Of a DNA stretch of 64,000 nt, positions 1 through 64,000 are shown one piece after another. Position 1 is the first letter of the stretch, and each line of letters begins with the position of its first letter. The notes under the pieces are model-generated. The model saw only the letters and a list, made by a program, of their open reading frames with translations. It did not search any database and had not been told where the DNA came from. The stretch covers positions 1 to 64,000 of the forward strand of contig JARGNG010000011.1 of the NCBI GenBank assembly GCA_029213265.1, read 5' to 3'. The DNA comes from Verrucomicrobiales bacterium (lineage in GTDB: Bacteria; Verrucomicrobiota; Verrucomicrobiia; Verrucomicrobiales; DEV007). The position numbers and the translations under genes were made by a program.

Positions 1-1
1 C

Positions 2-607
2 GCCACCAACTCGTTTCTCGATGACCAGATCGGCCGCCTCCTCGAGGGGTTGGAGAAGAGCCCGCGCGGCGGGGAGATGGCCGTCGTTCTCTGGAGCGAC
101 CACGGCTGGCATCTCGGGGAAAAGGAGCACTGGAGAAAATTCAGCCTCTGGGAGGAGGCAACCCGCTGTGTGTTTTCCATTTCCCTTCCCGGAGTCACGA
201 AGGCGGCCAGTTCGTGTCGGGCGCCTGTCGATTTCATGAGTGTGTATCCCACCGTATGCGAGATTGCCGGCATTCCGATTCCGGAGCATGTCAAAGGACC
301 TTCCCTGATGCCCTTATTGAAGGATCCGAAGACAAAATGGAATCGCCCTGCCCTGACCACTCATGGTCGCGGCAATCACGGCGTCCGCAGTCCCCGCTAC
401 CGATACATTCGCTACGAAGATGGGAGCGAGGAACTCTATTTTCACGAAGACGACCCGCTGGAAGCGACCAACCGGGCCAACAGCCCCGATCCGGAAATAT
501 CGGAAATCAAAGCGAAACTCGGTCGAGTCATTCCGAAAAAAGAAGTCCCGTCCTCCCCGGGATCCGGGAAGAAGAAAGGAAAGAAGAAGGGACAAGCAAA
601 GAAGTAG
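2..607 (+). CDS. Sulfatase, iduronate-2-sulfatase type, C-terminal part (5' end outside window)
   Basis: The frame is open from the window edge, so only about the last 201 residues are present. The visible metal and substrate motif SDHGWHLGEKEHW, followed by LWEEATR, is typical of iduronate-2-sulfatase-like members of the sulfatase family, which hydrolyse sulfate esters on polysaccharides. The catalytic Cys/Ser motif lies upstream and is not visible. Further markers are the late GPSLMPLL segment and the RYIRYEDGSEELY stretch, a common ending in this family (ELYFHEDDPLEATN). The protein ends in a Lys-rich tail (GKKKGKKKGQAKK), which is unusual but is also seen in other secreted proteins of this window. 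It probably acts in the periplasm on sulfated glycans. Confidence 0.88.
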   Translation, partial: ATNSFLDDQIGRLLEGLEKSPRGGEMAVVLWSDHGWHLGEKEHWRKFSLWEEATRCVFSISLPGVTKAASSCRAPVDFMSVYPTVCEIAGIPIPEHVKGPSLMPLLKDPKTKWNRPALTTHGRGNHGVRSPRYRYIRYEDGSEELYFHEDDPLEATNRANSPDPEISEIKAKLGRVIPKKEVPSSPGSGKKKGKKKGQAKK

Positions 608-629
608 CGGATCAATTCCCCTGCCCCCA

Positions 630-1130
630 CTACTCTGCCTCGACCGCTGCGAGCAGGCTGCCAAGGGTAATCTTTCCACCGCGGACGACCCGGGCGTTGA
701 TTCCTCCGTGTCCACGCACCGCCTGATACCCTCCCGGGCCGAACGTTTCCTCCATCCGGGAACAGGGGTGACAAAGGCCGGTGTATTCGAGAAGGGCATC
801 CCCGACTTGAAATCGGCGGTTTTTCAGCGCGAGCAGGTTGATTCCTTTCACGGCGATATTTCTCCGCAGGGAATCCGGTGAAATGGTCTTGTCCCCGAGA
901 ATGGAGCCGATCACGGCAAGGTGTTCCCACTGGAAAAGCGTAACCTGACGTGTTGCATCAGGACGAACTCGCGTGCCTGCGTGATCTCCCTCGACCCCGG
1001 CGCCTTCCAGCAGGGTGGCCTCCTCAAACGCCATCATGGGCTCCCGATGCCCCGGTCGAATTCCAATCCACTCAATCCGTCCCGCTCCGGGAATGCGGTT
1101 TCGCAACTCGTGAATGGTCTTCATGTTCAC
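630..1130 (-). CDS. MOSC domain protein
   Basis: The 166-residue protein is essentially one MOSC domain (molybdenum cofactor sulfurase C-terminal). The family is a beta-barrel fold that handles sulfur, with a conserved cysteine thought to carry it. Visible motifs are GVEGDHAGTR near residue 46, DSLRRNIAVKGINL near 86-100, and LEYTGLCHPCSRMEE, with C120 and C123; C123 in the PCxRM context is the family cysteine. No N-terminal beta-barrel or cofactor sulfurase domain is attached, so it is a YiiM-like stand-alone form. It lies 58 bases downstream of a Gfo/Idh/MocA gene on the same strand and converges with the sulfatase. The physiological substrate cannot be read from the sequence. Confidence 0.85.
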   Translation of the reverse strand: MNMKTIHELRNRIPGAGRIEWIGIRPGHREPMMAFEEATLLEGAGVEGDHAGTRVRPDATRQVTLFQWEHLAVIGSILGDKTISPDSLRRNIAVKGINLLALKNRRFQVGDALLEYTGLCHPCSRMEETFGPGGYQAVRGHGGINARVVRGGKITLGSLLAAVEAE

Positions 1131-1188
1131 AAAAAAGGGCGAAGGATTGCTCCCCCGCCCTTTCTGAAATCAGTAGTGATACCGGAGA

Positions 1189-2265
1189 CTAGATCGCAAC
1201 CGGTTTCCCGGTTTCCGCGGCCCGGTAGACAGCGTCGATGATCTGCATCAGGGCAAGACCCTGCTCGGCATTGTTGAGTGGCTCAGCCGTGCCTTCGATC
1301 GCTTCGATGAAGTTGGCCGCAGAGTTGATCCGCCCCATGTCTTCACATTCCTCGACTTCGATCGACTTATCGACCGACTTGCCATCCTCCTGGACGTAAA
1401 GTTCGCAAGTATCGATGGCGGTAGCGTCGTCGCCGTCGCTTCCGAAGAGGCGCTCGACTTTTCCACCGGCCTTGACGCCCTGAAACACGACGGAAACTTC
1501 CTCGCGCTTGACCATCTCCGCCCACGACATCTGAAAACTGAGCGTCTGCCCGGTCTCAAACATCACGAAACCATGCGCAGCCGACTCGACGTCGGTGACG
1601 CCGTCTTCGCGATCTGGAATTCCCCAGGGACCCTTGAAGCCTTTGTTCGTGATGTGATCATCAAAGGTTCCACCCATGACGTAGCTTGGCGTTGGATTCC
1701 CCATGAAATACATGGCGAGATCCAGCATGTGAAGCAAGTCGATGACGGGTCCTCCACCGGAAAGCGCTTTCGTGGTGAACCATCCTCCGAATCCGGGAAT
1801 CCCGGTGCGGCGACACCACTTGGCCTGAGCGGAGTTAATCCGTCCGACGACCCCGTCATTGATGAGCTTCATCATCTCGCGTGACTCGGGACGAGCACGG
1901 TTGTTGAAGTTGAACATGAGATACTTCCCGGACGCATCGCGGGCAGCAATCATTTCTCCGACTTCCTCCGCAGAGATCGCAGGAGGCTTTTCACAAAACA
2001 CGTGCTTTCCGGCTTCGAGTGCCTGGATCGCTAATGGCGCGTGGAACTTGTTCGGCACAATGATACTCACCGCATCGATGTCGCTCGCGAGCATCTCGGC
2101 AACGTCACCGAACACATTGGGAATGTTGTTCGCCTCCGCTGAAGCCTTCGCAGCGGCCTCGTTCACGTCCGCCATGGCCACGACCTCGCCACCAGCCTGA
2201 CGAAACCCGTCAATGTGATAGCTGGCCATTCCGCCAGCTCCGATTACTCCAACTTTGATAGCCAT
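1189..2265 (-). CDS. Gfo/Idh/MocA family oxidoreductase
   Basis: This 358-residue NAD(P)-dependent oxidoreductase starts directly with the Rossmann strand, VGVIGAGGMASYH (residues 5-17), and carries the family Lys in CEKP (91-94). The C-terminal substrate domain has GGPVIDLLHMLDLAMYFMG, where the Asp/His pair belongs to the active site. Length and lack of a signal peptide fit a cytoplasmic sugar or inositol dehydrogenase-like enzyme. The gene sits 42 bases downstream of the Skp-like gene on the same strand, so the two may share a transcript. The exact substrate is unknown; members of this family are numerous in PVC bacteria and mostly uncharacterised. Confidence 0.88.
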   Translation of the reverse strand: MAIKVGVIGAGGMASYHIDGFRQAGGEVVAMADVNEAAAKASAEANNIPNVFGDVAEMLASDIDAVSIIVPNKFHAPLAIQALEAGKHVFCEKPPAISAEEVGEMIAARDASGKYLMFNFNNRARPESREMMKLINDGVVGRINSAQAKWCRRTGIPGFGGWFTTKALSGGGPVIDLLHMLDLAMYFMGNPTPSYVMGGTFDDHITNKGFKGPWGIPDREDGVTDVESAAHGFVMFETGQTLSFQMSWAEMVKREEVSVVFQGVKAGGKVERLFGSDGDDATAIDTCELYVQEDGKSVDKSIEVEECEDMGRINSAANFIEAIEGTAEPLNNAEQGLALMQIIDAVYRAAETGKPVAI

Positions 2266-2307
2266 AAAATGGATCGAAAAAATTTGATGCGGTCAGGGAG
2301 AAGGAGA

Positions 2308-2943
2308 TTACTCCTTGGCTTTGGCTTTGCCTGCCTTTTCCTTGGCTTTGCCACCGTTGCCGCCAGCGGCAGGTGCGGCCACTGGTGTCGCAGCAGGTGC
2401 GGCCGCCGGGGCAGCCGTCACTTCCACCTTCATTCCAGCCTCTTCGGCAAGCTTTGCGGTGTCCTGAGTAATGTCGACTTCAGCCGTGTAAGCGAAAACA
2501 GGCGGAGTCACTTTCATCAGGACCACGTCCATTCCCTTGGCCTTGGCCGCCTTGAGAGCGATCGGCTCCAGCTGAATGCGGAACTCGTTAATCAAGCGAA
2601 CCCGCTCCTGTGCGAGTGTATTTTGCGCCTGACTCTTGAGCCGGTTGAACTCCGAGTTGAGCTGCTGATTCGTCGCAACAATTTGGCGGCGCTGCTCTTC
2701 GGTAGGATTCTCACCGGCGGCACGCTCCACTCCCATCATTTGATTTTGAAGGGCGCCCTGCGTTTTTTGAAGTTCCTGATTCAGAGAGTTTTGCATCCCG
2801 ATCAGGTCGACGCGGACTTTCTCTTCGACGCCAAGTTGACGAGCAACGGCATCGATATCAAGGACGGCTACGCCCCCTGATTGAGCGGAAGCAACTGAGG
2901 CGAAAACGACAGAAGCCAGTGTGGCAAAAAGAATTTTTTTCAT
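2308..2943 (-). CDS. OmpH/Skp-like periplasmic chaperone
   Basis: The 211-residue protein has a clear signal peptide ending near residue 20 (ASVASAQ), then a short beta segment (GGVAVLDIDAVARQLG). A long Gln/Glu/Arg-rich helical coiled coil follows at about 45-125, and a returning segment at about 135-170. This is the layout of Skp/OmpH, a jellyfish-shaped holdase that escorts outer-membrane proteins through the periplasm. The last 45 residues are an Ala/Pro linker followed by a Gly-rich and then Lys-rich tail (KAKEKAGKAKAKE), which ordinary Skp lacks. It is not next to bamA or lpxD here, so it may be a second, specialised copy. Confidence 0.72.
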   Translation of the reverse strand: MKKILFATLASVVFASVASAQSGGVAVLDIDAVARQLGVEEKVRVDLIGMQNSLNQELQKTQGALQNQMMGVERAAGENPTEEQRRQIVATNQQLNSEFNRLKSQAQNTLAQERVRLINEFRIQLEPIALKAAKAKGMDVVLMKVTPPVFAYTAEVDITQDTAKLAEEAGMKVEVTAAPAAAPAATPVAAPAAGGNGGKAKEKAGKAKAKE

Positions 2944-3111
2944 AAGTATAGATCTTCTTTGAAGGAGGCGGAGAGCCTAGAACAGGTTTCCGCGGTACGT
3001 CCAGAGTTTTTCAAAGAGGATTCCATCGCGTTTTGACGCAGGAAGAGTCGGGAGGAGGCCGCATATTTCCTTGATTCCATTCGTCTTTGAACCAAGCGAA
3101 GACAGAATCAC

Positions 3112-4311
3112 ATGGAGGAAAGGAAACCGACAACCGAGAATAGCGGCCCAAAGGCGAAGGAGACATGCAACTCCGTTTCCTGCCTGATCCCGTTTACCTT
3201 CGATCCCGCGACTCTGACCGACGCCGCCAGCAGCTGTCTCGAAAATCTGGCCTCGGATCCCGATCTCGTAATCGCATTCGTATCGTCTGATTATCGTGCC
3301 GATCTCGCGGAATTGATCGAAATCCTGCGAATCGATGGGCATGCCACTCGAATCGTCGGCACCTCCGCAGGGGGCGTTTTCGGAGTCGGGAAAGAACAGG
3401 AAAACGCTTCCGGGCTGTCTCTGCTCTTTCTGAAGATGCCACAGGTCACTCTCACAACCGCGACGGAGTTCGAAAAAGATGGGCCGGCACCAAACCGTGA
3501 GCCCCCTGCCGGGTTCCTGCTTTTCGGCAACCCGGTCCAAAGCGAATTCCAGGACGATCTCGGGAGATGGAATACCAGCTATCCCGGCATTCCGGTAGTA
3601 GGTGGGCTCGGCACCGGGGGCCCGGATCCGGAAGATCTGTTTCTCTTCACGGAAAACGGAATTTTGAAAGCCCCGATGCTGTCGATCCGCTTTGATGGTC
3701 CGATCCGGATCGAACCACTCGTGGCGCAAAGCTGCCGACCCATTGGAGAGCCCTTTGTCGTTACCGGAACCACCTCCGACGACGTCGTGTCAATCGGACG
3801 GAGAAAGGCCTTTTCCGTGCTCGAAGATACTTTCGAGGCGCTACCGGAAGAGTTGCAGGCCGAAGCCGAGGGAAGTATTTTTGCCGGATTGGCCGTGCTG
3901 GAGGAGGTGGAAAACTTCGACACGGGAAATTTCCTGATCCGCCACATTGTCAGTGCCAACCTGGCGAAGGGATGGCTGCAACTCGCGACGACGCCACGGA
4001 TTGGACAAACCATGCAATTTCAGCTTCGGGATGCGACCTCTTCCGAAGTGGTGCTGCGGGACCAATCCACCGCGATCAGGAAAGCGCACGGGGTCCCCTT
4101 TGCAGCCGTCTTTTGCAGCGGGCAGGGACGTGGTCGAAAACTCTATGAGGCCGAAGAACGCGATATTCGGATTCTCGAAGAGCATCTGGGTGTCTTTCCC
4201 ATGGCCGGGCTCTTTTCCAACGGCGAGTTCGGACCGATCGCGGGCTGCAACTTCCGGCATGACCACTCCCTTTGCGGAGCGCTTTTTTACCCGGATTTGG
4301 AAGAGTCCTGA
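3112..4311 (+). CDS. FIST domain signal-sensing protein
   Basis: The 399-residue soluble protein matches the FIST family: an N-terminal FIST_N region (about residues 20-230, with VIAFVSSDY, IVGTSAGGVFG and a glycine-rich PVVGGLGTGG) and a C-terminal FIST_C region (about 245-385, ending in AGLFSNGEFGP). FIST domains are thought to bind small ligands such as amino acids and usually work in signal transduction. There is no attached kinase, cyclase or methyl-accepting domain, so output must come from a partner. It converges with the protease-GAF pair, overlapping the protease gene by 25 bases at the 3' ends. The ATG is preceded by only a weak purine stretch. Confidence 0.85.
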   Translation: MEERKPTTENSGPKAKETCNSVSCLIPFTFDPATLTDAASSCLENLASDPDLVIAFVSSDYRADLAELIEILRIDGHATRIVGTSAGGVFGVGKEQENASGLSLLFLKMPQVTLTTATEFEKDGPAPNREPPAGFLLFGNPVQSEFQDDLGRWNTSYPGIPVVGGLGTGGPDPEDLFLFTENGILKAPMLSIRFDGPIRIEPLVAQSCRPIGEPFVVTGTTSDDVVSIGRRKAFSVLEDTFEALPEELQAEAEGSIFAGLAVLEEVENFDTGNFLIRHIVSANLAKGWLQLATTPRIGQTMQFQLRDATSSEVVLRDQSTAIRKAHGVPFAAVFCSGQGRGRKLYEAEERDIRILEEHLGVFPMAGLFSNGEFGPIAGCNFRHDHSLCGALFYPDLEES

Positions 4312-5060
4312 TTTTCCCGCAGGCTGGCAAGCGCGGCTTTCAGTTGAAAGGGAGTCAGGTCGGGAAAGTGCTCCCTGAGACGAGCCGCAATGCCCGTCAC
4401 CTGGGGACACGCAAAACTCGTTCCTGTGAACTGCTGCCAACCGCCCCCGGGAGTCGGTGCATCGACGTATACTCCACAGGCCTCGACTTCGGTCGTCCTT
4501 CCCGGATCGAATCGAAAATGGAGCGGATCCGAAAAATAATCCATATCCACCCCGACCACCGAGGAAAGTCCGGCCGGGTAGCCCACCTTGTTCCGCTTGT
4601 TGTCTTTCGCCGCGACCCAGAGCATCCCCTGGTAGTAGGCTTTGTCAGCGATCCGGGCGAGTTGCTCATAGCTGGACTCGGTTCCCAGGCTCAGATTGAG
4701 AACATCCCATTTCTGCTCCACAGCGAATTCCAGGGCAGCGAGGAGCTTCTGCGATGTTGAACTGTGCGAAGCTCCGATTACGCGGATGCTGTGGAGTTCT
4801 GCATCCGGCGCGTGCCTGTGAATGATGTAGGCGCAGGCGGTGCCGTGTTCGATGACATCCTTCCCCTTTTCCAGAGACACGACGGTGGGCTTGGCAGGGC
4901 GCCGTTCCACGACTTCATAGTTTCCGGCCACCCGACCGTTCAGTTCAGGAATCTCCGAGGCTACACCGGAATCGAGAATCCCGACACGGACTCCCTTTCC
5001 AGTACCGGATTCGAGACATTCACGAAGACGGTCGCTGTCGAGAATCTGATCAAAGGTCAT
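4287..5060 (-). CDS. Small cytoplasmic subtilisin-like serine protease (S8 family)
   Basis: At 257 residues this is a compact S8 peptidase domain with no signal peptide or propeptide. With the chosen start the catalytic triad is Asp30 (GILDSG), His72 (EHGTACA) and Ser215 (GTSFACP); the oxyanion Asn region reads AAKDNKRN instead of the usual GN. The ATG at 5060 follows a GAGGGAG ribosome-binding site and overlaps the end of the GAF gene by 11 bases, implying translational coupling; a start 39 bases upstream is possible but poorer. The lack of export signals and the coupling to a GAF sensor suggest regulated intracellular proteolysis. The target is unknown. Confidence 0.85.
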   Translation of the reverse strand: MTFDQILDSDRLRECLESGTGKGVRVGILDSGVASEIPELNGRVAGNYEVVERRPAKPTVVSLEKGKDVIEHGTACAYIIHRHAPDAELHSIRVIGASHSSTSQKLLAALEFAVEQKWDVLNLSLGTESSYEQLARIADKAYYQGMLWVAAKDNKRNKVGYPAGLSSVVGVDMDYFSDPLHFRFDPGRTTEVEACGVYVDAPTPGGGWQQFTGTSFACPQVTGIAARLREHFPDLTPFQLKAALASLRENQDSSKSG

Positions 5061-5787
5061 ACGCTCCCTCTTCTTCGTCTCTCGCAGCGAATTCGCCAAG
5101 CAAATCGGCCATTCGATAGAGCATCTCCCTCTCCTTCTCCGGCAGGGTGAGCGATTTCTCGGCGATCAGAGCGGGCATGCGATATTTTAAAGCAACCGCT
5201 CCGGCGTTTGCGGCCTCCCCGAGTCCTTCCAGTTCGAATTCCCTGGCGTGCTCGGCAATCTCCAGCCCCGCCACCGAGGTGCTGAATTCAATCTTCCGGT
5301 ATAGCTTCATCCCGGTCGCGTAGATTTCGCCGAATCCCTGTGCCATTTTTAAATCTTCAATCGAGAAGGGCGTGTCGCTCGCTTCGCCGGACCGGTTCAC
5401 GAACGTGGCAACGCCGTAAACGCGATCATCATCGACGATGGGCACCGCGAGAAGAAACTTGGTCTCGATCTGTGCGACCTTGTCGACGGTGCTGGCCCCG
5501 ACACTGTCCGGATGAATCTTTGCCATGGCCTGGCGGGAACTGAAAACATAGCCACTCACGGATCCATCTACCGGCACCGTGATATCCGACGGGTCAAGCG
5601 CCGGATTCATCGAGACGAGAAAGCGAAGCTCGGTTTCGTCGCCGGAGGGAACAAGAATCGACCCTTCCGAGGCGGAGATCGCTTCGCAGGTATCGCGCAC
5701 CAGTTGGCGAAGCATCGCTGCCGCATCGGTAAGGATACCGTCTCCGTGACTCCTGATTCGTTTGAGCGCGGTCGCAAAGTCGGACAT
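5050..5787 (-). CDS. GAF domain sensor protein
   Basis: The 245-residue protein (from MSDFATALKR) carries a GAF domain at about residues 25-165: ISASEGSILVPSGD, the central DGSVSGYVFSSRQ turn and LLAVPIVDDDRVYGVATFVNR are the usual GAF strands and the ligand-covering loop. After it comes a helical C-terminus, about 165-245, rich in Glu and Ala, that may dimerise or bind a partner. It is the first gene of a two-gene unit with the S8 protease, whose start lies inside the end of this gene. GAF domains bind cyclic nucleotides, haem or other small ligands; which one cannot be told here. An upstream in-frame start exists at 5835, but it adds a non-GAF, low-similarity leader. Confidence 0.82.
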   Translation of the reverse strand: MSDFATALKRIRSHGDGILTDAAAMLRQLVRDTCEAISASEGSILVPSGDETELRFLVSMNPALDPSDITVPVDGSVSGYVFSSRQAMAKIHPDSVGASTVDKVAQIETKFLLAVPIVDDDRVYGVATFVNRSGEASDTPFSIEDLKMAQGFGEIYATGMKLYRKIEFSTSVAGLEIAEHAREFELEGLGEAANAGAVALKYRMPALIAEKSLTLPEKEREMLYRMADLLGEFAARDEEEGAYDL

Positions 5788-6010
5788 GGAATGAATAGAA
5801 CACAAACGCCGCTTCGCCGCAGCAAGAAAGAGCATAGGTCCCGCCCCCTTTTTGATGGTTTAGGCCCCTTGGAAGGCTTTCAGTCGAAATTCGTCCGATT
5901 TGTGCTTAAGCGTTTTCGCTTCCAAATCGGGAATCAAAAAGGCGACGGGATAATTCACCTGCAAAAATACTGAATGTCAGACCACTTGCCGACCGCACAT
6001 ACAAAAAGAT

Positions 6011-7210
6011 CTACCAGCCACCCGGCCCCAACTGGTCCGCCCAGGCAGCCCACTCCCGTTTCTCATAATCATCCGCGACTTCCCTGTCTTCCTTTTGAAA
6101 GTAGTCCCACGCCTCTTCAAATTCGTGGACGAGCCTGCCGTCACAGTCGACAATCCGCTGAAACCACGCGGGATCGGTAAGACCAAATTTTTTCACGGCT
6201 TCGGGCGCATTGGCGAGGAACTCTTCACGGAAGGAAGGATCAGAGATCCGCCCCATCAGTGTCCGCTGAAAACTGCGCAATCCCGAGAACTCCGGGTGAA
6301 GCGGATCCGGGCCCGCAACGTCCACTTCGGAATAACCGGGCGCAGGAACATCGGGTGCCACCGTCGGGCGATGGGAATAGAAAATCTCCCGGGCCTTGCG
6401 GATATCCTGCATCACCGAAGCGAAAGGCCTCAGTTTACTGTCCCGCTCCAGGATGACATTCCTGACATTCGCCGAACGCTTCACCGCTTCGTCAAACAGG
6501 GGCCAGACTTCCTCCATAACCGGCGCGGAGTGACTGTCCTCCCATCGCCCATCGGGAAGTTGATGCCCTCCCGCGAGGTGCATTTGCGAAACGCGATCCA
6601 TTGGCAGTTTATCAAAAAACTCAATCGGATCGTAGCCGTGGTTTCGGGAGTTGTTGAACACGTTGGTGACATCGAGCAAGAGAGTGCAGTCGGTTTCCTC
6701 ACAGATACGCCGGAGGAAATCCGCTTCGCTCAGCGAACTGTGAGGAGCAGGAAAGGAATAGGTAACATTCTCCAGCGCAAAGGGCCGACCCAGCCTTCGG
6801 CGAACCGCATAGTAGTTTTCCTTGACCCATTGGACCGCCACTTCTTCGAACGGAATCGCGAGAAACATGGTGAGGTCGTTTCCATCGACGCTGTGAAAGG
6901 CAAGGTGCTCACTGAAAACATTCAGCCCGTGCTCCTCCAGGAAGCGGTTCGTAGCATTCAGATAGGTTTCATTCAACTCACCGACCGTTCCGATGGAGAG
7001 ACTCAAACCATGAGCAACACAGGGGAAAGTTCCCAATGCATCCTTGAGAAGGCGTTCATTGGGATCCGAGTAGGTCCGTCTCTCGCGAACGATATAGTCC
7101 TCGGTCGAGATCTCGAGAAGGTCGATTTCGGAGCGGTGCGCGACCGCTTCCGCGTGAACATTGAAGCGGTAGGCAAGTCCGATTCCGTAGGGGTGCTCGT
7201 GTTGATTCAT
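6011..7210 (-). CDS. DUF692/MNIO family multinuclear iron oxidase, RiPP-modifying, with extra C-terminal helical domain
   Basis: From the ATG at 7210 (MNQHEHPYGIGLAYRF) the protein has 399 residues. The first 280 form a DUF692 TIM barrel. Candidate metal ligands and conserved motifs are H68 (VAHGLSLSIG), H102 (SEHLAFH), E147-N148, D180 (LLLDVTNVFNNSRNHG), H211 (QMHLAGGH), D225/H227 (DSHSAP) and E255 (ILERD). MNIO enzymes such as MbnB, TglH and ChrH use two or three irons and O2 to oxidise cysteines or other residues of RiPP precursors. Residues 305-399 form an added helical region (SDPSFREEFLANAPEAVKKFGL) that may replace the usual separate DUF2063-type partner, which is absent here. It is the last gene after the radical SAM and precursor genes, so its substrate is very likely that precursor. 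Confidence 0.9.
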   Translation of the reverse strand: MNQHEHPYGIGLAYRFNVHAEAVAHRSEIDLLEISTEDYIVRERRTYSDPNERLLKDALGTFPCVAHGLSLSIGTVGELNETYLNATNRFLEEHGLNVFSEHLAFHSVDGNDLTMFLAIPFEEVAVQWVKENYYAVRRRLGRPFALENVTYSFPAPHSSLSEADFLRRICEETDCTLLLDVTNVFNNSRNHGYDPIEFFDKLPMDRVSQMHLAGGHQLPDGRWEDSHSAPVMEEVWPLFDEAVKRSANVRNVILERDSKLRPFASVMQDIRKAREIFYSHRPTVAPDVPAPGYSEVDVAGPDPLHPEFSGLRSFQRTLMGRISDPSFREEFLANAPEAVKKFGLTDPAWFQRIVDCDGRLVHEFEEAWDYFQKEDREVADDYEKREWAAWADQLGPGGW

Positions 7211-7475
7211 GAAAAAAGAAGTGTCAGGATTCGGGGCAGCTAACAGGGTTGAGTCATCATCCAGACGTTGTTGCGTGTCTTTGCGAAGCAATCCAACCTG
7301 GTTAGCGGCGGAACATTCGCACCTCTTCTGAGACGAACAGGAGAGAAAAACTATGCGACCTTTTATGTCGGTTAGGAAAGCTGGGAAAGAAAATCTTCGG
7401 ATCACCGGAGAGGAGCTTTCGCGCCCCGTCCGGCAACCGAAGATTGCTTCACGAGGGGATTTTCACCCCCTTTGA
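7211..7475 (-). other. Spacer between RiPP precursor and MNIO gene
   Basis: No gene is supported in these 265 bases. Just after the precursor stop there is a short inverted repeat (AGGGG and CCCCT arms, 7454-7471) without a U-run. It could slow transcription or stabilise the precursor mRNA, as often seen where a precursor must be made in excess of its enzymes. Near the MNIO start, at 7242-7250, lies one copy of the AACCCTGTT element (minus-strand reading TGACTCAACCCTGTT) that recurs elsewhere in the window. An in-frame upstream extension of the MNIO gene to 7405 exists but has no family similarity. Confidence 0.45.
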
Positions 7476-7832
7476 TCAGTGGCAGTGGTTGCGCCAGCAA
7501 TTGCGTCGCCAGTGGTTACAAAAGTAATTCCGACGCCAGCACCATCCGTGTGCCTCGACATCTCCTTCTACTTCCCCTTCCGGGCCCTGCTCGTAGCCGC
7601 TGCCACCCATCGGAGGCCCCATGGGCGCACCGCCGGTGTGGATCTGGATTACAACTTGTCCACCGGTACCGGGAACAACCATCTCAGGGCCGGGCCCCAC
7701 TGAACCGGGAGCCGGACCGACGCCGACTTCACCGAGTTTTTCTTTGATCTCTTCTGCCGGGATCAGCTTGTCTTCGAGCTGGTCATCCGCGACATCGTAG
7801 AACTTTCCGTCACTACTTCTAAGTATAGCCAT
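7476..7832 (-). CDS. RiPP precursor peptide with Cys/Trp/Asn-rich C-terminal core
   Basis: The ATG at 7832 follows an AAGGA ribosome-binding site and gives 118 residues. There are three zones. A charged leader (1-34) begins MAILRSSDGKFYDV and runs on as an amphipathic helix. A Gly/Pro-rich spacer covers about 35-90. The core (about 97-118) reads WCWRRNYFCNH then WRRNCWRNHCH. Cysteines fall at 98, 105 and 112, exactly seven apart, plus 117; Trp at 97, 99, 108, 113; Asn at 102, 106, 111, 115. FCN and WRN fit the aromatic-X-Asn motif that GrrM/Xye-type radical SAM enzymes crosslink. It lies between the radical SAM and MNIO genes on the same strand. There is no signal peptide or double-Gly cleavage site, so the maturation protease is unknown. 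Confidence 0.88.
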   Translation of the reverse strand: MAILRSSDGKFYDVADDQLEDKLIPAEEIKEKLGEVGVGPAPGSVGPGPEMVVPGTGGQVVIQIHTGGAPMGPPMGGSGYEQGPEGEVEGDVEAHGWCWRRNYFCNHWRRNCWRNHCH

Positions 7833-7916
7833 GTTATTTTCCTTGGTTTGGTTTTGGTTTGATTGATGGCTTCGCAAAACTGCCGGGTGCAGTCAGCGGA
7901 GGCCAGCAAATTGGTT

Positions 7917-9200
7917 TCAGACTCCGGGAGGCTTCGGCATTTCGATCAGGGGAGACACCGTTTCAGTGATCCCAAGATCATTTTCCAGATCCTCCAGGAT
8001 GATCTCCATCGGCATCATGACCGTGGACCGGCACTGGTGCGTTTCGGTGGAGTCGAAAGTGCCGTTCTCGTAGTATTTGTTCGAGGGAGAAGCACCTCCG
8101 CAGTATTTGTAAAATTGGCAGGTTTCCGAGCACTTCTGATTACCGGCTTCGATGTCGGCGAGAACATGCTGAAAGGCACCGTTGACGGTGGCATCAAAAA
8201 GGGAGCCACTGAGCAGGTTGCCGAAGGTGAAAGATTCGTATTTCTCGGTAGACTGACCGAGCAACTCGGGCGAGAAAGAGGAGAAGTTTCCGAAGCAGTC
8301 CACATTGACCATACCGAACGGATCCGCTTCCTGATTGTAATACCCGCCGTCAGGACGCGAACACCAGCCCGGCTCGAGAATGTTTCGTTCCGCGTTCTGA
8401 AACTCCCGCACATTCAGTGGAAATCCATCCGCCTTGTTGCGAAGGTAAAACTGCTTCAGAAAGGCCCGAATACGATCGAGCCCGCCGTCTTTGCCGAGGG
8501 ATGAGGTTTCATTGGCGCCCTCGACTTCCTCGATATTAAATCCGATACCGGTAATGCCGTGCTCGCGGTAGAAGTCATACATCTCATCGGGATGATCAAC
8601 CGACACGTCTGAGATCACAGAGACGACCCCAAAAGGAACATTGTTCTTTTTCAGGCACTCCATGCCCCTCATCGTCTTGTCGAAGGTCCCCTCACCTTTC
8701 CGGGTTTTTCGATGGTGGTCGTGAATCTCGCGAGGGCCATCAACACTGAGCCCGACCTCGACCTCGTGCTTGTTGAGGAACTCACACCACTTGTCGTTGA
8801 TGAGCGTGCCGTTCGTTTGAACTGAGTGAATGACATAGTCTTTCGCTTTCGGATATCGATTGATGATCTCGAAAGCTTTTTCATACCAGCTGATTGGCAC
8901 TGCGAGCGGTTCACCGGCATGCCAGAGAAGACTGAATGGCGACAGAACCAGTCCGCTGTCCCAGACCTTGTCCATGACCTTTTCAAGAACCGCGTGGTCC
9001 ATCCGGCGGGTATCGGTGCGGTTGGGAAGATAGCAGTAGTCGCAGTTGATATTACAAAAAGGACTCGGCTGAATCACGAGCAATCCCATGGCGAGGCGGT
9101 CGGAATTCTGCGGAGTGAGTTTCGGTTGCACGGCACTGTTGAGGCCTTCGTTGGAAGCAGATGCGGTGCGCTGAGTGGGAGCTTCGAGAGTCGTTGTCAT
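7917..9200 (-). CDS. Radical SAM/SPASM peptide maturase, GrrM-like (cyclophane-forming type)
   Basis: This 427-residue enzyme has the radical SAM cluster motif CNINCDYC (C49, C53, C56) in the context GLLVIQPSPFCNINC. The lines LLWHAGEPLAVP, VQTNGTLINDKWC and VGLSVDGPREIHD closely follow the GrrM/anaerobic sulfatase maturase branch. A SPASM domain with auxiliary cluster cysteines follows (GWCSRPDG, VDCFGNF, CSETCQFYKYCGG). GrrM-type enzymes form C-C crosslinks between an aromatic ring and a beta carbon two residues on, giving three-residue cyclophanes. Its neighbour 84 bases downstream is the precursor. A sulfatase-maturase role is less likely because of this pairing and because the nearest sulfatase gene is 8 kb away, but it cannot be fully excluded. 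Confidence 0.9.
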   Translation of the reverse strand: MTTTLEAPTQRTASASNEGLNSAVQPKLTPQNSDRLAMGLLVIQPSPFCNINCDYCYLPNRTDTRRMDHAVLEKVMDKVWDSGLVLSPFSLLWHAGEPLAVPISWYEKAFEIINRYPKAKDYVIHSVQTNGTLINDKWCEFLNKHEVEVGLSVDGPREIHDHHRKTRKGEGTFDKTMRGMECLKKNNVPFGVVSVISDVSVDHPDEMYDFYREHGITGIGFNIEEVEGANETSSLGKDGGLDRIRAFLKQFYLRNKADGFPLNVREFQNAERNILEPGWCSRPDGGYYNQEADPFGMVNVDCFGNFSSFSPELLGQSTEKYESFTFGNLLSGSLFDATVNGAFQHVLADIEAGNQKCSETCQFYKYCGGASPSNKYYENGTFDSTETHQCRSTVMMPMEIILEDLENDLGITETVSPLIEMPKPPGV

Positions 9201-9587
9201 GTTGCTGGGTGTGACGATTGAAGAATCTGGTTAGGTGACTTTTCTGAATCAAATTACCCACCCTGCTCAAGGCGAACCTGCCTTACTTTTTGAGAATAAC
9301 CCTTCGCAGCGCTGTGGCGCTTCCGAACAAGTTCGATCCGGTAATCGAGAGGCTGACGGGATCGCACTCCTTTTCGAACAGAACAGATGCGATCGTTGAG
9401 GGATGTTGATTTCATGCAGATTGGGGTGGTGAAGAGATTGGGGCTGAAGATCGAAACGAAACGGGAAATTTTTCCACTACAGTTTTGAACTTGTATTCGA
9501 AAGTGATCCAATTCAGTCTTCTCGTAGAGACGGGTTGAGGGTTCGATTTATGCAAAGCAGTCTCACAAAATTTTGCTCCAATTTCCG
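9201..9587. promoter_or_regulatory. Divergent control region between RiPP operon and ABC exporter
   Basis: These 387 bases separate the minus-strand radical SAM operon from the plus-strand exporter and should hold both promoters; I cannot assign -35/-10 boxes with confidence. A short minus-strand reading frame (9254-9415, 53 residues, starting MKSTSLNDR, very Arg/Lys-rich) lies here. It lacks a good ribosome-binding site and resembles nothing I know, so it is not called as a gene. The shared upstream region suggests that the exporter and the biosynthetic genes may be controlled together. Confidence 0.5.
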
Positions 9588-11387
9588 ATGTCAGCTGATT
9601 CATCCCACGGCGTCGTGCCAGAACCTGAAGAAGGCGGAACAGAAAAGCCGGGGCCGGACGATTCAAACAGGGAGAGGACTCCACCCGGTTTTGACATGGA
9701 TCCCCGGGAAATGCGAAAGCACTGCTTTCGGCTCATCCGCGAAGTCACCGGGCGCCTCGGGTGGAAATATAGGCTCTGGATTCCTGCAGCGATGCTGCTT
9801 TCGGCGGTCCATCTTTTACCGCCGCGCTTTTTGCAGTTCTTTACCGAGCGCACCCTGACACTGTCTGAAACCGGAGCCGACGATTTCATCAAAATGCTGA
9901 TACTCTTCGGCCTCGCCGTGGGTGTTTGTCAGTGGATCGGTCTCGTTTTTGACAGCATCCTGAGCGAATGGCTCCGACTCACGGTCAGCATGCGAATGAA
10001 GCAGGATGCCGTTGACAGTCTCAACCGGACGCGAATTGATGCCCTCGATTCCGCCGAACGGGGGGACTGGATGACGAGACTTTCGAGTGATATCTACAAC
10101 GCCGAGGAATTCCTGACCGCCTCCCTGCCGGAACAGGTCACCAATGCGACGATGATGATGGGTGCCGCCGCGCTCTTCTACTACCACAGTGGACCGATCG
10201 CTTTCATTCCCCTGGTCGCGGCTCTTTTCCTGGGATGGTTCAACATCGCCGTTCAGCGCAAAATGGGCCCGGCCCTGGGACGGGCGCGAATGCTCGAAGG
10301 CGGCGTATTTCAATCCATGATCGAAACATTCGAAGGACTGCGAACGATCCGCAGCTACGGAGGGGAAAAGTTCACCGGCCGAAAACTCGACAAACAATTG
10401 AAGGAACTCTTCCAGACCGGAATGAGCATTACCAAGTCGATGGCGCTTCTCATAGGCGTCACCGAATTCGTCGGGCAACTCGTGGTAACAGGTCTCCTCA
10501 CGCTGGTGGCCTTCCAGATCGTCGGAAAATCGCTCACCGCGGAGGATGCCCTCGTTTATCCTTTCTATCTCACGCTCTTCCTCGGTGCGGCAAAGGGACT
10601 CGTTGGTTCCGCCTACGATTGGAACCGCTTCTTCATCGAGGGCGGCCGGCTCGCCACTTTGTTGTACGACGACGACAATAAGGAACACGATCGGGAAGCG
10701 CTCTTCGGTGACTTTGAGAGCCACGTTTCCGGGGTTCGCCAGTACTCCGCTTCCGCGGTGAACATTGCCTATGGCGACAATCCCCCTGTCGTGAGGGATC
10801 AGGATCTCGAACTGAAGCGCGGCGAGATCGTTGCCCTGATGGGAGAATCCGGCTGTGGAAAGTCGACCATGACGGAATCTTTTGCCGGCCTGCGGCAGGC
10901 GACCTCAGGGACTTTCACTGCGATTCTGGAGGATGGCAGCGAACGAAGCTTCCCGCAGTCACCGCCCTACCTGTCCGCATTCGTCGAACAACAGCCCTAC
11001 CTTTTCGTGGGAACAATTCGCGATAACATCTCTCTCGGAGCGGAAGAAATCACGGATGACGACATTTGGGGAGCTCTCGATGAAGTTGGATTGCGAGATC
11101 TGATTCAACGACGGGGCGGTCTCGATCACGTCCTGACGGACCGGGGACGAAACCTGAGCGTGGGGCAGCAGTATCGTCTCGCCCTTTGTCGCGCACTTGT
11201 CTGCGGTCGGCCATTCCTCCTGATGGATGAGCCGTTCGCAGCCCTCGATATTGAATCGGTCGATCTCGTCGTGAAGGCGATGATCGAAGAGAAAGCGCGG
11301 GGCACCGGTATTCTTTTGATCACCCACCTTCTGCCCGAATCCCTTGACGCCAACCGCGTCGTGAAGATGTCTCCCCACCGCACCTAA
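9588..11387 (+). CDS. ABC exporter (fused membrane and ATPase domains), probable RiPP exporter
   Basis: From the ATG at 9588 (MSADSSHGVV) the protein has 599 residues: a hydrophilic N-terminus, an exporter-type transmembrane domain (about 60-330) with several long helices, and an ATPase domain. The ATPase shows Walker A GESGCGKST (about 418), a signature LSVGQ in place of LSGGQ (about 522), Walker B FLLMDEPFAALD (about 545) and the H-loop ITHL (about 578). There is no C39 peptidase domain, so leader removal must occur elsewhere. The layout resembles half-transporters that dimerise to export peptides or lipids. Its divergent position next to the precursor operon makes export of the modified peptide the likely job. 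A TTG start 15 bases upstream is less likely. Confidence 0.87.
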   Translation: MSADSSHGVVPEPEEGGTEKPGPDDSNRERTPPGFDMDPREMRKHCFRLIREVTGRLGWKYRLWIPAAMLLSAVHLLPPRFLQFFTERTLTLSETGADDFIKMLILFGLAVGVCQWIGLVFDSILSEWLRLTVSMRMKQDAVDSLNRTRIDALDSAERGDWMTRLSSDIYNAEEFLTASLPEQVTNATMMMGAAALFYYHSGPIAFIPLVAALFLGWFNIAVQRKMGPALGRARMLEGGVFQSMIETFEGLRTIRSYGGEKFTGRKLDKQLKELFQTGMSITKSMALLIGVTEFVGQLVVTGLLTLVAFQIVGKSLTAEDALVYPFYLTLFLGAAKGLVGSAYDWNRFFIEGGRLATLLYDDDNKEHDREALFGDFESHVSGVRQYSASAVNIAYGDNPPVVRDQDLELKRGEIVALMGESGCGKSTMTESFAGLRQATSGTFTAILEDGSERSFPQSPPYLSAFVEQQPYLFVGTIRDNISLGAEEITDDDIWGALDEVGLRDLIQRRGGLDHVLTDRGRNLSVGQQYRLALCRALVCGRPFLLMDEPFAALDIESVDLVVKAMIEEKARGTGILLITHLLPESLDANRVVKMSPHRT

Positions 11388-11444
11388 GCTATTTTTCTTC
11401 TTTGCACTCGTCACGTCACGTGAAATAGTGGCAAATTAGTACGT

Positions 11445-11894
11445 ATGAAGCTTCTTTCCCCCACCTCTTCGCTGGTTCTTCTAGCACTTGCTTGCGCGCT
11501 GCCGGCCATTCCGCAGCATAGCTCTGCCGATGTCTTTCGCGGCAAGGTTACCTTACGGGGCGTTCTCGTATCCCGTGGCCAGGTCACTGACATCTCCGCC
11601 AACTTCCGTTCTGATCGGATGGTTTCTTCTGAAGGCCAGGAGATTCGGATGAATGGAGGCGGTCTTTACACCTTGAACAGTGCCAATCCGACAGGCACCT
11701 ACAAAGGCCGAACCAAGAGAATTACCAATAAGTACGGCAACGTTCGCCGGGTAAGCCAAAAGAAGCCGATTCGAGTTTCCCGACGTTCAATCACGTTTCC
11801 TGACGGGCGCATTCGCCTTTCCAGCCCCATCAACGTCACCGGTGCAGGTCGCTACCGGCTCAAGGGGTCCGGCCGGTTCCGTGTGAATGCCTGA
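11445..11894 (+). CDS. Secreted beta-rich protein of unknown function
   Basis: The 149-residue protein has a signal peptide (about 1-29, ending HSSADVF). The remaining 120 residues are rich in Arg, Gly and Ser and alternate in a way that suggests a beta barrel or sandwich, for example FRGKVTLRGVLVSRG and GAGRYRLKGSGRFRV. I do not recognise a family. It lies 57 bases downstream of the ABC exporter on the same strand, separated by an AT-rich stretch, and is followed by a strong terminator. It could therefore be the last gene of the exporter unit or an independent gene. No cysteines remain in the mature part, which argues against a second RiPP precursor. Confidence 0.7.
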   Translation: MKLLSPTSSLVLLALACALPAIPQHSSADVFRGKVTLRGVLVSRGQVTDISANFRSDRMVSSEGQEIRMNGGGLYTLNSANPTGTYKGRTKRITNKYGNVRRVSQKKPIRVSRRSITFPDGRIRLSSPINVTGAGRYRLKGSGRFRVNA

Positions 11895-11926
11895 TTTGGA
11901 AAGAGCCCGTTCTTTCCCGACTTAGG

Positions 11927-11960
11927 AAAGCCCCTCCTGATAAACGGAAGGGGCTTTTTT
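11927..11960 (+). terminator. Rho-independent terminator
   Basis: A perfect 9-base stem (AAAGCCCCT with AGGGGCTTT, 11927-11935 and 11949-11957) encloses a 13-base loop and runs into a T-tract. It closes the transcript of the exporter and secreted-protein genes. Confidence 0.85.
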
Positions 11961-12001
11961 GTGGCTGCTTCGAATAGACACTCCGGAGAAGAAAGCTCCC
12001 T

Positions 12002-13243
12002 CTATTTCCCGACGTTGTATAGCACCGTCCCTGAACGAATCAGAAGATTCCCGCGATGAGGCGTCAGGGTCGCGCGGAAAATCTGGCCGGCGGCGGCATC
12101 CCCCAGTGAGTTCACAGCCACAATATCAAGTTCCTTTCCGGGGCGAATCACAACGACGTCCCCGCCCTGCACCGTTTGCAGGTAAACCAGTCCGTTGGCC
12201 ACCAAGGGAGCTGCGGCAACCTCCACGCCTTTTTCCTCATTGAGGCGTTCGGCGTAGAGGGGCTTTCCGGTTTCGGCATCGTAGCAGGAAAAAATCCCGC
12301 TCATGCTCGAGATGCAAAGGTATCCATCGACTACCACAGGAGACGGCAGATCCCGCCCCCCTTTGCGCGAAGCGTGCCAGAGCATGTGAGAATCCGTCAC
12401 GTCACCTGAGCCACCCGGCTTCACACAGTAGGTATCACCGGGCTTTCCGTTCACGACATACAATTTTCCATCGGCAAAGTCCGGTACGGGAGCCCCGCGC
12501 CCATTGAACCCTTTGCAGAACCACAATTCCTTACCGCTTTTCGGATCATAGCCCCGAACGCCAAACTCTCCGTTCAAAACCAGTTCCTGCTTCCCGTCCA
12601 ACTCGATCAGAATCGGGGTGCTCCACCCTCCACGTGGCTTCGCCTCCCTCGGAGTTCCCCAAATGACGGAACCGTCCTTGATATTCAAAGCGATCAACTT
12701 CGACTCTCCCATCGAGTCCGTATTCTGGATGATTTTTCCATCGACCAGGACCGGCGAGGCGGCGATCCCCCATCCTCCGGGAAATTCCCCGAGATCGACC
12801 GACCATTTCTTCTCCCCGTCCACGGTAAATCCATGCAAGCCTCCGGGTCCGAAAAATGCGACCACCATCTCTCCGTCGGTCACACAACTCGGAGTCGCTC
12901 GGCTGTTCATTGCGTGAATCTCTTCCGGATTGTCACAAGGGACAGACTTGCTCCAAATCATGGAACCATCCTTTGCGGACAGGCACATCACGGTCCGTTC
13001 CGTTCCGTCTTCCGAAGCACCCGTCAGAAAAATCTGATCGCCCCAGGTAACCGGCGATGACTGGCCTGATCCCTTTAACTTCGTCTTCCAGACTATCTTC
13101 GATTCGTCCCACGATACGGGAACATCAGTGGCCTCAGAGTGGCCCCGGCCCGTTGGCCCGCGGAATTGATACCAGTTATCTTCAGCGACGACGGAAGCGC
13201 CAAGGGCTCCCAGCAGACTCAAAGTGAGAAAGGTAGTTTTCAT
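12002..13243 (-). CDS. Exported PQQ-like beta-propeller repeat protein
   Basis: The 413-residue protein begins with a signal peptide (MKTTFLTLSLLGALGASVVAE). A WD40-like PQQ propeller follows, shown by the repeated blades with W at the end of strands (DGSMIWSKSVP, DGEKKWSVDLG, DGSVIWGTP, GKELWFCKG, LWHASRKGG). The start NWYQFRGPTGRGHS is a hallmark of the outer-membrane or periplasmic PQQ-like repeat proteins common in Planctomycetota and Verrucomicrobiota. No quinoprotein dehydrogenase calcium or active-site motif is visible, so a binding or scaffolding role is more likely than an enzymatic one. It is 3 bases downstream of an exported methyltransferase gene and surely co-transcribed with it. 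Confidence 0.87.
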   Translation of the reverse strand: MKTTFLTLSLLGALGASVVAEDNWYQFRGPTGRGHSEATDVPVSWDESKIVWKTKLKGSGQSSPVTWGDQIFLTGASEDGTERTVMCLSAKDGSMIWSKSVPCDNPEEIHAMNSRATPSCVTDGEMVVAFFGPGGLHGFTVDGEKKWSVDLGEFPGGWGIAASPVLVDGKIIQNTDSMGESKLIALNIKDGSVIWGTPREAKPRGGWSTPILIELDGKQELVLNGEFGVRGYDPKSGKELWFCKGFNGRGAPVPDFADGKLYVVNGKPGDTYCVKPGGSGDVTDSHMLWHASRKGGRDLPSPVVVDGYLCISSMSGIFSCYDAETGKPLYAERLNEEKGVEVAAAPLVANGLVYLQTVQGGDVVVIRPGKELDIVAVNSLGDAAAGQIFRATLTPHRGNLLIRSGTVLYNVGK

Positions 13244-13246
13244 GAT

Positions 13247-13963
13247 TCAGGATTGGATAGGTTTTTGAAAGACGAGAAAATGCTGGATTGGAAGGAAGTC
13301 GCGAACTTCTTTGAATTCAAAGCCCACTGCCTCCATTTCGCGACGGACCTGCTTCACGCTCATTTTGTGGAGCGGCTTGATCGCCACGGAAGGATCTTCG
13401 GCCCGGTATTCGAGAAGGACGATTCGACCGCCCGGCTTCAATCCCTTGAAAATTGACGCCGCCATTTCGCGGGGATGAGAGAACTCATGATAGGCATCGA
13501 CGAGGATGGCGAGATCGACCTGGTTTTCGGGAAGCCGGGTATCCTCGATCGTTCCAAGAAGGGGCTCGACATTAAAGATTTTCTTCAGCTTCTTCTTCCC
13601 CTCGATAAAATCGAGCATCTCCTGCTGAATATCCACGGCGAGGACTTTTCCTTTCGGCACGAGAGGAGCAATCAGAAAGGAAAAGTAGCCGGACCCCGCC
13701 CCGATATCCGCAACTACAGCATCGGGCGCCAGCTCCAGGTGCTCCATGACGAGAGAGGGCTTTTCCTCCCCTTCGCGATCGCGCCGTTCGAGCCATCCGA
13801 TCGCATGCTGACTCACAACCTGGGAAATTTCCCGCCCCATGTAGACTTTTCCGGTCCCGTCCCGCGAAGGAACTTTCTCCGAATAGTGGGAGGCAGCCTC
13901 TTCCGCAGAAAGACCGGGAACAAGACAGGACAGTGAAAACGCGAAAAAGCAGGCTCGCAGCAT
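13247..13963 (-). CDS. Class I SAM-dependent methyltransferase with signal peptide
   Basis: From the ATG at 13963 the protein has 238 residues. A hydrophobic leader with AEE (MLRACFFAFSLS to GLSAEE) looks like a cleavable signal peptide. The Rossmann methyltransferase core then shows motif I VVADIGAGSGYFS, an acidic VLAVDIQQEMLDF, and the late motif LAILVDAYHEFSHP with LKPGGRIVLLEYR. This type is annotated in many PVC genomes as a secreted methyltransferase, which is puzzling because SAM is cytoplasmic; the N-terminus could instead be a membrane anchor facing inside. The gene heads a two-gene unit with the PQQ propeller. A longer TTG-initiated form (to 13990) is possible. Confidence 0.83.
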   Translation of the reverse strand: MLRACFFAFSLSCLVPGLSAEEAASHYSEKVPSRDGTGKVYMGREISQVVSQHAIGWLERRDREGEEKPSLVMEHLELAPDAVVADIGAGSGYFSFLIAPLVPKGKVLAVDIQQEMLDFIEGKKKLKKIFNVEPLLGTIEDTRLPENQVDLAILVDAYHEFSHPREMAASIFKGLKPGGRIVLLEYRAEDPSVAIKPLHKMSVKQVRREMEAVGFEFKEVRDFLPIQHFLVFQKPIQS

Positions 13964-14206
13964 AGAGATAGTTTGCGGGGAGATTGGCAAAACGAAAGAC
14001 CGAAATTGTGCAGATTTGCGGAAGGTCGGTCACCGTTGATTGCCACCTTTCAGGTCATCCCGTCAACAGGGTCTTGTGGCCCGGAGCGTCTTCGGAACCT
14101 GAGACCGGTCACAATTCGGGGTTCGGTCGAGCTCCCGGATTTCCGCCCGTTTTTTCCAGATTGCCTGATTGTTGGGAAAGGCGTAAGGTCTCCTCTTACA
14201 ATTCCT

Positions 14207-15583
<1,377 letters not shown>

Positions 15584-15658
15584 TTTTTTTTGTTTGAGTC
15601 GGAGAGAATTTCCTTTCTGATGGGATCTTGATCCCACCTCCATTCATCCGCTTTTTTC

Positions 15659-16468
15659 ATGGCTGAGCTATTCACGATAGAAAACCTGTTCACCCTCCTG
15701 ATGCTGGTTCTGCTCCAGGCGGTTCTTGGATTCGATAACCTTCTCTACATCTCCCTGGAGTCGCAACGCGCTCCGAAAGAGAAGCAGGCCAAGGTCAGGA
15801 AGCTTGGGATCATCCTGGCGATTTTTCTCCGGATCGCCCTGCTCTTCGTTCTCATGGCTGTGATCGAGAAGGTCAAAACGACTCTCTTTTGGATCGATAC
15901 CAAGCCGGTCTCCGGGGAATTCAACGTCCACAGTATCATCGTGCTCGCCGGCGGGGCCTTTATCATCTACACCGCAGTGAAGGAAGTGTTTCATATGATT
16001 GCCCTCGATCCAGGGGGGCACGGCCATATCGGCGAAGGAAGCCACAAATCGGTCGGAAGCGTCGTGACGGCGATTGTAATCATGAACGTCGTCTTTTCCT
16101 TCGATTCCATTCTCAGTGCGATGGCTCTGACGAAAGTCTTCGCCGTAATGGCGACCGCGATTGTCATCGGCGGAATTCTCATGATCTGGCTCGCTGATCA
16201 CGTAGCCTCCTTTCTGAAAAAGAATCGAATGTATGAAGTGCTCGGGCTCTTTATTCTCTTTATCGTGGGGATCATGCTCCTCACCGAGGGCGGACACCTC
16301 GCACATTTGAAATTCTTCGGACACGAAGTGCACCAGATGACGAAGACGACCTTCTACTTTGTGATTGGAGTGCTCGTACTGACCGACATCGTACAGAGCC
16401 GCTATCAGAAAAAGCTATTCGCTCAACAGGAATTGCAAATGAGCAAGAGAGACTCTTCTCACACCTGA
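15659..16468 (+). CDS. TerC family integral membrane protein
   Basis: The 269-residue protein contains about seven hydrophobic helices and the two family acidic motifs QAVLGFDNLLYIS (about residue 20-32) and NVVFSFDSILSAM (about 140-152), placed in paired repeats as in TerC/Alx. The family moves or senses metal ions such as Mn2+ in the cytoplasmic membrane; some members are linked to tellurite resistance or to metallation of exported proteins. A short His-rich loop (GGHGHIGEGSHK) between the repeats could bind metal. No tellurite-resistance genes are nearby, so manganese handling is the more likely role. The upstream 75 bases carry no clear riboswitch such as yybP-ykoY. Confidence 0.88.
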   Translation: MAELFTIENLFTLLMLVLLQAVLGFDNLLYISLESQRAPKEKQAKVRKLGIILAIFLRIALLFVLMAVIEKVKTTLFWIDTKPVSGEFNVHSIIVLAGGAFIIYTAVKEVFHMIALDPGGHGHIGEGSHKSVGSVVTAIVIMNVVFSFDSILSAMALTKVFAVMATAIVIGGILMIWLADHVASFLKKNRMYEVLGLFILFIVGIMLLTEGGHLAHLKFFGHEVHQMTKTTFYFVIGVLVLTDIVQSRYQKKLFAQQELQMSKRDSSHT

Positions 16469-16517
16469 TTCGGCACTTGCCGCTCCCCAGTCTTGCGGGT
16501 GATCCTCTAACCGGCTC

Positions 16518-17786
16518 ATGGCATCCCGCAAACCAGCTCTGATTTTCATCTTCATCACCCTGTTCCTCGATGTTCTGGGGGTGGGGTTAATTGTTCCGAT
16601 TCTGCCCAAGCTGGTCGATCAACTTGCCGACGGAGGGATTGCGTCCGCGTCGTACATCTATGGGACGCTGGCGGGGCTGTATTCGTTGATGCAGTTCATC
16701 TTTGCCCCGATCCTGGGAAGTCTCTCCGACCGCTTTGGCCGGCGCCCTGTCATCCTTCTTTCTCTTTTCGGATCTGGACTCGACTACTTTCTCATGGCCT
16801 GGGCGCCGACTCTGGCCTGGTTTTTTCTGGGTCGAATTCTTTCCGGCATCACCGGTGCCAATTTCTCAGCCGCTGCAGCCTACATTGCGGATATCAGTCC
16901 AAAAGAGAAGCGCGCGGCCAACTTCGGGATCATCGGTGCCGCGTTCGGCCTGGGTTTCATTTGCGGCCCCGCGCTGGGAGGATGGCTGGGGGACATCGGG
17001 GTGGAGCGGTACGGTGAGGCGGGTCTGCGCCTCCCCTTTTATGCAGCCGGGGCCCTCACCCTGCTGAACTGGCTCTACGGTTTTTTTATTCTTCCGGAAT
17101 CACTGAAACAGGACAACGTCCGTCCCTTCAGTTGGTCCCGGGCAAACCCGGTCGGGGCGCTGCTTCAACTTCGAAAGGAGAAACTCGTCCTCGGGCTCTC
17201 GACGAGTTACTTCATTAGTAGCATCGCCCATCAGGTTTACCCGAGCATCTGGGTGCTCTACACCGCATTCCGCTACCAGTGGGACACCAAGCAGACCGGC
17301 CTTTCCCTCGCCCTTGTCGGATTGATGGCCGCCATTGTCCAGGGGGGACTGACCCGGGTCATTATCCCGAAAATCGGGGAGAGAAATGCCGCCCTCCTCG
17401 GGCTCGGCATCATGGCGACCGCCCTGGTCGGTTACGGTCTCGCAGAAGAGGGATGGATGGTTTACTGGATTATCGTTTTCGGATCTCTGTCGGGCATTTC
17501 CGTCCCCGCAATCCAGGGGATGATTTCGAGAACGGCCGAGGACAATCAACAGGGGGAAATCCAGGGCTCCCTGACCAGCCTGCAAAGCGTTGCCGGGTTT
17601 CTCGGACCGCCGCTCGCAACGGGGATCTTCGGCTTTTTCGTTTCGGAAAGCGCACCCGTATTGCTGCCGGGTGCGCCCTTCTTCTTCAGTGCGGTGCTGG
17701 TCTGCATCGCCGCCTTTCTCGCCGCCAAGTCGTTTCGTGAGGAGACCTCCCGATTCAAACCCGGCGTCGAGAGTTCTGAGCCCTAA
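16518..17786 (+). CDS. MFS transporter, TetA-like (multidrug/H+ antiporter family)
   Basis: The 422-residue protein has 12 predicted helices and the major-facilitator motif A loop GSLSDRFGRRPV after helix 2, with the TetA-type opening FLDVLGVGLIVPILP. Motif C-like glycines follow (GIIGAAFGLGFICGPALGG), which mark the antiporter branch. Such proteins export tetracycline-like or other small molecules in exchange for protons. No TetR-type regulator is next to it, so it is probably a housekeeping drug/metabolite efflux pump. It starts 49 bases after terC and ends overlapping the stop of the convergent secreted-protein gene by 4 bases. Confidence 0.88.
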   Translation: MASRKPALIFIFITLFLDVLGVGLIVPILPKLVDQLADGGIASASYIYGTLAGLYSLMQFIFAPILGSLSDRFGRRPVILLSLFGSGLDYFLMAWAPTLAWFFLGRILSGITGANFSAAAAYIADISPKEKRAANFGIIGAAFGLGFICGPALGGWLGDIGVERYGEAGLRLPFYAAGALTLLNWLYGFFILPESLKQDNVRPFSWSRANPVGALLQLRKEKLVLGLSTSYFISSIAHQVYPSIWVLYTAFRYQWDTKQTGLSLALVGLMAAIVQGGLTRVIIPKIGERNAALLGLGIMATALVGYGLAEEGWMVYWIIVFGSLSGISVPAIQGMISRTAEDNQQGEIQGSLTSLQSVAGFLGPPLATGIFGFFVSESAPVLLPGAPFFFSAVLVCIAAFLAAKSFREETSRFKPGVESSEP

Positions 17787-18823
17787 GCCAGTCGGCGAAG
17801 TTGCAGTTTAAGTTTCTTGATCTTCTTCCGAACGCGCTTCTTCGCACTGGCAGTCCTTGCTTTCTTCAACTTTTTCTTCTGCTTCGCGATCTTCTTCCGA
17901 AGGGTTGCGCGCTTCGCTATATTCGGATCGACCGGAGGCGAGGAAAGCTTTCCAAACTGCATGTCGTGAGGTGACCAGCTGTCATTATTGATCACAACCT
18001 TGAGAACTTCGTTGGTCGGATTGCCCGCATCCATGAAATCAAACCCCAGAGTGGCATCGAGTCCTTCGTTGGTGAAATCACCGGGAGGGGTTTCAATCCC
18101 GTCGACATAGCCTTTGCATTCGGAAGGGTCGGTCAGTCCGATCGAGGCGAGATAGGTGATCGGCATAAAGGCCCGGAACTGCGCCGAGGTCCCATTCAAT
18201 CCATTGGCATTGATTCCGGCGACACCGCTTGGCTGGGTGGCCGGGGGACTCACATCGAAGTGATGCATGTTCGTTGCAAACACGGTCTGCTCGAAATTCA
18301 GAGCCGGGACATTCTGGTAATCAATGACCAGACCGAATACCGCATTGAGATCGCCGGAAGCAGAGGCAACCGGATTCACGACATTGGCAACGATCTTGAC
18401 CCGGGTCGAACTGATCACCTCATAGGTGATCGAGGCCGTTGTGTCGGTGATGATCGCGACATAATTGACACTGTCCGTCGCGCCCTTGTCAAAATAGAGC
18501 GTAAGCGTGGTTCCGGCGACAAGAACCGTCGAAGACAACTCGGTGTCGCCGAGAGCAGGAAACGGGTTCGTTGAGTTGGTGAATCCGAAGGTAAACACTC
18601 CGGATGTATTCTGCCCCCCGCCATAGGCAACAGGACCACTGGTAGTGGAACCGGTCCCTGCAGGAACGCCCGGTCCGGTAACCTGTTTGAAAGCTGTACC
18701 GGCACCCGTGTGCGTGGACGCGGCGGGATCCCAGACGAAGTCTGCGCGAAGAGTTCCGGGGAGCAACCCCGCGAGGAACAGCAAACCGGAAAAGGTTACC
18801 AGGGAGGAGAATTTCGTTTTCAT
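17783..18823 (-). CDS. Secreted protein with Lys/Arg-rich C-terminal tail, unknown function
   Basis: The 346-residue protein has a signal peptide (about 1-27, ending GTLRADF), then about 260 residues of Thr/Ser/Gly/Asn-rich, strand-forming sequence that fits extracellular beta-sandwich folds. The last 45 residues are a highly basic helix: RKKIAKQKKKLKKA and RVRKKIKKLKLQLRRLA. Such a tail could bind nucleic acid, lipopolysaccharide or anionic polysaccharide, or be a sorting element. I recognise no catalytic motif. It converges with the MFS gene, and the 121 bases to the next upstream gene contain no further gene. Confidence 0.75.
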   Translation of the reverse strand: MKTKFSSLVTFSGLLFLAGLLPGTLRADFVWDPAASTHTGAGTAFKQVTGPGVPAGTGSTTSGPVAYGGGQNTSGVFTFGFTNSTNPFPALGDTELSSTVLVAGTTLTLYFDKGATDSVNYVAIITDTTASITYEVISSTRVKIVANVVNPVASASGDLNAVFGLVIDYQNVPALNFEQTVFATNMHHFDVSPPATQPSGVAGINANGLNGTSAQFRAFMPITYLASIGLTDPSECKGYVDGIETPPGDFTNEGLDATLGFDFMDAGNPTNEVLKVVINNDSWSPHDMQFGKLSSPPVDPNIAKRATLRKKIAKQKKKLKKARTASAKKRVRKKIKKLKLQLRRLA

Positions 18824-18944
18824 AGGCTTTGGGGTTCAGGAGATACACTCCCTCCCTCCAAACCTACCGAAATTCGGACATCGCAATACGCACCTGTTTT
18901 ACTAGAATACGCACGCATTGCTGTATGCGCGCGGGCGAATACGC

Positions 18945-19829
18945 CTATTTCAAGAACTTCGCCGCAAACTGTTTGCCCAGATCAATATAGCCCCCGGTAT
19001 CGTAGTGCCACTTGTCGGAGTTTCCGTACTTGTCAGTCGAAGTTACGAGAGCGGCATTGCCGTCCTTTTTGACAAAGTCCGCCTGCGCCTTCCTCACCCG
19101 GTCTCCGTGGACCCAGACGGGCCAGTCGGTGATCCGCCCCACTACCACCTTTGCCTTTTCGTTTCCGAATTCGCGCCGGATATCCTCCATCAACTCCCGC
19201 AAATTCTCTTCATACTCTGCAGCAATTTCCGGAGCCATCGCGTCGCTCTCCCCCTGCATCCACAGAATCCCGGCGGGGAGGAGCCGGTCGACTTCGCCAT
19301 CATCGTCGATATCGGTGTCGGCACGGGCATTTTTCAGGGTGGCGAGAAAATGATCATATTGATTGATTCCCTTTCCGGCCCCCTCTCCCCCGTCCCACTC
19401 GGGATCCCAGCACCCGAAAGTGGTGGCGGCCTTCGCGTCTTTGTCTATCGAGGTTCCCCCTCGGGAATATTTGATCAAGGCAATATTCCGATCCGGAAAC
19501 TGCTCCTTCATCGCTCTCGCAAACGTCAGTTCAAGACCAAATCGATCCGAGTATTGATTCGTCTTTCCATCCGAGGCAAAGTTGCGCCCATGGCCGGGCT
19601 GCAAAAGAGACCACCTCCCGCGCCCGTCTGCCGGGGTTCCGTCTTTCCCCATATTCCCGTGAAAGATCCACACCCCTTCGACCGGCGCGGCCAGGTCTTC
19701 CGGCAATTCACTGACAAACCCGTATCCATCCATGTTGGACTGCCCACCGAGGTAGTAAACGTGGAAGTCCTTTGCGTGGGCCGAAACGGCCGTCCAGAGA
19801 AAGAGAGCAGAAGAAAGAATACGCGTCAT
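18945..19829 (-). CDS. Sialate O-acetylesterase-like SGNH carbohydrate esterase
   Basis: This 294-residue exported protein (signal peptide ending SAHAKDF) opens with YLGGQSNMDGYG. There the Ser of GQSNM is the nucleophile of the SASA/DUF303 carbohydrate esterases. The oxyanion Gly block is ALIKYSRGGTS, the glutamate motif GILWMQGESDA, and the catalytic Asp/His are in DKWHYDTGG near the end. These enzymes remove acetyl groups from sialic acid, xylan or other glycans. The surroundings (sulfatase, DUF1080, GH63-like and pectate-lyase-like genes) suggest use on complex polysaccharides. The exact glycan is unknown. Confidence 0.88.
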   Translation of the reverse strand: MTRILSSALFLWTAVSAHAKDFHVYYLGGQSNMDGYGFVSELPEDLAAPVEGVWIFHGNMGKDGTPADGRGRWSLLQPGHGRNFASDGKTNQYSDRFGLELTFARAMKEQFPDRNIALIKYSRGGTSIDKDAKAATTFGCWDPEWDGGEGAGKGINQYDHFLATLKNARADTDIDDDGEVDRLLPAGILWMQGESDAMAPEIAAEYEENLRELMEDIRREFGNEKAKVVVGRITDWPVWVHGDRVRKAQADFVKKDGNAALVTSTDKYGNSDKWHYDTGGYIDLGKQFAAKFLK

Positions 19830-19970
19830 TTTCTGAGCGAACAGGACTCGATCTGAAGTGTCAACTCAAAGGCTCTCCGCAACCATCCCTGTTTGCGTTT
19901 TCGTGATTCACGCCGTAGGGAATTTCGAGAGTTTCCACCAGGAAACGATCACCCACCTCCCCTCTCCCAC

Positions 19971-22637
19971 ATGACAAAGACCCATCCTTCCTCCCGGAAA
20001 GATCACGAAGCCCTGCGCCTGAGACAGGACCCGATCAAGCGAACCAACTGGAAACTCTGGGGGCCCTACCTTTCAGAACGGCAGTGGGGAACCGTTCGCG
20101 AAGACTACTCTGCGGACTCCGATGCGTGGCGCAGCTTCCCCCGGGACCACGCGTCCTCCCGTGCCTATCGCTGGGGGGAAGACGGACTTCTCGGATGGAC
20201 GGACCGCCATTGCCGGCTCTGTTTCGCCTTTTCCCTCTGGAACGGAAAGGATCCAATTCTGAAAGAACGGCTCTTCGGACTCACCAACCACGAAGGAAAC
20301 CACGGCGAGGATGTCAAAGAGCTCTACTACTATCTCGATTCGACGCCGACTCATTCCTATGCACGTTCTCTCTACAAATATCCCCAGCGGGAATTCCCCT
20401 ACAAAGACATCATTCGCACCAACGGAAAACGCAGCCGGAACGAGCCCGAATACGAAATCGAGGATACCGGAATTTTTGACGAGGATCGCTACTTTGATTT
20501 TGAGGTCACCTACGCCAAAGGCGGGCCGGAAGATCTTCTCATCGTGGCGAAAGTGACCAATCGCGGTCCCGAAGCAGCGGAAATCACACTGCTTCCGACT
20601 CTGTTTTTTCGAAACACCTGGTCGTGGGGACGGGAAGGAGAGGACATGACATCCAAACCCGAAATCCGGCTGGAGGAAGGCTCTCTGGTGACCCGACACG
20701 ATACCCTTCCTCCGTATCGATTTTCGGTCGAAGAGGAGTCAGAAATCTGGTTCACGGACAACGAAACGAACCCTGATCTCTGGGAGGAGAAGAAGCCGGT
20801 GAATCCCACGACAGGGAAAAAGGACGCTTTTGGAACAGCCTTGATCAAGGGAGACAAATCCGTCCTCGCTCCTGATCCCTGCGGCACCAAAGCAGCGACC
20901 GTGATTCGTGCGGAAATCGCCCCGGGTGAATCGAGGGAGTTTCGTTTCCGGTTGTCTGCCCTCAGCGACGCGCCGATTCAGGAGGAAATTTTCGGCGACC
21001 CGTTTTCCACGATCCTGGAGGAGAGAAAACAGGACGCGGACGAATTTTTTGCGCGTCGACATTCCGACGCAATTACCGACGAGGAAAAGAACATCCTTCG
21101 CCAATCCGATGCGGGACTGCTCTGGACCAAGCAGTTCTATCATTTCGTCGTGAATGACTGGCTCGATGGAGATCCTGACAACCCGGCGCCTTCGCAAAGA
21201 AAATACGGCCGGAACAAGGATTGGAACCATCTCTTCAATCGGGACATCATCAGCATGCCGGACAAGTGGGAATACCCCTGGTATGCCGCCTGGGATCTCG
21301 CTTTTCACACCCTGCCCCTCGCCGACCTCGATCCTCACTTTGCGAAGCGACAGCTCCTTCTCTTTCTACGGGAGTGGTACATGCACCCCAACGGCCAGAT
21401 GCCGGCCTACGAATGGAATTTCAGCGATGTAAATCCTCCAGTGCACGCCTGGGCAGTCTGGCGAGTCTACAAGATCGCGGCCGAAAGAGGCGAACGGGAT
21501 CTTTCTTTCCTCGCTTCCGCCTTCCAGAAACTCCTTATGAACTTCACCTGGTGGGTCAACCGGAAGGACGAAGAGGGAAACCATCTCTTTGCCGGCGGCT
21601 TTCTCGGACTCGACAACATCGGTGTCTTCGACCGCTCTGAGGGGCTTCCGTTCGGAGCCACGCTGGAGCAGGCCGATGGAACGGGATGGATGGCGTTCTA
21701 TTGCACCACGATGATGGCGATGGCGATCGAGCTGGCAGAGGAAGACAAATCCTACGAAGATCTCGCTTCCAAGTTCTTTGAACACTTCGTGACGATCACC
21801 CTTGCGGTCAACGGTCACGGTCGCCACAACGGCCTCTGGTGTGACGAGCAGGGATTCTACTATGACTGGCTGGTGGAGGACGGCACCCGTCGCCCCCTCG
21901 CAGTGCGCTCTCTCGTTGGTTTGCTCCCGATGATCGCCGTCGAAATTCTCGAGCAGGCACATATCGAGCCGTTAACCGGTTTCAGCGAACGGACCCAATG
22001 GTTTCTGAAATACCGTCCCCACCTTGCGGAATCCGTTTCCTCCCTCAATGAAGAGGGAAATGTCCGTTTGCTCTCCTGCTGCTCGGAGGAACGCTTGCGT
22101 CTTTTGCTCGGTTTTCTCTTTGATGAGGAGGAGTTTCTCTCCCCGTATGGAATTCGATCGCTCTCCAAATACCACGAAAAGCACCCCTTCTCTGTGGATT
22201 TGAAAAACGGAACCCATTCCATCGAATACACCCCGGGAGAATCCGACTCCCCGATGTTCGGGGGAAATTCCAACTGGCGGGGTCCGATCTGGTTTCCGAT
22301 GAACTACCTGCTCATCGAATCGCTCGAAAGATATCACCACTTCTACGGTGATGATTTCAAAATTGAGTTTCCCACCGGCTCAGGAAATGAAATCACGCTC
22401 AAGGAGGCAGCGGACAATATTGGGGACCGTCTCATCAACCTGTTCCGGGCAGATCCGGATTCCCAACAACGCCCCGCGCACGGAGATTCCGAACTGCACC
22501 GCAAAGACCGCCCCGAAGCCGATCTGCTTCACTTCTACGAGTTCTTTCATGCCGAATCGGGGAAAGGGCTGGGAGCCAGTCATCAAACCGGCTGGACCTC
22601 TCTTGTCAGTCGCTTGATTCAGAAACGGGACCGATAA
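19971..22637 (+). CDS. GH63-like (MGH1-type) cytoplasmic alpha-glucosidase/glycosidase
   Basis: With the ATG at 19971 (MTKTHPSSRKDH) the protein has 888 residues and no signal peptide. The first 370 residues are a beta-sandwich (WGPYLSERQWGTVREDYS, GLTNHEGNHGEDVKELYYYLD). The C-terminal two thirds is an (alpha/alpha)6 barrel with PWYAAWDLAFHTLPL, NGQMPAYEWNFSDVNPPVHAWA and NSNWRGPIWFPMNYL, motifs of the GH63 mannosyl-oligosaccharide glucosidase clan. The likely general acid and base are acidic residues of WDLAFH and the NFSDVNPP segment. GH63-like bacterial enzymes act on alpha-glucosides such as glucosylglycerate or mannosylglycerate. The longer frame start at 19893 adds unconserved residues. 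Confidence 0.87.
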   Translation: MTKTHPSSRKDHEALRLRQDPIKRTNWKLWGPYLSERQWGTVREDYSADSDAWRSFPRDHASSRAYRWGEDGLLGWTDRHCRLCFAFSLWNGKDPILKERLFGLTNHEGNHGEDVKELYYYLDSTPTHSYARSLYKYPQREFPYKDIIRTNGKRSRNEPEYEIEDTGIFDEDRYFDFEVTYAKGGPEDLLIVAKVTNRGPEAAEITLLPTLFFRNTWSWGREGEDMTSKPEIRLEEGSLVTRHDTLPPYRFSVEEESEIWFTDNETNPDLWEEKKPVNPTTGKKDAFGTALIKGDKSVLAPDPCGTKAATVIRAEIAPGESREFRFRLSALSDAPIQEEIFGDPFSTILEERKQDADEFFARRHSDAITDEEKNILRQSDAGLLWTKQFYHFVVNDWLDGDPDNPAPSQRKYGRNKDWNHLFNRDIISMPDKWEYPWYAAWDLAFHTLPLADLDPHFAKRQLLLFLREWYMHPNGQMPAYEWNFSDVNPPVHAWAVWRVYKIAAERGERDLSFLASAFQKLLMNFTWWVNRKDEEGNHLFAGGFLGLDNIGVFDRSEGLPFGATLEQADGTGWMAFYCTTMMAMAIELAEEDKSYEDLASKFFEHFVTITLAVNGHGRHNGLWCDEQGFYYDWLVEDGTRRPLAVRSLVGLLPMIAVEILEQAHIEPLTGFSERTQWFLKYRPHLAESVSSLNEEGNVRLLSCCSEERLRLLLGFLFDEEEFLSPYGIRSLSKYHEKHPFSVDLKNGTHSIEYTPGESDSPMFGGNSNWRGPIWFPMNYLLIESLERYHHFYGDDFKIEFPTGSGNEITLKEAADNIGDRLINLFRADPDSQQRPAHGDSELHRKDRPEADLLHFYEFFHAESGKGLGASHQTGWTSLVSRLIQKRDR

Positions 22638-22647
22638 ATCTAAGTCG

Positions 22648-22666
22648 ATGCACTTCTTGCATTTTT
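22648..22666 (+). terminator. Weak stem-loop with T-run, possible terminator of the glucosidase gene
   Basis: A 5-base stem (ATGCA/TGCAT) with a 5-base loop is followed by TTTTT. The stem is short, so termination here is only a possibility. Confidence 0.35.
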
Positions 22667-22779
22667 CATACTTTTAATTGCTTTCAAATTTTCCATCGCC
22701 AGAAAAACCATCGCACCCATAATCGGAATTTTGCGGCCGACTTACCACGTGAAATCAACATATTGTGGTGCATTTCAAA

Positions 22780-22833
22780 TTGACACCCCCATATCTAGTT
22801 GTAACGCTCTTTTCGAGTCGCAAAGCTGCGACT
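22780..22833 (+). promoter_or_regulatory. nrdR leader: -35-like TTGACA and a start-proximal hairpin
   Basis: A perfect TTGACA occurs at 22780-22785, with a poor -10 (TAACGC) 16 bases later. A 7-base inverted repeat, AGTCGCA and TGCGACT with loop AAGC (22816-22833), then ends 7 bases before the nrdR ATG. It occupies the place where a ribosome-binding site should be, and no Shine-Dalgarno sequence is otherwise seen. It could control translation, or act as a protein-binding palindrome. Confidence 0.45.
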
Positions 22834-22840
22834 TTCCCCG

Positions 22841-23344
22841 ATGCGCTGCATAAAATGTCATAGCCTTGAAGACAAGGTGATCGATTCCCGTTTATCCAAG
22901 GATGGTTTTGCCATTCGCCGGAGGCGTGAATGTCTCGATTGCGGTCATCGATTCACGACCTACGAGCAGGTCGAAAGACGCGATATGCTGGTCATCAAGC
23001 GGGACGGGACTCGCGAACCTTTCAAGCGCGAGAAGCTCCTCAGCGGGCTCATCAAGGCTTGCGAAAAGCGCCCCGTTTCCATCGAAGTTCTCGAACAGGC
23101 TGTCGACGAGATCGTGAACGATTTGGCAGCAGAGAACCTGAAAGAAATCCCCAGCCGCATGATCGGCCCGAAGGTGATGGAGCGACTTCAGGGAATCGAC
23201 CCGGTCGCCTTTGTCCGCTACGCATCCGTCTATCGCCAATTCCAGGATGTCGGCGAATTCAGCGAGGTCATTCAATCGCTCGAGAACGCGCCCATCGACA
23301 GTCTCCTGCAGCCCGACCTGTTCGAAGCCGGGCAAAAGAGCTGA
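22841..23344 (+). CDS. nrdR: Transcriptional repressor NrdR of ribonucleotide reductase genes
   Basis: The 167-residue protein matches NrdR in length and content. A zinc ribbon with C3/C6 (RCIKC) and C31/C34 (CLDCGHRF) is followed by an ATP-cone (about 49-139) with KRDGTREPFKREKL and FVRYASVYRQFQDV. NrdR senses dATP/ATP through the cone and represses nrd operons when dNTPs are high. No nrd gene is in this window, so it acts in trans. The start is fixed because the Met directly precedes the first zinc ligand pair. The upstream hairpin may limit its translation. Confidence 0.95.
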   Translation: MRCIKCHSLEDKVIDSRLSKDGFAIRRRRECLDCGHRFTTYEQVERRDMLVIKRDGTREPFKREKLLSGLIKACEKRPVSIEVLEQAVDEIVNDLAAENLKEIPSRMIGPKVMERLQGIDPVAFVRYASVYRQFQDVGEFSEVIQSLENAPIDSLLQPDLFEAGQKS

Positions 23345-23419
23345 TTTTTCGACACCACACACAAACAGAAACGAGAAACCCGTAATTCCACCACAACCCG
23401 CCGCACTCCACAGTTACCG

Positions 23420-23983
23420 ATGATTGCCCTTCCGCAAGCAATGCCGTTCATTCGAATCGGAGCCTCCAGCCTTGCTCTCTGCCAGGCTGATTGGCTCACC
23501 GAAACACTCACCAACGCCACCCGGGGAACCGACGTCCCACCCTGGATGGCAGAAGACATTTCCCGGGGTGTCGAAAGCTTCCTAACTAAACACTACAAGG
23601 GGTCCGTAATCGACTCCGACGAATTGTTCGAGCGGATTGAGAAAACGCTTTCCAACCTCGGACTCAGCAGCGTCGCCGAAAACATCGACAAAACCCCTCC
23701 CCCGGTCCGCATTTCCCTGAGCGAACTGGCCCGGCGCGCCGGTGACGGATACGAACTCGCGTTTTTTGCTCTCCTCGGAGATCAGCTTCGTTCGGCCGCC
23801 TCGGGTGGCGCCCATCGTGTCGAGTGCCATGGGCTCAAAACCTGCGTTCGCCGTCTCTCTTCCTCCAGGAAATACTCCACCCGCTGTCGCAAGCTGGAAG
23901 GTGAGATCAAAGAATTTGTCGACTCCACCCAGCATCTCATTGGTCGGGCACTTCCGGAAGTGGAGATGCTGATCGCGTCCTGA
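23420..23983 (+). CDS. Hypothetical protein, partly ATP-cone-like
   Basis: The 187-residue soluble protein is not a family I recognise with certainty. Its N-terminal half has a layout recalling ATP-cone domains: a strand-like FIRIGASS start, helices with WMAEDISRGVESFLTKHYKG, then SDELFERIEKTLSNLGLSSVAENI, close to the cone helix ending before a Tyr/Ile-rich segment. The second half (about 110-187) is helical and basic with three Cys (VECHGLKTC, RCRKLEG). It lies 75 bases after nrdR and 1 base before the HIT gene, so all three are probably co-transcribed. A nucleotide-sensing role together with NrdR is an inference from position and resemblance only. Confidence 0.65.
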   Translation: MIALPQAMPFIRIGASSLALCQADWLTETLTNATRGTDVPPWMAEDISRGVESFLTKHYKGSVIDSDELFERIEKTLSNLGLSSVAENIDKTPPPVRISLSELARRAGDGYELAFFALLGDQLRSAASGGAHRVECHGLKTCVRRLSSSRKYSTRCRKLEGEIKEFVDSTQHLIGRALPEVEMLIAS

Positions 23984-23984
23984 C

Positions 23985-24329
23985 ATGACTCTGTTTGAGA
24001 AGATCATTGCCCGGGAAATTCCTGCGGACATCGTCCATGAAGACGAGCTTTGCCTCGCCTTTCACGACATTTCCCCCCAGGCACCGACGCATATTCTCAT
24101 CATCCCGAAGAAGCCCCTTCCCCGCATCGGTGAAGCCGAAAGCGGAGACCGCGACTTGCTCGGGCATCTCCTTCTCACTGCCGGAAAGGTCGCATCGGAC
24201 CTCGGCGTGAATCAAGAGGACGAAGGATTCCGATTGGTCATCAACAATGGAAAAAACGGTGGGGAGGCAGTTCCCCATCTGCACATCCATTTGCTTTGCG
24301 GCAGGCCCATGACGTGGCCTCCGGGATAG
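23985..24329 (+). CDS. HIT family nucleotide hydrolase (HINT-like)
   Basis: The 114-residue protein is a complete HINT-type HIT domain with IIAREIPADIVHEDE at the start and the triad HLHIHLL (H98, H100, H102). The family hydrolyses adenosine phosphoramidates and related nucleotides, using the second triad histidine as nucleophile. It starts one base after the stop of the preceding hypothetical gene, so translation is probably coupled. Confidence 0.93.
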   Translation: MTLFEKIIAREIPADIVHEDELCLAFHDISPQAPTHILIIPKKPLPRIGEAESGDRDLLGHLLLTAGKVASDLGVNQEDEGFRLVINNGKNGGEAVPHLHIHLLCGRPMTWPPG

Positions 24330-24430
24330 ACTGCCGTTGCCCCCCAAATCGTCGATTTCTGCGGACCAGCCGGCCCCCATAATTTTGCGTTCCTTTCTTG
24401 GGAGTTTTCCATTTTCGGCTATGCTCCGGA

Positions 24431-24910
24431 ATGAGTTCCGAAAACAGTCAGCTCCCCGCAGTAGGTTGGCGGGAATGGGTATCCCTGCCATCCCTTGGCC
24501 TTCCGAAAATCAAGGCCAAGGTCGACACGGGCGCCCGTACTTCGGCGCTCCATACCTTCGATCTCGAAATGTATGATGACAAAGGGGAAAATGATCGCGT
24601 ACGATTCAAAGTACACCCCATTCAAAACAACACGGAGGTTTTCATTGAATGTGACGCCAAAGTCGTGAAGCTTCGATCCGTCCGGGATTCCGGAGGCCAT
24701 GAAGAATTTCGCCCCTTCATTCAGGTTCCCATCATACTGGGGAATCATCGCTGGGAGATCGAAATGAGCCTTACAAACCGGGATAACATGAAGTTCCGGA
24801 TGCTTCTGGGCAGAACAGCCCTGGTCAATCGCTTCGTGGTAAATTCCGGAAAGTCCTACCTCCTTGGACACCGTCCCAGTTCCCCCTCCAAATCAAAGAA
24901 CGCATCATGA
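24431..24910 (+). CDS. RimB-like retropepsin (ATP-dependent zinc protease family)
   Basis: With the ATG at 24431 ([10 protein letters not shown]) the protein has 159 residues and carries the aspartic-protease-like motif [12 protein letters not shown], where D32 is the catalytic Asp of the single retropepsin half. A second family motif, [10 protein letters not shown], is near residue 128. This family (PF05618) was named a zinc protease but folds as a retropepsin. Its Pseudomonas member RimB cuts the poly-Glu tail that RimK adds to ribosomal protein S6. The gene overlaps the following RimK gene by 4 bases (ATGA), which fixes both as one unit. The start 33 bases upstream is less likely. Confidence 0.85.
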
Positions 24911-25821
24911 AGATCGCCATTCTATCCCGCAACCGCAAGCTCTACTCGACCAACTCCCTTTTCGAAGCAGCAGAGCGCCGTGGACATGATGTTCGCGTCA
25001 TTGACTACCTCCGTTGCCACATGGAGATCACCTCGATGCGACCAAGCATCTACCTGGGAGATGAAAAATTGACCGGTTTTGATGCCATCATTCCCCGGAT
25101 CGGAGCTTCCCGCACCTTCTTTGGTTGTGCCGTCGTTCGACAGTTCGAAATGATGGATGTCTTTCCCCTGAATGAGTCCGTCGCGATCTCCCGGTCCCGG
25201 GACAAACTGCGCAGCCTGCAATTGCTTGCACGCCGCGGAATCGGCCTCCCCGTCACCACCTTCGCTCACGATCCGCGTGCCACCGGTCAACTTATCAAGC
25301 AAGTGGGAGGGGCTCCGGTCGTCATCAAGTTGCTCGAAGGGACCCAGGGGGTAGGTGTGGTACTCGCAGAAACAAACAAAGCAGCTGAATCCGTTATCGA
25401 AGCCTTTCGCGGCCTCGACGCCAACATCCTCGCTCAGGAATTCATCAAGGAAGCCGGAGGTGCCGACCTTCGCTGCTTCGTCGTCGGAGGAAAAGTGGTT
25501 GCCGCCATCAAGCGTCAGGGAAAAGAGGGGGAATTCCGCTCGAACCTTCACCGTGGCGGGTCTGCTGAGGTAGTGAAAATCACGCCGGAAGAACGTTCCA
25601 CGGCGACGCGGGCCGCCAAGATTATGGGACTGAATGTTGCCGGAGTCGACCTTCTCCGTTCCAATCACGGCCCGGTGGTGATGGAGGTCAATTCCTCCCC
25701 CGGACTCGAGGGAATCGAAACTGCTACCGGCAAGGATGTCGCCGGTTTGATCATTCAGCTGATTGAAAGGGAAGTTGGAAAGTCCGCCTCCAGCAAAACC
25801 CGGACGAAGGGTAAAGGCTAA
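24907..25821 (+). CDS. rimK: RimK-type alpha-L-glutamate ligase
   Basis: At 304 residues this matches RimK, the ATP-grasp enzyme that adds Glu residues to the C-terminus of ribosomal protein S6. An N-terminal domain ([29 protein letters not shown]) precedes the ATP-grasp core with [18 protein letters not shown], a nucleotide-binding loop, [21 protein letters not shown] and the metal motif [17 protein letters not shown]. Its start lies inside the RimB-like gene. The ligase and the RimB-like trimmer next to each other imply reversible poly-glutamylation. Confidence 0.93.
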
Positions 25822-25833
25822 TCGAATTCCGCA

Positions 25834-26868
25834 TTGAGCACTGACGAGACATTAACTATCGGGGGCCAGTCTTTTCGCCCGGGCGAGAAAGGCGTTGTTG
25901 AGCTCCCGCTTGGCTCCCTGATCGATTATCAACCCGTCTCCATGACGGTCGAGGTAAGGCGGGGCAAGCTGCCCGGCCCCACCATGCTCCTTCTTGCGGG
26001 CGTTCATGGTGATGAACTGATTGGAGTCGAAACCCTCCGGCGTGTTCTGAAATCCAAGTCATTGCAGAGCCTTCGCGGAACCTTGATCGTCGTCCCGGTG
26101 GTTTGCATGCCCGCCTTTTTGGCCCGTACCCGCTATCTGCCGGATCGTCGCGACTTGAACCGCCTCTTTCCAGGATCCCCCGACGGCTCTTTCGGTGGGC
26201 GCCTTGCCGCCACCTTTGTCGAAGAGGTCGTCTCCCGTTGCACTCACGCAATCGACTTTCACGCCGGAGCCGTGGGCCGCCCCAATCTCCCGCAGATTCG
26301 CGTGACCACCGGCGACGAGGGCGCGCTTGAACTCGCGAAGGCGTTTCAGCCTCCGGCGGTCATTGAAACGGGCTTACGGGAAGGCTCGCTTCGCAGTGTT
26401 TTTTCCAAAATGGGGATCCCCTCTCTGCTATACGAAGCCGGAGAAGCCCATCGCCTCGATCCTTCTTCGGTCCGCTATGGCTTGCGCGGAGTTTTCTCTG
26501 TTCTCCGGCATCTCGAAATGCTTCCGCCGCTGAAGCGAAAGAGCCCGCCGAAGTCGAAGACGATTATAGCCTCCGGAACGAGTTGGGTTCGAGCCCCGCA
26601 GGGAGGCGTCCTGACCAGCCTCGTCGATCTCGGTCAAGCCGTCACCCCGTATACAAAACTCGGCCTTGTCGGGGACCCTTTCGGCCGCCATGAAACTCCC
26701 ATCACGACCGGAATGGATGGTTTTATCATCGGCATCAATCGCCTCGCGACCGCCGACGAGGGCGATGCTCTTTTCCACATTGCCACCGTTTCGAATCCGG
26801 AACATGCCGAAGCCCATATTCTGCGGAGTGATGAGCTGATGGAGGAGCACACCGATCCACTTCGGTAG
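25834..26868 (+). CDS. Succinylglutamate desuccinylase/aspartoacylase-like M14 zinc enzyme
   Basis: The 344-residue protein begins at a TTG (MSTDETLTIGG) 12 bases after rimK. Zinc-binding residues are H58 and E61 in GVHGDELIG, with a third His in DFHAG near residue 142. The substrate Arg/Asn pair appears in RRDLNRLFPG, and the general base Glu in YEAGEAHRLD. The C-terminal 90 residues form a lipoyl-like beta cap. Such enzymes cleave N-acyl amino acids. The same order RimB, RimK, M14 occurs in other bacteria, so it probably acts on a product or substrate of the glutamate-tail system, not in arginine breakdown. Confidence 0.87.
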   Translation: MSTDETLTIGGQSFRPGEKGVVELPLGSLIDYQPVSMTVEVRRGKLPGPTMLLLAGVHGDELIGVETLRRVLKSKSLQSLRGTLIVVPVVCMPAFLARTRYLPDRRDLNRLFPGSPDGSFGGRLAATFVEEVVSRCTHAIDFHAGAVGRPNLPQIRVTTGDEGALELAKAFQPPAVIETGLREGSLRSVFSKMGIPSLLYEAGEAHRLDPSSVRYGLRGVFSVLRHLEMLPPLKRKSPPKSKTIIASGTSWVRAPQGGVLTSLVDLGQAVTPYTKLGLVGDPFGRHETPITTGMDGFIIGINRLATADEGDALFHIATVSNPEHAEAHILRSDELMEEHTDPLR

Positions 26869-27005
26869 TTTGACAGAAAGTCGGCATCCAGGACTTCCCG
26901 CTGTGAAAGAATGTTTTGATTTTCTCTGGCGATTCCCAAGGTCTCCCTTCACATTCTTTTCTTGGCAGGAAGGGTGATTCCCGGAATTCTCCTGTGCCCA
27001 CTGGA

Positions 27006-27563
27006 ATGCCTCTCACCGAAAATATTTCTATGCTCTCTGCGATTCCCGGATGGGGAATCGGAGCGATCTGCTCGGTCATCCCGTTTCTGGTAGCCGCGCT
27101 TCGACGGCAGTGGCTCCTCGCAGTTCTCGTCGTTGCCATCTGTATACTGGCTGGAATCGCAGGAGGATGGGCCCCGGCAGCCTGGTCGACTTTGATCCTG
27201 TTCCTCTTTGTTCTCGTTTCGCCAACCAGTGGCACCGGCAGCGCGGCCCTGCTCGTCATCGTCGCGATGGCCGGAGTGATGCTCTATGCCGTCGAATTGC
27301 GCCTTCCGGAAGTCTATTCAAAAACAGGGCTGCCGTCCCTGATCGGCCTTGTGGGGAACCCGACCGATGACTCCTCTGTTCCTCCCGGGAGTTCCTGGCG
27401 GGTTTTCACCTCCCCTGATGGAAGAAAGATGACCGCCAAGGTGGAAAAAGTGGAAGGAGATCAGGTCACTATCGAAAGAAAGGACGGACAACGTTTCACA
27501 ACCCGGCTCTATCGATTTTCGGAAGAAGACCAGGAGCATCTTCGCACGCTTTCGAGGCGGTAA
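27006..27563 (+). CDS. Small membrane protein with C-terminal SHD1-like domain
   Basis: With the ATG at 27006 (MPLTENISMLS) the protein has 185 residues: four hydrophobic helices in about 12-105, then a soluble C-terminus, PDGRKMTAKVEKVEGDQVTIERKDGQRF (split by residues around 130-160). This resembles the SHD1 (Sla1 homology 1) beta domain that many PVC exported proteins carry. Helices and soluble part together look like a membrane-bound adaptor. No enzymatic motif is visible. It stands alone between the M14 enzyme and the DUF1080 gene. Confidence 0.7.
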   Translation: MPLTENISMLSAIPGWGIGAICSVIPFLVAALRRQWLLAVLVVAICILAGIAGGWAPAAWSTLILFLFVLVSPTSGTGSAALLVIVAMAGVMLYAVELRLPEVYSKTGLPSLIGLVGNPTDDSSVPPGSSWRVFTSPDGRKMTAKVEKVEGDQVTIERKDGQRFTTRLYRFSEEDQEHLRTLSRR

Positions 27564-27632
27564 ATACGATCATCGAGTTCCCGCGACTGCGTAGTTGTCA
27601 GGCGGCCCATGGAATGGTGCAATCCTGTCCTC

Positions 27633-29069
27633 ATGAATCGCTTCTTTATTACCCTGCTCCTGTCGGCCCTCGCCTCGGCATCGGCTTTCGCCCAAGAAAA
27701 GAAACCGGACCCGAATCGGATTGCCGGAAAAGAATCGCTCGATCGGATTGAGGCCATCGATAGCTGGAAAACAATCTTTAACGGCAAAGACCTAGCGGGC
27801 TGGCACGGAGATACAGAGGGCTATGTCGTTAAAGACGGCATTCTCGTCTGCCAAAAAGGGGCCAAAAACCTTTACACCGATAACGAGTATTCGGATTTCG
27901 TTTTCAAATTTCAGTTCAAGCTCACGGAAAGCGGGAACAATGGTCTGGGAATCCGCGTTCCGAAAGACGGCGGGGCTTCTTCCCATGGCATGGAACTGCA
28001 AATCCTCGACCATCGCGGAACGCGTTACAACGAGACGTCAAAGGACGGGAAGCGAAAGCTGACCTGGCTGAAACCCTGGCAGGTCCATGGCTCCATCTAC
28101 GGGATCTATCCGGCAAAGACAGGATATCTGAAACCGCTCGATCAGTGGAACGAACAGATTGTCATCTGCATCGAAGACCACATCAAAGTCATTCTCAATG
28201 GCGCGGTCATCGTCGATGCGTTTCTTGATGACATCACTCCCGTCGACGGAAATGACCATCCGGGAATACGGCGTCGCTCCGGGCACATCATGTTTGCGGG
28301 GCATAGCGACCACATCGAATTCAAAGACATTTCTGTCGCCGAGTTCTCCCTTTCTCCGCCGACTCCCAACTCGGAAGCCGACAACCAGCCGCCCGCAGGA
28401 TTCCAGGCCCTCTTCAACGGGAAAGATCTCACCGGATGGAAGGGACTCGCGCACAAGGACGCGAGCAAGCGCCGCGCCATGAAAGCGGAGGAAGTGAAAG
28501 AGGCTCAGGCCGCCGCCGACGAGATCATGAACGAGCACTGGAGTGTGAACGAGGGCGTTCTCACTTACACCGGAAAGGGCCAAAGCCTTTGCACGGCAAA
28601 AGACTACGGCGACTTCGAGATGTACTGCGAGTGGAAGATCCCTCCCGGAGCCGACAGCGGGATTTATCTCCGTGGAACTCCACAGATTCAGATCTGGGAT
28701 CCCTGGGATCCGCGCCTCAAAGAGGGCGAAACAATCGAGAGCCCCGAAGACTGGGTCGCTTCCTACAAGAACGGTCGCAACCTCGGTTCCGGCGGCCTCT
28801 GGAACAACAAGCGCGCCAGTAATCGCCCCCTCACCCTCGCCGACAAAAAGCCGGGCGAGTGGAATACTTTCCTCATCCGCATGGTGGGCGACAAAGTAAC
28901 GATCTGGCTGAATGAAAAGCTCATCGTCGATCGCACCGAGTTAGAGAACTACTGGGACCGCGAGGGCGATCGGGATCTCCCCCTTCCCCGCGCCGATCAA
29001 ATCGAGCTGCAGCACCATGGCAGCGAGTTGTTCTTCAAGAATCTCTACATTCGCGAGCTGCCGTATTGA
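27633..29069 (+). CDS. Secreted tandem DUF1080 (3-keto-disaccharide hydrolase-like) protein
   Basis: The ATG at 27633 gives 478 residues with a signal peptide (MNRFFITLLLSALASASAFAQ). Two DUF1080 concanavalin-like domains follow, at about 45-245 (TIFNGKDLAGWHG to GHIMFAGHSDHIEFKDI) and 260-475 (ALFNGKDLTGWKGL to IELQHHGSELFFKNL). The G(D/K)LxGW opening and the terminal HHGS/FKN block are the family marks. DUF1080 proteins include a 3-keto-glucoside hydrolase in PVC and Bacteroidota bacteria. The second domain carries an insert with WDPWDPRLKEGE. It may act with the 3-keto-forming Gfo/Idh/MocA enzymes elsewhere in the window. Confidence 0.9.
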   Translation: MNRFFITLLLSALASASAFAQEKKPDPNRIAGKESLDRIEAIDSWKTIFNGKDLAGWHGDTEGYVVKDGILVCQKGAKNLYTDNEYSDFVFKFQFKLTESGNNGLGIRVPKDGGASSHGMELQILDHRGTRYNETSKDGKRKLTWLKPWQVHGSIYGIYPAKTGYLKPLDQWNEQIVICIEDHIKVILNGAVIVDAFLDDITPVDGNDHPGIRRRSGHIMFAGHSDHIEFKDISVAEFSLSPPTPNSEADNQPPAGFQALFNGKDLTGWKGLAHKDASKRRAMKAEEVKEAQAAADEIMNEHWSVNEGVLTYTGKGQSLCTAKDYGDFEMYCEWKIPPGADSGIYLRGTPQIQIWDPWDPRLKEGETIESPEDWVASYKNGRNLGSGGLWNNKRASNRPLTLADKKPGEWNTFLIRMVGDKVTIWLNEKLIVDRTELENYWDREGDRDLPLPRADQIELQHHGSELFFKNLYIRELPY

Positions 29070-29178
29070 TCGGCAAAGCGGCGGATCCCACCGGTACCAT
29101 TCGGCATTCGGCCATCAGGCACTCCGCCGGTAATTTAGGAAGCCTAAAAAACCGGACGCACCAAGTGCATCCCTACAA

Positions 29179-29206
29179 AAAAGCCGGGGATCTCTCCCCG
29201 GCTTTT
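29179..29206. terminator. Bidirectional rho-independent terminator
   Basis: A 12-base perfect stem (AAAAGCCGGGGA and TCCCCGGCTTTT) with a 4-base loop has A- and T-runs on its two sides, so it can end both the DUF1080 transcript and the convergent DUF1501 transcript. Confidence 0.88.
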
Positions 29207-29257
29207 CGAAAACAGGCGGGCAACCTTTCGATTGGCCCTCCAAATTGTATCGCAATA

Positions 29258-30553
29258 TCAAGCAAACAGATCCAAGACCGGCTTTCCTTTGTGAGCGACG
29301 GTGAAAGGACGCTTGCTCGGGCTATAAAGCACCTGATCGAGCGGGAGACCGAGAGCGTGAGCCACCGTTGCATTAAAATCCTGAATCTTGACAGGGTTCT
29401 CCGCGACATTCTCCGCGCCTTCGTCGGTCTTTCCGTAAGTGATACCGCCCTTGAGACCACCGCCGGCGAGAACCGAGCTGAAGGCCTTGGGATAGTGGTC
29501 ACGTCCTGCATTCTGGTTGATGCGGGGCGTCCGGCCAAACTCCGTCGTCAGCACCACAACCGTTTCCTCCAGCTTTCCGCGACGGTCGAGATCTTCGAGA
29601 AGAGCAGACATGGCCTGGTCGAGAATGGCACACTTGTCAGGGGCCGAGACAAACACATTGTTATGCATATCCCATCCACCGAGGCTGACCTCCACGGAAC
29701 GGACATCATGCTCAATGAGGCGCCGTGCGAGAAGACATCCCTGACCGAAAGGATCCCTGCCATAGCGTTCGCGGGTCATTTCGTCTTCCTGGCTCAAGTC
29801 AAAAGCCTGAAGATCCTTACTCTTCATGATACGAACCGCGTCATCATACATCGAAGTGTAGGCCCGCACCTGCTTGACGTTGTAGCGCTCGTGAAATTCG
29901 GAATCAAATTTCCCGGCCAGTTCGAGACGCTGGTCGAACATCTCCTGGTTCACGCCGCGAAGCTTGGAGTTTTTCAATCCTGAATTCGGATCATTGATGG
30001 CGAGCGGCTCGTACTGAGGCTCGAAGAATCCACCGCCACCATTGATGCGGCTGTTTCCACCGATGAAGACAGAACCGGGCAGATTCGTGTTCATGCGCCC
30101 TTTGTATTTTAGAGCCCAGGCACCGATTCCGGGGTGGCGGATCGTAGCACGCTGCTCATAGCTGGTGTGCATGAGGTAGTTTCCCTGATCGTGCGCACCG
30201 GCGGTCGAAGTCAGTGAACGAACAATCGCGAGCTTGTCGGCATGACCGGCCAGCGAAGGGAGATACTCGGAAATTCGAACTCCGTCCGCGTTGGTGTTGA
30301 TCGTTTTCGTCTGCCCCTGATTCTCGTGTCCCGGCTTCGTATCGAAGGTGTCGAGATGAGTCATTCCCCCACCCATGTAGAGGTAAATGATATGTTTGGC
30401 AGCTCCGGCGCGCTGAGGAATCCCGAGGTTGGGTCCCAGGGCCGCGTTGCTGCGACTCGTCATTCCAAGCGCTCCGACTCCGAGGAAGGTCTTGGCAGTT
30501 CCCTCCATGAAGCGTCGGCGGCTCCATTCATCTGATTTGTTCAGGGTATTCAT
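29258..30553 (-). CDS. DUF1501 secreted sulfatase-like protein (Tat-type leader)
   Basis: The ATG at 30553 (MNTLNKSDEWSRRRFMEG) gives 431 residues with a twin-Arg motif (SRRRFMEG) and hydrophobic stretch, so Tat export is likely. The body is a DUF1501 fold of the alkaline-phosphatase-like superfamily: YLYMGGGMTHLDTFDTKPG, VRSLTSTAGAHDQGNYLMHT, SLGGWDMHNN, VVVLTTEFGRTPRIN and GRDHYPKAFSSVLAGGGLKGG. The metal residues of true sulfatases are only partly kept. It follows the DUF1549/DUF1553 gene with a 43-base gap in the same direction, the usual pair in PVC genomes. Its function in the pair is unknown. The longer start at 30685 overlaps the partner gene and is rejected. Confidence 0.9.
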   Translation of the reverse strand: MNTLNKSDEWSRRRFMEGTAKTFLGVGALGMTSRSNAALGPNLGIPQRAGAAKHIIYLYMGGGMTHLDTFDTKPGHENQGQTKTINTNADGVRISEYLPSLAGHADKLAIVRSLTSTAGAHDQGNYLMHTSYEQRATIRHPGIGAWALKYKGRMNTNLPGSVFIGGNSRINGGGGFFEPQYEPLAINDPNSGLKNSKLRGVNQEMFDQRLELAGKFDSEFHERYNVKQVRAYTSMYDDAVRIMKSKDLQAFDLSQEDEMTRERYGRDPFGQGCLLARRLIEHDVRSVEVSLGGWDMHNNVFVSAPDKCAILDQAMSALLEDLDRRGKLEETVVVLTTEFGRTPRINQNAGRDHYPKAFSSVLAGGGLKGGITYGKTDEGAENVAENPVKIQDFNATVAHALGLPLDQVLYSPSKRPFTVAHKGKPVLDLFA

Positions 30554-30596
30554 ACGATAGTGGTGGTGGCGGTTGAGTGAAGATACGGGTGAAAGT

Positions 30597-32948
30597 CTAT
30601 TCGACAAAAATAAATTGCTGGGTGTTGAGAAGGGCCCAGACGATTCCCTCGTAGGCTTGATCACCGTGTTTTTCGATTTCGCCAAGGGAGAGTTTCATTT
30701 CGCGCTCGGTCGGTTCGCGGGTCAGCATGGCCTGAAAGATCATGCGGGTTTTCTCCTCCGGATCTCCCGCCTCATGAATGCGTTTGCCGAAGACAGCGAA
30801 CTGATTCGTCAAAGCCTCGACGATCGTTCCATTGAGGAGATTCAAAGCTTGGGGAACCGATGCGTGGTAGGCGGCATTCTCGATCACTTCCCGGTCGGAC
30901 TGTCCAAACTCACGAAGGAAATGTCCCCGGCGAGCCGGCGACTCCAACTCCGAGGCCCGTGCCATTTGAGCAACCAGACTGGTGTAGGTCTTGTACTCCC
31001 GGTTCTTCTGATCTTTCCAGGCCTTCGCCTGCTTTCTGTCCAGATCAGCGGGCGGCTTCGGAAACTCCGGCTTGGGCAGCTTCGTCAGAACGGCCTGCTC
31101 GCCCTGCCCTTCGGAATTCATCTGACCTCCGGACATGGACATTTCGCTCATTCCCATAGCGAGGAGGAGCTCGTCCCCGGTGACTTTTTCCCCGACATTC
31201 TTGTAGCCGATATCCGAGATGACCTTGCGGGATTGAGAACGAAACGAGTTCAGATCGTTTCGCAGTTTCCTGTAAAGTTCTTCGTCCTCGGCATCGCGAG
31301 CCGCATACATCTTTTTCAGAACGGCTTCCTCCTTCGGCTTAAACTTGGCATAGGCGCCGGCCACTTCATTGACCATCGCGATAAAGTCCTCTTCGCTGCG
31401 ATCTTCGAGAGCGGAATAGATGCGGCGAACTTTCTCCACGGAAGCGAGCTGGCTTTTCAGACGCGGGCGATAGCCGTCCGCTTCCGGAAGCGCGAGGGCC
31501 ACGATCGAGTCCCAGATTTGCTCGGCCGTCATCCGGCGAAGAACGGGCCCTGCAAAGTGGTAAGGCGTTCCCAGGACCATTTCACCGGTATAGGCAGCGC
31601 GCTGGTAGGTCTCCGTATTGTAGAGAACCTCCTGATACTTTCGCATGTCGTAATTGAGGTCACGCATGAGGCGCTCGAGCTCCACAAGAAGCTCCGGGTT
31701 GGCAACCGGAGTGGTTTCGGTCAATTCGTCGACCGGCTCAAAAACGCCGTGGCCGAATACCTTTTTCCAAAGACGGTTTGCGATCACCTTCGTAAAGGTG
31801 GGATTCTCCTTGGAAGTCATCCAGTCGGCGTAAGCCTGAATGGCGCTCTCGTCGATGTTCTCCAGATCGATTTCTGCACCGAACATGGTCGCGGGTTTGA
31901 CCGGGTCGTTCGGCTTCGCATCGTCATACTGATAGTCATGCGGCAGCTTGAGTGTCTTCTCTTTCTCGCTCGTTTGAACATAGCGAAGAGGATTATAGAG
32001 ATCGTTGATCGCGTTGCGAACCTGACGGGATTCGTGATTGTACGATTCGTAGGCCTCAATCGAACGCTTGGCGGCAGCCTCAAACTGCTTTTCATTCATG
32101 CCGTAGCGCTCCAGCAACCGGGTCCAGGATTTCTCGTTCTTCTTGTAGTTATCCACTTGCGACATCCGGGTGATCGAGGGGAATTTCTCAACCCCAACCG
32201 CCTTCTGGTGCATCGCTGTCCGCTCCTCCTTCTGCACCCGTGTAAGGGCCGCGCGATTGTCGGACTCGTAGCTTCTCGTATCCATTCCGTAGGAAAATGC
32301 AGCCATGTGGAAGTAGTCCATTTGGGTCCACTTATCGAAAGGGTGATTGTGACACTGCGCACACTCAAGCCGGGTTCCCAGAAACACCCGCACCGTATTC
32401 GACATGTTGTCGAGAGGCATTCCGCGGTCTCTCAGGTAATAACCGACCGCACCGTTCTCCCAAATCTTTCCAGTCGCGGAAACCATCTCATGAACGAACT
32501 GGTCGTAGGGCTTGTTGCTCTCGAGGGCCTCCTTGAGCCAAAGTTGATAGGCGGCCTCTGCCTGGGGAGCCCCGTTTCCGAGGGAGGTGTTGATTCGTAA
32601 TACATCGGCCCAGAAATTATAGGCGTGACTGACATGCCCATCGCTCTCGATGAGATCAGCAATCAGCTGCTCCCGCTTTCTCGGGTAGGTCGATCCGTGA
32701 AAGTTCTCCGCTTCCTCGATCGTCGGAATGCGTCCCGCGATGTCCAGATAAGCCCGGCGGACAAAGGTCGCGTCGTTGACACCTTCATTGGGATTCAACT
32801 GATTCTTCGCGAGGCCGGCTTCGACGAGTTGGTCAATTTTCGCGGCCGCCTTCTTGATATTGAACTCCTTCTCCGGCTTCGCAGAAAAGGAGGAAAGGGT
32901 AAACGCAGTGACAGCGGAAAGGGCAAGGAAGAGTGGTGGCTTCTTCAT
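30597..32948 (-). CDS. DUF1549/DUF1553 (PSCyt2/PSD1) secreted protein
   Basis: The 783-residue protein has a signal peptide (LSAVTAFTLSSFSA), then DUF1549 (about 35-245: KIDQLVEAGLAKN, YLDIAGRIPTIEEAE, LECAQCHNHPFDKW) and DUF1553 (about 340-600, with ANRLWKKVFGHGVFEPVDEL). The CxxCH in AQCHNH is a cytochrome-like signature, though here it is the only one. This two-domain protein is found almost only in Planctomycetota and Verrucomicrobiota, next to DUF1501 genes as here. The pair is usually linked to complex polysaccharide use, but the biochemical role is not known. The last 150 residues include a charged linker before the final DUF1553 part. Confidence 0.9.
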   Translation of the reverse strand: MKKPPLFLALSAVTAFTLSSFSAKPEKEFNIKKAAAKIDQLVEAGLAKNQLNPNEGVNDATFVRRAYLDIAGRIPTIEEAENFHGSTYPRKREQLIADLIESDGHVSHAYNFWADVLRINTSLGNGAPQAEAAYQLWLKEALESNKPYDQFVHEMVSATGKIWENGAVGYYLRDRGMPLDNMSNTVRVFLGTRLECAQCHNHPFDKWTQMDYFHMAAFSYGMDTRSYESDNRAALTRVQKEERTAMHQKAVGVEKFPSITRMSQVDNYKKNEKSWTRLLERYGMNEKQFEAAAKRSIEAYESYNHESRQVRNAINDLYNPLRYVQTSEKEKTLKLPHDYQYDDAKPNDPVKPATMFGAEIDLENIDESAIQAYADWMTSKENPTFTKVIANRLWKKVFGHGVFEPVDELTETTPVANPELLVELERLMRDLNYDMRKYQEVLYNTETYQRAAYTGEMVLGTPYHFAGPVLRRMTAEQIWDSIVALALPEADGYRPRLKSQLASVEKVRRIYSALEDRSEEDFIAMVNEVAGAYAKFKPKEEAVLKKMYAARDAEDEELYRKLRNDLNSFRSQSRKVISDIGYKNVGEKVTGDELLLAMGMSEMSMSGGQMNSEGQGEQAVLTKLPKPEFPKPPADLDRKQAKAWKDQKNREYKTYTSLVAQMARASELESPARRGHFLREFGQSDREVIENAAYHASVPQALNLLNGTIVEALTNQFAVFGKRIHEAGDPEEKTRMIFQAMLTREPTEREMKLSLGEIEKHGDQAYEGIVWALLNTQQFIFVE

Positions 32949-33117
32949 AAAAGAGGAAATGACAAGTGGTGATTACGAAAAGAATACCCCGAAACGTGGA
33001 AATTGTTGCAACTTGCATTCGCCTCAATCGCGCTAGGTGGTTAAGACAGATGAACTAACCAAATCGCCGCGATGGCGTATAAGGCAGGAATCCCTTCAAC
33101 AAGGTAAGGTCATCGGC

Positions 33118-33405
33118 CTAACCCTGTTTGCTTTCTCCCTCACCCGACGGGCCATGCATCCGGAGTTCCTCGATCATCCCGTCGATCTGATCGACATGCT
33201 TGAGAGGAGCACGACGACGCAGATGCTTGTTCCAGAGAACTTCGCGAAACCGCTCCATCTCTTCGAGAGGCAGAATTTCATGCTTTTCCCACTCAGGATC
33301 AGATTTTCGAGTCGAATAGAACTCCCAGCGACTCGCATGAATCGTTGCCCGAAAGTACATTTTCTCGCCATCTTCGGCCCGGCCGCTCCATTCGTGCTTG
33401 GTCAT
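33118..33405 (-). CDS. Small conserved-type hypothetical protein downstream of hisC
   Basis: From MTKHEWSGRAEDGEK it has 95 residues, is rich in Glu, Arg and Lys, and shows no signal peptide, membrane segment or motif that I know. Its ATG overlaps the end of hisC by 4 bases (ATGA), so it is probably translated with hisC. A mixed helix-strand small domain is likely (KMYFRATIHASRWEFYSTRKS, broken by loops). A role in histidine synthesis is not indicated beyond this linkage. A longer frame to 33438 exists but would overlap hisC further. Confidence 0.6.
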   Translation of the reverse strand: MTKHEWSGRAEDGEKMYFRATIHASRWEFYSTRKSDPEWEKHEILPLEEMERFREVLWNKHLRRRAPLKHVDQIDGMIEELRMHGPSGEGESKQG

Positions 33406-34499
33406 TTGTTGAGAACTTCCTTCAAGGTCGCAATGCAACGACGATTCTGATCCATCGTCCCAACCGAAATCCGCACCCAGTCCGGCAGCTTGTAGCCACG
33501 CATCGCCCGGATGATCACCCCTTTCTTCAGCATCCCGTCAAAAACGGCATCGCCGTCCCCGACGTTCACGAGAACGAAATTGGCAACGCTCGGAACATAT
33601 TCAAGGCCCATTTCTTCAAAGGCCGATTGGAGAAAGGCAAGACCCTCGTCATTGAGATCGCGAGTTCGTTGCTGATGCTCTTCGTCCCCCAACCCGGCAA
33701 TCGCTCCCGCCTGGGCGATCGAATTGGTATTGAAAGGCTGACGACACTTCTGGAGAACCTCCGCAATCTCCGGAGTCGTAATTCCGTATCCGATTCGCAA
33801 TCCGGCGAGTCCCTGGATTTTCGAAAAGGTCCTCATGATGACGACGTTCCGTCCCTCTTTTACGTATTTCATCGTATTGGGCGGCTCGTGCAGAAACTCG
33901 TAGTAGGCCTCATCGAAAATCACCATGACGTGTTCCGGAACCTTTTCCATGAATCGCGCGATTTCCTCCTCCCCCACCATCGTCCCGGTAGGGTTGTTCG
34001 GATTGGCGATGAAAACCTTCTTCGTCTTCGGCGTGATCGCAGCCGCCATCGCATCGAGATCGTGAACAAATCCGGGATCCGGAATCTCGATTGTCTCCGC
34101 GCCGAACAAGGTCGCCATGAGCTTGTAGACGACAAAGGCATGCTCGGCGGCAATCACATTGTCGCCCGGATCGAGAAAGCCGTGACCGATCAACTCGATG
34201 ATTTCATTTGAGCCATTTCCCAAAATGATATTTTCGCGTCCGAGACCGAACTTCTCCGCAATCGCCGTGCGCAATTTGTATCCGCCACCGTCGGGATAAA
34301 TATGAACGCCCTCCGCCGCCTCCTTCATCGCCTCAATTGCCTTCGGCGAGGGACCGAGCGGGTTCTCGTTGGAGGCAATCTTGATGATATCCGACGGATC
34401 GAGACCAAGTTCCCGGGCCGTTTCCTCAATTGGTTTTCCGGGGTCGTAGGCGACTAGACCTTCCAACCAGGGATGCGCGTGTTCGGTGATGCTGGACAT
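33402..34499 (-). CDS. hisC: Histidinol-phosphate aminotransferase
   Basis: With the ATG at 34499 (MSSITEHAHPWLEG) the protein has 365 residues, the normal HisC size. Fold-type I PLP motifs are seen: IIKIASNENPLGPSPKA, NIILGNGSNEIIELI, FIANPNNPTGT, VIFDEAYYEF and the PLP lysine in RTFSKIQGLAGLRIGYG. It transfers an amino group from glutamate to imidazole-acetol phosphate in histidine synthesis, and may also serve aromatic amino acids. No other his gene is nearby, which is common when hisC stands alone. The upstream start at 34547 adds unconserved residues. Confidence 0.92.
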   Translation of the reverse strand: MSSITEHAHPWLEGLVAYDPGKPIEETARELGLDPSDIIKIASNENPLGPSPKAIEAMKEAAEGVHIYPDGGGYKLRTAIAEKFGLGRENIILGNGSNEIIELIGHGFLDPGDNVIAAEHAFVVYKLMATLFGAETIEIPDPGFVHDLDAMAAAITPKTKKVFIANPNNPTGTMVGEEEIARFMEKVPEHVMVIFDEAYYEFLHEPPNTMKYVKEGRNVVIMRTFSKIQGLAGLRIGYGITTPEIAEVLQKCRQPFNTNSIAQAGAIAGLGDEEHQQRTRDLNDEGLAFLQSAFEEMGLEYVPSVANFVLVNVGDGDAVFDGMLKKGVIIRAMRGYKLPDWVRISVGTMDQNRRCIATLKEVLNK

Positions 34500-34562
34500 G
34501 AGGGAAGCAAACGGCGGAGGCGGCAAAATGCAACGGGAAACGGTCATTCAGCCCCCAGGATT

Positions 34563-34778
34563 ATGAAATTTGAAAGCGCCTCAGACAACGGTTCGTTTTG
34601 GGAGCTCCTTCCCGACAAACCTCTCGGCGATGACCAATCCGACCACGCGAGCTGTGGGGTTCCCCACCAGACTGATCTCATTAGACGTTTCCCGGACGAA
34701 GACGGTGGAGACTCAATCCGGTGCAGTCAGGAACTCCGGGGTTGGGATGAAAGCTATCTGGCACCCCGCGATGTTTAG
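34563..34778 (+). CDS. Possible small ORF between hisC and the LuxR-type gene
   Basis: A 71-residue frame from MKFESASDNG ends 4 bases inside the 3' end of the convergent LuxR gene. It is acidic, with FWELLPDKPLGDD and PDEDGGD segments and two Cys, and has no recognisable family. There is no clear ribosome-binding site. It is noted because the 275-base gap between two minus-strand genes otherwise holds nothing. Confidence 0.25.
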   Translation: MKFESASDNGSFWELLPDKPLGDDQSDHASCGVPHQTDLIRRFPDEDGGDSIRCSQELRGWDESYLAPRDV

Positions 34779-35554
34779 GGCGCTTCCCCTCCATCGCCCT
34801 TGAGAAACCGTGCCATCAGAGCGGCCTGGGAGTTCACCGAGAAATGCCGGTAGATGGACTTGCAATACCCATTCACCGTATGAATCGACAAGCCGAGTTG
34901 ATCGGCGATGGATTTTCGATCTGCCCCGTCGAGGAGGAGATTCAAGACGATCCGCTCCCGCGGCAACAATTTCGGGACGGTTGCGCCCCGGTCCTCCGGC
35001 CATCCCATGAGATGCAACCAGGAAACTTCTGTCAGAATGATATGTGCCATCTTTGCCTCGCGCTCGGTAAACGGTGCCGCGTCAGTGGATCGATAGATAC
35101 CGATCGAACTGCCCGCCTCACCGCCGAGGGGGCGGGTCGAAAAGATCACCGGTCCGATACCCGCCTCGGCCCACAGCCCGGCTGCCTTCGTCTCCAGATA
35201 TACCTCATCCTCTATAATCTGCTCCCGCGTCCGGGTGATATGGGTCTTCTTTCTCTCCAGCTCCTCAAAGAAAGATTGAGCGACCCAACTCATATCCGGG
35301 TGTTCCACGGCCTCGAGAAACGATGCAAACCCCTGCTCATCAAATCCTCCGTGAAGGAGATTTACATACACTTGCGGCTGTCCATTCCCCGGCTGGCACA
35401 TCAGCGCCCAAACCCACGAGTCGGCATGGATCATTTCACAGAGCCCCTCCATTACAAACCGCTTCTTTTCCGCGTGATCTGTACCGAACACCGCTGCGTC
35501 GGCGACGAGACGGACCAAAGCCCTAACGTCAGAATCTTCTAAGTTTGCGCTCAT
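34775..35554 (-). CDS. LuxR-type HTH transcriptional regulator
   Basis: The 259-residue protein ends in a clear LuxR/GerE helix-turn-helix (about 195-255): PKLLPRERIVLNLLLDG, then RKSIADQLGLSIHTVNGYCKSIYRHF. The N-terminal 190 residues are a soluble sensor region (perhaps GAF/PAS-like, with WVWALMCQPGNGQ and GIGPVIFSTRPLGGEAGSSIGIYRS). There is no receiver domain or phosphorylatable Asp, so it senses a ligand or partner directly. The last helix is followed by SVNSQAALMARFL. The target genes are unknown; the large protease gene begins 527 bases upstream in the opposite direction and could be one. Confidence 0.88.
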   Translation of the reverse strand: MSANLEDSDVRALVRLVADAAVFGTDHAEKKRFVMEGLCEMIHADSWVWALMCQPGNGQPQVYVNLLHGGFDEQGFASFLEAVEHPDMSWVAQSFFEELERKKTHITRTREQIIEDEVYLETKAAGLWAEAGIGPVIFSTRPLGGEAGSSIGIYRSTDAAPFTEREAKMAHIILTEVSWLHLMGWPEDRGATVPKLLPRERIVLNLLLDGADRKSIADQLGLSIHTVNGYCKSIYRHFSVNSQAALMARFLKGDGGEAP

Positions 35555-36081
35555 GTCAGGGAACGCTATCCCGCACTTTCTCTATCCTGTCAATCACCCC
35601 CTTATTCTGGTGGGAGGACAGGATCCCGGGAGCCAGTATGAAACAGCCGGCTATCAACTCTGGTAATCATTTTGAAAACCCCGTTCAGATAGAGGTAGAA
35701 ACCCATGAACTTACCTTCGGAAAAGATCGAGTCATTCGAACCAACTCACCTGTAGTGATTTCCCAACGGACGCAGCCGCGATTGGGCTCAGATGACCTGG
35801 CTCGACCAGGGCAGCTTGACCGGCATTGAACGATGACTCCGGCAGGGAAGACAAACGGGGTCTTCAGCGGCCGGCTTTCTCTGCCGGCTCCGTCAAACAT
35901 GAATCTACTTTCTGCCCCGTCCAGATTTGTCAGATTGTCCTTTCCGATCATCCGTTTCCAGAGCATTCTCGATTGGCAAACCGAAAAGCAATTCGTTCGG
36001 TAATACTTCCTCATAAAATCATACAGAGAGACAGTCTCCATTTGATCCATGCCTTTTGCCTGATGCCAAAGGCATCCCCTC
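35555..36081. other. 527-base intergenic region between LuxR regulator and giant protease
   Basis: The region must hold the promoters of both divergent genes. One short plus-strand frame (35638-35829, MKQPAINSGN to RPGQLDRH, 63 residues) has a protein-like look (VETHELTFGKDRVIR) but no ribosome-binding site, start evidence or family, so it may be a remnant or a small unknown protein. An inverted repeat near 35870-35895 (GCCGGCTTTCTCTGCCGGC) forms a 6-base stem hairpin. No other structure was seen. Confidence 0.4.
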
Positions 36082-39000
36082 ATGAAAACATTCTGTTCCG
36101 TCCTGATTCTGTTTCTGGCTCTTTTCGGCGGATATTTCTGGCAACAGGAGAAAGCGCATCCACCCGTTTCCTCGGAAGCGAGCGGAAGTGATTCGACTGG
36201 TAAACCAGGGGAATTGGAATCGATTTCGATCGAGCCGGCAGTGGTTGCCAATTCGGAGGGCAAAAGCCCCGCCATCAAAACCGGGATTCGTCCTCTCGGT
36301 GAGATCCCCATCGTCGAGATGAGAGAACTGAATCCCGACGAACTGCACGAGAAAGCCGCGGAAATTGACGCCAAGCGTGGAAACGGAGTGTTCCGGTTTG
36401 CAGAACCGATTGACGTCGAAGTCACGACCGCAAATTCCGGTATCTGGGAAGAATTACCGGACGGCCAGTCAATCTGGAGAACGCGAATCGTGTCGGAGGG
36501 AGCCGAATCGCTCAATCTCGGGTTTCACGAATACACCATGCCTAAAGGAGGGCGACTTTCCATTTTCCCTTCGGACCGTGCAAATGAACGACCGATTCGG
36601 GATTTCACCCATCTGGACAATGAAGATCACGGGCAGCTATGGACGCCTATTTTTCACACGGATGATCTGGCGCTGGAGGTCATCCTTCCGGCGGGGCAGC
36701 GGGATCTTCTTGCCCTGACCCTGTCGAAGGTGAATCACGGCTTTCGAAATGCCAAGTCCCCAAAGATCGGTGGTGATACCTCTGGTTCGTGCAATATCGA
36801 TGTGGCTTGCACCAGCGATCCTACGGTAGGCCCCCTCGTCTCAATGTTCGCCAACCAGATTCGTGCCGTGGGAGCTTACACACTTAACGGCTTCGACACT
36901 TGCTCGGGCGCACTCCTCAACAATACGGCCAATGACGGCACTCCCTATTTTCTCACGGCGGAGCATTGCGGCATCAGCCCCTCCAACGCCCCGTCTATGG
37001 TTGTGTATTTCAATTTTGAGAACAGCACCTGTCGAACACCCGGTTCAGGAGCGAGTGGCGGAGTGGGCGATGGCGACCTCAGCCAATTCAGTTCGGGGAC
37101 GATTCACCGTGCAGAAGACGCAGCCTCTGACTTTTGCCTCGTCGAGCTGGATGATCCCATCCCCTCTTCTTACAATGTGTTTTTTGCCGGTTGGGACCGC
37201 AGCGGAGGCAATGGAATGGCAGTCGGAATTCACCATCCGGCCGTTGCGGAAAAGCGGATCAGTTTCGACCTCGACGATACCGTCAATGACGGTGCGACCC
37301 ACGTTCAGGTTCTGGACTGGGACCATGGAACAACCGAAGGAGGATCTTCGGGCTCTCCTCTCTTTGACTTCAACGGACGCATCATTGGTGACTTAACCGG
37401 AGGAGATGCGGCCTGTGGCAACGATCTCTACGACACCTATGGCCGGGTTTCGGTCTCCTGGGCCGGGGCGGGAACATCCTCCACCCGCCTGAGCGACTGG
37501 CTTGACCCGATCGGTGCAGGCTCGATCGCAATCGATGGTATCAATCAGGACGATACCCTCTCGATCAATGACGTGGAAATCACAGAGGGTGACACCGGGA
37601 CATCGATTCTTACTTTCACAGTCACCCTTGCCCGGACTGCCAATGATACGGTCACCGTCCAATACCAAACCTTCAACAACATCGCGGCTGCAGGGAGTGA
37701 TTTTCAAACCACCAATGGCACTCTGATTTTCAATCCGGGAGACTCGGAGGAAACCGTAGCTGTGACCATCAATGGTGATTCAACCCCGGAAGATGACGAA
37801 ACCTTCGAGGTCCGCCTGAGCAATCCGACCAATGCCATTGTCGGCGATGGTACCGGAGTCGGGACGATCCTGAATGATGATTTTATTTCCCCGGTAATCA
37901 CCAGCCCATTCAGTAGCTCCGGATTCGAAGGAGATCCCTTCAGTTATACCATTACCGCGACCAACACCCCCACGAGTTACTCGATTCAGAATGAACCACC
38001 TGGAATGACTGTAAACGCAGCAAGTGGCAAAATCGCCTGGACACCGCAATCCACCGGCCAATTCACCGTTACCATTGTAGCGACCAATCCCTCCGGAAGT
38101 GGAAATCAAAACCTGACCATTAATGTGTCCGGCAGCCCTCTGAGAGAGGCTCTCGACAGTACCTTGAATTTCACCGGAGAGACTCTGAAATGGCTTTTTC
38201 AGACGGAGGTCACCCACGACGGCGTTGACGCTGCAAAGAATGTTCTTCTGGCGCATAACGAATCAGCATTCTTCGAAGCGGAGATACCGGTTTCTCCGGC
38301 AGGCGGGACGGCCTCATTCTGGTGGAAAGTTTCATCGGAACCAAGTTGGGATTTCCTCCGGTTCCTCCACAATGGATCTCTTGTTGCCGAAATTTCAGGG
38401 GAGCAGGACTGGGCTCAGATTTCGTTTCCGTTGCCTGCCAACGGCACGTCCACACTTCGATGGGAGTATTCGAAGGATGGATCGGTTTCGGAAGGAGACG
38501 ACGCCGGCTTCATCGACGAGCTCGAAATCATACTGAACGAACAGCTTCCGGCTCCGACCGGCCTCGACCTTACCAGCGGAAGCGACACGGGAGATTCCCA
38601 GAATGACGATCTCACCAACGACACAACCCCGACCATTACCGGAAGTGCGGATCCCGGTTCAACGGTGAACCTGAGCACACCCGGCGGGGTGGTAGGAGCA
38701 GGGATCGCAGACCCGGGTGGAAACTGGTCGATCACCACATTAATACTTCCCGAAGGGTCTCAGAGCCTCACCGCGACCGCATCGGAGAGCGGATCTAATG
38801 AATCCGTGCCGAGCGCCCCCATTTTCGTCACGATTGATTCAACTGCTCCGACCGTCACCATCGAGCAGGCAGCCGGACAGGCTGATCCAGCCACATCCGG
38901 GCCGTTTCTTTTCACCGCCACCTTCAGTGAAGCCGTCTCCAGTTTCGCGGCCGGAGACCTTTCCATAACCGGCTCCGCAGCGGGCACCGCGTCTATTTCG

Positions 39001-39960
39001 GGCGGCCCGACTATCTACTCGGTTTCCATTACTGACTCCGGAACCGAAGGTCTTGTCTCGGCTTCCGTGCCGGGCTTGGTCGTATCCGATTCTGCCGGCA
39101 ATTCCAATGAGGCATCCTCTTCCTTCGACAACCGGGTCGCCCTCGACTTGCACGGGAGCACGCCTGGCACGCCAACCCCGGTGGCAATCAACTCCGGAGT
39201 TGGTTCCCTGTCCGCGTTTCTCCACACGGGAGACATCGACACCTTTTCCTTTACCCTCGCAGAGGCCCGCATCATTACGGTTTCTACGACAGGATCTGCG
39301 AACACTCGGGGGATCCTCCGTGATTCCATCGACGCGATTCGCAACAATCCGGATCTTGAGGATGATTCCGGTATCGATCAGAATTTCCTCTCCACCGTAG
39401 CCCTCACCGCAGGGACTTACACGGTGGCGGTATCCAACAATTCAGGAGAAGCGGACTACACCTTCCACATCGACGCTCTCGAAACTCCGAGTGTTCAACC
39501 CGACATCTCTCTCGGAGGAACTCTTGGCGACGATATCTACGACACCCAGGTCGGACAAACACTGGTCCTCACTTCACGAAGAGCCAGGGCGCAGAACACC
39601 GTTGTGTTTATTGAGAACGACGGAGAAATCCCTGATTCCTTTTCTGTTTCCGCCAGTCCCGGAAACTCGCTTTTCAAGGTGGCCTACTCCCATCCAATCG
39701 AAGGGAATATCACGGCAACCCTTCTCACCGGGACTCATACCACACCGGTTACCAATCCGGGTGAATCTGCTGATGCCATCTTTGTTCAAATCAATCCGAA
39801 TCGGCAAAAGCTCCGGAAAAAGAAAATCATTCGCCGAAATGGCCGGAGGATTAAAAGGACTGTCTTTCTCCGCAGAAGCTTTGCTCTCCAGTTCAGTGCG
39901 TCTTCCATGGAACTCGACACTCAACGCGACATCGGACTGATCCGAATCAAGACGAAGTAG
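36082..39960 (+). CDS. Secreted multidomain lysyl-endopeptidase-like protease (S1) with Calx-beta, Ig-like and PPC-like domains
   Basis: The 1292-residue protein has a signal peptide (MKTFCSVLILFLALFGGYF). The protease domain spans about 235-490, with catalytic His in TAEHCG, Asp in DFCLVEL and Ser in EGGSSGSPLF, and Cys pairs as in lysyl endopeptidases. A Calx-beta domain follows at about 495-600 (DVEITEGDTGTSILTF, SDFQTTNGTLIF), then a cadherin/Ig-like domain to about 690, and a MAM-like segment (TASFWWKVSSEPSWDFL). Two Ig-like modules (TITGSADPGSTV, SFAAGDLSITGS) and a PPC-like module (GDIDTFSFTL) come next. The C-terminus carries a basic stretch (RQKLRKKKIIRRNGRRIKR) before a final beta module. 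It probably acts outside the cell on proteins, tethered by its many adhesion domains. Confidence 0.87.
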   Translation: MKTFCSVLILFLALFGGYFWQQEKAHPPVSSEASGSDSTGKPGELESISIEPAVVANSEGKSPAIKTGIRPLGEIPIVEMRELNPDELHEKAAEIDAKRGNGVFRFAEPIDVEVTTANSGIWEELPDGQSIWRTRIVSEGAESLNLGFHEYTMPKGGRLSIFPSDRANERPIRDFTHLDNEDHGQLWTPIFHTDDLALEVILPAGQRDLLALTLSKVNHGFRNAKSPKIGGDTSGSCNIDVACTSDPTVGPLVSMFANQIRAVGAYTLNGFDTCSGALLNNTANDGTPYFLTAEHCGISPSNAPSMVVYFNFENSTCRTPGSGASGGVGDGDLSQFSSGTIHRAEDAASDFCLVELDDPIPSSYNVFFAGWDRSGGNGMAVGIHHPAVAEKRISFDLDDTVNDGATHVQVLDWDHGTTEGGSSGSPLFDFNGRIIGDLTGGDAACGNDLYDTYGRVSVSWAGAGTSSTRLSDWLDPIGAGSIAIDGINQDDTLSINDVEITEGDTGTSILTFTVTLARTANDTVTVQYQTFNNIAAAGSDFQTTNGTLIFNPGDSEETVAVTINGDSTPEDDETFEVRLSNPTNAIVGDGTGVGTILNDDFISPVITSPFSSSGFEGDPFSYTITATNTPTSYSIQNEPPGMTVNAASGKIAWTPQSTGQFTVTIVATNPSGSGNQNLTINVSGSPLREALDSTLNFTGETLKWLFQTEVTHDGVDAAKNVLLAHNESAFFEAEIPVSPAGGTASFWWKVSSEPSWDFLRFLHNGSLVAEISGEQDWAQISFPLPANGTSTLRWEYSKDGSVSEGDDAGFIDELEIILNEQLPAPTGLDLTSGSDTGDSQNDDLTNDTTPTITGSADPGSTVNLSTPGGVVGAGIADPGGNWSITTLILPEGSQSLTATASESGSNESVPSAPIFVTIDSTAPTVTIEQAAGQADPATSGPFLFTATFSEAVSSFAAGDLSITGSAAGTASISGGPTIYSVSITDSGTEGLVSASVPGLVVSDSAGNSNEASSSFDNRVALDLHGSTPGTPTPVAINSGVGSLSAFLHTGDIDTFSFTLAEARIITVSTTGSANTRGILRDSIDAIRNNPDLEDDSGIDQNFLSTVALTAGTYTVAVSNNSGEADYTFHIDALETPSVQPDISLGGTLGDDIYDTQVGQTLVLTSRRARAQNTVVFIENDGEIPDSFSVSASPGNSLFKVAYSHPIEGNITATLLTGTHTTPVTNPGESADAIFVQINPNRQKLRKKKIIRRNGRRIKRTVFLRRSFALQFSASSMELDTQRDIGLIRIKTK

Positions 39961-39987
39961 CAACTCCTGAGCGCCGGCTCCCGGGGC

Positions 39988-41172
39988 TCACAAGTTCACC
40001 TCAATCGCCCCACTCGCCGCTCTTGCCTTTTCACGGGCTTCGTCAATCGAAGCCCCTCTAGCAATGGCAACGCCCATGCGGCGCTTACCGGAGACCTGCG
40101 GCTTTCCGAAAAGTCGAATCTGGGTGTCGGGTGCGGTCAGGGCCTTTTCCAGATTGTGGTAACCGACCGACTGCGAATCCCCCTCCACGAGCAGAACGGC
40201 GGACGCGGACGGCCCGTGCTGCTGGATATTGGGGATCGGCAGTCCAAGAATAGCCCGGGCATGAAGGGCGAATTGCGAGAGGTCCTGAGAGATCATCGTG
40301 ACCATCCCCGTATCGTGGGGGCGCGGCGACACCTCGGAGAAGATGACATTGTCCCCTTTTACGAAAAGCTCGACGCCGAAGATTCCTCTCCCGCCAAGGC
40401 TGTCCGTGATGGCTTTAGCATATTCCTGTGCTTCCTTCCGGGCCGCTTCGCTCATCACTTGAGGTTGCCAGCTTTCCCGATAGTCCCCGTCGACCTGGAT
40501 GTGGCCGATCGGTTCACAAAAGGAGGTTCCGCCGACGTGGCGAATCGTCAGTTGGGTAATCTCGTAGTCAAAATCAACAAACCCTTCCACGATGACTTTT
40601 CCCTTTCCGGCGCGACCGCCTTCCTGGGCATATTGCCAGGCTGCCTCGACTTCGCCTTCTTCGCGAACCGTCGTTTGCCCTTTTCCGGAAGAACTCATGA
40701 TCGGCTTGATCACAAAAGGAAGGCCGATCTCGGCGACCGCCTCTCGATATTCCTCTTCCGTTTCCGCAAAGCGGTAGGGAGAAGTTTCCAATCCAAGCTC
40801 CTCGGCAGCAAGCCGACGAATTCCCTCACGGTTCATCGTCAGCTGGGTGGCACGGGCGGTGGGGATCACCGTAGTGGTTCCTGCCTGTTCCACTTCCGCA
40901 AGCACATCGGTCGCGATGGCTTCGACCTCGGGAACGACGAGGTGGGGTTTTTCCTCTTCAATGACCTGGCGCAAAGCATCCGCATCGAGCATCGAAACCA
41001 CGTGGGAGCGGTCCGCGACCTGCATCGCCGGAGCATTCTCGTAGGCATCCACTGCGATCACCTCTGCGCCGTAGCGCTGGAGTTCAATGACAACCTCTTT
41101 TCCCAGTTCGCCGGACCCGCAGAGCATGACGCGGGTGGCTTCTGGAGTAAACGGAGTTCCGATTTTGGCCAT
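39988..41172 (-). CDS. purT: Formate-dependent phosphoribosylglycinamide formyltransferase (PurT)
   Basis: At 394 residues it has the size of E. coli PurT (392). This ATP-grasp enzyme formylates GAR from formate and ATP in purine synthesis. Motifs: [13 protein letters not shown] at the N-terminus, the ATP loop [14 protein letters not shown], the late [31 protein letters not shown] with metal ligands, and the C-terminal [13 protein letters not shown]. No other pur gene is nearby. It runs against the ABC-2 permease gene, separated by 135 bases, and its end is 28 bases from the end of the giant protease gene, where a short inverted repeat (TGAGC/GCTCA) might stop both transcripts. Confidence 0.93.
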
Positions 41173-41307
41173 GCTGGCACGGTAGAGAGGGAATCGATTT
41201 CCGGAAATGAATTTTTCGCTGAATTTTGCGATCGCGATGAAGTTTTCCCCTCGCTTTTGAGTTCTGAACTTCCTACCTTCCCGAACGCTTCAGGCGCTGG
41301 AATTTCT

Positions 41308-43050
41308 ATGTCAACTTTCGAACAATGGCTCCTTCTTCTCCGGGTGCATCTGAAGATGCTACGAGTCAGGACGATGGTCGCCGCGAAAAGATCGAGACTG
41401 ATGACGGCTACCATCGTCAGCTTCCTCGCTGCCTACACCATTGCCGCCTACTGGCTCTTCAACGAAGGCCTCGGCTACGTTTCCAAGCTGCCCGCAGCAG
41501 GTTCGCTCCTGAGTGACCGCTTGATCTACGTGATGTTTTTCTGCTTCCTCATGATGCTGATTTTCTCAGTCGCCGTGACCAGCTACATCGCGCTTTATCG
41601 AAACCGGGATACCCGGTGGCTTCTGACCCTGCCGGTTTCGCACCGGGCCATCTTTCTCTGGAAATGTTTCGAGTCGGCCATGTTCTCGAGTTGGGGGCTC
41701 ATTTTCATTCTGACCCCGCTCCTCGCCGCGTTTGCCCAGATCCGGGAGGTTTCGCCCGGATTTTTCCTGAAAGTCATTGCGGTCCTGATTCCCTTCCTGC
41801 TCCTTGCAAGTGCGATCGGATCTATTCTTCTCGTAACTGCAGTTCGATTTCTGACACGACGACAATTCGCCTGGGCCATGGCCGTCGTCGGGCTGCTCCT
41901 CGTCAGCTCTGCGGTTCAGACCGCGCTGCAAGACCGCCAAGTGACCGAACAGACCGGAATCAGTGCTGCGATGACGTTTCAGAAGGTTCTCCACCATACC
42001 AACGCTTCGGTCAATCGTGCCCTGCCGAGCACTTGGCTTGCGGGGTCGATCATCAACTGGACGAGGCCCTATCACCACACAGGGAACTGGCTCTACCCGA
42101 TCCTTCTCTACAGCAATCTGTTCATGGCTCTCCTCCTCGTGACGGTTTCGGGAAAACGGTGGTTTTACGATTCGTGGAACCGCTCTTTGCAGCAATCCGC
42201 CTCTTCGGCGATCCGCAGGGGAAGCCGGTCGACCGCTTCGAAGGAACAGATTCGCAGGGATTTGCCCCGGCCCTCCTTCCTCAGCCGGGTCGCCGGGCGC
42301 CCGATTGCCGCGATCACGAGGAAGGACTTTCTGACCTTCATTCGCGAGCCGGCTCAATGGGTTCAATTCTCGCTCGTGTTCGGACTGCTCGCGATCTATG
42401 CCAGCGGACTGCGGCAGATGAATGGCGATTTAGGCCAACCGAGGGATCTGTATCTCGTCGCGTTCCTGAATCTCTCGGTTTGCGCACTGGCCCTTTCCAC
42501 TCTCACGACCCGTTTCGTGTTTCCCCAATTCAGTCTCGAAGGCCGTCGACTGTGGATCCTGGCCATGTCTCCGCTAAAACTGCCCTCCCTTGTTTTACAA
42601 AAATTTCTGAGCAGCACGCTCTGCAGCGGTTTCGTGATCGTCGTAATTCTATTGATCAGCGGCTACAATTTACAGTTGGGATGGAGGGACACGCTCTTCT
42701 TTGCCAGCGCGATCGGACTGCTGACTCTCGGGCTCAACGCACTGGCGGTGGGCTACGGAGTTATCTTCCCCAATCTCGAAGAATCGAATGCCGCAAAAAT
42801 CGTCAGCGGCTTCGGCGGCACCCTCTGTCTGGTAAGCAGCTTCATCTATATTTTAATATTTCTGCTGCTTCTCGCCTATTCCAGGTGGGAAATTTTTAAA
42901 GAAGGGGCTGTCGATCCTCAGTGGATCCGGGAGCCCCGAAGTCAACTGGCTATTGGTCTTTTGCTCCTTCTCACATTTACGGTGACCTTCGTCCCATTAT
43001 TTTTTTCACGAAAAAAGCTAAAAAGACTGGAAATTCTAAGCAATTTATAA
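41308..43050 (+). CDS. ABC-2-type exporter permease without its own ATPase nearby
   Basis: From the ATG at 41308 (MSTFEQWLLLLRVHL) the protein has 580 residues and about twelve hydrophobic helices in two clusters. The first is about 35-305, the second about 360-575; between them is a soluble basic loop with KEQIRRDLPRPS. The pattern of soluble elbow helix, RWLLTLPVSHRAIF and MSPLKLPSLVLQKFL follows ABC export permeases of the YhaP/ABC-2 class. No ATP-binding gene is within reach, so a partner elsewhere is required. The open frame extends upstream to 40156 only through the antisense of purT and is not coding there. Just after its stop is a hairpin (43058-43083). Confidence 0.8.
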   Translation: MSTFEQWLLLLRVHLKMLRVRTMVAAKRSRLMTATIVSFLAAYTIAAYWLFNEGLGYVSKLPAAGSLLSDRLIYVMFFCFLMMLIFSVAVTSYIALYRNRDTRWLLTLPVSHRAIFLWKCFESAMFSSWGLIFILTPLLAAFAQIREVSPGFFLKVIAVLIPFLLLASAIGSILLVTAVRFLTRRQFAWAMAVVGLLLVSSAVQTALQDRQVTEQTGISAAMTFQKVLHHTNASVNRALPSTWLAGSIINWTRPYHHTGNWLYPILLYSNLFMALLLVTVSGKRWFYDSWNRSLQQSASSAIRRGSRSTASKEQIRRDLPRPSFLSRVAGRPIAAITRKDFLTFIREPAQWVQFSLVFGLLAIYASGLRQMNGDLGQPRDLYLVAFLNLSVCALALSTLTTRFVFPQFSLEGRRLWILAMSPLKLPSLVLQKFLSSTLCSGFVIVVILLISGYNLQLGWRDTLFFASAIGLLTLGLNALAVGYGVIFPNLEESNAAKIVSGFGGTLCLVSSFIYILIFLLLLAYSRWEIFKEGAVDPQWIREPRSQLAIGLLLLLTFTVTFVPLFFSRKKLKRLEILSNL

Positions 43051-43057
43051 TATTAAT

Positions 43058-43083
43058 GGTTGTTAACTAATTTTCTAGCAACC
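43058..43083 (+). terminator. AT-rich hairpin after the permease gene
   Basis: Arms GGTTGTTA and TAGCAACC (one G-T pair) with a 10-base loop end 15 bases before the next gene's ATG. It has no T-run after it, so it may be a weak terminator, a processing site, or a block on the next ribosome-binding site. Confidence 0.35.
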
Positions 43084-43097
43084 ACCACTGCTTAACC

Positions 43098-43748
43098 ATG
43101 TCTGCTGTAGCTGAGATCCAACCCATGTTTTTTGATGAGGAGGGCGGAAACGACCTCGAGATCCAATTTGATCCTCATCATTTCGAGCCAGTGACCCCCT
43201 ACTCTGCTGATCTCAATGATGAGTATCAGCAGGCACAGGATCAGCTCGAAAAGCTCCGACACCAGGAAGAGCAAATCCGGCGGCAGGCCGAAGAACTGGA
43301 GGAACTCACCCGGAAGGAGCAGGAATTCAAGCAGGGCCGTGCCGATGTCACCGAGCAGTTGCACAAATATCTTTCCATTCTCGATCATGAGGCCACCGAG
43401 GCTCAGCGTCTCGCCGAAGACTGCGGAACCGCCCACGAAAAGCTGGAAGGTCACCTCGTCAACATTCAGTCGCTCACTCCGGAATCCTGGAGCCGTGCGG
43501 ACCGAAAAGCGGAGTTGGCCCGTGCCTTGAGTTACATTGAGGCCGCCGAAGATGAGATCGATTCAGAGATGCCGTTGATCAACGGCTTTGGGAAGAAGGG
43601 GATCTTTCAAAGCAAGTCTTCCGGTTCCCGTCTTCCCGGAAATGTCATGCAGGGAGATTTTCTCTACTGGGTAAAGAGCGGGTTCGCCTTCTCTCTCCCC
43701 ATCGTAGGATTTGCTGTTCTCGCGGCAGTCTTCTTCCTTATTTTCTAA
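43098..43748 (+). CDS. Coiled-coil protein with C-terminal membrane anchor
   Basis: The 216-residue protein has a long Gln/Glu/Lys coiled coil (about 38-155, QLEKLRHQEEQIRRQAEELEEL in part) and one C-terminal transmembrane helix (about 195-215, SLPIVGFAVLAAVFFLIF). It has no signal peptide, so the coiled coil faces the cytoplasm. No enzyme motif is seen. It is followed at 85 bases by another short tail-anchored protein, and the two probably form a unit. A role in cell shape, secretion or membrane organisation is possible but not indicated by a family. Confidence 0.72.
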   Translation: MSAVAEIQPMFFDEEGGNDLEIQFDPHHFEPVTPYSADLNDEYQQAQDQLEKLRHQEEQIRRQAEELEELTRKEQEFKQGRADVTEQLHKYLSILDHEATEAQRLAEDCGTAHEKLEGHLVNIQSLTPESWSRADRKAELARALSYIEAAEDEIDSEMPLINGFGKKGIFQSKSSGSRLPGNVMQGDFLYWVKSGFAFSLPIVGFAVLAAVFFLIF

Positions 43749-43833
43749 TCAGCGCGCCTTGTCAAAAGTGCCCTGTAAACCTTTGTCCCCCGCTCTGACT
43801 GCTCGGTAACCACCACACCCTACCCCTACTGAG

Positions 43834-44232
43834 ATGAGTTTGTTTTCCTCCCGTCCCGTGAATCGCCGTCGTCGCGTTAAGAGAAAAACGGAAAGCTCCT
43901 GGATCGATGATTCAGGAGACTCCGGGAAATCCGCGCGTAAAAAGAAGCCCTCGACTCCCCGCGAACAGGCTCATCAACTGCACGCCCAGATTGGTGCCAT
44001 CGAGTCCTTTCTCGACAAGCATCACCAAGCCGAAGTGCAGCGGATGAAGATGAAGAGCGAAAACATTCTCCCTCCTCCCGACCGTTCCGTGCATTTGAAT
44101 GCGAAGCGCTCGATGAGCCTTGCGGAAAAGCGACGTTACCTTTCCGCGAGAAACCGGAACAGTTTCCGCTTTCTCGTTCTCTTCTGCTCCGCGATTGCTC
44201 TCGGCTGGTGGATCATTTTTGCCGGGATCTAA
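43834..44232 (+). CDS. Small basic protein with C-terminal membrane anchor
   Basis: The 132-residue protein is strongly basic at the start (VNRRRRVKRKTES, SARKKKPSTPRE), carries a helical middle (HQLHAQIGAIESFLDKHHQAEVQRMKM), and ends in a hydrophobic helix (FLVLFCSAIALGWWIIFAGI). It therefore resembles a tail-anchored protein with a positive cytoplasmic part that could touch nucleic acid or membranes. Its 3' end overlaps the convergent Lgt-like gene by 20 bases. No family is recognised; it seems to pair with the preceding coiled-coil gene. Confidence 0.7.
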   Translation: MSLFSSRPVNRRRRVKRKTESSWIDDSGDSGKSARKKKPSTPREQAHQLHAQIGAIESFLDKHHQAEVQRMKMKSENILPPPDRSVHLNAKRSMSLAEKRRYLSARNRNSFRFLVLFCSAIALGWWIIFAGI

Positions 44233-44941
44233 CCTGCGATCGATGGCGCGTCCATCCCCGCATACATCCCAGAATGATGAGGGCCAGCGCCCCGATTTGA
44301 TACCCGCTGATATCGGCGAACCATTTTGGTGTGTCCCGGTGAAATTCGTGCCAGAAGCGAAACGCTCCGTAGGCAACGAGATACACGTGGAAGAGCTGCC
44401 CCTGTCCCGCCTTTCGCAAAACGATGGGTAGAATCGCGATCACAAAAAGGACATTGAACCCCAGTTCCAGCGGAACGGCGGGCCAGCGCCCCGTGCCCTG
44501 ATCGTCCGCGAGAGTCCACCATGTTTGCGATTCGCAAACCTTTCCCGGGCAGCACCCATAACTCAGGCATCCGAGCCGTCCGATCGCAATGCTCAGTGGC
44601 ACGCCGACGGCAAACCAGTCCCCCGTCGCCTGGCGGTGCCCGATCCAGTGCTTGACGAGTTCGACGCCGGCATAGCCCCCGAGAAGTGCGCCGACAATCG
44701 ATTTCCCCACGATCCATTGCAGCAGCCATCGGTCCTGACCGATCACGATCCAGCCTTCTGCAAAGAGGAACATCAGCTTGGCACCCAGGAACGCTCCGCA
44801 GATCGCGCCCACAAAAATCGAAAACGAACCTGGTGTCTCCTTCCATTTCCGGGACCAAAGCCATCCTCCGATGAGAAGACCGCCCAGTGTGATCCAGCCG
44901 TAGAGGCCCGGACGACTTCCCAATTCGGCCCAGTCGCTCAT
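44213..44941 (-). CDS. Lgt-like membrane protein (prolipoprotein diacylglyceryl transferase family), divergent
   Basis: From the ATG at 44941 (MSDWAELGSRPG), which overlaps the radical SAM gene's stop by 4 bases, the protein has 242 residues and about seven helices. The Lgt signature region is present but altered: IGRLGCLSYGCCPGKVC replaces the usual RIGNFINGELWGR block. Thus the catalytic-type Asn/Glu of the standard enzyme are lacking and Cys pairs appear. A second family motif, PLELGFNVLFVI and GQGQLFHVYLVAYGAFRFWHEFHRD, is kept. Such GCC-type Lgt relatives occur in several phyla; their substrate is not known. Translational coupling to the Tes-like enzyme suggests it transfers a lipid group in the same pathway, not ordinary lipoprotein maturation. 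Confidence 0.82.
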   Translation of the reverse strand: MSDWAELGSRPGLYGWITLGGLLIGGWLWSRKWKETPGSFSIFVGAICGAFLGAKLMFLFAEGWIVIGQDRWLLQWIVGKSIVGALLGGYAGVELVKHWIGHRQATGDWFAVGVPLSIAIGRLGCLSYGCCPGKVCESQTWWTLADDQGTGRWPAVPLELGFNVLFVIAILPIVLRKAGQGQLFHVYLVAYGAFRFWHEFHRDTPKWFADISGYQIGALALIILGCMRGWTRHRSQVRSRQK

Positions 44942-46308
44942 GCGGTCACATAGGCTTTCGCGCCGCCATTTCGATAGTAGCGGCAAAAGGAATCGAGCTG
45001 ACCGTCCGGACGGATAACATGGGTGCAGCATCGATCAATCCGATCCTGATCCCAATCCCGGTCATCCATGAATGGTTTCACGAAAAGCCGGAAGGTATGG
45101 CGCTCATCGAGTTCCAGCTCATGCAACAGTTTGCCGAGAGGCTCCGACTCGCAGCCACATTGAACAAGGTCTTCCAGCCGATACCGAACCCGGTCGCTGA
45201 GAAATCCCTGGAGAGTTGCGAAGTCGACGAATTCACTGATCGAACGGACTTCCCCCTCCGCTTTGAGCAGGTAACCAATCGTGGCACAATTCGGATCTCC
45301 ACACGGCAACGGTGTGAAGTCATCCAGGCTGACTTTGCCGCCGCCCTGGTCGACCAGCCCCAGCAGAATGTCGGCGACGTTCAGCTTTTCCTCCCCCTGC
45401 GGTCCATGGACCCGGCCGCTGCCAAACATCGGTTGGAAAGCAACGCCGCGGACGTGATCGAACTGAAGCGCAAACTCCACCGTCTTCCACAGCTGCTCCA
45501 CATTCTCCGGAATGACGGTCATCGCGAGAGTGATGGGAATCCCCGCCTCGCCGGCCCGCTCGATGGCCCGCTTTTTCATCGCCCGCAGATCCGAACCGCG
45601 CAGCGTGAGGTCAGCCGCTTCATCGAGGCCGTCAAACTGCAAGTAAAGCTGAAAGTGTCCGTACTCGGCGACCTCGGCGAGACGGGCAACAAACTCCGCA
45701 TCCCCCGCGAGACGCACTCCATTCGAATTCACGAGCACATAGTCGATGCCTGGATTCTCGTGGCACCATTTGATCAGCTCGAAAAATTGAGGATGCAGCG
45801 TCGGCTCGCCCCCGGACAGCTGTAGGATTTCGAGGGAACCCTTGCGATCAATCACGCCCTGAATCCGCTCCTGAATCTCAACTAGAGGAACCGCATCGAC
45901 CTCGGCTCCGGTTCCTTTGGGAGAATCCGCGAAGCAAGTGGGACAGGTCAGGTTGCAGGAATCCACAATCTCAATGAGAGCGAGACAGGTCGACATCACC
46001 TCGATCGGATCGGTTTCCGGAACCTCCCGGAGAGCATTGGCCCCGAGAAACCCGACGCTGTCTCCCGCAGCCGGCCTCGCACATCCACAGGCGGTCCCGC
46101 AGGAGAGATCCTCTTCCCGGGGGCCCTGGGAAACCCAATAAAACCGGGCGTCCGAGCTGATCTTGTTTTCGCTTTCTCCGCATCCCTCACAAAGGCGGGA
46201 AATCCAAACCTCTTCCGCGGAAGGACCGGTCCTCGTCTCGATCGAGGCGAACACCGATTCCCGGCAGGTCGGGCAGATACTCCGGGTTGTTTTTAGTATC
46301 TCACCCAT
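44938..46308 (-). CDS. Radical SAM enzyme resembling tetraether synthase (Tes/MJ0619 family)
   Basis: The 456-residue protein has the radical SAM motif CNLTCPTCF (C118, C122, C125) and the SGGEPTLHPQF loop. Before it lies a Cys-rich domain: C12/C15 (ICPTC), C40/C43 (LCEGC), and C70, C74, C76 (SCGTACGCA). After it come QLYLQFDGLD, FQPMFGSGR and a late C-rich segment (RCCTHVIRPDG, FCRYY). The Cys-rich N-terminus with QLYLQFDG is the layout of Tes, which joins two lipid tails by a C-C bond in archaeal tetraethers, and of relatives in bacteria proposed for membrane-spanning lipids. Other members of this branch act on peptides, so the substrate is not fixed by sequence. It is translationally coupled to the Lgt-like gene and preceded by a small membrane-protein gene. 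Confidence 0.83.
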   Translation of the reverse strand: MGEILKTTRSICPTCRESVFASIETRTGPSAEEVWISRLCEGCGESENKISSDARFYWVSQGPREEDLSCGTACGCARPAAGDSVGFLGANALREVPETDPIEVMSTCLALIEIVDSCNLTCPTCFADSPKGTGAEVDAVPLVEIQERIQGVIDRKGSLEILQLSGGEPTLHPQFFELIKWCHENPGIDYVLVNSNGVRLAGDAEFVARLAEVAEYGHFQLYLQFDGLDEAADLTLRGSDLRAMKKRAIERAGEAGIPITLAMTVIPENVEQLWKTVEFALQFDHVRGVAFQPMFGSGRVHGPQGEEKLNVADILLGLVDQGGGKVSLDDFTPLPCGDPNCATIGYLLKAEGEVRSISEFVDFATLQGFLSDRVRYRLEDLVQCGCESEPLGKLLHELELDERHTFRLFVKPFMDDRDWDQDRIDRCCTHVIRPDGQLDSFCRYYRNGGAKAYVTA

Positions 46309-46315
46309 GCGAAAA

Positions 46316-46621
46316 CTACTTCGCGGTCCCGATCAACAGGAAGCATCCTCCGAAGAATCCGATCCCGACGTAACCGATCGCCACCGCGATAAAGACGAGA
46401 ATCGAAGCCAGCACCTTCCACCACTGCGGCTCGGAAATCGAACGGAAGACCAGTCGTGCAACGAAGAACCCGGACACCAGCGCCCCGACCGCGACCAGAA
46501 AAATCAGGAAATACGCGAGCCCCTCGGAACCTTTCGGATCGATTACCTCCATCCCGATCAGAGGAATCATGATCCCCACGATGATCAAGGGAATCAGGCA
46601 GATGGCGAAGCGCGGGAACAT
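46316..46621 (-). CDS. Small membrane protein upstream of the Tes-like gene
   Basis: With the ATG at 46621 (MFPRFAICLIPLI) it has 101 residues and three hydrophobic helices (about 4-24, 37-59, 72-97), with no known motif. It ends 7 bases before the Tes-like start and is clearly in that operon. A role as a membrane partner of the lipid enzymes is an inference from the position only. The longer start at 46678 adds a non-hydrophobic leader. Confidence 0.7.
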   Translation of the reverse strand: MFPRFAICLIPLIIVGIMIPLIGMEVIDPKGSEGLAYFLIFLVAVGALVSGFFVARLVFRSISEPQWWKVLASILVFIAVAIGYVGIGFFGGCFLLIGTAK

Positions 46622-46841
46622 AAAGCGAGTGTGGAGACTTGCCGAGCAATGGGCAATCAAAGAATCAACAGATACCACGCGCCGAAGCGGGACAAAGCAG
46701 GAGCTCTACCCTCCCCGATGTTTCAAAGACAATGCGAGAGCTTCGAAGGAGCACCTTCTCGCGAGAGCGGCTACCGGGACAAAAGTAGCCGCGCTAGCCA
46801 GAGCGTGGCACCCCTCAGGAATCGCGAAAACCGCGTTCCTC

Positions 46842-48584
46842 CTACTCAGCCGCCTCGTCTTCGCGCACACCGTTCCTGACCTCAAACTCACGGCACCAGC
46901 CCTTGATCTCCAGGTCATTGAAGATTTTCCCCATGACGCGGCGCAACAGCCCTTTCAAATTGGCGTTCTCCAACTCGGCGAGACTCCGCACGGCCGCTTC
47001 CTTGTAGGTCTCGAGCAAGAGCATGCATTTCTCATCTGCTTCCACTTCGTGGGCGAGCTTGCGGATTTTGTGAATCGCGACATCCTTTAGGTCTTCGTGA
47101 TTCCAGAGTGATTCCATGAGCGCCTTCTCATCGCCCCTGGCACGCTCCCTCGCCACGGCAAGAAGAACACTGGGGCGCATTTGCTCGAGTTCATTTTCTC
47201 CGGCGTCCTCACCCAGATCATCCATGTCATCGCGGATCTGGTAGGCAATACCCAGATTTTCGGAATATTGCTCCATCACCTCGGCAACTTCGTCTAGCTT
47301 GCCTGCGCAGCTGGCTCCGAGCTTCAGAGCGACCTCGAAAGCGGGGGCTGTTTTTTGTCGGAAAATCTCTAATACCTGCTTGGATTTCAACGGCTTTGGA
47401 TTCTGCGCCCATACGAGCTCAGCGCCCTGACCGCGACAAAGCTCCCGCTGTCCACGGGAGGCAATGAGAAGCATCTCGGTCTTCTGCGCATCCGACATCC
47501 CGCTTTCACCGATCAGTCGATAGCCTTCCCCAATGAGGAGATCGCCCGCATTCAAAGCCACGGGAATCCCGTGCTGGGCGTGCAAAGTGGGCTGGTCGTA
47601 GCGACCATGATCCTCGTCCTCGATGTCATCGTGAATGAGTGACGCTTTGTGAAAAAGTTCCGTCGCGAGAGCGATCTTCTTGAGATCATCAGGAATCGGT
47701 TCTCCCCGATCCTCACGGAGAGCTTCGTAGGCGGCCACCGTAAGAAACGGACGCCAGCGTTTTCCATCCCGGGCAAGCCATTCCCTCGCGATTTCCTCCT
47801 GAACTCCTTCAGCAGGTCCCATAATCGAGTCAATCGACTCGGGGGAAAACCACTCCTTCACTTCCTCGTGGAGTGAATTCAGATCGAGACGACGGGTTTT
47901 GTCATCACTGGTGAGATGGATGTATTCCCAGACCCAGTCGATGTCGACCGTGGTATTGATGCAGTCGTCCTGCAAAAGCGGGACGGCGATACTGGGAATC
48001 GCAGCCGCCTCGACGTAGGGAAAAGTTCGCTCCAGCACGGGCAGGCAGGAAATACCGACAATCGCTTCGATTTGTCCGGTCTGGATCAGTGACATCACGA
48101 TGGCAGACCCTTCCGCCACGAGAACCGCGTAGCCGAGGCGCTCGGCTTCATTTTGAAAATCCTGAATCGAGCAGAGTCCGCATTGCTTGCAGAGAAGCCC
48201 GAATTCATCAAACGGAGCCGGACATTTGTCTTCGACCCGAAGGCACTTCGGCATGAGGAGAAGACGGCGCTCATAGGGAATTTCCGCCAGCGTCTCGCGC
48301 CACATCTCGTTGTTGAGACAAACGGCCGTATAGTGGAGGTAGGTTTCATCCCCCTCGTATCCCAGCTTTGCCAGGATTTTCCTCGCATGCACATCCAGCT
48401 CATCGAGCGGCATGGGCGGAACCGGATTGTCCGACTCCACGTAGTTGCGAATTTCCTGAAGAAATTGATCCCGTTCCGGCTTGGTCTGGGGAATGTACTT
48501 CTTCGGCGGCCGGAAGCGGGTCGTCGTAACCGGAACCGGCTGAGGAATCTTGATCGTTTGGATGTTTTCGACTGGGGAGGACAT
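46842..48584 (-). CDS. DUF116 - polyprenyl synthase fusion protein
   Basis: The ATG at 48584 (MSSPVENIQ) gives 580 residues. Residues about 30-220 are a DUF116 domain: LLMPKCLRVEDKCPAPF, LLCKQCGLCSIQDF with cysteine pairs, AERLGYAVLVAEGSAIV and the DDCINTTVDIDWV block typical of that family. The C-terminal part (about 260-570) is an all-helical trans-polyprenyl diphosphate synthase with both Asp-rich motifs, DDIED (HDDIEDEDHGR, near 317) and DDMDD (IRDDMDD, near 451), and GIPVALNAGDLL. The enzyme should chain isopentenyl units onto an allylic primer. I know no function for the fused DUF116. It heads the lipid-type operon (220 bases before the small membrane gene). The upstream frame to 48869 is not used. 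Confidence 0.87.
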   Translation of the reverse strand: MSSPVENIQTIKIPQPVPVTTTRFRPPKKYIPQTKPERDQFLQEIRNYVESDNPVPPMPLDELDVHARKILAKLGYEGDETYLHYTAVCLNNEMWRETLAEIPYERRLLLMPKCLRVEDKCPAPFDEFGLLCKQCGLCSIQDFQNEAERLGYAVLVAEGSAIVMSLIQTGQIEAIVGISCLPVLERTFPYVEAAAIPSIAVPLLQDDCINTTVDIDWVWEYIHLTSDDKTRRLDLNSLHEEVKEWFSPESIDSIMGPAEGVQEEIAREWLARDGKRWRPFLTVAAYEALREDRGEPIPDDLKKIALATELFHKASLIHDDIEDEDHGRYDQPTLHAQHGIPVALNAGDLLIGEGYRLIGESGMSDAQKTEMLLIASRGQRELCRGQGAELVWAQNPKPLKSKQVLEIFRQKTAPAFEVALKLGASCAGKLDEVAEVMEQYSENLGIAYQIRDDMDDLGEDAGENELEQMRPSVLLAVARERARGDEKALMESLWNHEDLKDVAIHKIRKLAHEVEADEKCMLLLETYKEAAVRSLAELENANLKGLLRRVMGKIFNDLEIKGWCREFEVRNGVREDEAAE

Positions 48585-49120
48585 GGAGATCGGCTCGATA
48601 ATGCCTGAAATGGCAGGAAGGCGGAGAGTCAACAGGGTTAAGTCACAGATATAACAGGGTTGGGTCGTAAAAGTAGCGCAAAACCTAACATGAGACAGCG
48701 TCTCGAAAAGCCCAATCTTCGCAAGAGAAACCGGCGGCGCGATGAAGTGGTATCCGAATCGCCGTCGCCGGAAGTGCAATTGATCCGTCCACGTTCGATA
48801 CGGGATCAACTTGCAGCCCACGGCTCTTTCCAATATTCTGACTGGAATTCGAGAACGAGGCAGGCACACTCCCTGATATCACTCCACGCCGGAAGACTCC
48901 CTCCTTACCCGACATACGCTGCTCATACGCCCCCGCGCCCCCGGGGACGATGCTTAATGGCGGGATTTCGCTGAAAGCTATACGCCTCCACCATGCACCC
49001 TCAAACAGGCTTCCACTGCAGGGAATTCCTGCTCCGCTTGGAATATCAGCCTTGGGAGACTGTGTCTTTGAATCCTGTTTTCTAGCTGATGCGCCCCTTC
49101 ACCGGTGATAGACTGAGATA
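48585..49120. other. 536-base intergenic region with paired AACCCTGTT elements
   Basis: The region between the divergent synthase and GNAT genes holds no supported gene. Near the synthase start are two AACCCTGTT elements exactly 22 bases apart (listed separately). A plus-strand frame at 48660-48974 (104 residues) is compositionally odd (Arg/Pro-rich) and has no family; I do not call it. The rest is unremarkable. Confidence 0.5.
48631..48661 (-). repeat. Two AACCCTGTT direct repeats, 22-base spacing, upstream of the DUF116-polyprenyl synthase gene
   Basis: On the minus strand the elements read GACCCAACCCTGTT and TGACTTAACCCTGTTGAC; their AACCCTGTT cores lie at 48653-48661 and 48631-48639. The nearest core ends 46 bases before the ATG. 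Two helical turns between copies is the geometry expected of a protein dimer or tandem binding site. Confidence 0.6.
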
Positions 49121-49585
49121 ATGCATTTCCGCAAAGCCACCAACGATGATCAGGCATCGATCGAAGCTTTGATCTTCCCCATTCTTCGTTCCTACGGCCT
49201 CGAGCCTTCGCCGGAGTCTACCGATGCCGACCTGTCTGCGATCGAGGAAACCTACTTCGAGGCACCCGGGTTCTTTGATCTTCTGGTCGACGCAAATGAC
49301 GAGATCTACGGTACGGTGGCGGTCCATCAGACAGACCCGGAACTTTGCGAACTTCGCAAAATGTATCTCTCAGACGCCTTGCGCGGCCAGGGCTGGGGGA
49401 AACGATTGCTGGAGCGCGCTATCTCCGGAGCAAAGGAACTCGGCTACACCCGTATGTGGCTGGAGACCGCCAAATCCCTGACAGAGTCCCACCGGCTCTA
49501 TCAAAAATTCGGATTTCAACGATTCGACGGCCCCCACTGCTCAGACCGTTGCGACTTCGCGATGGTTCTACAACTGGCGGACTGA
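49121..49585 (+). CDS. GNAT family N-acetyltransferase
   Basis: The 154-residue protein is a complete GNAT fold. Motif A is seen as LRKMYLSDALRGQGWGKRLLERAI (acetyl-CoA binding R/Q-x-x-G-x-G/A, about 86-109), followed by TRMWLETAKSLTESHRLYQKFGFQRF, the usual C-terminal substrate part. It transfers acetyl from acetyl-CoA to an amine; the substrate is not visible. The gene is alone on its strand between the synthase and the sdh operon. Confidence 0.9.
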   Translation: MHFRKATNDDQASIEALIFPILRSYGLEPSPESTDADLSAIEETYFEAPGFFDLLVDANDEIYGTVAVHQTDPELCELRKMYLSDALRGQGWGKRLLERAISGAKELGYTRMWLETAKSLTESHRLYQKFGFQRFDGPHCSDRCDFAMVLQLAD

Positions 49586-49654
49586 TCTTCGAGTCTTGAT
49601 CCTACCCGGTTTTGCGGGCCATCCGTGATGCGAGCAGCCCACGGACTGTCAAAC

Positions 49655-50407
49655 TTACTCCACCGCGTCACGAGCCACCGCGGTGGCATAGTCGCGGTTC
49701 AACTTGGCGATCACATCCGCACTGATCTCTTTCGGGCAAACCGCCTCGCACTCATATTGGTTCGTGCAATTGCCGAATCCTTCCGCATCCATCTGGTGGA
49801 CCATGCTGAGGACACGACGATCTTTCTCAGGATGACCCTGGGGCAGTTTGTTGAGGTGATTTACTTTCGCCCCTACGAACAGCATCGCACTGGCATTCTT
49901 ACAGGCCGCCACACAGGCGCCACAACCAATGCAGGCAGCGGAATCGAAAGCATCATCGGCATCCACCTTCGAAATTGGAGTCGCATTGGCATCCTGTGCC
50001 GAGCCGGTCCTGACACTGATGTATCCGCCCGCCGCAATGATGCGATCAAACGCAGAACGATCGACCATCAGGTCTTTCACGATCGGAAATGCTTTCGCGC
50101 GGAAAGGCTCGATCCAGAGGGTATCCCCATCCCGGAATTTCCGCATGTGCACCTGGCAGGTCGTGATTCCGGTCTCCTTGCTGTGGGGAACTCCGTTGAT
50201 GGTAAGGGAACATGATCCGCAAATTCCTTCGCGGCAGTCGTGATCAAAGTGAATCGGATCGCCTCCGTCTTCAATAATCCGCTCATTCACGATATCGAGC
50301 ATCTCCAGAAAAGATGCCTCCTCGGGAATGTCTTTCGCATCATAGGTTTGGATGCTGCCGGTGTCGTTCTCGTGCGCCTGGCGCCAGACTTTCAATGTGA
50401 GGTTCAT
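49655..50407 (-). CDS. sdhB: Succinate dehydrogenase/fumarate reductase iron-sulfur subunit
   Basis: The 250-residue protein carries the plant-type ferredoxin motif [15 protein letters not shown] near residue 60 and two further Cys clusters, [13 protein letters not shown] (about 150-162) and [12 protein letters not shown] (about 205-215). These hold the 2Fe-2S, 4Fe-4S and 3Fe-4S centres. It links the flavin in SdhA to the membrane quinone site in SdhC. The gene is the last of the sdhC-sdhA-sdhB run, 39 bases after sdhA. Its Cys-rich third cluster is the form found in B-type (one-piece cytochrome) enzymes. Confidence 0.93.
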
Positions 50408-50446
50408 TGCAAAATGCTTCTGGTTAAGATTACGTTGCCGGAGGTT

Positions 50447-52429
50447 CTATTTGTAACTGCGTACCGAGAGTTTCACGGCTTCGTATTCGAGAGCTTCTTT
50501 GTGGAGAACCGGAGGTTCGCCCGCGCCTTTGTATTCCCATGCGGAAACGTAGCAGAATTCATCATCCCGCCGCTTGGCCTCTCCTTCATTTGTAAATCCG
50601 CTCTGCACCGCTTCGTCGTCCTTGGTGAACTGGTATTCCTCCCGAAAATGTCCACCGCAACTTTCATCGCGAGCGAGTGCATCGTGACACATCACCTCGG
50701 CAAAATCGATGAAGTCAGCGACTCGTCCCGCCTTCTCCAGCTCCATGTTCATTCCATCCGCCTTGCCGGGGATTTTGACATTCTCCCAGAAGTCTTTCCG
50801 GATTTCCGGAATCTTCTTGAGTGCTTCTTCCAGTCCCTCTTTCGTCCGCGACATTCCGCATTTATCCCAGACCAGCAATCCCAGCTCGCGGTGAAAGCTA
50901 TCAACCGTCTTCGTCCCCTTGATCGAGAGCAATTTCTCGATCCGTTCCTTAACGTCTTTCTCTGCCGCAGCAAACTCCGGGGCGTCTGTCGTGACCGAAC
51001 CGGGTTTCTGCTCAGCGAGGTAGTTGGGTAGAGTCGCCGGGATGACAAAGTATCCATCCGCCAGTCCCTGCATCAGTGCGCTCGCACCGAGACGGTTCGC
51101 ACCGTGATCAGAAAAATTCGCCTCTCCGAGCACGTGGAGCCCGGACACGTTCGACATCAGATTGTAGTCGACCCAGAGCCCACCCATCGTGTAGTGCACG
51201 GCAGGATAGATCTTCATCGGCATCTCGTAGGGATTGTCGCCGCTGATTTTTTCATACATCTGGAAAAGGTTACCGTAGCGGGCGCGAATGGTGTCTTCGC
51301 CGAGACGCTCAATCGCATCACTGAAGTCGAGGAACACACCGAGCCCTGTTTTGGCAACGCCCCTCCCCTCGTCACAGACCTCTTTCGCAGATCGCGAAGA
51401 GATGTCGCGGGGAGCAAGGTTTCCGAAAGAAGGATATTTCCGCTCGAGATAATAATCGCGATCCTCTTCCGGAATGTCTTTTGCCTTCAATTCACCTCCC
51501 CGAATCTTCTTCGCTGTCTCGGCAGACTTCGGCACCCAGATCCGCCCGTCGTTCCGAAGGGATTCGGACATCAGTGTCAGCTTGCTCTGGTAATCACCAC
51601 TCACCGGGATACAGGTCGGGTGGATTTGCGTGTAACAGGGGTTGGCGAAGTAAGCCCCCCGCTTGTGGGCACGGAATGCAGCCATCACATTGCACCCCAT
51701 CGCGTTGGTAGAGAGAAAAAAGACGTTGCCGTATCCGCCGGTGGCAAGAAGGACACAATCGGCGGCGTGACTCGTGATTTCACCCGTCGTCAAATCGCGA
51801 ACGACGATCCCTTTGGCGTGGCCGTCGACGACGACCAGATCGAGCATTTCAGTTCGCGGAAACATGGTCACTCCGCCTTTCGAAATCTCTTTCTCCAGCG
51901 CCTGGTAGGCACCAATTAGAAGCTGTTGTCCGGTTTGACCCCGTGCGTAGAAAGTCCGGCTTACCTGCGCTCCGCCAAAGGAACGGTTGTCGAGCAAGCC
52001 GCCGTATTCACGGGCAAAAGGCACCCCCTGTGCGACGCACTGGTCAATGATATTCACGCTCACTTCGGCAAGACGATGCACATTGGCCTCCCGGGAGCGG
52101 AAGTCGCCGCCTTTGACGGTGTCGTAAAAGAGCCGGTGGACGGAATCGCCGTCGTTTTGGTAATTCTTCGCCGCATTGATTCCGCCCTGTGCGGCGATCG
52201 AGTGCGCCCGCCGGGGACTGTCCTGATAGCAGAAGCACTTCACCTGATACCCCAGTTCCGAAAGCGTCGCCGCAGCGGAACCGCCTGCAAGACCGGAGCC
52301 GACCACGATGACCGAATACTTCCGCTTGTTTGCCGGGTTGATGAGCTTTGCATTACTCTTGTATTTCGTCCACTTCTCGGAAAGTTCGCCTTCCGGAATG
52401 GCTGAATCGAGGGAGCCGTTAGATGCCAT
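50447..52429 (-). CDS. sdhA: Succinate dehydrogenase/fumarate reductase flavoprotein subunit
   Basis: At 660 residues it is a full SdhA/FrdA: FAD-binding motif [22 protein letters not shown] near residue 40, the His-linked flavin segment [17 protein letters not shown], and the substrate arginine region with [16 protein letters not shown]. The length is about 60 residues above short FrdA forms, with extra C-terminal helices ([16 protein letters not shown]). It oxidises succinate to fumarate in the citric acid cycle, or the reverse. It lies between sdhC and sdhB, as in Bacteroidota and delta-proteobacterial operons. Confidence 0.95.
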
Positions 52430-52462
52430 AGCTAAAATCGGTAGAGAGGTAAAAAAGAGCGG

Positions 52463-53227
52463 TTAAGATTCCGCGAAAATAACGGCGTCAGCAGTGACAC
52501 TGGAGTGAGATTTGCCATCAACGCCCTTGTCTTGAATCACGTTGGTATTGATCAGAATGGGGATCGAAAGAAATCCGAGCCAGAGAACCAGCGCAATCGC
52601 AATTCCCGCGACCTTGATCAGTTCCCGTGTTTTCTCACTTCGCAGACCGAGTGTCTGGAAGAGAGACGCAATGCCGTGGTTCAGGTGAGAGCAGAGAAAG
52701 GAGATCGCGACGATGTAAAACAGCACCACGAGTGGGTTTTGAAAACCCGCGATGACCATGCCGTAGGCATCATGCCGTGAGGGATCGAGGGGATCTTTCA
52801 TCGCAGCCAAATCAGGATCCACCCGGATCGTAAAATGGAAGATGTGGAAAATAACAAAGCCGAGGACGGTGAGCCCGCTCCAGATCATGATACGGGAACT
52901 CCGCGGTGCCTGCACCGTGGCATCAAATTCATAGCGCGTGTTGCGGGCTTCGCGGTTTTGACGGACCAGAGCAATCGTCGTCACGATGTGAAGAACGAAG
53001 GCGGCGATCAAGCCGAGGCGAAAGATCCAGATCCCCCATCCGTGCAGAAAGTGATGAAGAAAGTAGGCGTAGTCATTCATCGCCTCACGACCCTGATAGA
53101 TCAAAAGATTGCCCACCATGTGGGCGATGAGGAATCCGACGAGAAGAACTCCCGTCACAGCGACGATCAATTTTTTTCCAATCGAAGACTGCCAAAATTG
53201 CAGAAGAGCTTGTCCGAGCGCGTTCAT
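52463..53227 (-). CDS. sdhC: Succinate dehydrogenase cytochrome b subunit (one-piece B-type)
   Basis: The 254-residue protein has five helices with His residues in LIAHMVGN, YFLHHFLHGWGIW, LHIVTT, HIFHFTIR and SHLNHGIASL. These coordinate one or two b haems. Its size, one subunit instead of SdhC plus SdhD, marks a B-type enzyme of the succinate:menaquinone class. It opens the operon sdhCAB. Menaquinone use is an inference from the type, not seen directly. Confidence 0.9.
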   Translation of the reverse strand: MNALGQALLQFWQSSIGKKLIVAVTGVLLVGFLIAHMVGNLLIYQGREAMNDYAYFLHHFLHGWGIWIFRLGLIAAFVLHIVTTIALVRQNREARNTRYEFDATVQAPRSSRIMIWSGLTVLGFVIFHIFHFTIRVDPDLAAMKDPLDPSRHDAYGMVIAGFQNPLVVLFYIVAISFLCSHLNHGIASLFQTLGLRSEKTRELIKVAGIAIALVLWLGFLSIPILINTNVIQDKGVDGKSHSSVTADAVIFAES

Positions 53228-53414
53228 TTACGGTTTCTTAAGCATTACGCGGTCCATTTGCAAGAAGATGGGTGCTATTTTGAGAAAAAGTTTCCCTCCT
53301 GTCAAAATGGTCGGCACAACGCGGATTGCCTGAACGGCATCAAGGCAAATTTGCGTTTCAGTTTCTGATTGCAATCCTCTCACCCTTGGATCTAGCATCC
53401 CTCCTCATACTGCT

Positions 53415-55145
53415 ATGACTTTTTTACGCCGTCTTTTCACTCTCCTTCTCGTTCTTTCCGCTCCCGGATCACTCTTTGCAGACGAAGAAAAGAAATCGAT
53501 CGCTGAATCCATCAACGATGGTTTGGAGCCGATTGCAAACAAGGCACTCGACATCATCTTCTACGGATTCGATGTCACTGACGGCGTCAATCTCCCCATT
53601 GTCCTGGTCGTTCTCGGCGGCACCGCAATTTTCCTGACGATCTATTTTAAATTCATCAACCTTCGCGGATTCGGAATCGCCCTTCGCACGGCGAGAGGGA
53701 AATACACCGATCCGAATGCTCCCGGTGAAATCACTCACTTCCAGGCACTCAGCGCCGCCCTTTCCGCTACCGTCGGCCTGGGTAACATAGGCGGGGTGGC
53801 CGTCGCCGTAGGAGTGGGAGGACCGGGAGCTACTTTCTGGATGATCATCATGGGGCTCTGCGGCATGACAACCAAATTCGCCGAGTGTACGCTCGGGGTG
53901 AAGTATCGCCACATCATGAAAAACGGCTCCGTAAAAGGCGGGGCGATGTACTATCTCCGCGACGGCCTCAAGGAGCGCGGAATTGCTCCCGTTGGGGCGG
54001 TCCTCGCCGTCATGTTCGCTATTTTTGTCATCGGTGGGGCTTTCGGTGCCGGCAACATGTTCCAGTCCAACCAGGCATTCAGTCAGTTCAGCTCGACCTT
54101 CATGGACGCTGGCAGTTCAGACAGTGGAACGATGAAACTGGTTTTCGGAATCATCCTTGCCGTTCTCGTCGGACTCGTCATCATCGGAGGAATTGTCCGG
54201 ATCGCCCAGGTGACAGCGTTTCTCGTTCCCTTCATGTGCGGGATCTACGTTCTCGCCGCGCTGGTCATCATTCTCACGAACCTGGGAGAAGTACTTCCCG
54301 CCTTTCAAACCATTCTTTCCTCCGCTTTTGGCTCGGATGCCGTGACCGGTGGCCTCATCGGCGTCCTCATCCAGGGTATCCGCCGGGCCGCTTTCTCGAA
54401 CGAAGCAGGACTTGGTTCTGCGCCGATCGCACACTCGGCGGTAAAGACGGACAAACCGGCAAGTGAGGGCTTTGTGGCGCTTCTCGAACCATTCGTCGAT
54501 ACCGTGGTGGTTTGCACCATGACGGCTCTGGTGATCGTGATCACGGGAACCTGGCAAGTTAGCGCCGAGGTCAATACCTCCAGCGCAAATCTCGTTTCCG
54601 GGCCCGAATCATCGGAAGTGATCCAGCCCCTCGACGAGGGACAGTTTCTTCACACCCGGGCCTCTTCCGAAAATCATACGGAAGTCATCGGCCTGGTCAA
54701 TCCGGAGACCCGCGAGGTGCAGGAAGTCAATGGATGGGTGCAATCGGACAGCATCACCGACCGGAAGGGAGTGCCCGTGACCTCTATGGCCTTCGGATCT
54801 GTGATCAGCTGGTTCCCGGTTCTCCTCACGATCGCCGTAATTCTCTTCGCGTTTTCGACCATGATCTCCTGGTCCTACTACGGACAACAGGGAGTCATGT
54901 ATCTCTTCAGCTTCCTCGACGAAGACAAGATCAAGATTCCGGTGACAATCTACAAAGTGGTCTTTTGTCTTCTTGTCATCGTCGGATCCTCCGCCTCCCT
55001 CACCAACGTGCTCAACCTCTCCGACGCCATGATTTTTGCCATGGTCATCCCCAACCTGATTGGACTCTATTTCCTGCTTCCGGTAATCAGGGACGAGACC
55101 AATAGCTATCTCGAGCATGTCAAAAAGGTCGACAAAGGCTCCTGA
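53415..55145 (+). CDS. Alanine/glycine:cation symporter (AGCS family)
   Basis: The 576-residue protein begins with a short cleavable-looking hydrophobic stretch (MTFLRRLFTLLLVLSAPGSLFADEE). About ten helices follow, with AGCS motifs ALSAALSATVGLGNIGGVAVAVGVGGPGATFWMII (split here), FSNEAGLGSAPIAHSAVKTDKP and ISWSYYGQQGVMYLF. It takes up alanine or glycine with Na+ or H+. A periplasmic insert of about 60 residues (VIQPLDEGQFLHTRAS and beyond) is larger than in classical family members. It is followed by a DUF4190 gene in the same direction. Confidence 0.93.
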   Translation: MTFLRRLFTLLLVLSAPGSLFADEEKKSIAESINDGLEPIANKALDIIFYGFDVTDGVNLPIVLVVLGGTAIFLTIYFKFINLRGFGIALRTARGKYTDPNAPGEITHFQALSAALSATVGLGNIGGVAVAVGVGGPGATFWMIIMGLCGMTTKFAECTLGVKYRHIMKNGSVKGGAMYYLRDGLKERGIAPVGAVLAVMFAIFVIGGAFGAGNMFQSNQAFSQFSSTFMDAGSSDSGTMKLVFGIILAVLVGLVIIGGIVRIAQVTAFLVPFMCGIYVLAALVIILTNLGEVLPAFQTILSSAFGSDAVTGGLIGVLIQGIRRAAFSNEAGLGSAPIAHSAVKTDKPASEGFVALLEPFVDTVVVCTMTALVIVITGTWQVSAEVNTSSANLVSGPESSEVIQPLDEGQFLHTRASSENHTEVIGLVNPETREVQEVNGWVQSDSITDRKGVPVTSMAFGSVISWFPVLLTIAVILFAFSTMISWSYYGQQGVMYLFSFLDEDKIKIPVTIYKVVFCLLVIVGSSASLTNVLNLSDAMIFAMVIPNLIGLYFLLPVIRDETNSYLEHVKKVDKGS

Positions 55146-55167
55146 GTGTTCCTTCTCTTTCCTCAAA

Positions 55168-55815
55168 ATGACCACCCTCGATCCAGCAGTCCCACCCGGC
55201 ACCCCCCCATCTCCAAAAGCTCCCGCCGGTGCTGTCTGGAGCCTCGTTCTCGGCATTCTCAGTATGTTCTGCCTATGGATTCTGGGGTCCATCCCGGCGA
55301 TCATTTTGGGAGCCTTGGCACTGAGGAAAATCAATGCCGATCCCGGACAATGGGGAGGCAAGGGAATTGCCCTGGCCGGGATCATTACCGGAAGCGTGGG
55401 CATCCTCACCGGGCTCGTCACGGTAGCCATTGCCGCCAGCGTTGCCATGCCCGCCTACAATCAGATCCATGGTCGTGCCGAAACCGCGATGACCGTATCC
55501 AATTTGCGTCAGGTCGCATTGACCTGCCGGCTGTATGCGATCGAAAACGAGAACAAGTTTCCTGAAACTCTGGAACAACTCGTTCCCGAATACCTCGATG
55601 AAGCGACCATTCTCTTCTCGGAGGATCCGGAAACCGGAGAAAAACTTCCGTTTCTCTACCGCTCCGGGCTCAACGTTGATTCTCCGCCAAACGAACCTCT
55701 CGCCATTTCTCCGAAAATCGAATCCTCCGGAACCCGTATCATCGCCTACGCAAGCGGTGCTGTGAATACCCTGAGGGAACCCATCGATCCGGAAATTCTG
55801 AAGCACTTCGAATAG
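55168..55815 (+). CDS. DUF4190 domain membrane protein
   Basis: From the ATG at 55168 (MTTLDPAVPPG) the protein has 215 residues. Two paired helices carry the DUF4190 pattern (AVWSLVLGILSMFCLWILGSIPAIILGALALRKI, shown in part) and GKGIALAGIITGSVGILTGLV. A C-terminal soluble domain of about 110 residues (MTVSNLRQVALTCRLYAIENENKFPETLEQL) resembles the pilin-like DUF1559/type II secretion pseudopilin C-termini. Its start is 22 bases after the symporter stop. Function is not known; the soluble half may be periplasmic and pilin-like. Confidence 0.8.
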   Translation: MTTLDPAVPPGTPPSPKAPAGAVWSLVLGILSMFCLWILGSIPAIILGALALRKINADPGQWGGKGIALAGIITGSVGILTGLVTVAIAASVAMPAYNQIHGRAETAMTVSNLRQVALTCRLYAIENENKFPETLEQLVPEYLDEATILFSEDPETGEKLPFLYRSGLNVDSPPNEPLAISPKIESSGTRIIAYASGAVNTLREPIDPEILKHFE

Positions 55816-55825
55816 AGCACCCGCT

Positions 55826-58384
55826 TTACTCGCGAGTCACCCAGACCGGGGATGACCAGGCCATGTTCCCGTCCTCCTGTTCAACCCGTAGGTAGTAGCG
55901 GTTCTCCCCTTCCAGCATCGCATCGTCCTCAAGTTCCTTTTCAAAGAGCTTTCCCTCGATCGAATCGAATACCTTCCAGTTCTTTTCATTCCGGATCAGG
56001 GTGACTCGTTTGAGCTTTGCCGTACCGTCGACTTTGAACCACAGCTTCGGATTCCCCTTCGTGACGATCTCCGATCCTAACAGTTCCCCATTGCAGGTGA
56101 GATTAAGATAGATCTTATCCGTCGCCGCGACGGTTCGCCGAGCGTCGAAGGCCTCGATAATTCCTTCCCGGGTAAAGGATTCGCAAAACACACCGCCGAA
56201 ACTCACATGCTGCGAAATGTGATCGGAACTGGCAAACACCCCCAGCTTTCTTCCGAGCTCAAGCGCATTCTGATAGGTGCCGGCACTGTATTTCCCAAAG
56301 TCATCAATCGCAGCCGGAGGGGTGGCTTCGGCGTCACCGTTGACCGTGTAGGTCTCACCCGGCTTCAACCCGGCCGTCGGCTGCGGCGCCCCGGCGCCTT
56401 CGTAGGAGACTCGTGCCCCCTGGAAGATTTCGACGAGGTTCTCGGACTCATGATCAATTTGATCATACTTCCCCCAGTCCGTTCCCATTCCCGTCGCGCC
56501 GGTATGGCTGATCAGAGCCGAGGGCTTTTCGTATCGCCGCAGAATGTCCCAAAGCTCCGGCGGAGTAATTTCCCCCACCCCCGCTTTCACCGGATAGAGT
56601 TTCTGCCACGGAGATTCCCGATACAGAGCGCGCTTGATATACACAAGAGGACCGCCCCGATCCGCAAAAACGACATTCCGATGGCCCCATGGCCAGCGCT
56701 GCTCGCGTTCGTAAACGTAGATGGAGTTAAATCTCTCCGGACTGTGCAGCGCGTCATGCATTCGTTGATTGTGCCACCACTCGTAGGGGTGATAGAATTT
56801 TCCGACATCGGTGTGATCCGAAGTGCCGAGGAAATCGAGCTTCGCAATATCATAAGCGTAACGAAAATGCTCCACGATGCAGCCATCGAAGCCTGTCCGG
56901 CAGTTGGAAACATCCGTATGCCGGTGCAGGTCCCCCCAGTAGAGACCATACGATTTCCCATCAACCTTCCAGTTGTGTCGATCATCTCCGGGCCGTTCCG
57001 GAGTGGATTGCGAAGGGGCAAAAGGTTCGCCGGAAAGATCTTTCGGAACTCCTGGAGGAGTTGCATCGGGAAGCTTGGCAGCACTCTTCAAAGCTGCCAG
57101 ATGAACTCCGGCGACTTTGTGTTCCTTGTTGGTTCTCCCGTCTGAAATCCAGACAATCCTGACGTCTCCCGTCCCGGGGATTCCGGTCATGAGATGAGAT
57201 CGTCGATCCTGTCCGTAGCTGCTCCCGACCAGTCCTCGACGGGAACTCCACGTCTTCCTGTCTCGGCGATAGGAAGTGATCGCAATCTTCCAGAGCCTCT
57301 TTTCAAAATAGCGATACGCAAGCCAGGGATCCCCCGAAGCGCCCACGCCAACTTCAGGAAGATTGACAGGCTTTCCCGCCTCTCCGGCAGGTCCCGGCGG
57401 GAGCTCTTCAAAATCGCCTGAATCAATGTCGAAACGCCCGAAGAGGACCTCCTTTTGCGCATTGATTCCGGTGTCGTTACCGTGCCCGCGCGCATCGAGC
57501 CCCCAGCGAACCCGCCCACGTTCGGCTGCGATCCAGAAGCCTTTCCCGTCAGCGGTAGCGGCAAGGCTCCCACGAGCCTCGTATCGATCAGAGTGAGCAA
57601 TCGGGAAAGTCGAAACCTCCCCCGAGTCTCCATCAATCTTCGCTAGATAGAGATTGAATTCGTTACCCCGCGAACTGTCGTAGAGGATCCAGGCATTGCC
57701 GCCGGCATCGAACGCCAGCCTTGGCTCCCAGTCTCCCCCGGCACCTGTTGCCACTCCGATTTCCTCCGACCAGCTTCCGCCTTCCCCGGGGAGGAAACGC
57801 GCGTAGACATCCGCATCTCCACCTCGCATCGATTGCCACACCACCCAGATTCTTCCCTCGCTATCAACTCCTGCGTCCACGAAAGCCTCTGCCGCATCCG
57901 TGCTCGAAATCGGTATCACTTTTCCCGGCCCCTCTTTCTCGGACCAGGATCTTCCGACAAGATCGACCGTCTCTTTCTCGTCGTTCGAAACACCCCAGAA
58001 GCCCCAAACCGTTCCGTCACCCGCAGAGGCAAGGGCCGGCGCATGAAAGACGCCTTCTTCCGCCAACACGGCGAGTTTTGAAATCCCGTCGTTTTCCTCC
58101 CTCGATAGGTGAATCGAATCGCTGGTCCCGTTCCATTCCACATGCGCCAGATACACTTGATCGCCGATCCGGATCGCGTCGGCCAGATCCGCCTGACCGT
58201 CCGCGGGAACCCTTTTCACCTCTCCGACCAGTGGTATCGAAGCGGCCGCATTTCCTACCGCTTTCGCCTTGCCTTGTGCCTTTGCCCCCGCCTTGCCGGC
58301 AGCTCCCTTTTCCTGAGACAAGGCAACACCAATTGTGAAAAGGAGGATGAGCCCGGAAATCAATCGAAAAAGGAAGCACTGCAT
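55826..58384 (-). CDS. Secreted DUF3604 family protein (PHP-like)
   Basis: The 852-residue protein has a signal peptide (ISGLILLFTIGVALSQ), a first half with repeated WG/WVVW/DSSRG blades (about 60-430) that suggest a beta-propeller, and a DUF3604 domain from about 475. The DUF3604 domain has GLYWGDLHRHTDVSNC with metal His residues, FLGTSDHTDVGKFYHPYEWW, and the late VFASSDHISQHVSFGGVF. DUF3604 is related to the PHP phosphoesterase fold and probably needs metals. Propeller plus PHP-like domain is a known pairing in Planctomycetota; the substrate is not known. It lies next to the second DUF1501 pair and may act in the same degradative program. Confidence 0.88.
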   Translation of the reverse strand: MQCFLFRLISGLILLFTIGVALSQEKGAAGKAGAKAQGKAKAVGNAAASIPLVGEVKRVPADGQADLADAIRIGDQVYLAHVEWNGTSDSIHLSREENDGISKLAVLAEEGVFHAPALASAGDGTVWGFWGVSNDEKETVDLVGRSWSEKEGPGKVIPISSTDAAEAFVDAGVDSEGRIWVVWQSMRGGDADVYARFLPGEGGSWSEEIGVATGAGGDWEPRLAFDAGGNAWILYDSSRGNEFNLYLAKIDGDSGEVSTFPIAHSDRYEARGSLAATADGKGFWIAAERGRVRWGLDARGHGNDTGINAQKEVLFGRFDIDSGDFEELPPGPAGEAGKPVNLPEVGVGASGDPWLAYRYFEKRLWKIAITSYRRDRKTWSSRRGLVGSSYGQDRRSHLMTGIPGTGDVRIVWISDGRTNKEHKVAGVHLAALKSAAKLPDATPPGVPKDLSGEPFAPSQSTPERPGDDRHNWKVDGKSYGLYWGDLHRHTDVSNCRTGFDGCIVEHFRYAYDIAKLDFLGTSDHTDVGKFYHPYEWWHNQRMHDALHSPERFNSIYVYEREQRWPWGHRNVVFADRGGPLVYIKRALYRESPWQKLYPVKAGVGEITPPELWDILRRYEKPSALISHTGATGMGTDWGKYDQIDHESENLVEIFQGARVSYEGAGAPQPTAGLKPGETYTVNGDAEATPPAAIDDFGKYSAGTYQNALELGRKLGVFASSDHISQHVSFGGVFCESFTREGIIEAFDARRTVAATDKIYLNLTCNGELLGSEIVTKGNPKLWFKVDGTAKLKRVTLIRNEKNWKVFDSIEGKLFEKELEDDAMLEGENRYYLRVEQEDGNMAWSSPVWVTRE

Positions 58385-58463
58385 GAGCCACTTCTATCGC
58401 ATTTGCCCGGGCCTGTCACTCACCGCGACATTCCCTGATGGCGCTCCTGCGGCCTTCGACCAA

Positions 58464-59849
58464 CTACGAAAACAACTCATTCACGACGCGCCCGTGCACA
58501 TCGGTGAGACGGAAATCGCGCCCCGCATATCGATAGGTCAACTTCTCGTGATCCAATCCTAACGCATGCAGAATGGTCGCATGCAGATCGTGCATGTGGA
58601 CTTTATTCTCCACCGCAGCAAAGCCAAACTCGTCGGTCGATCCGTAGGCGAATCCGGGCTTCACACCGCCCCCAGCGAGCCAGCTGGTAAATCCACGCGG
58701 ATTGTGATCCCGACCATTGTTGTTCTGAGAGAACGGTGTTCGGCCAAATTCAGAGCCCCACCAGACCAATGTATCTTCCAGGAGTCCGCGGCGCTCCAGA
58801 TCCGTCAACAGTCCCGCAATGGGGCGATCGACTTCCCCGGCAAGCGTTTCATGTTTGGGCATGTTGCTGTGCTGATCCCATTTCGGATTCGAACCGTTGT
58901 CCCCGTGAGTTACCTGGATGAACCGAACCCCCGACTCGGCGAGCTGTCTGGCGGCGAGGCACTGCCTCCCGAAGCCATCCGTCCGATCGTCGCCAATGCC
59001 GTAGAGATCCTGTGTCGCCCGGTTTTCCCGATCCACATCCACCACCTCGGCGGCGTGGCTCTGCATCCGCCACGCCAGTTCATGGGATTGAATTACCCCT
59101 TCCAGCACAGGATCCGTCGAATCCGCGACCTGGCTGCGATTAAGCTGATCCAGAAACTCGTGTTCCCGCAAAACAGCGTCATCGCTCAGCGGGCTCTTCA
59201 TATTCCGAATCTCAGGCAGAGCATTCAGATTTCCCGGCTGCCCGAGAACCGTGCCCTGGTGAAAGGCAGGGAGAAACGCATTGCCGTAATTCCGGGGACC
59301 TCCCTTGTTCGCCGGAGGATTCACCGTCACGAAGGCAGGCAGATTTTCGTTTTCCGATCCCAGCCCGTAGCTGATCCACGCTCCCATCGATGGGCGGATG
59401 AGGTTGGTCGCTCCGGTGTGAAGAAACAGAGTCGCCGGTCCATGAGCCACTCCTTCCGTGTGCATCGAGTGGATGAAACACAACTCATCGACATGCTTCG
59501 CCACTTCGGGAAAAAGAGAAGACGACCAACGTCCGCATTCTCCGTATTGCTGAAAGTCCCACATCGGCTGCATGACCGCCCGCTGCTCCTCCTGGCGTGT
59601 CCGGGGAACGAGGAAGCCTACGTTTTTCTCATGATGCTGATAGAGTTCCGGCTTGTAGTCGTAGGTATCGACCTGGCTCGGACCTCCCTGCATAAACAGG
59701 AAGATGACCCGCTTCGCTCTCGGAGCGACCACCGGGGTTTGCGAAGCCAGAGCCGAAAGAGCGAGACTCCCGAATCCGCAACCGGCGGCCTTCAGGGCAG
59801 TGCGTCGCGAGAAGTTGTTTTGAGAATGATCAAACAGGGTTGGGTGCAT
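58464..59849 (-). CDS. DUF1501 secreted sulfatase-like protein (second copy)
   Basis: The 461-residue protein starts [23 protein letters not shown], so a twin-arginine leader is present with RR at 15-16 and a hydrophobic segment after it. DUF1501 motifs are [64 protein letters not shown] and [22 protein letters not shown]. It follows the large PSCyt1-type gene by 17 bases. The start codon context includes one AACCCTGTT element, read as part of the coding sequence (PTLF); the other copy is 5 bases before the ATG. Compared with the copy at 29-30 kb it has a longer middle and a different leader. Confidence 0.9.
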
Positions 59850-59863
59850 CAGTCAACAGGGTT
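59832..59863 (-). repeat. Two AACCCTGTT direct repeats, 22-base spacing, at the DUF1501 start
   Basis: The copies (59855-59863 and 59833-59841) read TGACCCAACCCTGTTGAC and CACCCAACCCTGTTTGA on the minus strand. One is in the 17-base gap after the upstream gene's stop, the other inside the first codons of the DUF1501 gene. The exact 22-base spacing equals that upstream of the DUF116-polyprenyl synthase gene. Confidence 0.6.
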
Positions 59864-59866
59864 GGG

Positions 59867-62737
59867 TCATCGGAGAAATCGGAAATCGACGGAGGAAAAA
59901 AGTGCTCGCTGCAGCGCTTCCCAGGCTGCCGGGACATTTTCGGAATCCGTCTCTCCGGACTCCTCCAGAAAGGAACGGGAAAGAGACTGCTCGCTTGCCG
60001 TGGGAGGCCGCCCCAGTGTTCTCCGAAAGGCCAGGTCGACGCGGGCATCATCATTGGGCAGATCCTCTTCAAGGAGAATTCGGGCCGCTCCGGCTGCCTT
60101 CTTGTGAACGAAGGGATTGTTCGTCAGATAGAGCGCCTGCGTCGGGATCGTGCTACGCGAACGTTTCCCCACTGCGAAGTTGGGATTCGCAAAGTCAAAA
60201 ACGGAGAAGAGTTCATGCCCCGAGTTTCGAAACACGGGAACATAGACGCTGCGGCGCAAAGTCTTGAATTCATACCCGAATTCGCTTTTGAACCCCGGAG
60301 GGAGCGACGGACCGCCCCCGCTTTCGTCGAGCTTGCCCGAGAGAGTGAGCATGCCATCCCGGAGGGCTTCGGCGGGGAGAGGTCGCAGGTGAGCCCGCCA
60401 ATAGAGTTTGTTCTCGGGGTCAAGCTCGGCCCGAGCATCAGCCCGACTCCCAGTGGAACGGACGTAAACATCAGAAAGCATAATCTCACGGATCAAACCT
60501 TTCGCTGACCAATCGAGCTCGATGAGACGGTTCGCGAGAAAGTCGAGCAACTCCGGATGCGTCGGTTCCTCACCGGTGACACCAAAATTGTCGACTGTCC
60601 GGACCAGGCCCTCCCCCATGAGCTTCAACCAGATTCGATTGGCCAGAACACGGGCCGTGAGAGGATGTCTCGGATCGGTGACCCACTGCGCAAATTCAAG
60701 ACGACCGCTGCTGTCCGGGCTCACCTCGGGCGCGCCCTCCCAGCTTGCCACTTCGAGAAAGCCTCTCGGGACCGGCTCTCCCCGATTGCTTTCAACCCCG
60801 CGGATTCGAAGCTCGGTATCCGCAATGGTCTCTTTCGGATTGTCGACTACACACATCGCAATCGGGATCGACGGCGCATCTTTATTCAAAGCCTTGAGCT
60901 CGCGCTCCCGTTCTGCCAATTCCTTTTCCAACTCCGCAATGCGCGCGGCCTTCTTTGAATCAATCTCCCTCGCAAGCGCATCCTCCACCTTTTGATCCAG
61001 CGGCAACCACTGCACCGCATCGGCGATGATGTGGCCATTCGCTCCGCTTTGGTTCCGGACCACGACGACAGCCGGATCCCCCTTTTTCAGAGAATACACA
61101 CCCACCGTTTCGAAAAGCTTGTCGTGTTCCGGATCCACCTGTTGATTGATGAGCTTGATTTCCTTCTTGTTTCCGGCAATCACCTCGACCGGAGCTTTCG
61201 GATTCCGATTGGAGCCCGCCGCATAGGAAACTCGAAGCTCGTAGCGTCCATCCTCCGGTATGGCCGCTTCAAAAGTGATCGACTTCGGAAGGTGGTGCTG
61301 ATTCAGATCATGAATGTATCCTGCGCCTACCCAGCGACCCGTGCTGGTCGAAGTCTGCCATTCGCCTTCCCGCTTCGCATCCACATTGTCGATCACAATT
61401 CCCGGGAGTGAGGCCGGATCGACATTTCGCATATCCCCCCCGGCACCGCGCCCGAGACTGGCCAGTTGCTTTTTCAAACCTGCGACCGTTCCACTCAGAT
61501 CCTTCTTCGCCGTTTCGTGCCGGCGGATCGCCTCCTGTGCCTCCTTCGTCGGGGGGATTGGCTCCGTGTGCCATTTGGAAACATTGGCATGGGTCACGAA
61601 ATTCGTGCTCAGGAAAATGCCGGCCATCGCGTAGTAATCCCTCGTCGGGATGGGATCAAATTTGTGATCGTGACAGCGGGCGCACCCGAATGATTGGCCG
61701 AGGAAGGAACGACTGATCGTATCGAGTTGTTCATCCACAATCTCAAACTCAAGCTCCGCCTTGTTCTGGTTCTCGTAGTTGTGCGGCCCCAGAACAAGAA
61801 ACCCCGTCGCTGTCAAATTCCGGGAGCGTTCCTCCAGCGTTTCATAGGGAAGCAGATCGCCGGCAATGTGGGAAACAATCAACTCATCGAGGGGACGATC
61901 CTCGCGAAAAGCATCGATAACAAAATCCCGAAACCGCCAGGCCTCGTGCAAAGGCATCGCCCGACCGCCGCCACTCGAGTCGGCATAACGGGCCAGATCC
62001 AGCCAGTGTCGTCCCCAGGTTTCCCCGAAGGCATCACCCGCAAGCCAGCGATCGAGCAGCTCTTCCCACTTTTCCCGGCCGGGGTTCTTTGAAAATTTCT
62101 CCTGCTCCTCCAAGGTCGGAATCAAACCGGTCAGATCGATCTTGGCACGACGCAAACGCTGCAGCTCCGATGCGGACGGCTCCGGATCGATTCCGGCACC
62201 GGCGAGACGGGCATTGATAAAGTCGTCGATGGATTCACGATCACCGAAGTCTTTCGCTCGTGGACGAAACGACCAGAATTCCCGCCCCTCTTCGAGGGTC
62301 ATGCCTCCGGTATCCCGCTCCATTCCCTTCCCGACACGGGGATCAGGCAGGCCGCGACGCACCCACTCCTCGAAATCGGCGATCACCGAATCGGGCAGTT
62401 TCCCATCCGGCGGCATTTCGAGATCAGGATCGTGATAACGAATCGTCTCGATCAACAGACTCTTGTCCAAATCCCACGGAATCGCTGCGGGACCGGAGTC
62501 GCCCCCCAGTTCCCATCCTTCTTTCCGATCCAGCCAGAGGCCGCCTTTTCGCTTGTCCGCCTCCTCAGAGTGGCACTCATAACAATGCTTGATGAGCGCG
62601 GGACGGATTCGATTCTCAAAGAAGGCCAAATCCTCTGTCGAAACGTCTGCCTCCCCGACGCCGGAAACCGATCCGCACACCGCCAACAGCCCCGCGATAC
62701 CTGCGGAAATCCGTTGCTGTTGCGGGAGACTCTTCAT
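59867..62737 (-). CDS. PSCyt1-DUF1549-DUF1553 secreted protein with extra domain (second copy)
   Basis: The ATG at 62737 (MKSLPQQQRISAG) gives 956 residues with a signal peptide. A PSCyt1 cytochrome-like region with CYECHSEEADKRKGGLWLD (CxxCH, about 45) is followed by DUF1549 with CARCHDHKFDPI (CxxCH, about 345). An inserted beta-sandwich of about 130 residues (residues 440-590: GEWQTSTSTGRWVGAGYIHDLN, in part, and YELRVSYAAGSNRNPK) resembles a DUF4959 or carbohydrate-binding module. The C-terminus is DUF1553 (LANRIWLKLMGEGLVRTVDNFG and NPFVHKKAAG). Two CxxCH sites suggest binding of one or two haems or an old remnant. It precedes the DUF1501 gene and starts divergently from the pectate-lyase-like gene (109 bases between starts). 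The frame open to 62944 is not used. Confidence 0.9.
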   Translation of the reverse strand: MKSLPQQQRISAGIAGLLAVCGSVSGVGEADVSTEDLAFFENRIRPALIKHCYECHSEEADKRKGGLWLDRKEGWELGGDSGPAAIPWDLDKSLLIETIRYHDPDLEMPPDGKLPDSVIADFEEWVRRGLPDPRVGKGMERDTGGMTLEEGREFWSFRPRAKDFGDRESIDDFINARLAGAGIDPEPSASELQRLRRAKIDLTGLIPTLEEQEKFSKNPGREKWEELLDRWLAGDAFGETWGRHWLDLARYADSSGGGRAMPLHEAWRFRDFVIDAFREDRPLDELIVSHIAGDLLPYETLEERSRNLTATGFLVLGPHNYENQNKAELEFEIVDEQLDTISRSFLGQSFGCARCHDHKFDPIPTRDYYAMAGIFLSTNFVTHANVSKWHTEPIPPTKEAQEAIRRHETAKKDLSGTVAGLKKQLASLGRGAGGDMRNVDPASLPGIVIDNVDAKREGEWQTSTSTGRWVGAGYIHDLNQHHLPKSITFEAAIPEDGRYELRVSYAAGSNRNPKAPVEVIAGNKKEIKLINQQVDPEHDKLFETVGVYSLKKGDPAVVVVRNQSGANGHIIADAVQWLPLDQKVEDALAREIDSKKAARIAELEKELAERERELKALNKDAPSIPIAMCVVDNPKETIADTELRIRGVESNRGEPVPRGFLEVASWEGAPEVSPDSSGRLEFAQWVTDPRHPLTARVLANRIWLKLMGEGLVRTVDNFGVTGEEPTHPELLDFLANRLIELDWSAKGLIREIMLSDVYVRSTGSRADARAELDPENKLYWRAHLRPLPAEALRDGMLTLSGKLDESGGGPSLPPGFKSEFGYEFKTLRRSVYVPVFRNSGHELFSVFDFANPNFAVGKRSRSTIPTQALYLTNNPFVHKKAAGAARILLEEDLPNDDARVDLAFRRTLGRPPTASEQSLSRSFLEESGETDSENVPAAWEALQRALFSSVDFRFLR

Positions 62738-62846
62738 CAGGGAAATACTAACTCCCGAAAGATCAAAAAACAGTCGCGCCATTGCGGGGGCCTTTTCTAT
62801 GTCCAATTCCAGCGGCAATGTCATGATCCAATCGCGAAATGCTCCC

Positions 62847-64000
62847 ATGAAAGCACCTTTTCTCTTCCTCTTCTGCCTCGCGCTCCTCTTTCCCGTTTCG
62901 GGACAGCAAGCCGATCCGTCGAAAGAAGACAGCATTGCCTCCATGAAAGCAGCCGTCGGCTTCTTCCGCTCCCGTCTTTCTCAGGGCGGCGGCTATGCCT
63001 CGGAATGGACTCTCGAACCCTTCCGTGGATTTACGGAACACGGAGCCGGGAAGACGGTCTTCTCCATTCAACCGCACGGAACCACCACCGTCGGACTGGC
63101 CATGCTCCGGGCCTACGAGGCAACAGGAGAAAAGGAATTCCTTGAAGGAGCCAACGAAGCCGGCAGCGCCCTTGCAAAATGCCAACTGTCTTCCGGCGGA
63201 TGGAGTTCTGAGTTTGATTTCGACCCGGAGTATGCGAAACGCTACCACCTCAGAACAGACCTCGATCAGGGCGATACCGATCCCGGAAAACGCCGCCGTC
63301 TTTCTACGCTCGATGACAACAAAACCCAATCGGCACTGTTGCTGTTGTTGGAGTTGGCAATGATCCCCGATAATCACTCCCATGCGGTGATTCAGGAGGC
63401 CATCGAATTCGGATTGGACTCCCTGCTCGCCGCACAGAACACCGACGGAAGCTGGCCGCAGCAATATGACGAAGCGGCCGATCCGAATCTCGAGGTTCTC
63501 GCCGCGTCCTTTCCCGAAGAATGGTCCCGTGAATACCCGAAACTCCCCTACTACCGCTACGCGACCTTGAACGACGGGAACCTCGTCCATGTCATGAGCC
63601 TTCTTCTTCGGGCCCACAAGGCAACGGGAAACAAACGCTTTCTCGATTCCGCGAAACGGCTCGGGGACTTTCTCCTGCGCGCCCAGCTTCCCGAACCGCA
63701 GCGTGCCTGGGCGCAGCAATATGATGAAAACAGGCACCCTGCCTGGGCACGCAAATTCGAGCCGCCGGCGATCAGTTCGATCGAATCGATGGGTGCTTGC
63801 GAAGCCCTTCTCGAACTCTGGATTGCGAGCGGAGAGGATCGCTATCGCGCTACGATCCCGGACGCACTTCGTTGGATGGAGAGCAGCCAGCTGGAAGACG
63901 GACGCTGGGCAAGATTCTACGAACTGGAAACCAACCGCCCTCTATACTGCGAAGCGGAGACCTACCAGGTCACCTACGACGGCTCAAACACTCCGACCCA
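62847..64000 (+). CDS. Pectate-lyase-like secreted protein (3' end outside window)
   Basis: The frame runs from the ATG at 62847 to the window edge without a stop (about 384 residues so far). A signal peptide is present (FLFLFCLALLFPVSGQQA). The body is Trp/Tyr-rich and helical: GSWPQQYDEAAD, PYYRYATLNDGNLVHVMSLLLRA, AWAQQYDENRHPAWARKFEPP and LEDGRWARFYELETNRPLY. The WPQQY and NDGN signatures are those of the (alpha/alpha)6-type pectate lyases (PL10-like) often labelled this way in PVC genomes. The catalytic set (Arg/Asp with Ca2+) is in the missing or later part, so lyase action on pectin is probable but not proven. It starts divergently from the second PSCyt gene. Confidence 0.72.
   Translation, partial: MKAPFLFLFCLALLFPVSGQQADPSKEDSIASMKAAVGFFRSRLSQGGGYASEWTLEPFRGFTEHGAGKTVFSIQPHGTTTVGLAMLRAYEATGEKEFLEGANEAGSALAKCQLSSGGWSSEFDFDPEYAKRYHLRTDLDQGDTDPGKRRRLSTLDDNKTQSALLLLLELAMIPDNHSHAVIQEAIEFGLDSLLAAQNTDGSWPQQYDEAADPNLEVLAASFPEEWSREYPKLPYYRYATLNDGNLVHVMSLLLRAHKATGNKRFLDSAKRLGDFLLRAQLPEPQRAWAQQYDENRHPAWARKFEPPAISSIESMGACEALLELWIASGEDRYRATIPDALRWMESSQLEDGRWARFYELETNRPLYCEAETYQVTYDGSNTPT

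What the first reader, a model, noticed from the sequence alone, without database searches (positions are those of the whole stretch)
6011..11387. New-looking RiPP system: GrrM-like radical SAM, MNIO oxidase and a Cys/Trp/Asn-rich precursor in one operon with a divergent ABC exporter
The order radical SAM/SPASM, precursor, DUF692/MNIO is seen directly, as is the adjacent full-size ABC exporter. Known precedents each use one side: GrrM/Xye/Fxs enzymes form three-residue cyclophanes, and MNIO enzymes (MbnB, TglH, ChrH) oxidise Cys or other residues. Clusters combining an MNIO with other radical SAM types exist, but I know of none joining a cyclophane-type enzyme, an MNIO and this core. Inference: the peptide carries both crosslinks and oxidised cysteines or asparagines and is exported, perhaps as an antimicrobial or metal-binding product.
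Basis: partly seen in the sequence, partly recalled or inferred. Interest (0 to 1): 0.95.

Follow-up and report, generated by a model that had tools for sequence, protein, structure and literature searches.

The report
Doubly modified cross-linked peptide gene cluster
This stretch of a bacterial genome (its named relatives are Verrucomicrobia) holds a conserved gene set around one small tryptophan- and cysteine-rich peptide, with two different metal enzymes that are predicted to cross-link and to oxidise that same peptide before it is likely cut free and exported, a pairing for which I found no published precedent.

Summary
A GrrM/OscB-type radical SAM enzyme, a 118-aa precursor and an MNIO (DUF692) enzyme follow each other on the minus strand, beside a divergent ABC exporter. 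The set is co-inherited. Of 74 genomes of the same family 20 have GrrM; the long-form MNIO and the subtilase occur in the same 20, the precursor in 19 (the 20th has a contig break there). The core keeps FxN and WxN, the triads that OscB crosslinks, and all 19 intact cores have N-C-[W/F]-x-N. Best reading: GrrM makes three-residue cyclophanes, the MNIO oxidises interleaved cysteines, the subtilase removes the leader, the ABC protein exports the product. All chemistry is inferred. Two relatives with the same leader type but another radical SAM lack an adjacent MNIO, so the leader family looks modular. My searches found no printed precedent for a cyclophane-type radical SAM plus MNIO on one precursor. 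New variant of a known kind.

The parts
9254..9415 (-). 53-aa basic protein, motif LxxRIxxVRxxxRxxQPLxxRIxLVR, first gene of the unit; no known family found
   Evidence: Conserved ORF upstream of GrrM; 19 of 20 GrrM genomes, and 2 hits near E 1e-3 in the 54 others; dN/dS 0.21 (motif) to 0.29 (whole) in 12 close copies, 0.40 in all 18; no Pfam match for this copy at E 1
7917..9200 (-). GrrM/OscB-type radical SAM/SPASM enzyme, predicted three-residue cyclophane former
   Evidence: TIGR04261 441 bits, cut-off 310; C49, C53, C56, C302, C357, C361, C367 and C390 invariant in 14 sequences
7476..7832 (-). precursor peptide, 118 aa
   Evidence: 14 same-genus genomes, own included, and 5 further same-family GrrM genomes; dN/dS about 0.14
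7728..7832 (-). leader, residues 1-35 (MAILRSSDGKFYDVADDQLEDKLIPAEEIKEKLGE)
   Evidence: lowest dN/dS of the three parts, 0.069; alignment A1
7641..7661 (-). second conserved leader element GQVVIQI, residues 58-64; possible second docking site (inference)
   Evidence: invariant in 14 of 14 aligned copies; absent from the short 75-82 aa forms
7479..7547 (-). core GWCWRRNYFCNHWRRNCWRNHCH, residues 96-118; leader end placed after EAH by inference
7515..7523 (-). F104-C105-N106, predicted cyclophane triad
   Evidence: F and N invariant in 14 of 14; OscB crosslinks FxN (PMC11002830 passages)
7488..7496 (-). W113-R114-N115, predicted cyclophane triad
   Evidence: invariant in 14 of 14; OscB crosslinks WxN (PMC11002830 passages)
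7497..7499 (-). Cys112 of the N-C-[W/F]-x-N unit, predicted MNIO target
   Evidence: the unit is present in 19 of 19 intact cores from GrrM loci
7539..7541 (-). Cys98, possible further MNIO target
   Evidence: invariant in 14 of 14, missing in some short homologues
7449..7475 (-). hairpin directly after the precursor stop; weak in the window itself
   Evidence: z -1.3 here; z of -2 or lower after 15 of 19 precursor genes, against 4 of 19 in the next 60 nt
6011..7210 (-). MNIO (DUF692) oxidase, 399 aa
6011..6313 (-). C-terminal helical extension of the MNIO, about 100 aa; possible built-in partner domain (inference)
   Evidence: present in 13 of 13 aligned copies; block pLDDT 84-95 over residues 301-360, falling to 50 at the end, in the full model; 59.6 when predicted alone
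5050..5835 (-). GAF-domain protein
   Evidence: PF01590; orthologue in 13 of 20 GrrM genomes, 0 of 54 others at E 1e-25
4287..5099 (-). QhpE-like subtilase, predicted leader peptidase; gene overlaps the GAF gene
   Evidence: PF00082 E 5.3e-26; NF049966 121.8 bits, below the cut-off 165; 19 of 20 GrrM genomes at 143 bits or more and the 20th as a 66%-identical fragment; others at most 125 bits
9573..11387 (+). divergent ABC exporter, membrane domain fused to ATPase, no peptidase domain listed; true start may lie further in
   Evidence: PF00664 and PF00005; beside GrrM in 19 of 20 genomes, in the 20th (G005) the contig ends first
3112..4311 (+). FIST-domain neighbour, convergent with the subtilase; membership uncertain
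   Evidence: also in 7 of the 13 same-genus loci L020-L032

Best explanation
This is a RiPP gene cluster in which a GrrM/OscB-type radical SAM enzyme is predicted to staple the precursor's FxN and WxN triads into three-residue cyclophanes, while an MNIO likely oxidises the cysteines interleaved with those triads on the same peptide. Steps: (1) the two-part leader would hold the enzymes, with the MNIO's C-terminal domain and the small basic protein as candidate docking partners (inferred). (2) GrrM would bond the aromatic ring of F104 and W113 to the beta carbon of N106 and N115, as OscB does (inferred from family and motif); W99 and W108 in WRRN are possible further sites. (3) The MNIO would act on Cys112 and other core cysteines, most plausibly giving a thiooxazole-type group (inferred, least certain). 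(4) The subtilase would remove the leader in the cytoplasm after EAH, as QhpE does for QhpC, perhaps under control of the GAF protein. (5) The ABC protein would export the modified core. Shown directly: gene order, family membership, co-inheritance, and conservation of leader, triads and Cys unit. No chemistry is shown.
For: GrrM above curated cut-off. MNIO by sequence and by modelled fold, with H67, H102, E147, D180, N183, H211, D225, H227 and E255 invariant in 13 copies and aligned to like residues of 3bww and, in part, TglH and MbnB; that these are metal ligands is recalled. Co-inheritance: 20 of 20 GrrM genomes hold the long-form MNIO, against 1 of 54 others, a 36%-identical copy in another setting. 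Precursor in 19 of the 20; in the 20th (G024) GrrM and MNIO lie at contig ends, with the precursor's place between contigs. [W/F]xN spacing is enriched: 543 against 141.5 by shuffling, in the last 30 residues of the 187 homologues listed by two capped searches (best 120 of 190 and of 208); in the 19 intact cores from GrrM loci 41 against 15.0. N-C-[W/F]-x-N in 19 of 19. OscB bonds WxN and FxN (PMC11002830 passages). QhpE cuts the leader before ABC export in the qhp system (PMC7876137 passages).
Against: No modified peptide has been seen. MNIOs do not always act on cysteine: ApyH needs a conserved Cys but modifies Asp (PMC10635010 abstract), PbsC hydroxylates Phe (PMC12257519 passages). The core lacks the Lys-Cys / Cys-Lys motifs of two of the three 5-thiooxazole substrate groups; the third, DUF2282, shows little conservation around Cys (PMC12668002). 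WRRN does not fit the i, i+2 Asn rule, though W/F-x-x-N is also enriched (245 against 136.4). Two relatives (G134, G200) share the leader type and have 2-3 core cysteines, one even with N-C-W-Q-N, yet no adjacent MNIO, so Cys alone does not predict an MNIO. No DUF2063 partner protein was seen among the neighbours scanned; RRE models were not run. Related genomes are not independent, so the Fisher p of 3.6e-17 overstates the case.
Confidence: 0.66

Rival explanations
1. GrrM and MNIO both act, but the MNIO hydroxylates or rearranges Asn, Trp or another core residue, and the cysteines stay free as metal ligands or substrate anchors.
For: MNIOs acting on Asp, Phe and homocitrulline are known; ApyH needs a Cys that it does not modify. 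Asn is at least as conserved in the core as Cys.
Against: Most putative MNIO precursors carry Cys motifs (PMC12452194 abstract). The Cys next to the crosslink triad is present in all 19 intact cores.
Confidence: 0.25
2. The core becomes a cysteine- and histidine-rich metal chelator of the copper-metallophore kind, with the cyclophanes as a rigid frame (a claim about function, which can be true together with the best explanation).
For: MNIO products bufferins and captophorins are linked to copper (PMC12452194, PMC12668002 abstracts). Relatives with the same leader type carry CGH and HCHHC repeat cores (P0176, P0180).
Against: No metal-response gene was identified among the neighbours scanned; the core lacks Lys-Cys and Cys-Lys motifs; one copy (L028:7816-8166) keeps only 2 core Cys.
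Confidence: 0.35
3. The MNIO works on another substrate and is only a neighbour; GrrM alone modifies the precursor.
For: Precursor and MNIO are 265 nt apart, and one relative has a gene between them. OscB, of the same family, crosslinks its precursor when the two are co-expressed in E. coli (PMC11002830 passages).
Against: 20 of 20 GrrM genomes keep this MNIO type; it lies beside the precursor in three genera of the family.
Confidence: 0.1
4. Not a secreted product: the modified peptide is a cofactor-bearing subunit of a periplasmic enzyme, as QhpC is in the qhp system.
For: The subtilase's best NCBIfam match is QhpE, and the order of events (crosslink, cut, ABC export) matches qhp. A PQQ_2/BamB-type beta-propeller protein lies beyond the ABC gene in the window (12002-13243) and has a match in 4 of 13 same-genus loci.
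Against: That propeller is not seen in the other 9 loci, several of which are cut short; the core is only 21-28 residues; the QhpE model is below its cut-off.
Confidence: 0.06

Closest known systems
Triceptides made by GrrM/OscB-type three-residue cyclophane-forming enzymes
   Same: Radical SAM above the TIGR04261 cut-off; WxN and FxN triads; a Gly-rich stretch in the precursor (family trait recalled)
   Different: Precursor matches no NCBIfam or Pfam model; Cys follows or precedes the triads; an MNIO, a subtilase and a 53-aa protein belong to the set
MNIO-made RiPPs: methanobactin, pearlin (TglH), bufferins/captophorins
   Same: MNIO domain, fold match to TglH and MbnB, Cys-containing precursor
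   Different: Precursor starts MAILRS with no signal peptide visible by eye; MNIO scores below the bufferin cut-offs and has its own C-terminal extension; no separate DUF2063 protein seen among the neighbours scanned
Biphenomycin-like peptides and aminopyruvatides (MNIO plus B12-radical SAM)
   Same: An MNIO and a radical SAM enzyme act on one precursor
   Different: There the radical SAM is B12-dependent and joins two aromatics (pbs) or methylates Tyr (apy); here it is a SPASM-type GrrM enzyme
ChlB-type fused radical SAM / HExxH hydroxylases
   Same: Cyclophane formation followed by a second iron oxidation on one peptide (described in PMC12636437)
   Different: The second oxidase is an alpha-ketoglutarate HExxH domain, not an MNIO
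qhp operon (quinohemoprotein amine dehydrogenase maturation)
   Same: Radical SAM, subtilisin-like leader protease and ABC exporter handling one small crosslinked polypeptide
   Different: No MNIO named among its genes; the product is an enzyme subunit; the subtilase here is below the QhpE cut-off

Membership tests
Triceptide / GrrM-OscB systems | radical SAM of the GrrM/OscB subfamily | tested here: met
   TIGR04261 441 bits, cut-off 310; cluster and SPASM cysteines invariant in 14
Triceptide / GrrM-OscB systems | core with aromatic-x-Asn triads | tested here: met
   FxN and WxN in 14 of 14; spacing enriched against shuffles
Triceptide / GrrM-OscB systems | precursor of an already modelled precursor family | tested here: not met
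   0 NCBIfam families at E 0.1 and 0 Pfam families at E 1 for the precursor
Triceptide / GrrM-OscB systems | three-residue cyclophane in the product | not testable with these tools
   needs mass spectrometry and NMR
MNIO (DUF692) RiPP maturases | PF05114 domain with conserved metal-site residues | tested here: met
   PF05114 240.8 bits, cut-off 25; conserved His/Glu/Asp/Asn; that these are ligands is recalled
MNIO (DUF692) RiPP maturases | MNIO fold | tested here: met
MNIO (DUF692) RiPP maturases | partner protein (DUF2063/RRE type) | tested here: inconclusive
   no DUF2063 match among the neighbours scanned; RRE models not run; a C-terminal helical extension is present, but its model alone is poor
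Bufferins / captophorins | MNIO above the HvfB or BufB cut-off | tested here: not met
   205.6 against 360 and 190.7 against 310 bits
Bufferins / captophorins | Sec signal peptide in the precursor | tested here: inconclusive
   none visible by eye in MAILRSSDGKFYDV...; no signal-peptide program was run
Bufferins / captophorins | 5-thiooxazole in the product | not testable with these tools
   needs mass spectrometry, UV and NMR
qhp maturation system | QhpE-type protease above cut-off | tested here: not met
   NF049966 121.8 bits, cut-off 165
qhp maturation system | qhp-type radical SAM (quino_hemo_SAM) | tested here: not met
   TIGR03906 61.1 bits, cut-off 453

The most novel reading that the evidence does not exclude
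A modular peptide family in which one leader type (MAILRSxDGKFYxV) serves different core chemistries: WxN repeats for a cyclophane enzyme alone, Cys-His repeats, and alternating WxN-Cys units read by both a cyclophane-forming radical SAM and an MNIO. The last kind, in this window, would be a stapled peptide whose rigid rings hold oxidised sulfur groups at fixed spacing, the first cyclophane-plus-MNIO hybrid, assembled with a new small helper protein.
Probability: 0.35. Interest if true: 0.85.

Novelty: new variant of a known kind. Interest (0 to 1): 0.7.

Why it matters
If true, a cyclophane-forming radical SAM and an MNIO work on one core with their target residues interleaved, so one enzyme's product sits next to the other's target. 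That would give a new peptide scaffold, a direct test of how one leader docks two unrelated metal enzymes, and a broad precursor family, seen here mostly as unnamed metagenome proteins, whose member in this window matches no Pfam or NCBIfam model.

Tried and rejected
The C-terminal MNIO domain was predicted alone (pLDDT 59.6): too poor, so no fold search was run with it; Pfam gave only sub-threshold LigA hits in two of four copies scanned. Structure matches of the full model cover residues 6-284, so the extension is untested rather than foldless. Search for the wider precursor family on plasmids with two homologues and in viral contigs: none. No Rfam family at gathering score in 3000-13000. 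No sigma-70-like promoter in 7150-9700 (1.2 expected), and 3 terminator-like sites against 2.9 expected. A hairpin after the precursor stop is strong in many relatives but weak in the window (z -1.3), so it carries no weight. The dN/dS for the MNIO printed 0.0 because synonymous sites are saturated; not used. The first version of my locus script failed part-way and was rerun. Considered and rejected: an ordinary bufferin (MNIO below cut-off, different precursor) and an ordinary GrrM cluster (MNIO co-inherited).
Full report
What is there. On the minus strand, in order of transcription: a 53-aa basic ORF (9254-9415), a GrrM/OscB-type radical SAM/SPASM enzyme (7917-9200), a 118-aa precursor (7476-7832), an MNIO (6011-7210), a GAF protein (5050-5835) and a subtilase (4287-5099). 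Divergent from them is an ABC exporter (9573-11387). Family calls: TIGR04261 at 441 bits over a cut-off of 310; PF05114 E 1.9e-71; PF00082 E 5.3e-26; PF00664 and PF00005. I would move the MNIO start to ATG 7210 (domain start; frame lengths of relatives) and widen the borders.

Is the precursor real? One search found it in 16 of 56 related genomes: 14 strong (own genome included) and two weak hits whose loci hold none of the nine query genes. Fourteen copies from 13 genomes were aligned. The copy of the 14th genome, G026, is interrupted by a run of 100 N and was left out; G032 has two copies. dN/dS is 0.143 overall, 0.069 in the leader, 0.218 in the linker and 0.121 in the core; with 53-68% of synonymous sites differing these are rough. 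Invariant across the 14: MAILRS, DG, FY, PG and GQVVIQI, AH, C98, W99, R100, N102, F104, N106, W108, R110, N111, C112, W113, R114, N115 and some others.

Co-inheritance. I searched 74 genomes of the family. GrrM over cut-off: 20 of 74. MNIO: 29 of 74, of two kinds: a bufferin-like kind (277-374 bits) in 10 genomes, and this long-form kind (218-245 bits) in the same 20 genomes as GrrM plus one 36%-identical copy in G200 on a 3-kb contig without the other genes; G210 has only a fragment, unclassified. The split into kinds is mine, from score and frame length. In G013 the MNIO appears on two contigs, as pieces. Precursor: 21 of 386 order-level genomes, of which 19 are GrrM genomes. The 20th GrrM genome, G024, has GrrM at the start of one contig and the MNIO at the end of another, so the precursor would lie in the gap. 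Subtilase: 19 GrrM genomes at E 1.2e-41 or better (143-605 bits), and G013 as an 89-residue, 66%-identical fragment at a contig edge; the best of the other 54 genomes reaches 125 bits. The margin is thin for G024 (153 bits) and G009 (143 bits), but there the gene lies next to the MNIO. In five genomes (G025, G032, G001, G013, G166) the GAF-subtilase pair sits together away from the cluster, in G025 about 10 kb off on the same contig. GAF orthologue: 13 of 20, and 0 of 54. Small ORF: 19 of 20 (absent in G073), with two hits at E 7.5e-4 and 9e-4 among the 54. ABC beside GrrM: 19 of 20; in G005 the contig ends first. In a phylum-wide sample of 387 genomes only the window's own matched the precursor profile. 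The 15 named loci are all Verrucomicrobia (Verrucomicrobiales, Akkermansiaceae or unplaced Verrucomicrobia MAGs). Related genomes are not independent observations.

The small ORF. It was found as a conserved block in the GrrM-ABC intergenic alignment. Eighteen copies align with R9, P22, R26 and R31 invariant and two LxxRIxxVR-like units. dN/dS is 0.21 in the motif and 0.29 overall for 12 close copies, 0.40 for all 18, again with high synonymous divergence; the other two frames are open in 1 and 5 of 18 copies. Some relatives are annotated as hypothetical proteins. Its role is unknown; docking helper or regulator are guesses.

The core and the predicted chemistry. In the 19 intact precursors from GrrM loci, every core holds N-C-[W/F]-x-N and two or three [W/F]xN triads. 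Total [W/F]xN is 41 against 15.0 expected from shuffles; [W/F]-x-x-N is also raised (35 against 14.5), so WRRN may matter too. In the last 30 residues of the 187 homologues listed by two capped searches, a few of them doubtful, the numbers are 543 against 141.5 and 245 against 136.4. OscB, of this enzyme family, bonds Trp C7 to Asn or Asp and Phe C4 to Asn at i and i+2 (PMC11002830 passages). This makes FCN and WRN the best predicted sites. The two relatives with another radical SAM (best match PapB, below every cut-off listed) carry WxN-repeat cores, GAF and subtilase genes, and no adjacent MNIO. Their cores still contain 2-3 cysteines, and one has N-C-W-Q-N.

The MNIO. The AlphaFold model (mean pLDDT 81.1) aligns best with TglH, the H. 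somni DUF692 protein and MbnB, well above other TIM barrels. The last ~100 residues are a conserved helical extension. Most MNIO clusters encode a partner protein (PMC12452194 abstract and section 18); I saw none as a separate gene among the neighbours scanned and suggest, without proof, that the extension fills that place. Whether the target is Cys is the weakest step: ApyH modifies Asp while needing a Cys (PMC10635010 abstract), and 5-thiooxazole clusters have Lys-Cys or Cys-Lys motifs or a DUF2282 precursor (PMC12668002 section 6), the first two of which this core lacks by eye.

Leader removal and export. The subtilase has the DSG, HGT and GTS motifs at D43, H85 and S228 (read; motif knowledge recalled), and no signal peptide is visible by eye. 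QhpE cuts a leader in the cytoplasm before ABC export in the qhp system (PMC7876137 passages). The ABC protein has no peptidase domain in the Pfam listing. This supports cut-then-export, by analogy only.

Novelty. Searches: MNIO + cyclophane + radical SAM, 10 papers; DUF692 + GrrM, 0; two of triceptide/GrrM/radical SAM, 10; MNIO + RiPP + precursor peptide from 2023, 24; Verrucomicrobi + RiPP + radical SAM, 7; two of six related terms, 26; multinuclear nonheme iron + radical SAM + peptide + Verrucomicrobi, 0. What I saw: passages of PMC12257519, PMC11002830, PMC7876137, PMC8692599, PMC9902471 and PMC12636437; abstract, sections 17 and 18 and passages of PMC12452194; abstract and sections 6 and 13 of PMC12668002; abstracts of PMC13060819, PMC12538549, PMC10635010 and PMC13174530; the rest only as search listings. 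In what I saw, none joins a GrrM-type enzyme with an MNIO. The library holds open-licence papers only, and no supplement was read. The MNIO landscape paper has no hit for rSAM, SPASM or Verrucomicrob in its main text, and radical S.. and cyclophane only in its reference list. Both halves are known kinds, so I file it as a new variant of a known kind.

Noticed in passing
L068:5540-5863(+) and within L067:422-988(-): Frames with a leader-like start (MAIVNTLDGRYYDLDPEFLESCRIPDE...; MPRVTGLDGRVFEVTEETLEKCRIPDE...) but no WxN core, next to leader-family precursors; perhaps core-less paralogues or regulators.
   Followed up: partly
homologues P0176 and P0180: Same leader type followed by GHHCGHQCGHRCGHNCGH or HHCHHCHRCHHCHHCH repeat cores, which look like metal-binding peptides; their gene neighbours could not be reached.
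   Followed up: no
window 3112-4311: FIST-domain sensor protein convergent with the subtilase gene; present in 7 of the 13 same-genus loci L020-L032, so it may belong to the system.
   Followed up: partly
window 12002-13243: PQQ_2/BamB-type beta-propeller protein beyond the ABC gene, also matched in 4 of 13 same-genus loci (L021, L022, L023, L027).
   Followed up: partly
L127:10905-12485(-): In one relative a PALP/threonine-dehydratase-type gene is inserted between precursor and MNIO.
   Followed up: partly
L028:7317-7670 and 7816-8166: Two tandem precursor copies in one genome (G032); both lack the C-terminal cysteine and end in a Gly-Tyr-rich tail.
   Followed up: no
G200:C101 (L123:1698-2882): A divergent MNIO (36% identical) just downstream of a 537-aa ABC exporter ORF on a 3-kb contig; its substrate was not found.
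   Followed up: partly
window 13973-15583: ORF with an acidic Glu-Pro-Glu repeat stretch ahead of a GFO/IDH/MocA oxidoreductase domain.
   Followed up: no
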